A DNA stretch of 36,701 nt from Prochlorococcus sp. AG-412-P08 (lineage in GTDB: Bacteria > Cyanobacteriota > Cyanobacteriia > PCC-6307 > Cyanobiaceae), in NCBI GenBank assembly GCA_003214695.1, contig QCLI01000014.1, forward strand, positions 1 through 36,701. Direction: 5' to 3'. Shown piece by piece: positions 1-36,701 of the stretch. Numbering within the stretch: position 1 is the first letter of the stretch; every line of letters begins with the position of its first letter. Both the position numbers and the translations under genes were made by a program. The notes beneath the pieces are model-generated. The model was given only the letters and a program-made list of their open reading frames with translations, searched no databases and was not told where the DNA came from.

Positions 1-159
1 ACTGGTCGTGCTTGGTTGACAAATGTGCATTACTATCTTGGATTCTTCTTTATTCAAGGTCATTTATTCCATGCACTACGTGCAATGGGCTTTGACTTCA
101 AGAGAATAAGAAAAGCCTTAGTTAATATGGATACTGCAGTTGTCACTTTGAATGATTGA
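1..159 (+). CDS. pcb: Pcb-type chlorophyll a/b-binding antenna protein, C-terminal end
   Basis: Only the last 52 codons are in the window; the gene is cut by the left edge. The reading frame opens at base 1 and stops at TGA 157-159. The peptide contains [20 protein letters not shown], which matches the last transmembrane helix and following loop of Prochlorococcus Pcb proteins (CP43/IsiA-like, six helices) better than PsbC, because of the HALRA-GFDFK pattern. Pcb proteins bind divinyl chlorophyll a and b in the thylakoid membrane and feed the photosystems. Which pcb paralogue this is cannot be told from the fragment. A good intrinsic terminator follows at 211-239. Confidence 0.75.
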
Positions 160-210
160 TGTTTCTTCTAAATTCTCTGGGATTCCCACAGAATTTGTTT
201 GAATTTATAA

Positions 211-239
211 AAGCTCACCAGTTATGGTGAGCTTTTTTT
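211..239 (+). terminator. Intrinsic terminator after pcb
   Basis: Perfect 9-bp stem AAGCTCACC (211-219) / GGTGAGCTT (226-234) with a 6-nt loop, continuing into a run of T. It lies 52 bp after the pcb stop codon. Confidence 0.88.
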
Positions 240-324
240 ATTTTTGACTAGATGATTCAATTGTTTTTAGCTAGTAAATTTATTGAACTATTTTTTTTTC
301 ATTAAATTATTGAATACTTAAAAT

Positions 325-1722
325 ATGAGCAGATTGAATCATCTCATAGAGAATCAACTTCTTTCTGATTCATTTACCAAGTTGGTAATTGCATTTGGCT
401 TTCTTTTTATATTTGCAATACTTTTGATTGTTGGCAGGAGGCTTGATTCGGCCTTGAAACTAGAGAGATTAGGCATTCCTATATCTATTTTGTTTGGCGC
501 ATTTGTACTTTTGATTGGTCCTCATGGGCCATCACCTCTTTTACCAGAGTCAATTACTGATATTTGGGTCAAGTTGCCGACCGCCTTGTTAACCATGGTT
601 TTTGCAACACTAATGCTAAGTAAACCAGTCCCATCAGGGAAGGGGTTATTTCAGCCAGTTGCATCGCAAGCATTATTAGCTTTGCTTCTAGGTTTTGGTC
701 AGTATCTAATCGGTGGACTGGTGCTATTGCTTTTTCTTATTCCTTATCAAGGAGTTGATCCTTTGATGGGCTGTTTAATAGAGGTTGGATTCGAGGGAGG
801 GCATGGTGCTGCAGCTGTAATGGGCCAGAGTTTTGAACGGTTGGGTTTTTCTGAAGGACTAGACCTTGGATTAGCAATGGCAACAGTAGGTCTATTAGCT
901 TCAACTTTGTTAGGAAGTGGATTGGTAGTGGTGGGGAGATTATTGGGATGGATCAGCTTTGAACTTGAAACATTGGACAGGGAAATCTCTATAGATCAGC
1001 AGTTGCCTTTACTACAAAAACTAAAAAACTTGGTAGTTAATCTTGGTCTCGTAGGATTAGCTATTGCGTTTGGGGCCACTCTTCTTGTTTTTGTAAGATT
1101 TTTTGGAGGAAAATTAGGTGGAACTTTTAATGAGGTTCTTTCTGTTTTTCCTGTTTTCCCATTAGCTCTACTTGGATCGCTGGTTATAAGATTTGTTCTG
1201 GAGAAGTTTGAAAAAACTGAACTGGTTTCTGAGATATTACAGAGAGAAATTGGAATTCTTTCAACAGATCTTCTTATTACTACAGCAATGGCAGGACTTG
1301 ATTTACCGTTGTTACTAAATGATTGGATACCTTTATCTGCGCTTGCATTAAGCGGCTTGTTATGGAATCTCTTTGGGATGTTCTTGTTTTCAAGATTGCT
1401 ATTTAGACAACAATGGTTCGAAAGGTCGATAATTGAATTTGGCAATGCAACTGGAGTTGCTGCAAGCGGGATATTGCTTTTGCGTTTAGCAGATCCAAGA
1501 GACCAAACAAACATATTACCTATATTTTCTATAAAGCAATTATTCCTTCAACCATTACTTTCAGGTGGGTTGATTACAGTTATTGCACCAATATCCATCA
1601 TTAAGCTTGGGTTGATTGGATGGACTGAGATTTGTGGGGTTTTAACATTATTGTTTCTTATAATCTCTATTTTAATGAGATCGCAGGAATTCAGTCAGAG
1701 CTATGAAAGCCCTCTAAGCTAG
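325..1722 (+). CDS. gltS: Sodium/glutamate symporter family protein (GltS/ESS type)
   Basis: A 465-residue, very hydrophobic inner-membrane protein with roughly ten or more predicted helices. The segment around residues 150-200 (EVGFEGGHGAAAVMG, then LGLAMATVGLLAS) matches the conserved loop-helix of the GltS family, where the GGHG(T/A)A motif and the following glycine-rich helix recur in both halves of the protein. The second half carries the corresponding FGNATGVAASGILLLR (about 372-387). Known members import glutamate with Na+; the substrate here is inferred from the family only. The length is typical to slightly long (E. coli GltS is about 400). It stands alone, 165 bp after pcb, whose terminator separates them. 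The ATG at 325 is preceded by an A/T-rich leader without a clear Shine-Dalgarno sequence. Confidence 0.8.
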   Translation: MSRLNHLIENQLLSDSFTKLVIAFGFLFIFAILLIVGRRLDSALKLERLGIPISILFGAFVLLIGPHGPSPLLPESITDIWVKLPTALLTMVFATLMLSKPVPSGKGLFQPVASQALLALLLGFGQYLIGGLVLLLFLIPYQGVDPLMGCLIEVGFEGGHGAAAVMGQSFERLGFSEGLDLGLAMATVGLLASTLLGSGLVVVGRLLGWISFELETLDREISIDQQLPLLQKLKNLVVNLGLVGLAIAFGATLLVFVRFFGGKLGGTFNEVLSVFPVFPLALLGSLVIRFVLEKFEKTELVSEILQREIGILSTDLLITTAMAGLDLPLLLNDWIPLSALALSGLLWNLFGMFLFSRLLFRQQWFERSIIEFGNATGVAASGILLLRLADPRDQTNILPIFSIKQLFLQPLLSGGLITVIAPISIIKLGLIGWTEICGVLTLLFLIISILMRSQEFSQSYESPLS

Positions 1723-1768
1723 TAGAATTAGATTTTTACATAAGGTTATTATTTATGGAGACTTTATA

Positions 1769-2026
1769 ATGAGATCGAACACCATTAAGGATATACCTTC
1801 ACAGGAATCTAGAGAGAAATGGTTTAAGAGCCACCTTTTAGCTAGAGAAGTGGAACTTAAAGAGTTATACGAGATGCCTCAGGAAGACTTGGACTTGTTA
1901 ATGGCTGAAACGGCTGAACTAAGAAGTGATTTAGGAAATAGAGAAAGGAACATAGGGAAGTTTTGTACAGCTGGATATTTCCTTGAACTGGCTAGGATTA
2001 TAGACAAAAGAAGAATAGAGAATTGA
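1769..2026 (+). CDS. Conserved small hypothetical protein
   Basis: An 85-residue, charged and probably soluble protein, rich in Glu, Arg and Leu, with an alpha-helical and possibly coiled-coil character over residues 25-60 (LLAREVELKELYEMPQEDL). It has no signal peptide, membrane segment or recognised domain. It sits 46 bp after gltS on the same strand, with GGAG at 1758-1761, about 7 nt before the ATG, as a plausible ribosome site. The regular codon use and good ribosome site support a real gene. Function unknown. Confidence 0.6.
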   Translation: MRSNTIKDIPSQESREKWFKSHLLAREVELKELYEMPQEDLDLLMAETAELRSDLGNRERNIGKFCTAGYFLELARIIDKRRIEN

Positions 2027-2053
2027 TTTATATTAACTAGAGTTTATTAAGCT

Positions 2054-2740
2054 TCAGGTGGTTCTTGTTTCTGCTGGGAAGATCTCTTCTTGATTTGAAC
2101 ATTCCCAAAATTTGCTTTTCTTCATTAAAACAGGGTATAAAGAATGATTTAAATAATAATTCAACCACAATTTCATTTTTAATAGATCTTTGTCGTTATC
2201 AAACTCCTCTGGATTTACTAGACGGTATTGACGGACAAATGGCCAAATACACCAATCAGCTATCGTTTCTCTTGCCCAAGCTAGACAATGCATGGATGGT
2301 TCACTAGAGGAAATCTCAATCTTTTTTTCCCATCTCCTCAAGATTTCCTTCAAGGCATGATTATGATCTTCTGGAACAATATTTTTAAATCTATTAGGAT
2401 ACTTATATCTATCTAGGTGGTATTTAAAGACATTGTCGTTCTCTTTAATTAAATCATAAATATCTTGACTTTTTTCCTCATTTTCATTTAGAAGTATTTT
2501 TCTCTTTGAAGAGCTTTTGATAGCCCACGACATAATGTCTAAGCTTTCATCAATTACTGTCCCATCCTCCAGAACTAAGATAGGAACAGTTGCTTTTTTT
2601 GATGCTTTAATTAATTCTGGGGGTTTATTCGAAAGTCTTATTTCTCTTAATTTGACTTGCTTTTGACAGAGTAATATTGCCCATCGTGCTCTAATTGCAT
2701 ATGGGCATCTTCTAAATGAATATAATATTTCATTTGTCAT
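2054..2740 (-). CDS. Glutathione S-transferase family protein
   Basis: A 228-residue protein with a thioredoxin-fold N-terminal domain. YSFRRCPYAIRARWAI at residues 7-22 carries the CPYA motif of glutaredoxin/GST-like proteins. ATVPILVLEDGTVIDESLDI at about 50-69 contains the cis-proline (VP) and the E-S pair that bind the glutathione gamma-glutamyl group. Residues 80-228 form a mainly helical C-terminal domain, as expected for GSTs. Proteins of this shape conjugate or reduce substrates with glutathione in the cytoplasm. The Cys rather than Ser/Tyr at the active position suggests an omega/beta-like, thiol-transfer chemistry; this is inference. It is convergent with the upstream small gene (27 bp between stops). 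Confidence 0.78.
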   Translation of the reverse strand: MTNEILYSFRRCPYAIRARWAILLCQKQVKLREIRLSNKPPELIKASKKATVPILVLEDGTVIDESLDIMSWAIKSSSKRKILLNENEEKSQDIYDLIKENDNVFKYHLDRYKYPNRFKNIVPEDHNHALKEILRRWEKKIEISSSEPSMHCLAWARETIADWCIWPFVRQYRLVNPEEFDNDKDLLKMKLWLNYYLNHSLYPVLMKKSKFWECSNQEEIFPAETRTT

Positions 2741-2885
2741 AGGCTAAAGGTTTTACCTTTACAACTATAAATCTTTAGAAAGGTTTGTTTGCACTCTGTT
2801 TGACTTTGCCTATAGGCCAATTATAATTAATTAAAATTACTGAGATCCCATCCCTTTATTTACAGTTGTTTATTGTTAATGTTCA

Positions 2886-3434
2886 ATGTCGGGACATGTT
2901 TACTTAATTAAAAAAGGCGACTTTTTTATGATTGGCAGTACAAGAAATATTGATAAGCAAATGAGGAAATTGCGACCAGATGAAATTATCTCCACTACAA
3001 AAATAGATAGTCCAGAAGGACTAGAAGCAAGGCTTTTAAGACGTTATAGGAATGTAAGACTACCAGAGTCTGGATATTTTCAACTTTCAGAAAGGCAATT
3101 GATAGATTGTAAGAAGCAGTTAGGAGAGAAAAGCAAAATTCCAAAAACAATAGGAGATGAGTTTTATATTGCGATTACAGGTACTCTATTCTTATTCATA
3201 CTCACTTCATTTGTTTTTCTTCGTATAAATCTTTATCCTTCATTAGAACTTGCTTTGGCTTTTGCCCTTGCATCTATTCCAATGTGGATTTTGTTTCTTT
3301 TAGGTAACTTTGGAGGTTATTTTAGTAGTGACTTGAGCCCTTTTTCTGCTTGGTTTAATAGAATACGAGCCCTTCTAGCTGCATTGGTTCTCTCACTATG
3401 CTCTTACTTACTCATTAGCAAGTTTTCTTTTTGA
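2886..3434 (+). CDS. GIY-YIG-like (T5orf172/Mug113-type) domain fused to membrane helices
   Basis: A 182-residue protein in two parts. Residues 1-80 read as a small GIY-YIG-superfamily fold: VYLIKKGDFFMIGSTRN (5-21) corresponds to the GIY...YIG strands with the conserved G-x-T/S-x-N, and EARLLRRYRNVRLPESGYFQLS (47-68) resembles the helix and FxL strand of the T5orf172/Mug113 subgroup. Residues 93-180 contain about three hydrophobic segments (IAITGTLFLFILTSFVFL, LALAFALASIPMWILFLL and ALLAALVLSLCSYLLI). GIY-YIG domains are usually nucleases, but the match is short and the catalytic Glu of the domain is not certain here. Membrane anchoring is unusual for the fold. ATG at 2886; it follows a 145-bp AT-rich spacer. 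Confidence 0.55.
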   Translation: MSGHVYLIKKGDFFMIGSTRNIDKQMRKLRPDEIISTTKIDSPEGLEARLLRRYRNVRLPESGYFQLSERQLIDCKKQLGEKSKIPKTIGDEFYIAITGTLFLFILTSFVFLRINLYPSLELALAFALASIPMWILFLLGNFGGYFSSDLSPFSAWFNRIRALLAALVLSLCSYLLISKFSF

Positions 3435-3542
3435 AAAGTATTTTTTAATAAAAACTATTAATTTAGACTTGCGTAATAAATAAAAAAGATGATCATAAAG
3501 TTTAAGTCCTTATAATTGATTCAATCATTATTAATTTTTTAT

Positions 3543-3797
3543 ATGAATTACTCTTCTTATCTTAAGTTGCTCAGCCCTTTTCAAGAGCAACTTTCTGGTG
3601 TTTACTCAACAGCTACATTAGTAATCAGCATCCTTCTCGTACTGTGGATTTTGAACTTTGTTGTTGGGTTGATAACTAAAATATTTTCCCTTGGAAAAAC
3701 CATTGGAACTTTCTATCGTAGTTTTCTTCATAGGTATATAAGAATTATGATTTATAGCTTTATAAATTTATTTTCAAAAAAAAAATTAGCTAAATAA
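3543..3797 (+). CDS. Small membrane protein, hypothetical
   Basis: An 84-residue protein read from ATG 3543; the frame is open from a TTG at 3516, but the ATG is the more natural start. Residues about 25-50 (TATLVISILLVLWILNFVV) form one strong transmembrane helix. The C-terminal third is basic and aromatic (FYRSFLHRYIRI, ending SKKKLAK), so a membrane-embedded protein with a cytoplasmic positive tail is likely. No family recognised. It is convergent with the SDR gene to its right. Confidence 0.5.
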   Translation: MNYSSYLKLLSPFQEQLSGVYSTATLVISILLVLWILNFVVGLITKIFSLGKTIGTFYRSFLHRYIRIMIYSFINLFSKKKLAK

Positions 3798-3818
3798 AAG
3801 TTATGTTTTTACTTTTAC

Positions 3819-4544
3819 CTATTTAGATTTTTCAAGATTGCAATTAATATTAATTTCAAAGGGTATACAGCTATTAGGTAACTCAAGTATCTTCGAAACA
3901 ATTTCACCTATATCTTCAGGCTGAGTCATTTCTTCTTTTTTTATACTTTCAACTTCACTTGCCATTCGCGTATTTACCCAGCCTGGATTGATAGTGCTAA
4001 CCCTTAAACCTTTTTCCCATCCTTCATTCCTTATTGTTTGACATAGACCCATTAATGCAAATTTTGATGCAGTGTATCCAGCAAGCTTTCCTTTTGACCT
4101 TTTACCACTCATTGATACAAGAACTATAACCCTTGAATTATTGTTCTCAGTGAGATATTTCCAACAGGCCCTAGTAAGTATCCAAGGTCCCAATACATTA
4201 ACTTTCCATAATTCATTAATATCGTTCTCTTCCTTTTCAGCGTAATTCAATGGAGTTCTTTTAAATATTCCTGCACAGTGTATTAATGTATCAATCTTAC
4301 CAAATTTTTGCTTTGTTTTCTCAGCCCATAAATTTGCACTAATCTTATCTTTAGCGTCATAACTTTCAACATGTATACGCTCACTTTTTTTTGTTAGATA
4401 AGGAAGTTCTGAATTTTTAAGACATTTTATATCTCTTAAGCCAATACTTATATTGTGACCATCTTGAATTGCCTTTTCAGCAATGCATCTTCCTATCCCT
4501 CTTGAGGCCCCACTAATTAGAATGTTTCTCTTATCGCTAGACAC
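3819..4544 (-). CDS. Short-chain dehydrogenase/reductase (SDR)
   Basis: A 241-residue classical SDR. The nucleotide-binding motif SGASRGIG is at residues 11-18, the NAG-equivalent HCAGI at 89-93, the structural Asn in KVNVLG (about 114-119), and the catalytic Ser (about 144-146) with Y157-x3-K161 in GYTASKFALMG. NPGWVNTRMA (about 186-195) is the usual post-catalytic loop. Such enzymes reduce or oxidise carbonyl/hydroxyl groups with NAD(P)H in the cytoplasm; the substrate cannot be told. The start codon lies inside the last codons of the upstream lycopene cyclase (8-bp overlap), so the two are co-transcribed and probably translationally coupled. This hints at a role related to carotenoids, but that is inference. 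Confidence 0.85.
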   Translation of the reverse strand: MSSDKRNILISGASRGIGRCIAEKAIQDGHNISIGLRDIKCLKNSELPYLTKKSERIHVESYDAKDKISANLWAEKTKQKFGKIDTLIHCAGIFKRTPLNYAEKEENDINELWKVNVLGPWILTRACWKYLTENNNSRVIVLVSMSGKRSKGKLAGYTASKFALMGLCQTIRNEGWEKGLRVSTINPGWVNTRMASEVESIKKEEMTQPEDIGEIVSKILELPNSCIPFEININCNLEKSK

Positions 4545-5820
4545 TTGGCTTAAGGAAATTCCAAAGTAACTTTAACTCTCGACCTTTCATTTCCATCAAT
4601 CCCCACTTAACATTCATTGGAGCTTGTTTGAACATAGCCCACATGGCATTAACAAGTTCTTTTAAAGTTAAGGTATTAGTAAGAAATTTGTACCATTGAT
4701 TGTTTGATAGGCCAAAAAAACTTTTAAAGAAATATCTTAATTGCCCCTCTTTGAAGCGCATTAGTTTTTCTAATCCAAACTGATAGAGAGCTTGCTTCCT
4801 TCTCAATTCCTTAGGCCAAAGTGTTTGCCAACCTATTCTTGCAATTTCAGAAGGGGTGTTAGATTTGTCTTTAATTGCGTTTGCAATTTCTTTTGCTAGG
4901 GATGGCGCTCTTCTCAGCAGACTACCAACTAAATAGCCTGATGCTGGGTGAACCATTCCTGCAGCACCGCCAAACCCAAGAATTGATTGATTTAAATCTG
5001 GAATAGGAATGTTCATTGGCAAGAAGACGCCATGTTCTTCATGATCAATTTTTAAAATTTCTATTTCTCTATGTTTTAGTCTTGATTTAAGCCTTTGTTT
5101 AAGTGTTTCTAACTCAACAGGAGGTGCCAACCCTAAGGATGTTTCTTCTAGAAAGAATTTACCATTACCCATATCCATTGCATAAAGAAAAGTAGGTGGC
5201 TCTTCTTTTTCATTTTTATTTAAATGATCACACCTATAATCCATTAACACAAACTGGCCTTTTTCTACTGGCGGCTCACTGAATTCGCCCACTATTCCAT
5301 AACATGTTTGGACAGCTATCTCACCATGATTTGGAACACTGAGGAAAACTGGGTCATAACCTGTAGCATCTACTATTAGTTTTGAAATTAGGCTTTTACC
5401 ATCACTAGTTATAACAGTACTGTTTACTTTATTAATTTCAAATTTATTAGCCTTGCCCCTAAATAAATTCACAGAAGTATCTTTGCATTGATTTAGCCAA
5501 TACTCTTGAAGCTTCTTCTTGTCAAATAGGCCATAGTCACGATTGTGTCGAGTAGCTTGATTGTGAGGAGAATTTTTATCTGTAGAGCCTTCCCCTAAAA
5601 AACTAACTGTATTTGACCATCGATGTTTTAATAAATTTTCAAAACCTAATTCATCTACCTCTTCTCCCCAGATTCCGTATGTGTAAGGCCATGGATCAGA
5701 TGGATCATTTAATGAGAGTAGACCAACTTTAAGTTTTTCTTGGCCTAGTGCTGCTGCTATTGATAAGGCACTTGGTCCAGCTCCTATTACCAATACGTCC
5801 ATAGGTGAGTTTGTGCTCAT
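4537..5820 (-). CDS. crtL: Lycopene cyclase (CrtL type, beta or epsilon)
   Basis: A 427-residue FAD/NAD(P)-binding flavoprotein. The Rossmann motif VIGAGPSALSIAAAL is at residues 11-25. PYTYGIWGEEVDELG (about 45-59) matches the YG(V/I)W-x-(D/E)E motif of plant-type lycopene cyclases, and KFFLEETSLGLAPP (about 221-234) the cyclase F(L/F)EET motif. GFGGAAGMVHPASGYLV (about 283-299) is the conserved second FAD-contacting segment. The enzyme closes the ionone rings of lycopene at the thylakoid/cytoplasmic membrane, giving precursors of zeaxanthin or alpha-carotene. Prochlorococcus has two paralogues, a beta-cyclase and a bifunctional epsilon/beta-cyclase; I cannot say by eye which this is. First gene of a two-gene operon with the SDR. 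Confidence 0.88.
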   Translation of the reverse strand: MSTNSPMDVLVIGAGPSALSIAAALGQEKLKVGLLSLNDPSDPWPYTYGIWGEEVDELGFENLLKHRWSNTVSFLGEGSTDKNSPHNQATRHNRDYGLFDKKKLQEYWLNQCKDTSVNLFRGKANKFEINKVNSTVITSDGKSLISKLIVDATGYDPVFLSVPNHGEIAVQTCYGIVGEFSEPPVEKGQFVLMDYRCDHLNKNEKEEPPTFLYAMDMGNGKFFLEETSLGLAPPVELETLKQRLKSRLKHREIEILKIDHEEHGVFLPMNIPIPDLNQSILGFGGAAGMVHPASGYLVGSLLRRAPSLAKEIANAIKDKSNTPSEIARIGWQTLWPKELRRKQALYQFGLEKLMRFKEGQLRYFFKSFFGLSNNQWYKFLTNTLTLKELVNAMWAMFKQAPMNVKWGLMEMKGRELKLLWNFLKPSV

Positions 5821-6146
5821 GCTTATAAGAGCATGCTTGTTAGGTTAAACTTGCAAATGATAAATAACTTATTCAGCTTTTTAGACACGCTTACCTCCTA
5901 TTCTCATTGATTCTAAGAGGATAACCTGACTTGGTCTTTTAAATGACATTTGCAAAACTTTTATTTACTAGATGTAGCTATTATGTTGTTAAATATTGCA
6001 AATATTTTTTAAAAGAGTGCTATCCTTGGTCTATTAAGATTTAGAAACTAGTTCTTAACAAATAAGAGCTAGTTTGTGATTAACCTAAAATGGAATTTTT
6101 AATCAATGATTGAGTAAATTATATTTCTCTAACTAATTCACTTTTA
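5821..6146. other. Divergent intergenic spacer between crtL and a POR-like SDR
   Basis: 326 bp without an open frame of note, strongly AT-rich. It must hold the promoters of both divergent genes, although I could not assign convincing -35/-10 pairs. The one strong structure is a long hairpin at 6045-6075, listed separately. Confidence 0.6.
6045..6075. repeat. Long perfect hairpin (13-bp stem)
   Basis: AAACTAGTTCTTA (6045-6057) and TAAGAGCTAGTTT (6063-6075) pair over 13 positions, with one G-T wobble, around a 5-nt loop ACAAA. It lies 71 bp before the POR-like gene. No T-run follows on the plus strand, so it is not a classical terminator. It may be a 5'-UTR stem, part of a small RNA, or an operator. 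Confidence 0.6.
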
Positions 6147-7163
6147 ATGAAAACTAAAAATCAAAGAAGAATACTTATAACAGGGGCTACTTCTGGTATT
6201 GGTTATCAAGCTGCTCTTAAATTGATTGAGGATGATCAAAAACTAGTTATACTTTGTAGAAATTCTAAAAGAGTTGATTCCACCATTAAATCCTTAAGGA
6301 GTGAAAATATACCTCTTTCTAAAATTGAGAGATTGGCTAAATTTCCAATTGTTGACTTATCTGATTTAAACTCAATAGAAGAATTTACTGCTAAGGAACT
6401 TTCAAATAGTTGTAGAATAGATACACTTATTCTTAACGCAGGCCTTCAATATACTGGTTCTAAATTTATAAGAAGATCGAAGCAAGGAATAGAACTTACC
6501 TTTGCTGTTAATCACCTTAGTCACTATTATTTAGTTCAAAGGTTAATTCCTTTACTTAGAAAATCAGAATTCCCCAGGGTTGTAATTACTTCGTCAGAGG
6601 TTCACAATCCGAACTCTCCAGGAGGGAAAGTAGGAAAAAAAGCAGATCTTTCTGATCTTGCAGGGCTTAGAAAATCCCTGGACTTTGAAATGATAGATGG
6701 ATTCACCCCTTTTGATGCTGATAAAGCATATAAAGATAGCAAGTTATGTAATACTTTATTCTCAAAAGAACTATCACGTAGATTTTTAATAAATAATTTT
6801 AATATACCTGTTTTATGTTGGGCTCCAGGTTTAGTTATACCAACCACAAAAGAAGGATTCTTTAGATATAGTCGCAAATATAATGAGTTAGGGCAGATTT
6901 TATTTGCTTTTATAGCTAGAGATTTATTGCATATAACCGAGTCTCCACAGAATGCTGGTAAGATCCTATTTGATTTGGCAACTTTAGATTCCTACCAGGG
7001 AGAGAAGTTCTTATACCTGTCTAATAATATCAAAACATTAGGTCAAATGATTTTAAAGGAAAAAAATATTAGTAAAGAAGCAAATAATTCAACTAAGGCA
7101 GAAAATCTTTGGAATCTGTCTGGTGAAATAATCCAGAAATTTGTTACTATAAATCCATTTTAG
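6147..7163 (+). CDS. SDR of the protochlorophyllide-reductase-like group
   Basis: A 338-residue SDR, longer than classical members. The cofactor motif TGATSGIG is at residues 12-18. LNAGLQ (97-102) and FAVNHLSHYYL (119-129) follow, with catalytic SS at 149-150 and AYKDSKLCN at 194-202 (Y195, K199). The YKDSK-CN pattern and the segment LSRRF...PVLCWAPG strongly resemble light-dependent protochlorophyllide oxidoreductase (POR), which reduces ring D of protochlorophyllide. The POR active-site cysteine region differs from what I remember of true POR, and cyanobacterial POR is normally about 320-335 residues. I therefore call it POR-like, substrate uncertain. It is divergent from crtL and converges with the MscS gene (5 bp between stops). 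Confidence 0.72.
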   Translation: MKTKNQRRILITGATSGIGYQAALKLIEDDQKLVILCRNSKRVDSTIKSLRSENIPLSKIERLAKFPIVDLSDLNSIEEFTAKELSNSCRIDTLILNAGLQYTGSKFIRRSKQGIELTFAVNHLSHYYLVQRLIPLLRKSEFPRVVITSSEVHNPNSPGGKVGKKADLSDLAGLRKSLDFEMIDGFTPFDADKAYKDSKLCNTLFSKELSRRFLINNFNIPVLCWAPGLVIPTTKEGFFRYSRKYNELGQILFAFIARDLLHITESPQNAGKILFDLATLDSYQGEKFLYLSNNIKTLGQMILKEKNISKEANNSTKAENLWNLSGEIIQKFVTINPF

Positions 7164-7168
7164 TCAAA

Positions 7169-8188
7169 CTATTTTTTTGCAAGATGAATAGTCTGAGTGG
7201 GGAAAGCAAACTCTATTTCTTCTTTCTCAAATAGTCTCATTATTTCAAGATTAATTTTTTGTTGAGCATTCATTGCTAATAGGTAGTCATTTGTTGGAAT
7301 GTAGTATACCAATTCGAAATTTAGACTACATTCACCGAATTCTATAAAATGACATCTATCAAATAAGGCATTTTCTGTTTGATCTACAATTTGTTTTATA
7401 ATATTTGGGATTAATAACATTTGCGAGTAATTGGTGTCATAGGTAACCCCTATTTTATGGACTAATCGCCTTTGCTTCATTTCTGCATAGTTAGAAATAA
7501 CTCCATTTGTCAAATTACTATTACTCATAACAATTATTTCTCCATTAATGCTCCTCATTCTTGTAGATCTAACACCAACCCTTTCCACTTTTGCTAGAAC
7601 ACCATCGATATGAATAAATTGACCATTCTGAAAAGGCTTGTCTAAAAGTATAGTTATATATTCAAAGAATTCTTGAACAGGTTCTTTTAGTGCAAGGCCT
7701 GCACCAATTCCACCAGCACTTAAAAGAGCCCATATTGCTGCCATTTGTACGCCCATATTATTTAAGTAAAAAACAATCCCAATACTCCATATTATGGCCC
7801 TAAGCATTGGACTTAATGATTTGAGCATTGTACTAACAGCATCATCATTTATTCTCTCTGACCAGCTACTAACTAACCTAAGAAGTATTCTATTTATTAG
7901 CCTAACTATAAGAATAAGTAGGATTAATTTGAAAATTCCAGTTATACCTTCATTAAGACCAAAACTAGTTGTTTTTATTGCTAATATTCTCCATGAAGTA
8001 AAAGCACTAATAGAGATACCTAAAGGCTTAACTGTATCAAGTAGAACTTTGAGTATATAGTCATCTGTTTTGCTATTGGTTCGATGGACAACTTTTTTTA
8101 AAACACTGCTTAGAACTTTTGATCCGAAAACTGTAATTAAGCTTCCTAATATAAAGATGCAGCCAGAGCTGATTAACCTTGTGTACAT
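7169..8188 (-). CDS. mscS: MscS-family mechanosensitive ion channel
   Basis: A 339-residue membrane protein with an N-terminal helix (about 5-25), two further helices (about 55-105) and the pore-lining segment rich in Gly/Ala (ALLSAGGIGAGLALKEPVQEF, about 155-175), which is the TM3 signature of MscS. It continues with the beta domain: PFQNGQFIHIDGVLAKVERVGVRSTRMRS (about 187-215) is the conserved MscS sequence G-x-V-x-x-I-x-x-R-x-T-x-(I/L)-R. The C-terminal alpha/beta domain ends at about 335. These channels open under membrane tension and release solutes on hypo-osmotic shock. Start ATG at 8188. Confidence 0.88.
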   Translation of the reverse strand: MYTRLISSGCIFILGSLITVFGSKVLSSVLKKVVHRTNSKTDDYILKVLLDTVKPLGISISAFTSWRILAIKTTSFGLNEGITGIFKLILLILIVRLINRILLRLVSSWSERINDDAVSTMLKSLSPMLRAIIWSIGIVFYLNNMGVQMAAIWALLSAGGIGAGLALKEPVQEFFEYITILLDKPFQNGQFIHIDGVLAKVERVGVRSTRMRSINGEIIVMSNSNLTNGVISNYAEMKQRRLVHKIGVTYDTNYSQMLLIPNIIKQIVDQTENALFDRCHFIEFGECSLNFELVYYIPTNDYLLAMNAQQKINLEIMRLFEKEEIEFAFPTQTIHLAKK

Positions 8189-8330
8189 TCAATAGATAAG
8201 AAATTAACTTAATTTAAGTATGGCACCCAGATGCACGTTTAGCTATAAGCTGCTTTTTCTCGGCGAAATATCATAAGTGGAGTATTTCTTTTTCTAAACT
8301 TAGAAATTATCTCATTTTATTTTAAAGATA

Positions 8331-8951
8331 TTAGTTTTTAGTTCCTTTCACAATCCTGCTCAGCTCTCTAAAATTTGGATGCAGAGCTGTTTTACATAGC
8401 TCAAAGATGGCCGTCTCAGTTGTTGTAACTTGTATGCCTGATTGACTGAACCTTTTTATTGCTATCTCATGATCTACCCTTTTTCTACTCATAACTGAGT
8501 CTGCAATAACCTGTACATTAAAACCAATTCTATATAGATCAAAAGCACTTTGAAGAATACATATATGGGTTTCTAATCCAACTAATAAGATATTTTTTAT
8601 CTTTCTTGATTTTAATTCTTTTATCAGATCTTCACATTCAGCACAAGAGAAACTCATTTTAGAAATATTGATTAATTCATTACCTTTGAGAATCTCTTTA
8701 ACCGAATTCCCAAGTTTCTCTGGATTTTGCTCTGTAATATATTTTGCGACATTTAGGAAATCGCAGGCCTCAGAAATCTTAAGAATATTCATTTTCAATT
8801 CGTCACTATTAGAGATAGCACTTATTAATTTCTCTTGTACATCAATTATAATTAAAGCCGTATTTTTGATATCAAATAACCTATTCACTTGTGCATTTGA
8901 TTTCAAATTCCCCTTGGACTCTGAGCCAAATAAAATAGGACGATAGATCAT
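8331..8951 (-). CDS. Isochorismatase-family cysteine hydrolase
   Basis: A 206-residue alpha/beta hydrolase of the isochorismatase/nicotinamidase superfamily. The predicted catalytic triad is D37 (ALIIIDVQEKL), K98 (NISKMSFSC) and C131 (VGLETHICILQSAFDLY), each in its usual context, with GLETHIC matching the G-x-x-(T/S)-x-x-C nucleophile loop. The first 25 residues before the Rossmann-like strand are extra, and the true start may lie further in. Family members hydrolyse nicotinamide, isochorismate, carbamoyl-sarcosine and similar amides or ethers; the substrate is not predictable here. Divergent from the Fur-family regulator, with 66 bp between. Confidence 0.82.
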   Translation of the reverse strand: MIYRPILFGSESKGNLKSNAQVNRLFDIKNTALIIIDVQEKLISAISNSDELKMNILKISEACDFLNVAKYITEQNPEKLGNSVKEILKGNELINISKMSFSCAECEDLIKELKSRKIKNILLVGLETHICILQSAFDLYRIGFNVQVIADSVMSRKRVDHEIAIKRFSQSGIQVTTTETAIFELCKTALHPNFRELSRIVKGTKN

Positions 8952-8998
8952 CTCAGTTTTATGTACATAACATTCACTTTAAAGTATTTAAGGGCCAA

Positions 8999-9013
8999 AA
9001 TTACTACGTAATT
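8999..9013. promoter_or_regulatory. Palindrome between the hydrolase and Fur-family genes (possible operator)
   Basis: AATTAC-TAC-GTAATT has perfect 6-bp arms and ends 4 bp before the ATG at 9018. Its position in a short divergent promoter region suggests a regulator site. It does not match the Fur or Zur boxes I know, and AT-rich palindromes occur by chance. Confidence 0.3.
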
Positions 9014-9017
9014 AAGG

Positions 9018-9542
9018 ATGATTACCTGTTACAATCTATTTGCTCTTCTCGCATTAGCTTGTACTATTGAGAAAACCTTTGCTTCTGGTGTGAACTTAAA
9101 CGCAGGGTATTCATCTTTAGCCTCACCGCTTGAATTAGGACTACACAAAAGTGGTCTTCGTCTTACCCCTCAGCGTAAGAAAGTATTGGACTTGTTTCAA
9201 AGAATTGGCGGTGGCAATCATTTAAGCGCGGAAGAAGTCCATGCTCATCTTTTGCAGATGAAGTCTAGGGTTTCTCTGGCAACTATTTATCGCACACTTA
9301 GATTGTTAGTAAGAATGGGTTTTTTGCATGAATTGGAGCTTAGTGAAGGAGGGCATAGGTTTGAATTGTTAAGCAAAGATCACCCAGATCATCATCACTT
9401 GGTTTGCATAAATTGTGGAAGGACGGAAGAATTTGAAAGTGATGAAGTTGTTTCTGCAGGTCGCAAGGCAGCTGAAAACAAAGGCTTTAAATTAATTGAA
9501 TCAACCTTAAATGTTAGAGCCCTATGCCCCAAATGTATTTAA
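9018..9542 (+). CDS. Fur-family metalloregulator
   Basis: A 174-residue Fur/Zur/PerR-type repressor. The winged helix covers about 45-105 (LRLTPQRKKVLDLF, then VSLATIYRTLRLLVRMGFLHEL). The metal-binding dimerisation domain follows, with HHHLVCINCGRTEEF (126-139), Cys pairs C130/C133 and C170/C173 for structural zinc, and sensory-site candidates in GGHRFELLSKDHPDHHH. The first 24-40 residues are hydrophobic and unlike the family. A GTG at 9090 (residue 25) may be the true start: a promoter-like TTGCTC-16-TACTAT reads inside the extra segment (about 9039-9066). Fur, Zur and PerR cannot be separated by eye. It is convergent with arsS (13 bp between stops). Confidence 0.85.
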   Translation: MITCYNLFALLALACTIEKTFASGVNLNAGYSSLASPLELGLHKSGLRLTPQRKKVLDLFQRIGGGNHLSAEEVHAHLLQMKSRVSLATIYRTLRLLVRMGFLHELELSEGGHRFELLSKDHPDHHHLVCINCGRTEEFESDEVVSAGRKAAENKGFKLIESTLNVRALCPKCI

Positions 9543-9555
9543 TCCGAAGATGAGC

Positions 9556-10485
9556 CTATGTAAGCGACCCCCCACAACTTGATCCATTCCCGGCAGTGCA
9601 GCCAAAACAGTGACTATCTACAGTAATTTCTTTGCCTTGCATCAGGATATTTCCTTGAGATAAATCCCTTAGAGTTCTAGGAAATAAATTGCTTTTTACC
9701 CCTAATTGTTGATTGAAATCACAATCAAACAGATTACCTTGCCAGTCAACACTTAATGTACTTTTGCACATTACAGATTCAAGATTTTTAGAATTATGAT
9801 TACTCTCCAGCATGGATTGATAGCTATTTAATTTCCCTTCCTTTTGCAAATAATTTGAAAATCTGTTAATTGGCATATTTGTAAGAACAAGTAAATTATT
9901 AAATTCTATGCCGTACCTTTCTTTAAGAATATACTTATATTCTTTTTCTAGAGACTCTTGTGGAGGTGGTAAAAATGCACCTATCGGATTGTATACTAGG
10001 TCCAAACTTAGTGTTTCATCATTCTTACCATAACCTAATTTATTCAATATTCTTAATACATTAATACTTTTTCTAAATACATCTTTGCCTCGTTGCTTGT
10101 TTACATTTTCTTCTTCATAACATGGAAGAGATGCAATTATTGATACTTTTGCTTTAGCAAGATATTCAGGAAGATCCTGGTATCCAGGCTCATCAAGAAT
10201 TGTGAGATTACATCTGTCTATTATTTTTACACCTAATTTACAAGCTTCATTAACCAACTCTTTAAAAAGTGGGTGCATCTCCGGTGCACCGCCTGTTATG
10301 TCAAGAGTTTCAATAGCATAACTATTAATTACCTTTGGGATTAATGAAATATTCTTTGGATTCATCATCTCAGTTCTAAATGGACTTGCATTGACATGAC
10401 AGTGAAGACATGATTGGTTACATTTATAACCAAGATTCACTTGTAGAGTCTTTAGTCTTCCTCTTTTTATACTTGGGAAGTCCAT
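9556..10485 (-). CDS. arsS: Arsenosugar biosynthesis-type radical SAM protein (ArsS-like)
   Basis: A 309-residue radical SAM enzyme. The [4Fe-4S]/SAM motif C22-x3-C26-x2-C29 sits in GYKCNQSCLHCHVNASP, and LDITGGAPEMHP (about 60-71) is the GGxP-type SAM-binding segment. The C-terminal region holds further cysteines (MCKSTLSVDWQGNLFDCDFNQQ and HCFGCTAGNGSSCGG), the auxiliary cluster-like pattern typical of the ArsS (DUF3641) family. ArsS joins the SAM adenosyl moiety to methylated arsenic on the way to arsenosugars. The usual partner, the methyltransferase ArsM, is not in this window. Family assignment is from memory of its characteristic C-terminus. Confidence 0.8.
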   Translation of the reverse strand: MDFPSIKRGRLKTLQVNLGYKCNQSCLHCHVNASPFRTEMMNPKNISLIPKVINSYAIETLDITGGAPEMHPLFKELVNEACKLGVKIIDRCNLTILDEPGYQDLPEYLAKAKVSIIASLPCYEEENVNKQRGKDVFRKSINVLRILNKLGYGKNDETLSLDLVYNPIGAFLPPPQESLEKEYKYILKERYGIEFNNLLVLTNMPINRFSNYLQKEGKLNSYQSMLESNHNSKNLESVMCKSTLSVDWQGNLFDCDFNQQLGVKSNLFPRTLRDLSQGNILMQGKEITVDSHCFGCTAGNGSSCGGSLT

Positions 10486-10535
10486 ATTTACTATGTGTTC
10501 TTTCTATAGTTTAACCTATATATAAATATATAGCG

Positions 10536-11762
10536 CTAAGTATTATAAGTATCTGAATTTCTACTTCTTCTCTTGCAAAATTCTTTTATCCAACTCTTGT
10601 ATTGCTCTGGTCCTCTATTCATAACAATAGTAAACTTTAAGTTGTCTCTCTCATCTGTAATACCATCAAAGTTACCATCAATTGTTGAAGGTCTATATAC
10701 TTCTCCATAACTACTATCTACAAAAATGATCTGATTTTCCTTATTATAAGCTTCTCCTAACTTTTGAATAAGAGTTAAGAATCCTCTGTCGCTCCCTCCT
10801 CTTAACCAATGCTGGCTATGTTGATCTTTTGTAGAAGTGATAGTGTCACCTACACCGATAAGAGTTGGCATTTCATTATTGGGAACTTTGCTTTTACAGA
10901 GATCAATTAGTTTTTGAATCGTTTCAGGTGCATCCCTAACACTGAAATCCTCACCAAAAGGGTATTTACCTGTTCTGTTGAACACGTATTTATTTATTAG
11001 CACTATTAGACCTGCTTGTTTTAATGCACCTTTTATAATTAATTGAATGTCAGTAGTCCCTATATCTTCCGGAGTTGCATATTTAATAATCTCACTTTCA
11101 TCATGAGTTCCTAAATTTGGTGATATGTGTAAATAAAAAGAATTTTTCAACCCAGAAACCACTGAATAGTTAATCACCTCATCCATTACATTCTTCATTA
11201 TCAATTGAAGTCTTTTTTTGCTTTTTAGTTCACTGCCAACCATGCTGAATAAGCTATTTAAATTAATAGCAGGTGAGTACCTTGTATCGCAAACTGCTAT
11301 TTCAACTTCATTATCTATTTTTCCCTTTTCTACATTGGGAAAATTTCTAAGTAACTCTATGCTTAATAGATCTTTTATTTTTAGAGGGATTTTACTAAGA
11401 AATAGTCTTTCCTTTTTGCTTAAGCCTAATGTTTCCACATTCCCAAATCTATCTTGATATTCGATTCCACAAGCTGCTAATCCTGGCAAATAAAGACCTT
11501 TTTCTTTTGGAAGACTTTCTGATTCAAAGGCTCTTTCTATTATTCTGTTTACGCCTCTTTTTCCTTCATGTTCGCCACAAGTCAATACCGAAAACTCATC
11601 GCCAAGCTTTGAGACTTCCTCTACGTAACTTTTGTCTATTACCCTGTCGAGTGGGTTGCTAACCAAAGGAATGCATACGCCATCAATATCTTGGACAAAT
11701 AAGAGTTCTTTACATTTTAATAGTTTAGTGAAGGAGTCATCTATATTGCTTTTAAATAGCAT
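10536..11762 (-). CDS. stpA: Glucosylglycerol-phosphate phosphatase (StpA-like)
   Basis: A 408-residue protein that follows Synechocystis StpA closely along its length. LLFVQDIDGVCIPLVSNPLDR (about 20-40) holds the HAD-like DxD (D25, D27). LTCGEHEGKRGVNRIIE, KGLYLPGLAACGIEYQDR, FYLHISPNLGTHDE, GTTDIQLIIKGALKQAG, TLIGVGDTITS and RGGSDRGFLTLIQKLG are further conserved blocks. StpA removes phosphate from glucosylglycerol-phosphate to give the compatible solute glucosylglycerol. The synthase GgpS is not in the window. The start is ATG 11762, with AAAGG directly before it. Divergent from the G3P-dehydrogenase-like gene (180 bp). Confidence 0.83.
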   Translation of the reverse strand: MLFKSNIDDSFTKLLKCKELLFVQDIDGVCIPLVSNPLDRVIDKSYVEEVSKLGDEFSVLTCGEHEGKRGVNRIIERAFESESLPKEKGLYLPGLAACGIEYQDRFGNVETLGLSKKERLFLSKIPLKIKDLLSIELLRNFPNVEKGKIDNEVEIAVCDTRYSPAINLNSLFSMVGSELKSKKRLQLIMKNVMDEVINYSVVSGLKNSFYLHISPNLGTHDESEIIKYATPEDIGTTDIQLIIKGALKQAGLIVLINKYVFNRTGKYPFGEDFSVRDAPETIQKLIDLCKSKVPNNEMPTLIGVGDTITSTKDQHSQHWLRGGSDRGFLTLIQKLGEAYNKENQIIFVDSSYGEVYRPSTIDGNFDGITDERDNLKFTIVMNRGPEQYKSWIKEFCKRRSRNSDTYNT

Positions 11763-11942
11763 CCTTTATTAAGAGCAACTTCTATTAAATCAGACTAGCA
11801 TCTCAATTGCCTTGTATATATATACTAAGTAAATCTTATACGTTATTTCTTTGGATTTTTATATCTTCAATGCAATTAATTTTTAATACACTATACTTGA
11901 GATGATTCCTAGGCTAAATTTTTTATATTTTTAACTTTTCTG

Positions 11943-13463
11943 ATGAAAAATAATTTCTTTGAAAATTGTCATGACAAGCAATCTATTGCCCAAAGACTTA
12001 AGAAATTGCAATTTGCAAAAGTTGGATTTTATAGTGTCGGTTTATATCCAGCCTCCCTTGCCTATAACTGTGCGATGCAAACAGAAGGGGATAGACTGCT
12101 TCTTGCCCCTAGACCTGGAAGAGATATTTTAGGGGCCTTCTCAGAGCAATCAAGAAATGAACTTAAGCAAGAATATGTTGATAAGATGAGGCGAATGTCC
12201 TTGTATAGGGAAGAAGGTAGTCATAGAGTTTATACATTGAAGGATTTATTTTTGAAATGTGAATTAGTAATTTTATCTGCCAATAGTAATCATATTGAGA
12301 AAGATTTAATAGAGGCATGTGAATTGAGAGAGGTTATAGGAAGGCAGGATGTTGTTATTGCTTGCTTGGTTGGTTCGTTTACTTACGATCAGGAGACTAA
12401 TTCTCCTTCTCTTCTATGCCAAAAGAATTACAATTTAGCATTTTTTTCGGGCTTTCATAGGCATGGAGCATTGAGGAATCCAATGGATAGCTTCACTGCT
12501 AATTTCTGTCACCCTGACCCCTTAAATGCTTTACTAGGTTCACGCATACTAGATAGTATATCTCCAAATATTCAGGTTTCTTCTGGTGTTCATAATGTAG
12601 AAGGCCAATATATTAAAGCCTCGAAAAATATATCATCAATTTTTGCAGGATTTGGTCATACCTTTCATAAGGGAAACCCTGGACTATTGCCTACATTACT
12701 GACATTGTTATTACATCAATGCTTGGATCAGGCTGCTACAGTTTCAATGACTAGAGTTGACCGAAAAACACTTTACGCAAAAGATAAGTTACCTTTAACT
12801 GAAATTGGCTATGGAGTGCAAATGATCGAAGCTGCACTTTCTAAAGACGGTTCTATGCACAAAGTAAGAGATCATACTTTTAGTCAGCTTACAGCCATGA
12901 TTGCCGATGTGAAAGGCAGCATGATGCTTCCTGTTTCAGGTAATCCAACAAGGAATTTTCAAGTTGGCCAAATTCTTGCTAATCAAATGCTTAGCTTCAA
13001 GCGTTGTCCGCTAGGTCTTGCTGAGTTGATAGATTGGTGCAAAGTGAATGGGTTTTCGCTGGGAGCACTTGAAGGTATAAATTCTCTAAGGTATTGGCCA
13101 GATATTCTTCGTAAGTATTCATTATCTTATCAAGATTCTTCGATGATAAATCTGCTTTATTTGTGCATCTTCTCCACTCAAGAAGTTAAAAAATATGTCT
13201 ATACGATCATGACTGATAGCAGAGAATTGACCAGGTTCTGTCAAGAATCTGTAAGACCTGAATCTTCCTCTAGGATGAACCTTCTTTTGAATAATACTCA
13301 AAGAGAAGAAGTTATTGATTTTATTTCTGAAGCAGTCCTTAGCAAATCATTTAATTCACTTAGATATGACGAGATTCTTTCCTCTAAAAATGAACTTAGG
13401 TCTTTGAATGATAACTCCTCTTACTTTAAAGTTAAGAAAGCATTTCATGATTTATTCCTATGA
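11943..13463 (+). CDS. Divergent glycerol-3-phosphate dehydrogenase-like protein
   Basis: A 506-residue protein without an obvious annotated homologue that I can name. By motif order it resembles NAD(P)-dependent glycerol-3-phosphate dehydrogenase. It has an N-terminal Rossmann-like strand-loop (KVGFYSVGLYPASLAYNCA, 26-44), KDLFLKCELVILSANSNHI as the equivalent of the AD-x-(V/I)-(I/L)-AVPS segment, and FFSGFHRHGALRNP at the position of the SGP-x-F loop. VEGQYIKASKNISSIFAGF contains the candidate catalytic Lys (compare G-A-L-K-N-x-x-A-I-A-x-G), and SGNPTRNFQVGQILANQ matches the S-R-N-x-x-x-G end motif. The family is usually about 330 residues; this has about 120-150 extra at the C-terminus. 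It may supply glycerol-3-phosphate for glucosylglycerol synthesis, since it pairs with stpA. That role is inference. Confidence 0.5.
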   Translation: MKNNFFENCHDKQSIAQRLKKLQFAKVGFYSVGLYPASLAYNCAMQTEGDRLLLAPRPGRDILGAFSEQSRNELKQEYVDKMRRMSLYREEGSHRVYTLKDLFLKCELVILSANSNHIEKDLIEACELREVIGRQDVVIACLVGSFTYDQETNSPSLLCQKNYNLAFFSGFHRHGALRNPMDSFTANFCHPDPLNALLGSRILDSISPNIQVSSGVHNVEGQYIKASKNISSIFAGFGHTFHKGNPGLLPTLLTLLLHQCLDQAATVSMTRVDRKTLYAKDKLPLTEIGYGVQMIEAALSKDGSMHKVRDHTFSQLTAMIADVKGSMMLPVSGNPTRNFQVGQILANQMLSFKRCPLGLAELIDWCKVNGFSLGALEGINSLRYWPDILRKYSLSYQDSSMINLLYLCIFSTQEVKKYVYTIMTDSRELTRFCQESVRPESSSRMNLLLNNTQREEVIDFISEAVLSKSFNSLRYDEILSSKNELRSLNDNSSYFKVKKAFHDLFL

Positions 13464-13529
13464 TTTACTTTAGACTCTATCAATTTTGTTTATGATACTA
13501 CTCTAACCTTTTACAGAAATATACTTCCC

Positions 13530-14675
13530 TTGGATGCTTCTTCCGATATTAAATTAGCCAATAAGATTGCATTATATTTTCTTACGACTAACTATAATCT
13601 AAAAATAAAAAGGATTCATTCTGGAATTATAAATAAAACTTTTTTAGTTTTACCAATTAAGAGTAAAGAGTTCGCACCTTTTATTCTTCAAAAAGTAAGT
13701 TCTATAGTTTTCAGTAAACCAATTGATCTGATTTCGAATTATTTGATTTTAGAGGAATATATCGACAGTAATAATTCCTTCACGAAAAAGCAGGAAGAAT
13801 CCCCTATTGTTTTTCCTAGGTTACTTGTCAATTTAAGTACCGATAAGAAATTCCTTATTCATCAGGGCATACTTTGGAGGGCCTTTGATTATCTCCCAAA
13901 TACAATTTCATATGATGTAACCCCTTCCCCGGATATTACTTTTAATCTTTTTAGAGGACTTTCAAAATTCCATTATTTCACCTCAAATATTAGATCCAAA
14001 TCATTATTGAAGATTATACCAAATTTTCACAATACTCCATTAGTGTCTTCTCTATATACTTCTAAATTGCACTCATTCATTTCTTTAAAAAAAGATTTGA
14101 AAGATTATAGCTATCTTCTTCAATTGGTGGAGATTGTCAAGAATCAGAAGCCTAATGTCTTTCTCTTAGAAAGATCCAAGACTCTATCGACTATTTCTCA
14201 TGGTATTATTCATGGAGACCCTAAAATTAATAATTTCCTTTTTGATTTTAAAACTAATAAATTTGTTTCTTTAATAGATTTAGATACTTTGCAAGAAGGA
14301 GTTATTTTGTATGACATAGCCGACTGTCTTCGCTCATGTTGTAACCCTTTAGGAGAAGAAACTGATTCTATTGAAGAAGTTCAATTCAGTTTTGATAGTT
14401 ATCAACAAGCTCTATTAGGTTATCTTTCATATAGGAATAAAATTATCACTAAAAATGATATTATTTTGATTCCTGCCAGTATTAAAATTATTACATTTGA
14501 ACTAGCAATAAGATTCTTGATTGATTATATGAATGGTAATATCTACTTTAATTCAACATATGAAAATCAGAATTTAGATAGGGCTAATATTCAGCTTCGT
14601 CTGTTAGCAAGTATAAATGATCAGTTGGATTCAATTGTTTCCTTCACTAACTCTTTAATTTCCACCGTTTTTTAA
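13530..14675 (+). CDS. Aminoglycoside-phosphotransferase-fold kinase (NahK-like)
   Basis: A 381-residue APH/choline-kinase-fold protein. The catalytic loop is HGDPKINNFLFD (H228, D230, N235) and the metal-binding Asp lies in LIDLDTLQEGVILYDIADCLRS (D250, D252). The order H-x-D-x-K-x-x-N-x-L-F-D then I-D-L-D-T is that of N-acetylhexosamine 1-kinase and related small-molecule kinases, rather than antibiotic-resistance enzymes. The N-lobe (about 20-125) is less conserved. It follows the G3P-dehydrogenase-like gene by 66 bp and is probably co-transcribed, so a sugar or polyol substrate is a reasonable guess. The only start in frame near the 5' end is TTG 13530. Confidence 0.7.
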   Translation: MDASSDIKLANKIALYFLTTNYNLKIKRIHSGIINKTFLVLPIKSKEFAPFILQKVSSIVFSKPIDLISNYLILEEYIDSNNSFTKKQEESPIVFPRLLVNLSTDKKFLIHQGILWRAFDYLPNTISYDVTPSPDITFNLFRGLSKFHYFTSNIRSKSLLKIIPNFHNTPLVSSLYTSKLHSFISLKKDLKDYSYLLQLVEIVKNQKPNVFLLERSKTLSTISHGIIHGDPKINNFLFDFKTNKFVSLIDLDTLQEGVILYDIADCLRSCCNPLGEETDSIEEVQFSFDSYQQALLGYLSYRNKIITKNDIILIPASIKIITFELAIRFLIDYMNGNIYFNSTYENQNLDRANIQLRLLASINDQLDSIVSFTNSLISTVF

Positions 14676-14768
14676 TCAGCATTAACTCTTGAATTTGCTT
14701 TTCTTATAAAATTTAGTTGTTTTCTTTGCTATTAGTCTTTATATATATAAGGTGCTTGTAATCTCTAA

Positions 14769-15473
14769 GTGGCTAAAGAATTAACTCATCGGGCTGACGA
14801 ACTAAAGCTTCTGGGATGGTCTCAACATGATCTTTCGAGGTACATCGACCTTTGGGATTACAGGCAGCGTTGGGGCGCAATCAATTTGGAGAGAGAAGAC
14901 CGACAGTTTTTACGAAAGGCTGAATCAGAGCTCCCAGATATTTCATCCTCTAAGCCCAGTACCAAAAAGCCGATTAAGGAGAAATCCTATTATTGCAGGT
15001 TGGTTTTTTTTGTTGATCTAATGACGGAAGCTGAAGAATCGTTTGAAATACCATCTTCCTCCAGAGGTTTGTGGCCTATGTTACTCGAAGAGGAATTAAG
15101 GTTAATTGAATATTATGAACCTGTTTTGGGTTTGCCAGATGCCTTGAAAGCTAAACTCCTCATTCCTTTTAGAGAAAATATTGTTTCTAATTTATTAGGA
15201 CAATTTAAGGATTCAATCGAATCCTTTGAGTTTGATTTCGATGGTCCACTTGATTCTTTTAATGCCAAAGAAAAAAAGAAATGGCAACCCCTACGAGATG
15301 GTGTAGAAAAGAATGAAAAACTTTATCCCGTAATTGATTCTGATCATTTGAGTGCTTGCAGAACTTATATAAGAAAAGAACTTATACCAATGATTAGAGA
15401 CCTTTTCCCATCATTAGCTGAAACTTCTAAGCCAACCCCACCTGACGAATGGATTCCAGAATCAAAATCTTGA
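14769..15473 (+). CDS. Conserved cyanobacterial hypothetical protein
   Basis: A 234-residue soluble, acidic protein starting at GTG 14769. It opens with a helical segment (ADELKLLGWSQHDLSRYIDLWDYR, residues 8-31), then a low-complexity linker (SSSKPSTKKPIKEK), and a longer domain with YYCRLVFFVDLMTEAEESFE and the pattern PLRDGVEKNEKLYPVIDSD near the end. No known fold is recognised and no membrane segment is seen. It lies 31 bp before metY on the same strand, probably in the same transcript, but nothing in the sequence links it to methionine metabolism. Confidence 0.6.
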   Translation: MAKELTHRADELKLLGWSQHDLSRYIDLWDYRQRWGAINLEREDRQFLRKAESELPDISSSKPSTKKPIKEKSYYCRLVFFVDLMTEAEESFEIPSSSRGLWPMLLEEELRLIEYYEPVLGLPDALKAKLLIPFRENIVSNLLGQFKDSIESFEFDFDGPLDSFNAKEKKKWQPLRDGVEKNEKLYPVIDSDHLSACRTYIRKELIPMIRDLFPSLAETSKPTPPDEWIPESKS

Positions 15474-15495
15474 GCTAAAAGTAAAGGTAGATTAG

Positions 15496-16830
<1,335 letters not shown>

Positions 16831-16849
16831 TGACTATAGGAGTAAGTCA

Positions 16850-17743
16850 ATGGCTTTAATTCTGCCACGTGGTTATCACAAAATCGCAGCAGTTGAGCGT
16901 AATCATATTTCTTGGATTGAGCCTGAGCTAGCTAAGAGGCAAGATATAAGGCCTTTAAGAATAGGTATCTTGAATATTATGCCCTTAGGGAAGCAATATG
17001 AATTTAATCTTCTGCACCCTCTTGGTCTTTCTCCACTTCAAATAGAACCTATTTGGATAAGATTAAACACGCACAGTTATAAAACCTGGGATTTATCCCA
17101 TTTGTCTAGGCATTACGTTGGATGGGAAGAAGCAATGGCACCAAACCCTTTAGATGGCCTTATTATTACGGGTGCTCCAGTTGAAAATATTGCTTTTGAA
17201 GATGTTAATTATTGGTCAGAATTGGTCGGAATTATTGAGGAAGCTAGACAAAATTGTGCAAGTACCTTAGGACTTTGCTGGGCTGGTTTTGCTCTTGCTT
17301 ATTTGGCTGGTGTAAATAAACAGGTTTTTGAGAAGAAACTTTTTGGAGTATTTCCAATGAAAAGCCTTATCCCGGCTCATTCAATTATGGGCACTCAGGA
17401 TGATACTTTTTTCTGCCCTCAAAGCAGATATGCAGGATTGCCTGATGAAGAAATGGAACAAGCTCATGAGAAAGGCTTGTTGAGATTACTTGCCTATGGT
17501 GAAAAGGTAGGCTACACAATTTTTGAAACCACAGATCAACGTCAGCTTATGCATTTAGGCCATCCTGAATATAATGTTGCAAGATTACTTGCAGAAATGG
17601 AAAGAGATAAAGCAAGAGGAGATGTACCTCCTCCTGAAAATTTCAACTCTGATAATCCTCAGACTCCTTGGAGATCTCATCGAAATTTAATGTTTCAACA
17701 ATGGCTTTGGTTTTGTTATCAGCGAGTTAGCTTAAACAATTAG
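16850..17743 (+). CDS. metA: Homoserine O-acetyltransferase (MetA fold)
   Basis: A 297-residue class I glutamine-amidotransferase-like protein of the MetA family. Residues LRIGILNIMPLGKQYEF (36-52), LDGLIITGAPVENIAF (101-116), LGLCWAGFAL with nucleophile C143, and LGHPEYNVARLL with H238 and E240 make up the catalytic set. At position 112 it has Glu (GAPVE) where E. coli has Gly. In studied MetA proteins this substitution goes with acetyl-CoA rather than succinyl-CoA. That fits the neighbouring metY, which needs O-acetylhomoserine. A good ribosome site (AGGAG) precedes ATG 16850. Confidence 0.9.
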   Translation: MALILPRGYHKIAAVERNHISWIEPELAKRQDIRPLRIGILNIMPLGKQYEFNLLHPLGLSPLQIEPIWIRLNTHSYKTWDLSHLSRHYVGWEEAMAPNPLDGLIITGAPVENIAFEDVNYWSELVGIIEEARQNCASTLGLCWAGFALAYLAGVNKQVFEKKLFGVFPMKSLIPAHSIMGTQDDTFFCPQSRYAGLPDEEMEQAHEKGLLRLLAYGEKVGYTIFETTDQRQLMHLGHPEYNVARLLAEMERDKARGDVPPPENFNSDNPQTPWRSHRNLMFQQWLWFCYQRVSLNN

Positions 17744-17775
17744 AAATTCAATTTAATCAAATAATTATTAGATAA

Positions 17776-18336
17776 GTGCCTAAGCCTCCTATAATTATTA
17801 ACAGAAAGTGGCTTGATCTTGAAAAAGCAAATTTATTAACTTACCAAATAAGCAATAGTATAAATTGGGAGCAACCAAAAGCTAGAGTGTATGGCAAGGA
17901 GTTTTTAGTTCCGCGCTTAACTTCATTCTTAGCAATTAGGGGAGTTGAATATAGTTACAGCGGAATTGAGCATAAAGGAGAAGGCTGGCCAAGTTGGTTT
18001 GTTCCATTATTAAATGATGTACAAGATTACTGTGATGTAGATTTCAATGGTTGCTTGCTAAACCTTTACCGCAACGGTGAGGATTGTATGGGCTGGCATG
18101 CGGATAAAGAAAAGGTTATTGATTCATCAAAACCTATTGCATCTGTTTCACTAGGAGCTAAGAGAGATTTTTTACTTAGGAATCTTTTAAGTTTAGATAA
18201 ATATTCTTTTGCCCTTGATAATGGAGATTTGTTGATTATGAAAGAAGAATGCCAGAAGTATTGGGTTCATTCAATACCTAAAAGAAGAAAAGTTAAAAAT
18301 CAAAGAATAAACCTTACATTTAGGAAATACTTATAA
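17776..18336 (+). CDS. alkB: AlkB-like 2-oxoglutarate/Fe(II) dioxygenase
   Basis: A 186-residue protein of the AlkB family. Iron ligands are H108 and D110 (GWHADKE) and H165 (WVHSIPK), and R177 in RINLTFR (177-183) binds 2-oxoglutarate. PRLTSFLAI (47-54) and NLYRNGEDCMGWH are also conserved in AlkB/ABH2-3-like enzymes, which demethylate N1-methyladenine and N3-methylcytosine in DNA or RNA. It starts at GTG 17776, 32 bp after metA on the same strand. This is probably co-transcription by proximity only. Confidence 0.87.
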   Translation: MPKPPIIINRKWLDLEKANLLTYQISNSINWEQPKARVYGKEFLVPRLTSFLAIRGVEYSYSGIEHKGEGWPSWFVPLLNDVQDYCDVDFNGCLLNLYRNGEDCMGWHADKEKVIDSSKPIASVSLGAKRDFLLRNLLSLDKYSFALDNGDLLIMKEECQKYWVHSIPKRRKVKNQRINLTFRKYL

Positions 18337-18385
18337 GCATGACAATATATCTTTAGAAAATATTATTTTAAATTAAAACTTCTCC

Positions 18386-18640
18386 TTAATCTGATTCTGA
18401 AGCTGATTCAGCAGCTGCTTTCTGAGCTTTTTGTCTTGCAGCTTCTTGCTCAGCTGCTGCTGCTGCTGCCGCAGCTGCTGAGGCTGCCGCAGCAGCTTTT
18501 TCTTTCTCCAAAGCCAAAGCAGCAGCTTTTGATTGATTGTTTAGCTTAAGAGTTTTATTATCTGCAAACTTTAGAGCTGTTATAAGAATTGGTACGTGGG
18601 CAATACCCCCGGCCAAAACTAATGCTTGACTGTAAGCCAT
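18386..18640 (-). CDS. Ala-rich low-complexity small protein
   Basis: 84 residues from ATG 18640; the frame is open from TTG 18664, which would add 8 residues. The N-terminus (MAYSQALVLAGGIAHVPILITAL) is hydrophobic and could be a membrane or signal segment. Residues from about 37 on are Ala, Lys, Glu and Gln only, a helical TolA-like stretch encoded by imperfect GCTGCTGC repeats (18430-18530), ending in SASESD. No family is recognised. The repeat tract may vary in length between strains. Confidence 0.55.
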   Translation of the reverse strand: MAYSQALVLAGGIAHVPILITALKFADNKTLKLNNQSKAAALALEKEKAAAAASAAAAAAAAAEQEAARQKAQKAAAESASESD

Positions 18641-18787
18641 TCGTCTTGATATAGCTATTATCAATTATCACATTCATATTTGCTTATTTGCACCTATTAG
18701 TTGTAAATTTTTTTATTTTCTTATCAGTGAATTTGAAGAAGCTGCTTAATCAAATAGTTCTTTCTAAAGAAGTGATAGGTTTAATCT

Positions 18788-20365
18788 CTATCCATGAGAG
18801 GGCTCCTGCCCCCCTAACCTTTCAAATAGATTAAGACTTTCTTCGTTTAGACCAACAACATTCACATTGGAACCACCAATGCTGAGTTTTCTTATTATTT
18901 GATCTAGAGCAGCTACACCGCTTTGATCCCAAATGTGAGCTTTACTCATATCAATAGTTATTTTTCGAGGATGATTATGTGTGTCAAAACCTTGAAGAAA
19001 GTAAATCTTGCTTACAAAAAATAATTGTCCAGTAACTTCATAAGTTAGTTCTTGATCATTAACTTTTATTCCCTTAACACTTATAACCTTTGCTACTTTC
19101 CTGCTAAATAAAATTCCAGCTAAAGCAACACCCGCAATAACACCAAGAGCTAAATTATGGGGAGTAGTTAACATTGTCACTGAGAAAGTCATTAACATCA
19201 CTGCCGTATCACTTCTAGGAATCTTAGAGATATTTTTAAGACCATTAACATCAGCTGTACTTATAGCAATAGTTATCATTACTGCAACTAATGCTGCCAT
19301 TGGTATTTGTTCAAGCCAATGCTTACCTAACAAAATCATTAGAAGAAGACTTATACCAGAAGCAAAGGTTGAAAGTCTTGTTCTTCCACCATTTTCAGTA
19401 TTCATAACAGATTGGCCAACTAATGCACAACCTGCCATCCCACCAAATAATGATGAGATGATATTTGCGATACCTTGTCCTCTTGCTTCCTTATTCTTAT
19501 TAGAGTTTGTATCAGTAATATCATCAAGAATATCTTGAGTTAAGAATGTTTCCATTAATCCAACTAACGATATTGCAAGGGCTGTAGGCAGTACTATTCC
19601 AAAGGTTTCTAGATTAAAAGGTACTTTCCCTTCAGATACTGAGCCAAATGGTAAAGATAAATTTGGAAGGCCTAATGGTAATTGACCTAGATCTTTTACT
19701 GTTGGTATATCTATATTTAAACTTACAGTTATTATCGTTAATATCAAGATAGCAACTAGTTGAGAAGGTATTAATCGAGTAATCTTTGGAAGTACATATA
19801 TTATTACTAATCCTAAAATAACTAATAGCCAAACAATAGGGATTTGCATTCCTATTGGTAATGAATGATCAGCCTGACCCTTTATTACATCTTGACCATA
19901 ATGTAGGTTTAAACCTAATTGTGGAAGTTGTGCTTGGAAGATTAACAAAGCTAGCGCATTAACAAAACCACTTAATACTCCTGTCGGAACAAACCTCATT
20001 TGATAGGCAAGACGCAAATAACCCCAAAGGATTTGAAATACACCTGTTAACAACCCAGCAGCAATAAGATAAGACAAGCCCAGTCCCTCACCTTGTGCAT
20101 TACCTGTTGCCACTACACCTGTCATTAGAAGAGCAGTTGAACCAGTTGCTGAGGTAATCATTCCCATTCGACCACCCACAATGGCTATTGTTATGGATAG
20201 ACAAAAAGCACCAAACAGACCTACCTGAGGATCAACCCCTGCTATTCCAGAGAATGCAATTGCCTCTGGAATCATTGCAAATGCAACTACAAGTCCTGAC
20301 AAAATATCTTTCCTTGGATTAGATAACCAATCCTCAAAAACATTTGTTTTTGCTTTATTTAGCAT
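18788..20365 (-). CDS. SulP-family anion transporter with STAS domain (BicA-like)
   Basis: A 525-residue inner-membrane transporter. DILSGLVVAFAMIPEAIAFSGIAGVDPQVGLFGAF (about 19-53) is the SulP signature region, and about ten to fourteen hydrophobic helices follow to about 430. A C-terminal STAS domain (about 430-525) contains KITIDMSKAHIWDQSGVAALDQI. In marine picocyanobacteria this family includes the Na+-dependent bicarbonate transporter BicA, but sulfate and other anions are also carried by relatives. It is encoded 30 bp downstream of the FAD oxidase on the same strand and is probably in one transcript with it. Confidence 0.85.
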   Translation of the reverse strand: MLNKAKTNVFEDWLSNPRKDILSGLVVAFAMIPEAIAFSGIAGVDPQVGLFGAFCLSITIAIVGGRMGMITSATGSTALLMTGVVATGNAQGEGLGLSYLIAAGLLTGVFQILWGYLRLAYQMRFVPTGVLSGFVNALALLIFQAQLPQLGLNLHYGQDVIKGQADHSLPIGMQIPIVWLLVILGLVIIYVLPKITRLIPSQLVAILILTIITVSLNIDIPTVKDLGQLPLGLPNLSLPFGSVSEGKVPFNLETFGIVLPTALAISLVGLMETFLTQDILDDITDTNSNKNKEARGQGIANIISSLFGGMAGCALVGQSVMNTENGGRTRLSTFASGISLLLMILLGKHWLEQIPMAALVAVMITIAISTADVNGLKNISKIPRSDTAVMLMTFSVTMLTTPHNLALGVIAGVALAGILFSRKVAKVISVKGIKVNDQELTYEVTGQLFFVSKIYFLQGFDTHNHPRKITIDMSKAHIWDQSGVAALDQIIRKLSIGGSNVNVVGLNEESLNLFERLGGQEPSHG

Positions 20366-20395
20366 TAATCAAAAAACTTCTCTGAAGACGCTATA

Positions 20396-21676
20396 TCAAA
20401 GAGGTAGTAAAATTCCTTCTGGGTCATATTTTGATTTTAATTGCTGTAGTTCTGGTAACCATGATTTAAACGCTGCGTTTACTTCTTTTTGATGCCAATT
20501 AAGGTGAGGATGAATTTGCGCTAAATGTACACCAGGGAAAAATTTTTCAAGTTCTAACCAACCTTGTTCCATCCAGTCTAGGCTTTCTTTTCTTTGTTCT
20601 TCATTACCAGCTTCCCAAGAACCAGTAATCCACGGTTTCCACATTGAGTCCCTATGAATAAATGACGACAAGTGATTTTTCCCAACAACTGTAGCTCCTC
20701 CAAGTTGTTGTGATGAAATATAGGAGCTTTCATTTGGCTTCTTCTGCATAAGTTTTTCTATTGATTTTATGAGTTGAAAAGAATGTTCTTTCAAAGGTGG
20801 ACCAAGAAGTCCAAGCACCTCTGAGTGTTGCTTTTGATTGGCTGAATTAGAAGGAATTGGAAGCTTGAATTGATTGAGCTGGGTTAGATTATTTATTAGA
20901 GAAGTTTTGAAGTCCTTTGATCTTGGTAGTTGATTAACAATTTCTTCGAACTGGCTATCTCTATGATTCCCTTGTAATTCAAGAACAACAAAAGCTTTTA
21001 TGGTTTTTCCCCACATCCAATAGATACTAGCTTCAGGGGGCAAGCCCTCTGAAATTAAGATTGTTTCTGCTAATTGATCAGGTTCTAGTGATGTTTCCCA
21101 TACTCGAAGTGATTTTAATGGATTAGTCTTAAGTTTTAAATGTGTAATTATTGCTAGGAAAGGAGCAGCACCGCAAAGTGCCTTCCATTGAATAATACGA
21201 TCTTCATCAGAAGAAGAAACAGGTCTTTCTAAAATGAATTTTTCACCTGTTGCCCAAATACCACGTACCTCTTTTACTTGATCTATCGCTAATCCATACT
21301 TTCTACTTAATGGGCTAATTCCACCGGTTAAAATGTAGCCAATACCAGTTGTTCCAGATATTCCAATTGGAAAAGACCTTTTATGTTTTTCAAGTTGATC
21401 AACAAGAGTTGCCATGTTCACTCCAGCTTCGATTAAAACATCATTTTGGGACGGAATGAATTTGATTTTTTTAAATCTATGCCTAAGATCAAGAGTCCAA
21501 TGACCCTTTGCAGCGCAACTGCTTGAGGTGCTCCCGCTACAAATCATCAAAGGTTTGGGATCGATTTTGTTTGTTTTTATTAGGTTTAATAAATTGGCGT
21601 CAAGATCTTTATAAACTCCTGCAATTTCGAGATCTTGTGCCTGGGCGTTTATAAACATGTTTGTTCTTTCAGGCAT
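20396..21676 (-). CDS. FAD-linked oxidase (FAD_binding_4, GlcD/GlcE-like)
   Basis: A 426-residue flavoprotein. The PP-loop region KPLMICSGSTSSSCA (41-55) and FPIGISGTTGIGYILTGGISPLSRKYGLAIDQV (about 102-134) match the vanillyl-alcohol-oxidase/PCMH-type FAD-binding domain. The C-terminal YDPEGILLPL is the usual end of such oxidases (Y-D-P-x-G). The electron acceptor and substrate are unknown; glycolate oxidase subunits, berberine-bridge enzymes and sugar oxidases share the fold. First gene of a pair with the SulP transporter. Confidence 0.75.
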   Translation of the reverse strand: MPERTNMFINAQAQDLEIAGVYKDLDANLLNLIKTNKIDPKPLMICSGSTSSSCAAKGHWTLDLRHRFKKIKFIPSQNDVLIEAGVNMATLVDQLEKHKRSFPIGISGTTGIGYILTGGISPLSRKYGLAIDQVKEVRGIWATGEKFILERPVSSSDEDRIIQWKALCGAAPFLAIITHLKLKTNPLKSLRVWETSLEPDQLAETILISEGLPPEASIYWMWGKTIKAFVVLELQGNHRDSQFEEIVNQLPRSKDFKTSLINNLTQLNQFKLPIPSNSANQKQHSEVLGLLGPPLKEHSFQLIKSIEKLMQKKPNESSYISSQQLGGATVVGKNHLSSFIHRDSMWKPWITGSWEAGNEEQRKESLDWMEQGWLELEKFFPGVHLAQIHPHLNWHQKEVNAAFKSWLPELQQLKSKYDPEGILLPL

Positions 21677-21771
21677 GGGAAGAGATATTGTTTATATATG
21701 GGATTAATTAGATTTCTTGTTAGATTTTTGAGCCCTTCTCACGATATTGTTTTTAGAAGTGCAAGAAAATT

Positions 21772-22821
21772 TTGATTTCAGGTCTTTTAGATAAACTTCA
21801 TTCAGAAACCAATATAGGAATTCTTATTATTGGTCACGGCAGTAGAAATGTCCATGCATCAAATGAGTTTGCAGAATTAGTAAAGTCTATAGAATTGTTG
21901 TTGCCATCAGTCCCAGTTGCATATGGTTATTTAGAGTTTTCTAGACCAATCATCTCTGAGGCTTTAGATACTCTTAGAGATATTTCAGTTACTAAGGTTA
22001 TTGCTATCCCTGCAATGTTATTTGCAGCAGGCCACGCTAAAAATGATATTCCTTCTGTACTGAACGCTTACTCAGCTCGTACGGGGTTGGAAATTATTTA
22101 TGGTAGAGAACTTGGCATCGATAATTCTTTGATTAGCGCAGCAGGAGAAAGGATAAATGAGGCTATGACTTCGCCTTCTTCATTTGAATTAAGTGAGACA
22201 TTATTAGTAGTAGTTGGGCGAGGTTCTTCTGATCCAGATGCGAATTCCAATGTTTCTAAAATTACAAGAATGCTTGTGGAGGCGATAGGTTTCGCTTGGG
22301 GAGATACTGTTTATTCAGGAGTGACTTTCCCTTTAGTTGAACCAGGCTTGAGACATCTGCTAAGGCTTGGTTTTCGTAGAATTATTGTCTTCCCTTATTT
22401 TCTTTTCTCTGGAGTTCTTGTAAGCAGAATTCGCAGATATGTAACTGAAGTTGCGAAGGATAACCCTGATTTTGAGATTGTTAATGCAGGCTATTTGGGT
22501 AATCATCCAAAAGTAAGGGAAACATTCCTTACAAGAATCAATGAGGCTTTGTTAGGGGACACCTCAATGAATTGTTCACTTTGCAAATACCGATCAAATT
22601 TAATGGGCTTTGAGAAGGAAGTTGGCTCCCCTCAAGAAAGTCACCATGATCATGTTGAAGGTTCTATGCAAGGTTGTGAATTGTGTGAAAAAGAATGCAC
22701 TGGTGAATGTGAGTCTTTAGATAGCAACAAAATTGCAATAGATCACGATCACCACTCTCATGGACATAGTCATTACCCTCACGAAAACCACCCTTTAGGA
22801 CCTGTCACGCTTCGCAGTTAA
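21772..22821 (+). CDS. cbiX: Sirohydrochlorin chelatase (CbiX/SirB-like) with His/Cys-rich tail
   Basis: A 349-residue class II chelatase of two CbiX half-domains. The first half has LIIGHGSRNVHA (H22) and MLFAAGHAKNDIP (H88), both metal-binding histidines. The second half (about 143-260) has VVVGRGSSDPDAN and VFPYFLFSGVL. The enzyme inserts Co2+ or Fe2+ into sirohydrochlorin for cobalamin or siroheme. After about residue 265 there is a tail with C268, C271, C302, C305, C309 and C313, and a run of at least ten histidines (about 291-340). This is likely a metal store or delivery site, or an Fe-S cluster site. It starts at TTG 21772. Confidence 0.87.
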   Translation: MISGLLDKLHSETNIGILIIGHGSRNVHASNEFAELVKSIELLLPSVPVAYGYLEFSRPIISEALDTLRDISVTKVIAIPAMLFAAGHAKNDIPSVLNAYSARTGLEIIYGRELGIDNSLISAAGERINEAMTSPSSFELSETLLVVVGRGSSDPDANSNVSKITRMLVEAIGFAWGDTVYSGVTFPLVEPGLRHLLRLGFRRIIVFPYFLFSGVLVSRIRRYVTEVAKDNPDFEIVNAGYLGNHPKVRETFLTRINEALLGDTSMNCSLCKYRSNLMGFEKEVGSPQESHHDHVEGSMQGCELCEKECTGECESLDSNKIAIDHDHHSHGHSHYPHENHPLGPVTLRS

Positions 22822-22869
22822 AATAGTGGTGAATCCTAAAAAAATTCCTATTATTTAGAACCTCATCTG

Positions 22870-22900
22870 TCTCCTTCTCAGGAGAGTCTCGCTAGACTCT
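22870..22900 (+). terminator. Tandem hairpins after cbiX
   Basis: TCTCCT/AGGAGA (22870-22885, loop TCTC) overlaps AGAGTCT/AGACTCT (22883-22900, loop CGCT). The two stems share three bases and are mutually exclusive or stacked. No long T-run follows, only TTCAATTATA, so termination is likely but not certain. Confidence 0.45.
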
Positions 22901-22938
22901 TCAATTATAAGTAGATCTTATAAAATAACCTTCAATGT

Positions 22939-23078
22939 TTTTCCATAGGCATTTCCACAGCTTTTGAAAAGTTTTCCACTGAGTTTTCGCGAAGATGGTA
23001 TAAATACTTACTTTTGTGAGTTTATATAAACTTTTTGGTTCCCTTTGCAGGCTTCTCGTGAACTTTGATTTTTCCATA
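22939..23078 (+). promoter_or_regulatory. Cluster of DnaA-box-like 9-mers
   Basis: TTTTCCATA (22939-22947), ATTTCCACA (22951-22959), TTTTCCACT (22972-22980) and TTTTCCATA (23070-23078) are all on the plus strand. Each is one base from the cyanobacterial DnaA box TTTTCCACA. The first three start 12 and 21 bp apart, close to one and two helical turns. Confidence 0.35.
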
Positions 23079-23208
23079 TTCTTTCTTAAGCTTTCATGCA
23101 AAAGCAAGCTGGATAATGAGTCTCACTCTGTCTCGTGATTTGGTAGAAAATCTTTTTATGCTTTGACGATTTTAAAAAATTTGTAGATATTGGTTTGGCA
23201 AGAAAAAA

Positions 23209-23535
23209 GTGTTTGCCCAAAGCATGGAATCACCTCAACTCAAATCAAGCAAAGAAGTGAACGAATTGCCCTCTCTAACTCAAGCTTCCTTTCCCTTGGA
23301 GAAGAAGCTATCCGAAGCACATAAATTCATAACAGAAGTCTCAGTTAGTCTTGAGGCTGAGATACCTGAAGAACTTTATAATGGTATGAAGGATTTTATT
23401 GGAACCAATCCTCAATGGGATCAATATCGGTTGATGAGCTCAGCGTTGGCTAATTTCCTGTTTCAAAATGGTAGTCAAGATAGGGCTGTGACAGAGAGGT
23501 ATTTGAATGATTTGTTTAACTTAGCTGATTCTTGA
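23209..23535 (+). CDS. DUF2811-family protein
   Basis: 108 residues from GTG 23209, or 103 from ATG 23224. The segment from about residue 44 (SVSLEAEIPEELYNGMKDFI, then TNPQWDQYRLMSSALANFLF and AVTERYLNDLF) is the conserved core of DUF2811, a cyanobacterial small soluble protein family of unknown function. The N-terminal 40 residues are variable. The last 20 bp overlap tail-to-tail with the GMC oxidoreductase gene. Its leader contains the DnaA-box-like cluster, so coupling to DNA replication is possible but unproven. Confidence 0.75.
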   Translation: MFAQSMESPQLKSSKEVNELPSLTQASFPLEKKLSEAHKFITEVSVSLEAEIPEELYNGMKDFIGTNPQWDQYRLMSSALANFLFQNGSQDRAVTERYLNDLFNLADS

Positions 23536-25159
23536 GGGCGGATATACAGGCCCGCCTTGTTATAGCCATCATGGTTAGGGTAGGGCTCTGCCATGATGAT
23601 GTTGGCCAGCATGCACCATCAACTACTTTTAAATTTTTACATCTCCATAAGCTATTCCATTTGTCTAAAACACTGTCTTCTTCATTAGTCCCCATTGGAG
23701 CTCCACCTACTTCGTGGATGTAATAGCCAGGTGGCGGTGGGCCTTGTTTAAGGGCTAATGATCTATTTGCAATTTGTTTAAAAAATGGAGCATTTATTAG
23801 TTCCTCAATAGGTTTCATTTCACCACCTGAACTCAGAATACACTTTTCAATCGTTTTATTCATATGCTCAACCATTTTTAATTCATTTTTATTCCATTTA
23901 AAATTTATATGAGGAATGGCTATACCCCAGTCATCTAATTCCTGAGTAAGCGTAACTTTGTTATCCGCATAGGGTAGTACTTCTCCGTGCCCTATTAGAA
24001 ACCCTGTTTTAGTATTTGGTTTGCTTTTCAAGAATACTGGTGGTTCAAAACGATCAATTGCACCCCATATTCCATAACCTCTAATGAAGTCTATTGGATT
24101 ATCTGAATCTAATTTCCTACCAAATGGTATGAAGAAGCTTCCTGCTCCAGTTAATGTTTGCTTATTGCTATTTAATCTTTGATGATTATTAGGTATAGAG
24201 AAAAAACGACAGGTAGAGATATGGTCCATTAAATATGAACCTAATTTATCTGAAGGGTCGATTAATCCATCCTCTCTGTATTTTTCAGATGAATTTAATA
24301 GTATTTTTAGACTTTGTATTGTGGAAGAAGCTAGAAAAATTAATTTGGAATCAATTTTCTTTCTTTCCTTTTTTTTTCTATCAACAGCTATTATTCCTGT
24401 TGCTTTATCCCTGCTCTTACTTATTACTATATGTTCAACAATATGATCAGTAAGGATTTCCACTTTACCTGTTTTAAGAGCTTCTTTTAAACTACTACCT
24501 ACGCTACTAGACCTAGGCCATTGGCCATCTAAATCTGGATTATGAGGACCAAAACCTCTGGAATGAATTACAGGAAAATTTAATTTAGTTCGTACCTCTT
24601 TTGCAAATATTTCTTCAGAGCTAGTAAAAGGCAAACTTTCTAAATAATGACCATTTGGCAGTTGATCTAGGTCGTCATTATTTCCATGCACCTTTAGAAA
24701 TTTCTCTATATAAGTATAATAATTTTCTAGATCTAAATAGTCTATTGGCCATTCTGGACCATAACCATCAATAGAGGCTGCTTTGAAATCTGTTTCTGAA
24801 AGTCTTAATGTTATACCACCCCAAGTTAAGCTTCTCCCACCAACTTGTCTCCCCTGAGTCCATATAAATGGACTTTTCGGAGGATAAAAGTATTTATTCT
24901 CGTTTTCATTTACGTATAGCGAAGGGTTTGATTTCCAATAACCAGGATGTTGTGCTTGGATCTTGTTTTGTCCACTAAGCAAACCTCTAATACGTTTTAA
25001 GGAATTGAGAGGTTCTGAGCCCAATGCCTCAGAACTTGTTTGCTGTGGACCTGCTTCTATGACAAGGACTCTTACACCTTGTTGAGCTAGTGATAAAGCA
25101 GCCATCCCACCAGTAGCTCCAGAACCAATTACAACAGCATCGAATGGATTGTTTGTCAC
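23516..25159 (-). CDS. GMC-family oxidoreductase
   Basis: A 547-residue FAD-dependent GMC (glucose-methanol-choline) oxidoreductase. AVVIGSGATGGMAALSLAQQGVRVLVIEAGP (9-39) is the FAD Rossmann fold with its acidic ribose-binding end. GRQVGGRSLTWGG (about 103-115) is the GMC signature 1 region. GPPPPGYYIHEVGGAPMGTNEEDSV (about 473-497) has the active-site His, and LKVVDGACWPTSSWQSPTLTMMAITRRA is the C-terminal FAD-contacting block. Substrates are alcohols or sugars; choline-, gluconate-2-dehydrogenase- and fructose-dehydrogenase-like members cannot be told apart by eye. Transcribed from a 157-bp AT-rich upstream spacer. Confidence 0.87.
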   Translation of the reverse strand: MTNNPFDAVVIGSGATGGMAALSLAQQGVRVLVIEAGPQQTSSEALGSEPLNSLKRIRGLLSGQNKIQAQHPGYWKSNPSLYVNENENKYFYPPKSPFIWTQGRQVGGRSLTWGGITLRLSETDFKAASIDGYGPEWPIDYLDLENYYTYIEKFLKVHGNNDDLDQLPNGHYLESLPFTSSEEIFAKEVRTKLNFPVIHSRGFGPHNPDLDGQWPRSSSVGSSLKEALKTGKVEILTDHIVEHIVISKSRDKATGIIAVDRKKKERKKIDSKLIFLASSTIQSLKILLNSSEKYREDGLIDPSDKLGSYLMDHISTCRFFSIPNNHQRLNSNKQTLTGAGSFFIPFGRKLDSDNPIDFIRGYGIWGAIDRFEPPVFLKSKPNTKTGFLIGHGEVLPYADNKVTLTQELDDWGIAIPHINFKWNKNELKMVEHMNKTIEKCILSSGGEMKPIEELINAPFFKQIANRSLALKQGPPPPGYYIHEVGGAPMGTNEEDSVLDKWNSLWRCKNLKVVDGACWPTSSWQSPTLTMMAITRRACISALKNQLS

Positions 25160-25316
25160 CTTTAATTTTAATATATTAAATTTAATCTATATTTTTTATT
25201 ATATATCATTGAATTGATAAAGAATCTTATTAACAACTTTTTGAATTAATTTTTCTTATAAATCATTTAGAAGTAAGAGAATATTTAAGCAGTATATAAG
25301 GAAATAAATTAATAAA

Positions 25317-25619
25317 TTAACTCCGTGAGACCCATGAGGGTGCTCCAGTAAACCAATTCCCTAAATCATCAGGATTAGGTTTATATAAAGAGTCAGAATC
25401 TAAGGGACCTAAGTCTAGGTCATTAATTAATTTGTCTACAGAGGATTTTGACTCTTCTCCGTCTTGAAGCCGCCTTGCTCTTTTTAGCCAAGAACTTACT
25501 TTTTGATCTTCATCTGCGGCTTTTTGAATATAGATTCTCTCTTCTAGAGTGACTGGTTCTCCGCTAGAAAGGCGCGTTAGGACTTCTTTAATATAACGAA
25601 TGGCTTTTGATGAGATCAT
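25317..25619 (-). CDS. Conserved hypothetical protein, small soluble
   Basis: 100 residues, charged, with a predicted helical N-terminal half (YIKEVLTRLSSGEPVTLEERIYIQKAADED, residues 9-38) and a Pro/Gly-rich end (DLGNWFTGAPSWVSRS). No recognised domain, no membrane segment. The organised codon use and its position just upstream of a divergent gene suggest a real protein. Start ATG 25619. Confidence 0.55.
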   Translation of the reverse strand: MISSKAIRYIKEVLTRLSSGEPVTLEERIYIQKAADEDQKVSSWLKRARRLQDGEESKSSVDKLINDLDLGPLDSDSLYKPNPDDLGNWFTGAPSWVSRS

Positions 25620-25798
25620 AGTTGTTGTTCCCTTTAATTTGTTTTTTAGCGAGATTTCCTATGATTACCACTCTGCAATACAAATATTTTATTAAATTTT
25701 TAAGCTCTCTGCCCAAACCTATAACAAATTCTAGAATATTAGCTGCCTTTGATATAGATTTAGTAGACCTTTTATTTTTGAAAATAGAAGTTCTTACA

Positions 25799-26275
25799 AT
25801 GCTTTCCAAAATCTTATCATTCTTAGCTATCTTTGCTCTACTTTTTTTGTTTGAAATACCTGGTCAAGCATTCATTGACTATGGTAAACAAACTTTAATA
25901 GGAGATGATTTCTCTAGCCAGGATTTAAGAGGCGCTACCTTTTATTTGACAGACCTTCAAGATGCTAATCTCTCAGAAAGTGATCTTGAAGGAGCAAGCC
26001 TTTTTGGGGCTAAATTATTAAATACAGATTTATCAAATACAAACCTTCGTAATGCAACTCTTGACTCTGCTGTTTTCGAAGGCACTAACCTTAGCAATGC
26101 GGTCTTAGAGGATGCATTTGCCTTTAGCGCAAGATTTAAGAATGTCGATATTACAGGGACTGATTTCACTAATGTAATTTTAACAGGAGATGAGTTAACT
26201 TACCTTTGCTCAATAGCGAATGGTACAAATACTATTACCAAAAGAGAGACCTTCTCAACTTTAGAATGTAGTTAA
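25799..26275 (+). CDS. Pentapeptide-repeat protein, probably exported to the lumen or periplasm
   Basis: 158 residues from ATG 25799, with AGAAG (25786-25790) upstream; the frame is open further upstream from 25622 but that part looks non-coding. The N-terminus MLSKILSFLAIFALLFLFEIPGQA is a signal peptide with an AxA-like cleavage site. Pentapeptide repeats A(D/N)LxX run from about residue 37 to 125 (LRGATFYLTDLQDANLSESDLEGASLFGAKL, LSNTNLRNATLDSAVFEGTNLSNAV), about fourteen units. The right-handed quadrilateral helix they form is common in cyanobacterial thylakoid-lumen proteins of unknown role. Ends with two cysteines (C196-type LCS and LECS at the C-terminus), possibly a disulfide. Confidence 0.75.
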   Translation: MLSKILSFLAIFALLFLFEIPGQAFIDYGKQTLIGDDFSSQDLRGATFYLTDLQDANLSESDLEGASLFGAKLLNTDLSNTNLRNATLDSAVFEGTNLSNAVLEDAFAFSARFKNVDITGTDFTNVILTGDELTYLCSIANGTNTITKRETFSTLECS

Positions 26276-26649
26276 ATGATATATTTTTTATGGACTTTAT
26301 TTGGCGATTTATTACTATAACCAAGAATCTCTAGATGTTTAATGAGTTCTCTAGAAAGATCAATAGAAACTTCTTTCTTTTTCCTATTAAGAAGCAATTC
26401 ATTTAGAGTAAGCTTTGCTAAGTCAAGCTCTCTTTTTTCCCCTGGCCTGCTGCCGATGAGTTGATACCCTTTGCTTAACAATAAATTCTTATCAACTTCA
26501 TTTATAACTAGTTTTAGTTTAGTATCATTGTTTCTAAATAATATATAAATATTGTTTCTTCGAACTTCCTTACTTAATGACTTTTTATGAGATAAGTCTT
26601 TTAATAGTAAGCCTTTATAAGACTTCTTTTTGTTTAATCTAATGTTCAT
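26272..26649 (-). CDS. Basic hypothetical protein, second gene of an RHH operon
   Basis: 125 residues, very Lys/Arg/Leu-rich and basic, with no recognised domain. It lies 3 bp downstream of the RHH-like gene on the same strand, so the two are translated from one message. A toxin partner is one possibility for a small basic protein in such a pair, but nothing in its sequence resembles a known toxin family. It could equally be a DNA- or RNA-binding protein. Its end overlaps the end of the pentapeptide gene by 4 bp. Confidence 0.5.
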   Translation of the reverse strand: MNIRLNKKKSYKGLLLKDLSHKKSLSKEVRRNNIYILFRNNDTKLKLVINEVDKNLLLSKGYQLIGSRPGEKRELDLAKLTLNELLLNRKKKEVSIDLSRELIKHLEILGYSNKSPNKVHKKYII

Positions 26650-26652
26650 TCT

Positions 26653-27171
26653 CTATTGTATTTTAGTGCTTTGGTTTGATGCTTCATATTGTTCCCAGAT
26701 GTTATTAACTTCAGCTAATGCAATTCTCTTTTTGCAAGCGATATCGTATCGCTCTATAGCTGCAGTTGGTATTGAGCCCCTACTTTTCATTGCTCTTAGG
26801 CCAATCTCAAGACATTGGAGTGCAACACTTGAAAGATCTCTCCCCTCAGCTGCGGCCCAGGCCTTCATTAAATAATTGAGACTTGAAGGTACTGAAACTT
26901 GAAGCTTTGCAGAGTTTGCTGTATTCAGGCTCAAATCATCTAGCTCATTTTCTTTCTTAATGATTGTGTGTTTAATTGCTTTTTTTATTACTTTTAATTT
27001 TTCATTTAACTCTTCTCCAGAATATTTACTGGAAATATTCTCTAAATCATAAATCTCAGCCTCATTCTTGTTAAGAGAATCGATGGCCCATAGTGACATC
27101 TCATTCGCAAGGGATGTCTTGCGAAGCCATTCATCTCTAGCTGAGCTCCAGGTCCTTTTCATGACGCTCAT
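26653..27171 (-). CDS. Protein with a ribbon-helix-helix-like segment
   Basis: 172 residues. The N-terminal part is a long helix (NEMSLWAIDSLNKNEAEIYDLENI). Around residues 91-130, LQVSVPSSLNYLMKAWAAAEGRDLSSVALQCLEIGLRAMKSRG looks like a CopG/Arc-type ribbon-helix-helix: a short beta strand, then two helices with a turn between EGRD and SSV. RHH proteins usually bind palindromic operators as dimers and often repress their own operon. A perfect 17-bp palindrome (27181-27197) starts 10 bp upstream of the start codon. First gene of a two-gene operon. Confidence 0.55.
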   Translation of the reverse strand: MSVMKRTWSSARDEWLRKTSLANEMSLWAIDSLNKNEAEIYDLENISSKYSGEELNEKLKVIKKAIKHTIIKKENELDDLSLNTANSAKLQVSVPSSLNYLMKAWAAAEGRDLSSVALQCLEIGLRAMKSRGSIPTAAIERYDIACKKRIALAEVNNIWEQYEASNQSTKIQ

Positions 27172-27180
27172 GAATTAAAT

Positions 27181-27197
27181 AGATTCTAGTAGAATCT
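27181..27197. promoter_or_regulatory. Palindromic operator candidate of the RHH operon
   Basis: AGATTCT-AGT-AGAATCT is a perfect dyad with 7-bp arms and a 3-bp centre, located 10 bp upstream of the start codon of the RHH-like gene. A second, shorter dyad, AGTGT-CTAT-ACACT (27204-27217), lies next to it. Confidence 0.5.
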
Positions 27198-27623
27198 GTA
27201 GAGAGTGTCTATACACTACACATGGATTGTGAATTGATCAAAGGACGTTTGATGGTTGATTGAGGTTGTCAACTGCTTCTTTAGAAAGCATTTTTTTCTG
27301 TTTCAGCCTCTTTATTGGTGATGGTTGGAAGAAGGCTTGATTTCGTTAGATTTTGCTCCGTCATTTTGTAATGCGTCGCTTGTATCAATTTCAAACTCGA
27401 AATGAGTGTTGCAGCTCGATTATTATGATGTTTATACCAACTGCTATAGAAAACAAAATATAGCTCAAATTTTCTCAGATGAAAAATTGAACAATTCGAA
27501 GACTTAATTGTAATCCCTGTTCTAAATTTAAATTAGATTAATTGCTCTCTAATTATGCTAATTAGTACTGATGCTCCAAAGAAAGATAAAACCTCTCTAG
27601 CCATTGTTAACTATTTAAAGCTT
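27198..27623. other. Gene-poor spacer left of the mini-HLIP
   Basis: 426 bp. It contains the second dyad AGTGT-CTAT-ACACT and three very short frames of 27 residues or fewer (one at 27281-27364 on the minus strand, one at 27533-27604), none with a ribosome site. I see no RNA gene or repeat that I can name. Confidence 0.5.
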
Positions 27624-27722
27624 TTACTGTAAATAATAAAAAACAACAAGTCCAATGATTGAGGCCATGGCTACTCTTCCATGTATAACCTCTGATCTGC
27701 TTAGCCTTCCAAAGATAGACAT
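27624..27722 (-). CDS. Minimal one-helix Hlip-like protein (32 residues)
   Basis: A 32-residue protein, with ATG at 27722 preceded by a strong ribosome site GGAGGAGG with 4 nt between it and the ATG. Residues 10-19 read SEVIHGRVAM, the E-x-x-H/N-G-R-x-A-M chlorophyll-binding motif of high-light-inducible (Hlip/SCP) and LHC proteins, with E11, H14 and R16. It runs into one hydrophobic helix (ASIIGLVVFYYL) and stops. Ordinary Hlips are 40-90 residues. In-frame sequence upstream stays open to about 27817 but has no better start. Hlips bind chlorophyll in thylakoids and protect photosystem assembly; a role of that kind is inferred from the motif. Too short for most gene finders. Confidence 0.72.
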   Translation of the reverse strand: MSIFGRLSRSEVIHGRVAMASIIGLVVFYYLQ

Positions 27723-27937
27723 GAGACCTCCTCCCTTATCAGAGAATTGATTATAAATGTTGCGTGAAGGAAGCTTACTCTTTAGCCCCGAAAGGATTGA
27801 TTGCAGGCAGAAAGTAAACCATATTTATTTATAACGTATAATAGATTCAATGTCTATGAGTTTATTCACCAGAGCATTAGTTACAGGGTAATTATTACTA
27901 GTCTAAGTATCTATCTGGCATGATTTTGTGAAAAGCT

Positions 27938-28111
27938 TTAAAAGCCTTTCCCCTCTCTGAACTTGGTGGTCATGAGTTGTTTCCTATCTCTTTTACGAAG
28001 TTCTTTGATTAACGTAAATCCCAGCCCCCCGACAAGGAGGATAAGGAAAATCACCATAGCCCATACGGTGAGAGAGGTTATAGAGAGTGCTTCCTTTGCT
28101 TGAATGGTCAT
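27938..28111 (-). CDS. Small single-span membrane protein (57 residues)
   Basis: A 57-residue protein from ATG 28111. Residues about 13-36 (SLTVWAMVIFLILLVGGLGFTL) form one transmembrane helix, with a short N-terminus and a strongly basic C-terminal tail (KELRKRDRKQ), so the tail is probably cytoplasmic/stromal-side. No ribosome site is obvious. It lies 215 bp from the mini-Hlip on the same strand; together they look like accessory photosynthetic-membrane genes, but no family was recognised. Confidence 0.5.
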   Translation of the reverse strand: MTIQAKEALSITSLTVWAMVIFLILLVGGLGFTLIKELRKRDRKQLMTTKFREGKGF

Positions 28112-28473
28112 AGGGAAGAAAAATTGAATTTCTTTGATTAACTTGTATCAGTTATCCCATTAGTTGTAGGTGAATTAGGGACACATGTAGTTATTTTACG
28201 AGTTTCTATAGGCAAATCAATCTCTTTGACTGGATCTCTATTTGAGGTGTCCTACCTATTTCAAGAATGCGCTAGAAGCAATGGGAATTAGCTTTATTTT
28301 GAAGTAAAAAGAGCAAATAATATCATATAGTTAGAAGAGATTCTCTTCAAAGTTCTTTGAATTCTTTTGGTGCTGAAAGCTAACTTCCTTTGCCCAACTT
28401 CTGACTTTAATCGATAACTAGTAAGCAATGAATGTAATAAAAATACGACTAAGGTCTACTTATTCGATAGGAC
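28112..28473. other. Non-coding spacer left of the tRNA-Ser half-copy
   Basis: 362 bp, AT-rich, without a supportable gene. The only structure is a perfect 15-bp palindrome GAAGAGA-T-TCTCTTC at 28334-28348. Confidence 0.5.
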
Positions 28474-28530
28474 AGTTGGGGATTTAAACCCCCGAAGGAC
28501 TTGCACCCTTGCTAGTTTTCAAGACTATAG
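28474..28530 (-). pseudogene. tRNA-Ser 3'-half pseudogene (left att-like copy)
   Basis: 41 bp (28487-28527) are identical to the intact tRNA-Ser. The wider 28474-28530 has four mismatches, including loss of the T-loop TTC (TTTAAA in place of TTCGAA). The similarity stops just past the anticodon stem. The bases further 5' (GGATAG, about 28559-28564 on the minus strand) can pair with the 3' CTGTCC, so a tRNA-like fold is possible, but the D-arm is abnormal. Read as an integration scar or a dead tRNA. Confidence 0.7.
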
Positions 28531-28726
28531 ACGGTGCAGTGAAGCCAATTGATTACGGCTATCCTTTGAAGTGAAAAGACCGAGGGACAACCTCTAATGA
28601 TAAATGACTTTTTGACGCAAAATAACTCAGGTTTTTGATATTTACGTAAGTTTTATTCTTTTCGGTCAACTTTTGGTCACTAATTTATAAATAATGAGGT
28701 AATAATTATAATTAAATACCGCTTGC

Positions 28727-28748
28727 CTCTCCGTAGTGGAACGGAGAG
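28727..28748 (-). other. Hairpin overlapping the tRNA-Ser 3' end
   Basis: CTCTCCGT (28727-28734) and ACGGAGAG (28741-28748) make a perfect 8-bp stem with a 6-nt loop. On the minus-strand transcript the acceptor 3' strand of the tRNA takes part, so the trailer competes with the 5' acceptor strand. No T-run follows, so it is not a standard terminator. Confidence 0.5.
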
Positions 28749-28828
28749 TGGGGGATTCGAACCCCCGAAGGACTTGCACCCTTGCTAGTTTTCAAGACTA
28801 GAGCCATAAACCACTCGACCAACTCTCC
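28742..28828 (-). tRNA. tRNA-Ser (anticodon TGA)
   Basis: 87 nt on the minus strand including discriminator G. Acceptor GGAGAGT/ACTCTCC, D-arm GTCGAGTGGTTTATGGC, anticodon stem-loop CTAGT-CTTGAAA-ACTAG with TGA, a long variable arm (CAAGGGTGCAAGTCCTTC) typical of Ser, and T-arm GGGGGTTCGAATCCCCC. CCA is not encoded. It has its own promoter (28836-28865) and is flanked by the two half-copies. Confidence 0.95.
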
Positions 28829-28835
28829 ACTTCTG

Positions 28836-28865
28836 ATATTACAGGCTTGGTTCAGCAAAATTCAA
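28836..28865 (-). promoter_or_regulatory. Promoter of tRNA-Ser
   Basis: On the minus strand, TTGAAT (28865-28860) and TAATAT (28841-28836) are separated by 18 bp and lie 7 bp before the tRNA 5' end. The equivalent place next to the right half-copy (31080-31110) lacks the -10. Confidence 0.6.
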
Positions 28866-29033
28866 GCAATTACTTGAAATTTATGATTTTTGGGATATGT
28901 TGATTTTTAACTGCGGGTCAATTGGTAAGGGCAATCGGTCTACAACTAAACCGCCAATAATTCTGCTTGGTACTGACTGTCTTCTTTATATTAGTTGCTG
29001 GCTGACGAGTTTCCCTGTTCATCTAGAGGTCGC

Positions 29034-29159
29034 ATGGCTCGGAACAAAGTTCTGTACTCCAATAGGAATGGTCTAAAAGGAAACAGGGTTTCTGTTGCAC
29101 CTTACCGAACAGTTGCTCAGGTAGAGGAACAAATTATCAACGGTTGCGCAAAATTTTAA
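29034..29159 (+). CDS. Small hypothetical protein (41 residues) within the island
   Basis: ATG 29034 is preceded by AGAGG with 4 nt between. The 41-residue product (begins MARNKVLYSNRNGLKGNRV, ends INGCAKF) is basic at the start and looks like ordinary coding sequence (Arg, Val, Glu and Ala spread, no repeats). A second frame (28897-29076, 59 residues, Cys/Leu-rich) overlaps it and is less convincing. No family recognised. Between the tRNA and the outer-membrane gene, so possibly an element gene. Confidence 0.4.
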   Translation: MARNKVLYSNRNGLKGNRVSVAPYRTVAQVEEQIINGCAKF

Positions 29160-29439
29160 AACTTCTACTGAGGAGAAGGGCTAGTATTATAAATTGATCC
29201 GACAAGGATATATAAGGTACAAGAGTAAACAGGTAAGTTGTAGAAACAATGGAAAGTTGAATGCAATAGAAGGAATGAAAATTGTGAATGTCTATTCCAA
29301 ATAATTAACTAAACAGTAGAGATCTTGAAAAAAAAAGAAGTTTAGCTTTAGAACTACTTTAATAGAATTAACCTTCGAGACGTTACTTGTCTTAAGCTCG
29401 AATATTGTTTAGTATGATAATGATTCTTCTTTGTATAAG

Positions 29440-30531
29440 ATGGGTCTACATATTTTAAAAAAACTCATATTAATAGGTGTAGTTCTTCCAGGATCTATTC
29501 AGGATGTTTTTGCATATGAGGAAGAAGCTTATATTGCTTTGAAAGGAAATAATAATTACTACAAGGAAATTAATTTAAATAGAAATCTCACAAATGATTC
29601 ATATGCTTTCCTCAAAGAATACTCTATGAATGAAAATCATAATAAATATATTGTTAAGGTAGAGAATAGCTATTCCTTGAGGCCTAATCCAAATAGATTA
29701 AATACCATAGATTCTAAGCTTTCATTAATTGACCATGAAGATAATTCATACGATTTCTTAAAACAATTATCTACAAATCAGGCAATAAAGGAAGCTGATT
29801 TCAGTGCAAAGGACAATGAATTAATACCAGAAAGATTAGGAACAAATTATCGCAATAAGCCTCTTTTGAAGAAAAAATCAAGAAAGAATAATAGGAATAA
29901 TATTTATATAGCAGCAAAAGGAGGAGGGATAGTGCCAGCTAATTTAAGAGGTGAGAATCTGGCTGATTTTGGGTGGTTTGGTCATCTTTTTGATATAGAG
30001 GCAGACTTGAAAGCAGGAAAAACTTATGGATTGTCAATAGGTAAGAAATTAAATAGATGGAGACTGGAAGGATCAATAACCCAAGGGGAAATAGCTTTAG
30101 CGAAAACAATGAATGCTTCTACCTATTTTGGTTATGTAGCAACTGAAATCCCCAAAAAAACTAATTTAAAAATTAATTCATACATGTTAAACCTGTTTAG
30201 GGATATAAAGTTTAATAGTACCAATAAGGTCTATCCTTATCTAGGAGTTGGGGCTGGAATACATGATATAAAACTAGATCCATTGGAATTTGATCTAGAT
30301 ATTGGTGGTAATTATAATTTTTCTAGATTTTCAAATGTATTATTTGGATATAATTTAAAAGGTGGCATTAATTATGAACTTACTAAAAGATACTCGATGT
30401 TTACTGAGGCTTCCTTCAACAGAATAAATTCATTCGATTTAGGAAGTCCCCAAAGTGGTACTCGAGACTATGTAAGAATACATCCTATAAAATATGTAAA
30501 TTTAATGACTGGAATTAGATATGATTTTTAG
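29440..30531 (+). CDS. Outer-membrane beta-barrel protein
   Basis: 363 residues from ATG 29440; TTG 29431 is also open. The N-terminus LHILKKLILIGVVLPGSIQDVFA is a signal peptide with an A-x-A-like cut at about residue 23. Residues 25-150 are hydrophilic and disordered, rich in Asn, Ser and Lys. From about 155 (NNIYIAAKGGGIVPANLRG) the sequence is made of amphipathic strands alternating with loops, ending in YDF with the C-terminal aromatic residue of outer-membrane barrels. YPYLGVGAGIHDI and FGYNLKGGINYELT are typical of OmpA/opacity-type 8-strand barrels. Its function (adhesion, phage receptor or other) is unknown. It lies inside the tRNA-Ser island and may be cargo. Confidence 0.7.
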   Translation: MGLHILKKLILIGVVLPGSIQDVFAYEEEAYIALKGNNNYYKEINLNRNLTNDSYAFLKEYSMNENHNKYIVKVENSYSLRPNPNRLNTIDSKLSLIDHEDNSYDFLKQLSTNQAIKEADFSAKDNELIPERLGTNYRNKPLLKKKSRKNNRNNIYIAAKGGGIVPANLRGENLADFGWFGHLFDIEADLKAGKTYGLSIGKKLNRWRLEGSITQGEIALAKTMNASTYFGYVATEIPKKTNLKINSYMLNLFRDIKFNSTNKVYPYLGVGAGIHDIKLDPLEFDLDIGGNYNFSRFSNVLFGYNLKGGINYELTKRYSMFTEASFNRINSFDLGSPQSGTRDYVRIHPIKYVNLMTGIRYDF

Positions 30532-30623
30532 CAAATTAGATAAAATTATATGAGTTTTATTGTTCTAAGGTTAGATAATAGAATTCCAAGATTATACTTA
30601 GAGCCAATTCTTCTAGGACAAAT

Positions 30624-30863
30624 CTAGATATCCGTTCTCTTATATTTAGTGGCATCTCCATTAGGAAAAGTTCCACGGATAACAATTGTATCTTTAACTA
30701 TTTCTAGGCTGGCTTTATGACCACGAAAATGAAGGTCTTTGTTGGTTACGTCAATTAACGCTTGGGTCTTCCTCCGGTGAGAAGCCAACTGTTCTTGGTA
30801 TTGGTCTTCAGAACCAGAGCTGTTTTGAGAACGTCGATGGTTTAGTTGACCGCTATTGACCAC
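30624..30863 (-). pseudogene. Truncated tyrosine-integrase N-terminal remnant
   Basis: 79 residues from GTG 30863. The part SHRRKTQALIDVTNKDLHFR then LEIVKDTIVIRGTFPNGDATKYKR resembles the N-terminal arm-binding region of cyanobacterial tyrosine integrases (long helix, then a strand with the pattern L-R-G-T-x-P, then a basic segment). It stops before any catalytic domain; the R-H-R-Y residues are absent and no continuation is seen in the other frames just downstream. It lies next to three TTGACC-type repeats and the right half-copy, as integrase genes do. The match is by eye and the frame could be an unrelated small protein. Confidence 0.4.
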
Positions 30864-30893
30864 TATCAGAAAAATGAACCAAGGTTGACCACT
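30846..30893 (+). repeat. Three TTGACC(A/G)CT direct repeats
   Basis: TTGACCGCT (30846-30854), TTGACCACT (30856-30864) and TTGACCACT (30885-30893). They lie at the start of the integrase-like frame. GGTCAA and GGTCAC also occur at 28664-28669 and 28675-28680, near the other end of the island. Possible arm-type integrase sites. Confidence 0.5.
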
Positions 30894-31028
30894 TTTTTAT
30901 AAAACCATATAAAAAATTGCTTGAAAACTGTTGAAGTTGAGAATCTTATAAACGTAGTTATATCTTGATTTTGCTAGCTATATCAGTGCTTCTGGGCGTT
31001 TTCTAAAATTCCTTTTGAAGTTCGCCGG

Positions 31029-31127
31029 TAGTTTTCAAGACTAGAGCCATAAACCACTCGACCAACTCTCCACCTTTGACTTTGCCGAATAAGACAGCTA
31101 AATTACAAGTTAATTACTTGAAATTTA
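31029..31127 (-). repeat. tRNA-Ser 5'-half copy with promoter flank (right att-like copy)
   Basis: 45 bp (31029-31073) are identical to 28786-28830, from the anticodon loop through the 5' end of the tRNA. Beyond that the flank remains similar to 28831-28883, with AATTACTTGAAATTTA conserved at 31112-31127. The 3' half is absent. The promoter -10 is not kept here, so transcription is doubtful. Confidence 0.8.
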
Positions 31128-31178
31128 GAACTTTCAGCTTAAGTTGCTTTTAAAGACTAACTTGAATGTCACGATGTG

Positions 31179-31360
31179 GTTGGCTAGCCGACTTGCTACA
31201 GAAGGGTTTTTCGGGGTAGCGTTCTAAGGGCTGTAGGTGAATTCTTTATGAGATAGCTTTCAGCTATCAACTCAAGGTTGCTAAGAGTCAGAAGAGAAAG
31301 GCCAAGTGTAACTTGCCAGCGGAGCAGGTAAACATATCTCTTCTCCATTGGATGAGAGAT
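31179..31360. ncRNA. Candidate structured RNA region
   Basis: Five inverted repeats follow one another: GTTGGC/GCCGAC (31179-31192, one G-T pair, centre TA), GCTAC/GTAGC (31195-31220), GATAGC/GCTATC (31252-31268), GGC(C)AAG/CTTGCC with a bulged C (near 31301-31318), and ATCTCT/AGAGAT with inner TCC/GGA (31336-31360). I do not recognise a known family such as tmRNA, 6S, RNase P or SRP. Strand unknown. The cluster is denser than in other spacers here, but chance cannot be excluded. Confidence 0.3.
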
Positions 31361-31683
31361 AGCACCGTTCTATTCCCCATTCTCTTTCAACGATCTTCAT
31401 TTGGATTGATCCGTTTGGCAAACGAGAAGAAGGCATTGAAGTCATTTGCATTTGCAATTAAACACTTCTAGCTACTGAGAAAATATGAGCAATGAGCAAT
31501 TCGATGCATTGACATCAATGCAAGTACCAAAGCTACAGAAATTAGATACCTAAGAAAAGTAATAAAATGATCTTATGAACAGTTGTGTTTGTAAATCTAA
31601 AGAAGAAAAAGAGGATGAACGTTAGATTCTTCAACTTCCTGAATCTGCATAGCTTAATAAGCAAAGATTGAATTCTTTAAAGC

Positions 31684-32148
31684 ATGACAATATTGAAAAG
31701 TGTAGCTATTTGTATTGGATTTATTTCTATAACTATGTCTAGCTTGCTCTTCAATATGTACTTGTCATGTTTGAGTATTATTTACCAGAGCATGAGAAAG
31801 ATAGATGCGTTTGTATATAGTTATTATATTAATTGCCTGAAAGGGCTCTTCCTAAGAGATCTAATTATGAATGATGAAAACTGGAAAGAGGAATTAAAAG
31901 AATGGAACCCTAATCTGAAGCCTTATCAGATTAAATTGTTAGATGAAGGAGCAAGAAGTAATAGTCAGACGTTATTACTTAGTGACATGTGGCTTGAATG
32001 GAAAGACCTTTTAGTTAAAAGAGAACTAAAAGAGATTGCATGGGATTCCATGATTGCTGATAAAGAAGACGACAACATTCAACCTTGCAAGCTCAAGCCA
32101 AATTGTATAGATGACCAGTTCTTGAAATTTGTCCAACCCTTAAATTAA
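31684..32148 (+). CDS. Hypothetical protein with N-terminal membrane helix
   Basis: 154 residues. Residues 5-30 form one hydrophobic helix (SVAICIGFISITMSSLLFNMYLSCL) and the rest from about 60 is soluble and acidic, with two Trp-rich segments (ENWKEELKEWNPNLKPYQI, MWLEWKDLL). A second start at ATG 31867 would give only the soluble part (93 residues). No domain recognised. Single gene between the island and further small genes. Confidence 0.5.
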   Translation: MTILKSVAICIGFISITMSSLLFNMYLSCLSIIYQSMRKIDAFVYSYYINCLKGLFLRDLIMNDENWKEELKEWNPNLKPYQIKLLDEGARSNSQTLLLSDMWLEWKDLLVKRELKEIAWDSMIADKEDDNIQPCKLKPNCIDDQFLKFVQPLN

Positions 32149-32302
32149 TTTTTCTAGTATTTACTTTTAATCAATAGCTACAAATAATTCTAATAACTAA
32201 TTTATTCTGAGAGAGTTTTTTGCTTGGCTATCTAATTTGAATTTAGCTCGCCTTTAATTAAAAGTATCAGTTAGGCTTGTATGAAATTTTATTTGTAAAA
32301 AG

Positions 32303-32539
32303 ATGAGTAACTCTTTGCAAAAAGCTTTCTTTGGAGTAATTGCTGTAGGTGTCTCCTGTATTGCAATAGAATTGGTTCCGGTCTCTAAGCAAGCCGCATA
32401 TTGGAACCTTTGCCTTGATAGAACAATTGGATGGATCAACGAAGCACCGGATTTGAAATCATGGGATGAACAAGCGAAGGAGGCACTTGCGGTAGGCGTA
32501 TGTAATGGAGCTGTTTATGAACCAAAGTTAAAAAGCTAA
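32303..32539 (+). CDS. Small hypothetical protein with N-terminal helix
   Basis: 78 residues. Residues about 8-26 (AFFGVIAVGVSCIAIELV) form a membrane or signal helix, followed by a short soluble part with two Cys (WNLCLDRTIGWINEAPDL and GVCNGAVYEP). Start ATG 32303, with AAAAAGATG before it. No family recognised. A hairpin terminator follows about 100 bp downstream. Confidence 0.55.
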   Translation: MSNSLQKAFFGVIAVGVSCIAIELVPVSKQAAYWNLCLDRTIGWINEAPDLKSWDEQAKEALAVGVCNGAVYEPKLKS

Positions 32540-32632
32540 GGAAATTATTCTTCAATACATTATTTGGTATGGACCTCGCTAAATAGCTTTTCTTTCATCT
32601 GCATCTTTTAGAAATCGAAGAGCTTAGGGTCC

Positions 32633-32682
32633 TTCTGCCGTTGTCAAGTTGGCAGAATCTTTTCTAAGAAAGAAACTTTTTT
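32633..32682 (+). terminator. Intrinsic terminator after the 32303 gene
   Basis: TTCTGCC (32633-32639) and GGCAGAA (32651-32657) form a perfect 7-bp stem with an 11-nt loop, followed by TCTTTTCT and, after a second weak stem, a run of six T (about 32677-32682). Confidence 0.55.
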
Positions 32683-32911
32683 AGTCCTTTTGATTTTTCA
32701 AAGAAAAATTATCATTCGTTCTGAGATAAACCCTAAAAACAATATTTGCTCGGAATCTACTAAGACCATAATGAGTTGGACTTCTGATCGTAATGATTAT
32801 CCCTGGATAGCTATTTTATCGTTTGCACTTAGCTCTACAAGCATTAATTGTTCAGGATTTTTCCTTGGTTAAGGTTATTCAGAGTTACAAGCTACGGAAT
32901 TTCAGTGAATG

Positions 32912-32928
32912 TGCACTATAATTGTGCA
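32912..32928 (+). promoter_or_regulatory. -10 element inside a palindrome before the 32957 gene
   Basis: TGCAC-TATAATT-GTGCA: a perfect 5-bp dyad around a consensus -10 TATAAT (32917-32922). A start of transcription near 32929 would leave a leader of about 28 nt before ATG 32957. No -35 is seen. Confidence 0.4.
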
Positions 32929-32956
32929 ATAATTCCTAAGATTAAATCAAGTTTTC

Positions 32957-33151
32957 ATGGCAAGCTCAAAGAGTGAACAGTCCCGCTTCTTAGGTGATTT
33001 ACCTATGTCGGGTCAGATTTCAGAAAAGGAAAAAGTACGTTATATCTCTCATTTGATGTTTTTTGTTGGCTGTGCCTTGTTTTCCTTTGGCATTTGGGCC
33101 TTGACTGGTTTTACTTCTTCTTCAGGAGCAACAGGACCATTCCCTTTCTAG
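32957..33151 (+). CDS. Small membrane protein, hypothetical
   Basis: 64 residues. A hydrophilic N-terminus with Ser/Lys (KSEQSRFLGDLPMSGQISEKEKVRY) is followed by one transmembrane helix (about 34-51, LMFFVGCALFSFGIWAL) and a Gly/Thr/Ser tail ending FPF. A second start at residue 17 (MSGQI) is possible. No family recognised. A well-formed -10 lies 35 bp upstream. Confidence 0.55.
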   Translation: MASSKSEQSRFLGDLPMSGQISEKEKVRYISHLMFFVGCALFSFGIWALTGFTSSSGATGPFPF

Positions 33152-33190
33152 AAGTAGAAGTTTACTAGTGAAGTTTTTACAAGCTAGGTG

Positions 33191-33445
33191 TCATAAATTA
33201 TTTAGTTTTTCGTCTCTATTTCTCAATAATGTTTCAAACCACTTTGAAGCAGTACCTCTTGATATAGATCTATTCCTAAGCAAATCACAAATTATTGAAT
33301 AGAGAGGACCAACATTAACTGTATTGTTGAACCATTTCTCGAATTCTAAAATTTCAGCAGGGGTATGACAAGCCCTTAACTGATCTACAATTGCATCATG
33401 AGTATCTTTACTCATAGAGGTAGCTGATCTTTGAGCAACAGTCAT
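33191..33445 (-). CDS. Conserved small hypothetical protein
   Basis: 84 residues, soluble and helical, with well-ordered conserved-looking blocks (DAIVDQLRACHTPAEILEFEKWFNN, SIICDLLRNRSISRGTASKWFETLLRNRDEKL). No domain recognised. Start ATG 33445, with residue 11 (MSKDT) as an alternative. Convergent with the small membrane protein to its left. Confidence 0.6.
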   Translation of the reverse strand: MTVAQRSATSMSKDTHDAIVDQLRACHTPAEILEFEKWFNNTVNVGPLYSIICDLLRNRSISRGTASKWFETLLRNRDEKLNNL

Positions 33446-33653
33446 TGTCGATACCTTTAGATCACTAGATTGCCTTTCTATACAATTAGCTCTTTATTGG
33501 CATCTTGCCATCAGTTTCTTCTTATTTAATAACTAACTTAAACTCAAAAAATTAATTTAGCGAGTTAGGGACTCAAATCAACTTAAACAGAAAGTTCGAT
33601 TTGTAATAAACAATTAGACATATGCTTTGAATTTTCCATTCAATTGAACTCTT

Positions 33654-36026
33654 CTATTTAGGCTCACTTAGTGGTAAAAGGCATTTGTCTGAGTCGCAAC
33701 CTGCTGGACCGGCCTCTATTAACTCTCCCTTGTCATAGCGGCTTAACGCCTCAAAGAAATTATTGCTTACTCTTCTTTGAGAAACTTCTAGTTGAAGACT
33801 CTCGTATGTTTCTGCATCGATTGGCTCAAACGGTAGCCTTGGGAAAGTTGCATTTGCATCAAACCTTGCAAGCAATGCGGCGGAGATATAACCTTTATTT
33901 TCTTTTATAGTTTTATAAATTGCTTCTGATAAAGGTTGTATCTCGTCTTCACGAAATTCTATCGTTGCTGAAGTGTTGTGTTCGGTGTAATTACTTTGAA
34001 CTTGCATATAGAAATCAAATTGAGCAAGTGCTGAAAAATTATTAATTTCGATTTCGTCAGCTCCTGGGAGGTTTGCCCAGCTAACTTCTGTTGGAATTTC
34101 AACCAACCATTCTGTACATTTTGGGTCAAAGGGATTATCAAGAAGTCTTCCATTCTCGTCTTTGTCAGATTGCGAAGGAACAATTGAATAGCCATAGTCC
34201 ATGCAAGCCATTGCTACTGGATCGCTTTTTCTAAAGGTGATTCTTCTTATAAATCTTTGTGCTTTTGGGGGATGCCATCCTGGAGCAGCTCCTGTTAGCA
34301 GACTTTTGGTACCAGCTGGTTGGACTGTTGTGCATCTATTGGGCCTACGTAAATTATGCTTATCGCAGTATTCCCAAACTGTTTGATTAACTATATCTTT
34401 CCATTCTTTTAAGAATTTTGCTTCTTGGGCTTTAAAGTTTTTACCTTCCTCTGAATTTGGCCTTCCTGCTTCCCACCATTTAAGCCATGGAGTACCAAAA
34501 GCATGAACAAAAAAGTCAAATAGGCCTGTAAAGCTAACTCCTACAATTGGGTCGAAAGATCTACTTTCCCTATATCGAGCAACTTCAAAGCGATGATTAA
34601 GTAAGCAGGCTACAGATAGGCCTGCTGCTTTAAAAGCTTTGGCTTGTCCTTCTTTGTCTGATGGTTTTATTTGATTGAGATGGACTTCAGCAAGATTGCA
34701 GTGAAAATCAGCTCCAAGTATTTCCCCACATGGATTAAGGCCATATCTACTAAGACGATGTTCAATTTCCTTTTGAGATATTGGCCCGTATTGCTCTTGT
34801 AGCCATTTTTTGGCTCCTTCTTTACCTTGATCGCAATAGATTTCGATAAATTCTTCGCGGAGTTCCTTGGTAGTTAGAAGATCAGAGTTAGATCGAGCTA
34901 TAGCTTCTGGTGCGAATTGGATAGCTCCTTCACCGGAATGAAATTGCCTTATTACTGCTTCATTGATTTCTTTGAGTGTTGGTCGTGTGTGATAAACACG
35001 GGTATGATTGGCCATTCGAAGGGCATCTCTCTCAGGATCAATCCTCCAGTTTCCGTCTTGATCTTGTTGCCATAGATTTTCTTTTGCAGAAGCAGCAAGG
35101 GAATCGTTGGAAGTAAATTGACGCATCCCTGCACTTCTACGAATATTTCCTGCAACTATTGTGACAGCAGCCTCGTCGATAAGTAGGCAGCATTCGACTG
35201 AAGTAAGTTGCCTCCCAATACCTCTTGAAAGTATCCCAGCCACGCGAGGATAAAGGTCTTTTAATTTGACTGGATTAGCCATGCCACCAAAGCCTTTTAG
35301 GGATTCACCTGCTGGCCTAATGTCGTTCAAATCAATTGTTACTTCTACCTCTTCTCCTTTGAATTGAGGATCGCTGCTCAATTCAAGAAGTATTTGATAG
35401 CTATCTACCCATCCTCTACGGCTATCTCCTACTTTGATTAATACTTTGTTGCCTGTAATTTCCGAAGTAGTTTTTTCATTCCTGTCATTAGGTTTAGTGA
35501 CTCCTATTTCTGATACAGAATTTATTTTTATTGAATTAAGAATAACAGGAAGTTTATTAATTAAATGAGGCTCAATAATTGCACCTGTTCCGCATCCCAT
35601 CATTGCCAGGTCCATCATTAGACCAAAGGCTTCCCAGTCATCAAGATTGGTCGAAGTGCAGTTATATGCTCCTGAGAAGTTCTTGTCTTTGTTAATCCAA
35701 TCTGTCCCTCCTATCCAAAGCCAACGTCCAGAAGGGAGAGCTTTCTTCTCTTCTTGCATCTGGGCCATCAATTTTAATTCGTCTTTCGAGAGCTTCCCAA
35801 GTTGTCGTAATCCTTCCAGGTTCCTCTCACTTACTTGTGCCCAGCTCTCTCGACCCAAAGGTGTCTTTCGACTGTATGTTCTATAAAAGACTGGGTTTGC
35901 AGCAGGTGCCGTAGATGGGAAATAATGGGAATTTCCCTTATTACTTGACCCAGTGGACCTAGTTGTTTGTGTGTTAGCTGCTAGAGACAAAATCTTTATG
36001 TCTGTAAGTATTACGCACGCTAACGC
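33654..36026 (-). CDS. nrdJ: Adenosylcobalamin-dependent ribonucleotide reductase, class II
   Basis: About 790 residues. Conserved blocks include ESWAQVSERNLEGL, LPSGRWLWIGGTDW, YNCTSTNLDDWEAFGLMMDLAMMGCGTGAII, the active-site LNPCGEILG (Asn and Cys), and QPAGTKSLLTGAAPGWHPPKAQRF. The C-terminal Cys pair CDSDKCLLP (last 14 residues) is the mobile dithiol. The sequence resembles the single-chain (L. leichmannii-type) class II enzyme, which makes deoxynucleotides with B12 and no oxygen. The frame is open to TTG 36044; I use ATG 36026 provisionally, and TTG 35990 is also possible because conserved sequence begins only near SSNKGNSHYFPSTAPAANPVFYRTYSR. Divergent from the methyltransferase. Confidence 0.9.
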   Translation of the reverse strand, partial: ALACVILTDIKILSLAANTQTTRSTGSSNKGNSHYFPSTAPAANPVFYRTYSRKTPLGRESWAQVSERNLEGLRQLGKLSKDELKLMAQMQEEKKALPSGRWLWIGGTDWINKDKNFSGAYNCTSTNLDDWEAFGLMMDLAMMGCGTGAIIEPHLINKLPVILNSIKINSVSEIGVTKPNDRNEKTTSEITGNKVLIKVGDSRRGWVDSYQILLELSSDPQFKGEEVEVTIDLNDIRPAGESLKGFGGMANPVKLKDLYPRVAGILSRGIGRQLTSVECCLLIDEAAVTIVAGNIRRSAGMRQFTSNDSLAASAKENLWQQDQDGNWRIDPERDALRMANHTRVYHTRPTLKEINEAVIRQFHSGEGAIQFAPEAIARSNSDLLTTKELREEFIEIYCDQGKEGAKKWLQEQYGPISQKEIEHRLSRYGLNPCGEILGADFHCNLAEVHLNQIKPSDKEGQAKAFKAAGLSVACLLNHRFEVARYRESRSFDPIVGVSFTGLFDFFVHAFGTPWLKWWEAGRPNSEEGKNFKAQEAKFLKEWKDIVNQTVWEYCDKHNLRRPNRCTTVQPAGTKSLLTGAAPGWHPPKAQRFIRRITFRKSDPVAMACMDYGYSIVPSQSDKDENGRLLDNPFDPKCTEWLVEIPTEVSWANLPGADEIEINNFSALAQFDFYMQVQSNYTEHNTSATIEFREDEIQPLSEAIYKTIKENKGYISAALLARFDANATFPRLPFEPIDAETYESLQLEVSQRRVSNNFFEALSRYDKGELIEAGPAGCDSDKCLLPLSEPK

Positions 36027-36040
36027 CATCGCTAGCGTAA
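36011..36040. repeat. GC-rich imperfect dyad in the nrdJ leader
   Basis: In an AT-rich region, TTACGC (36011-36016) can pair with GCGTAA (36035-36040), and alternatively CGCTA (36018-36022) with TAGCG (36033-36037). It overlaps the 5' end of the nrdJ frame, which makes the true start uncertain. No match to a B12 riboswitch or NrdR box that I can recognise. Confidence 0.4.
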
Positions 36041-36107
36041 GCAACTTTTGTTTACCACCATTGACAGTGTCTGTGCCAGAACATTCGTTTTCCCAGGAGT
36101 TACTTCT

Positions 36108-36701
36108 TTGTTACGTATAAAAGAACCTGAACTCATGATTGAGTTGGAACAAGTAAAAGTGTATTCCAGGACTGACTTTTCAGATAGTGATGGGAAGATG
36201 GTCTCTCGATTGTCTGAAGTTATTAAAGAATCTAAAAAAAATCTGCAAAGAAAATCTATTTTTATTGATCTGGGATGTGGACCTGGGAATATTACAGAAA
36301 GATTAGCTGCTCATTGGCCTGAATCAACTGTTGTGGGGATTGACGGTTCCTTAGAGATGCTAAAACTTGCCAAGGAAAGGCAGGTTTTAGTCAAGAAAAT
36401 ATCTTCTTTAAAAGGGCTTTCATATATAAAGCAGGATATTTCGACTCTATCGGTAGGTCAATTCAGCCTCCCTAACTTTGCGGATGTGGTTGTTAGTAAT
36501 AGTTTCATTCACCATGTTCATGATTTTAATGATTTTCTTAACGCAATAAAGGCTATTTCTAAGGAAGGGACTTTGTTTTTTCATCGCGATTTGCGTAGAC
36601 CATTGACTTTTGATGTTGCTCTAGAACTTCAGCAGAAATACCTTCCAACAGCTCATCCGATCATGATTAGGGACTTTCTCTCATCTCTAAAAGCTGCTTA
36701 T
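36108..36701 (+). CDS. Class I SAM-dependent methyltransferase, partial
   Basis: 198 codons, cut by the right edge. Motif I FIDLGCGPGNITERLA (about residues 55-70 from the TTG start) binds SAM, STVVGIDGSLEMLKLA holds the acidic ribose contact (motif post-I), and ADVVVSNSFIHHVHDFNDFL is motif II/III. Substrate unknown. The start is TTG 36108, because AGGAG at 36095-36099 is 8 nt upstream; ATG 36135 has no ribosome site and is an alternative. Divergent from nrdJ. Confidence 0.82.
   Translation, partial: MLRIKEPELMIELEQVKVYSRTDFSDSDGKMVSRLSEVIKESKKNLQRKSIFIDLGCGPGNITERLAAHWPESTVVGIDGSLEMLKLAKERQVLVKKISSLKGLSYIKQDISTLSVGQFSLPNFADVVVSNSFIHHVHDFNDFLNAIKAISKEGTLFFHRDLRRPLTFDVALELQQKYLPTAHPIMIRDFLSSLKAAY

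Follow-up and report, generated by a model that had tools for sequence, protein, structure and literature searches.

A probable tRNA-carrying element integrated in the anticodon arm of tRNA-Ser(UGA) in Prochlorococcus

Results

Three copies of tRNA-Ser at one locus

The window, that is, the whole stretch of DNA analysed, comprises 36,701 nucleotides of Prochlorococcus sp. AG-412-P08. ARAGORN run over its full length finds a single tRNA, a tRNA-Ser(UGA) on the minus strand, which we refer to as b (Table 1). BLAST locates a copy of the 3′ half of this tRNA (a) at 28470-28530 (92% over 61 nt, E = 3.7e-19) and a copy of the 5′ half (c) at 31029-31079 (96%, E = 8.3e-18). The first 44 nt of c are identical to the tRNA, and a homologous upstream flank runs on beyond the 5′ half to ~31155. 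The two outer halves make up exactly one tRNA, their overlap being confined to the 15-nt anticodon stem/loop. The original prediction had described these three pieces from the letters of the window; ARAGORN and BLAST find all of them to be real, with coordinates good to within a few bases, and the anticodon-arm sequence that was said to be common to them, TAGTTTTCAAGACTA, is matched exactly at 28513, 28786 and 31029, a match that is therefore far beyond chance. As b is the sole ARAGORN call, there is no rebuilt tRNA at either junction in the window; ARAGORN likewise calls no tRNA at c in three other genomes with the same layout (G168, G154 and G200).

Table 1 Features of the tRNA-Ser locus (positions are those of the window)
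Feature	Position	Strand	Basis
(a) Probable displaced 3′ half of the host tRNA-Ser(UGA), partly decayed, ending in the likely att core	28468-28527	-	92% over 61 nt
Likely att core, copy a, left junction (TAGTTTTCAAGACTA, anticodon stem/loop)	28513-28527		Exact sequence match
Left element arm, 213 bp	28528-28740		Aligns between elements of two genera, 192-214 bp long
Putative arm-type site GGTCAACTTTTGGTC (inverse of GACCAAAAGTTGACC)	28664-28678	-	TTGACC/GGTCAA enrichment in left arms
(b) Complete tRNA-Ser(UGA), read as element-borne	28741-28829	-	ARAGORN; body in G004, flanks in g56
Core sequence within b	28786-28800		Exact sequence match
Cargo ORF, 366 aa	29431-30531	+	Outer-membrane beta-barrel match, weak and under the curated cut-off
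Integrase gene, 5′ stub (first ~72 codons; remainder missing)	30636-30863	-	71-72% identity to residues 1-72 of the 402-aa G006 recombinase
Right arm; TTGACC at 30846, 30856 and 30885 as putative arm-type sites	30829-31028		Motif enrichment; alignment
Likely att core, copy c, right junction	31029-31043		Exact sequence match
(c) Probable displaced 5′ half of the host tRNA-Ser(UGA), flank to ~31155	31029-31072	-	44/44; flank homologous to that of c in G006

Integrase, cargo and ends of the element

A larger, 9.0-kb version of the element is found in G006, where the counterpart of a is undamaged and a 402-aa protein of the phage-integrase family adjoins c. The original prediction had suggested looking for a strain with a fuller element and an integrase at the same tRNA, and G006 is such a case. 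The protein matches PHROG integrases with a best E-value of 3.6e-13 and PF00589 with an E-value of 8.5e-6 (26.1 bits, where the cut-off is 27.1); it has no match in NCBIfam and no significant one in a PDB sequence search. An integrase 67% identical to it is present in G362, where only a conventional 5′-type layout is found, and none of the six g56 elements contains a match to a G006-type integrase.

The cargo differs between the same element ends; a copy of the 366-aa ORF, 81% identical in amino acid sequence, lies in the element of G004. The seven G006 ORFs that were searched (those of 83 and 94 aa lay outside the search) encode a Prim-Pol/AAA protein, two recombinases, a 98-aa HTH protein and three proteins with no PHROG match. 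The best PHROG match of the HTH protein is to small terminase (E = 7.3e-6), followed by excisionases; this match aside, no phage structural family was recognised in the seven, and they do not mark the element as a temperate phage.

The hexamer TTGACC/GGTCAA was counted over nine elements and compared with 500 mononucleotide shuffles. It occurs eight times in the left arms (0.54 expected, shuffle maximum 3) and 13 times in the right arms (0.60 expected, shuffle maximum 4), as against 10 times in the 28.1 kb of interior. All the left sites are on one strand and all the right sites on the other. Both arms carry it in just five of the nine elements, and G168 has none.

Distribution across the family

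We sampled 400 genomes of the family, and the 43 that match 28501-28829 with E ≤ 1e-30 enter the tally, which therefore leaves genomes with only a type-II tRNA-Ser (that of G002, G003 and G011) outside it. The a, b, c layout is found at the same locus in nine of the 43, c only in one, an a-like copy only in two and neither in 31. The association of a with c gives a Fisher p of 9e-7, or 1.3e-5 if G260 is counted as c only, relatedness of the genomes being ignored in both. Core a of G260 (L105) was placed from the alignment of its arm, by which alone a is visible there, and not by search. BLAST recognises a in six of the nine (G000, G006, G004 at 77%, G168, G312 and G200), and recognition is limited to the core region of a in G233 and G154. 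In four of the 31 with neither copy, a or c is not fully excludable: G349 (L117) ends 0.5 kb to the right of the tRNA, G365 (L180) is without its left side, and the stretches of G013 (L038) and G077 (L110) have no RNR rightward. The spacing from a to b is 252-274 bp, with an alignable left arm, in two genera. Searching by an exact pattern for the a-b layout is too strict for decayed copies: it found three of the 400 genomes, compared with nine by alignment, and among named genomes only AG-436-C13 and AG-311-D23. The spacer alone as a DNA query matched two of 14 genomes in the genus and missed G004.

G001 and G003 have an uninterrupted tRNA-Ser at this locus, and a single tRNA is present at 29 of 36 further loci in the family; an empty site in related genomes, as the original prediction proposed should be sought, does exist. 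On a tree of the RNR host gene with 23 rows (L034, L110 and L117, which show no RNR in the stretch, are not on it), the layout label needs six gains or losses, of which at least five are forced; the tree is that of one gene, which may itself be recombined. In G168, which is a single contig, all 10 matches to the tRNA were scanned and b alone of them has the anticodon UGA, and the host tRNA-Ser(UGA) is thus single-copy there.

These counts bear on the interpretation given in the original prediction, in which two integrations, or nested ones, happened here, the left one now about 270 bp and the right one about 2.2 kb. Read as two separate events at one tRNA, the left element would have replaced the 3′ half and the right element the 5′ half. 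Either side taken alone does resemble a conventional tRNA-integrated island; conventional 5′-type layouts with related integrases exist in G031, G393, G374 (distal 5′ halves) and G362; and a 5′ fragment marks some known islands, though rarely, 159 of 3919 in Islander (PMC4383910). The outer copies also occur singly, an a-like copy without c in G010 (whose contig ends 3.9 kb rightward) and G289 (where the spacer is weak) and c without a in G362. Against this, a and c are together in nine of the 43 genomes and one is alone in only three, the spacing from a to b is near constant in two genera, and one hexamer is enriched in the left and the right arms alike. Two integrations are our second choice, since in most cases a, the left arm and c move as a set, and with the tRNA types of G004 described below we consider it unlikely.

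Origin of the complete tRNA

In the window a, b and c are all of one tRNA type, so the models cannot be separated from the window alone. In G004 they can be compared directly. There, a matches the type-II tRNA-Ser of G002, G003 and G011 at 39-40 of 45 positions and type I at 30-32 of 47, c matches type II at 26-27 of 29 and type I at 25-26 of 30, and b is of type I. The 3′ half outside thus clearly differs from b in its tRNA-Ser type, and the two outer halves look like one host tRNA with a complete gene of another type between them. The cores of G004 are hybrid: c reads TAG...ACCA and a ends ACTA, while native type II has TGG...CCA. Had two integrations occurred here, the intermediate between the two steps would, as read by eye, have been a tRNA with mismatched acceptor-stem halves.

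The flanks provide a second comparison. For all six g56 elements, the upstream flank of c is nearer to that of empty sites than to that of b (L109 barely, 0.64 against 0.62), and the b flanks resemble one another and differ from the flanks of empty sites. The c flanks of genus g1 are nearer to the b flanks (window 0.73, G006 0.76, G004 0.54) than to those of a pair of empty sites used for comparison (0.56, 0.64 and 0.50, respectively), and that of G004 is only weakly nearer to the type-II genes. The outer flank of a is clearly nearer to empty sites in just two of nine. Overall, the flank comparison gives a clear result for c of g56, a contrary one for c of g1 and no clear one for a.

Partial tRNA copies can come from duplication, and debris of tandem duplication or gene conversion around the tRNA would need no mobile element. 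We reject this as highly improbable, since it is contradicted by the integrase stub and by empty sites with the same flanking genes; the full integrase in G006, the chimeric cores, the end motifs and the differing cargo between the same ends also speak against it.

Thus, the constant spacing, the paired presence of a and c and the tRNA types of G004 point to one element with a complete tRNA of its own. We consider it likely that the 2,531-bp block 28513-31043 is a single integrated and now non-autonomous element of a tyrosine-recombinase family carrying a complete tRNA-Ser(UGA). The trace of a tRNA-targeting tyrosine-recombinase element in the original prediction is therefore retained, and one element fits better than the two or nested integrations that went with it. 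It is possible, if somewhat doubtful, that the history is composite: two conventional elements may have been inserted in tandem in the distant past, the outermost cores later moving the block and the tRNA as a unit. This would account for the origin of the internal complete tRNA as well as for the present behaviour as a unit, and the layout in G362 is only of the conventional 5′ type; a left arm of 213 bp is not long enough to reveal a second element. A composite history is a question of origin, and on present function it agrees with the single element.

Discussion

A mechanism for a tRNA-carrying element

We propose that this family of elements targets the anticodon arm of tRNA-Ser(UGA), the 15-bp arm being the likely att core, and that an integrase of the G006 type would exchange strands in the anticodon loop. 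With just the 15-bp stem/loop as the attP core, integration would split the host gene into a useless 3′ part (a) and a useless 5′ part (c). The lost function would be replaced by b, which lies just inside the left arm and would be expressed and needed there. The arm-type sites, in opposite orientations at the two ends, may be bound by the integrase. Since the window copy is without most of the integrase gene, a recombinase acting in trans would be needed to mobilise it.

Recombination of a with c should restore the host gene exactly, and recombination of a with b, or of b with c, would still leave one complete tRNA. The sequence of G010 is compatible with loss by the latter route on its short contig: its spacer scores are 86, 80 and 62 (shuffle maxima 68, 63 and 61), and its upstream flank matches that of c in G006 at 51 of 57 positions, compared with 42 for c of the window and 45-46 for b. 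G289 also resembled such a scar, but both flanks of its b are native-like and the spacer is weak. No free attP and no free or packaged form of the element was found in the viral contigs scanned, where eight stretches fitted a pattern in one scan and none was confirmed, or among the phage records searched.

Comparison with known systems

The layout is not that of a conventional tDNA island, in which the intact tRNA consists of a host half and an element half and there is one fragment. As in the islands of the Islander paper (PMC4383910), a displaced fragment and an intact tRNA mark an island end, but here a whole is flanked by two displaced halves, and the element itself contains the intact gene.

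A closer parallel is tRNA-dependent lysogeny in actinobacteriophages such as Fionnbharth, LeBron, Gaia and others (Guerrero-Bustamante & Hatfull, mBio 2024, PMC10865867). Common to both are a tyrosine integrase (full in G006, a stub in the window) with attB inside a tRNA gene, a short core unable to rebuild the tRNA (8-17 bp in the phages, 15 bp here), a complete cognate tRNA of the same isotype brought by the element (here b), and the presence of half-rebuilding and whole-carrying forms among related integrases. In contrast, those are temperate phages, whereas the elements here are of 2.5 kb (window) and 9.0 kb (G006) with no structural family recognised, and the tRNA is at a fixed place, ~230 bp from the left end, its need being putative. 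By analogy, the element would work like tRNA-dependent lysogeny in actinobacteriophages, without recognised phage structural genes. The authors call for further study of the process beyond actinobacteriophages, and note that integration of the Lactobacillus johnsonii prophage Lj965 was reported not to rebuild the tRNA and that a cognate tRNA is encoded (PMC10865867); the present element is similar in both respects, unlike it in that Lj965 is a Lactobacillus prophage.

In picocyanobacteria a further comparison is with islands at tRNA genes that have a tyrosine recombinase and variable cargo, as here. Hackl and colleagues reportedly described such islands of Prochlorococcus, the tycheposons, in 2023, with a deep-branching tyrosine recombinase of their own and hallmark genes. 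Tycheposons integrate at one of seven tRNA genes, according to a secondary description (PMC10872708); the site here is tRNA-Ser(UGA). Our literature search recognised no whole-tRNA-carrying element in Prochlorococcus, a weak result, as the search did not extend to the primary tycheposon account.

Implications

The element provides a comparative case of whole-tRNA carriage outside the actinobacteriophages: the host is Prochlorococcus, the elements are not recognised as phages, one locus shows gain or loss repeatedly, and the tRNA type can differ from that of the split host gene. Programs that find islands by pairing an intact tRNA with a single fragment would place the ends of such an element wrongly. 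If only half of a tRNA were replaced by that of a diverged one, the acceptor stem would be mismatched, which suggests a simple reason for bringing a whole tRNA. If true, a match would be needed only in the 15-bp anticodon arm, and hosts with diverged acceptor stems would therefore be open to entry. Recombination of a with b or of b with c would, if true, leave the tRNA-Ser of the element as the sole copy of the host, and the alternation of tRNA-Ser types in Prochlorococcus could therefore partly follow from it. We suggest, tentatively, that picocyanobacteria may host small non-phage elements for which a whole essential tRNA is the licence to integrate, and that the alternating tRNA-Ser types of Prochlorococcus may in part be theirs.

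A probable single element within tRNA-Ser

The only tRNA gene of the window, tRNA-Ser(UGA), lies complete (b) between a 3′ half (a) and a 5′ half (c) of its own kind, as the original prediction had it. What the halves share is a 15-bp stretch, TAGTTTTCAAGACTA, corresponding to the anticodon stem and loop, and joined they would give one tRNA. The window is contig C14 of its genome (1.55 Mb, 52 contigs, 82.8% complete), which belongs to genus g1, represented by 14 genomes in the sample.

Features of the element in the window
Feature	Position	Remarks
tRNA-Ser 3′ half (a)	273 bp left of the complete tRNA-Ser(UGA)	
Complete tRNA-Ser(UGA) (b)	28741–28829	minus strand
tRNA-Ser 5′ half (c)	2,243 bp right of the complete tRNA-Ser(UGA)	
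Outer-membrane-like ORF	29431–30531	cargo
Integrase N-terminal stub	ORF 30624–30863	72% identical to G006 recombinase; stops near residue 72

An uninterrupted tRNA-Ser, which the prediction proposed to seek in relatives, was found in G001 and G003, where a single gene stands between the same left flanking genes and, on the right, class II ribonucleotide reductase (RNR). When the locus was retrieved from 36 more family genomes beyond g1, six had the a-b-c layout, 29 one tRNA only and one (G289) an a-like fragment without c. Together with six g1 genomes and G362 (43 genomes), nine carry both a and c and 31 neither (in four of these the stretch is cut off or a landmark missing), with c only in G362 and an a-like fragment only in G010 and G289. 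The co-occurrence of a and c gives a Fisher p of 9 × 10−7, or of 1.3 × 10−5 with G260, whose a copy is inferred by aligning the left arm, moved to the c-only class; both values ignore relatedness. Recognition of a is uneven: BLAST matches it in six of the nine elements, and in G233 and G154 only its core region is matched. A chimera artefact is unlikely for G168 and G154, since the former is one contig and the latter seven contigs at 99% completeness.

The G289 fragment (L172, G289:C2, 2850–2935) resembles a decayed 3′ half, its core 246 bp from that of the intact tRNA; the flanks of the latter are native-like and the 5′ half is absent, so that the locus is not a neat fit to the model. In G006 the left flank matches and RNR lies ~24 kb beyond c on the same contig (G006:C3, 45475–69922), compared with 2.5 kb in the window, indicating a further island right of the element. 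A stretch of ~3.5 kb with three ORFs right of c in G004 (L035, 7441–10598) has no nucleotide match in the window.

The original prediction read the three copies as two or nested integrations; conserved spacing, an alignable left arm and a shared end motif favour one unit instead, and we consider it probable that the block is one, a confidence slightly lowered by the uneven recognition of a and of the arm sites. The a-to-b distance is 252–274 bp and the left arm can be aligned between genera; in g56, a second genus with six elements, its match score is 159–286 among element-bearing loci versus 33–92 at other loci. The motif TTGACC occurs eight times in left arms (0.54 expected from mononucleotide shuffles) and 13 times in right arms (0.60 expected), compared with 10 times in 28 kb of interior. 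It is on opposite strands in the two arms and present in both in 5/9 elements. Arm-type integrase sites flanking an attP core would be placed in this way, and we regard these as putative sites.

Integrase and cargo

An integrase-bearing element at the same tRNA, as also anticipated, is present in G006, where a 402-aa tyrosine recombinase adjoins c. The stub in G004 stops at the same residue as that of the window, with a break near residue 31. Of 400 family genomes, 25 hold relatives of the G006 integrase (E ≤ 1e-30; 29 matches in all), and the 20 stretches examined around 21 of these contain tRNA-Ser(UGA) in 15, tRNA-Arg(CCU) in three (L073, L074 and L078, where it is the neighbour of the integrase) and none found in two. 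No match to this integrase was found in the six g56 elements. The closest integrase (67%) is that of G362, whose layout is the conventional one, having just a 5′ half; a single integrase group thus includes both half-replacing and whole-carrying forms. Stretch L086 (G374:C1) holds two tRNA-Ser 5′-half copies, at 17916 and at 18083, together with a shorter fragment, ~8.7 kb from a complete tRNA, with an integrase alongside; these are likely scars of repeated integration.

Between the same ends, cargo varies from element to element: the window and G004 carry an outer-membrane-like ORF, G006 has a set of replication and recombinase genes, and the g56 elements contain small ORFs or one of 814 aa. 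Between the window and G004 (5308–6396 in L035) the outer-membrane-like ORF shows 69 nonsynonymous and 14 synonymous codon differences, spread evenly over codon positions, with the frame open for 362 codons; judged by its codons, it is under relaxed or diversifying selection. Paralogues at 41–44% occur elsewhere in both genomes. The G006 element (L034, G006:C3, reverse strand, 3804–11840) also encodes a second tyrosine recombinase (192 aa), a 750-aa Prim-Pol/PriCT-2/AAA_25 protein and one HTH protein with similarity to small terminases and to excisionases. An ORF of 115–116 aa (MASNFYIVHHEFRAGTSSKWWE...) is kept in five of the six g56 cargoes (L104, L105, L106, L108 and L109).

Origin of the pieces and proposed mechanism

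The outer 3′ half in G004 agrees with g1 type-II tRNA-Ser genes at 39–40/45 positions versus 30–32/47 for type I, while there the outer 5′ half is slightly nearer type II (26–27/29 versus 25–26/30), and b is type I. The junction cores are hybrid, c combining the element's left side with the host's right and a taking its right side from the element; this locates the exchange within the anticodon arm. The flank upstream of c is closer to empty sites than to b in all six g56 elements, one marginally, and the b flanks are alike among themselves. All three c flanks in g1 are nearer to b than to the two empty sites compared; with G010 as a nearer comparison, agreement with the c flank of G006 is 51/57, versus 45–46/57 for b. 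For a, the outer flank gives a clear outcome in no more than 2/9. On the RNR gene tree (IQ-TREE, 23 rows) the a-b-c label needs six changes, at least five forced by well-supported branches, and is no more clustered than in shuffles (138/500 as low).

The closest system is the tRNA-dependent lysogeny of actinobacteriophages (PMC10865867), and the element would work like it. Unlike those phages, the seven G006 ORFs searched contain no recognised phage structural family, bar the small-terminase match of the HTH protein. The recombinase would join attP to the anticodon arm, splitting the host gene there, and b would then supply tRNA-Ser(UGA). Among all 10 tRNA matches scanned in G168, b is the only UGA isoacceptor, so its loss there should be lethal unless the host gene were restored. 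As the acceptor stems of type I and type II differ in sequence, half-replacement would leave mismatches, which carrying a whole tRNA gene would avoid.
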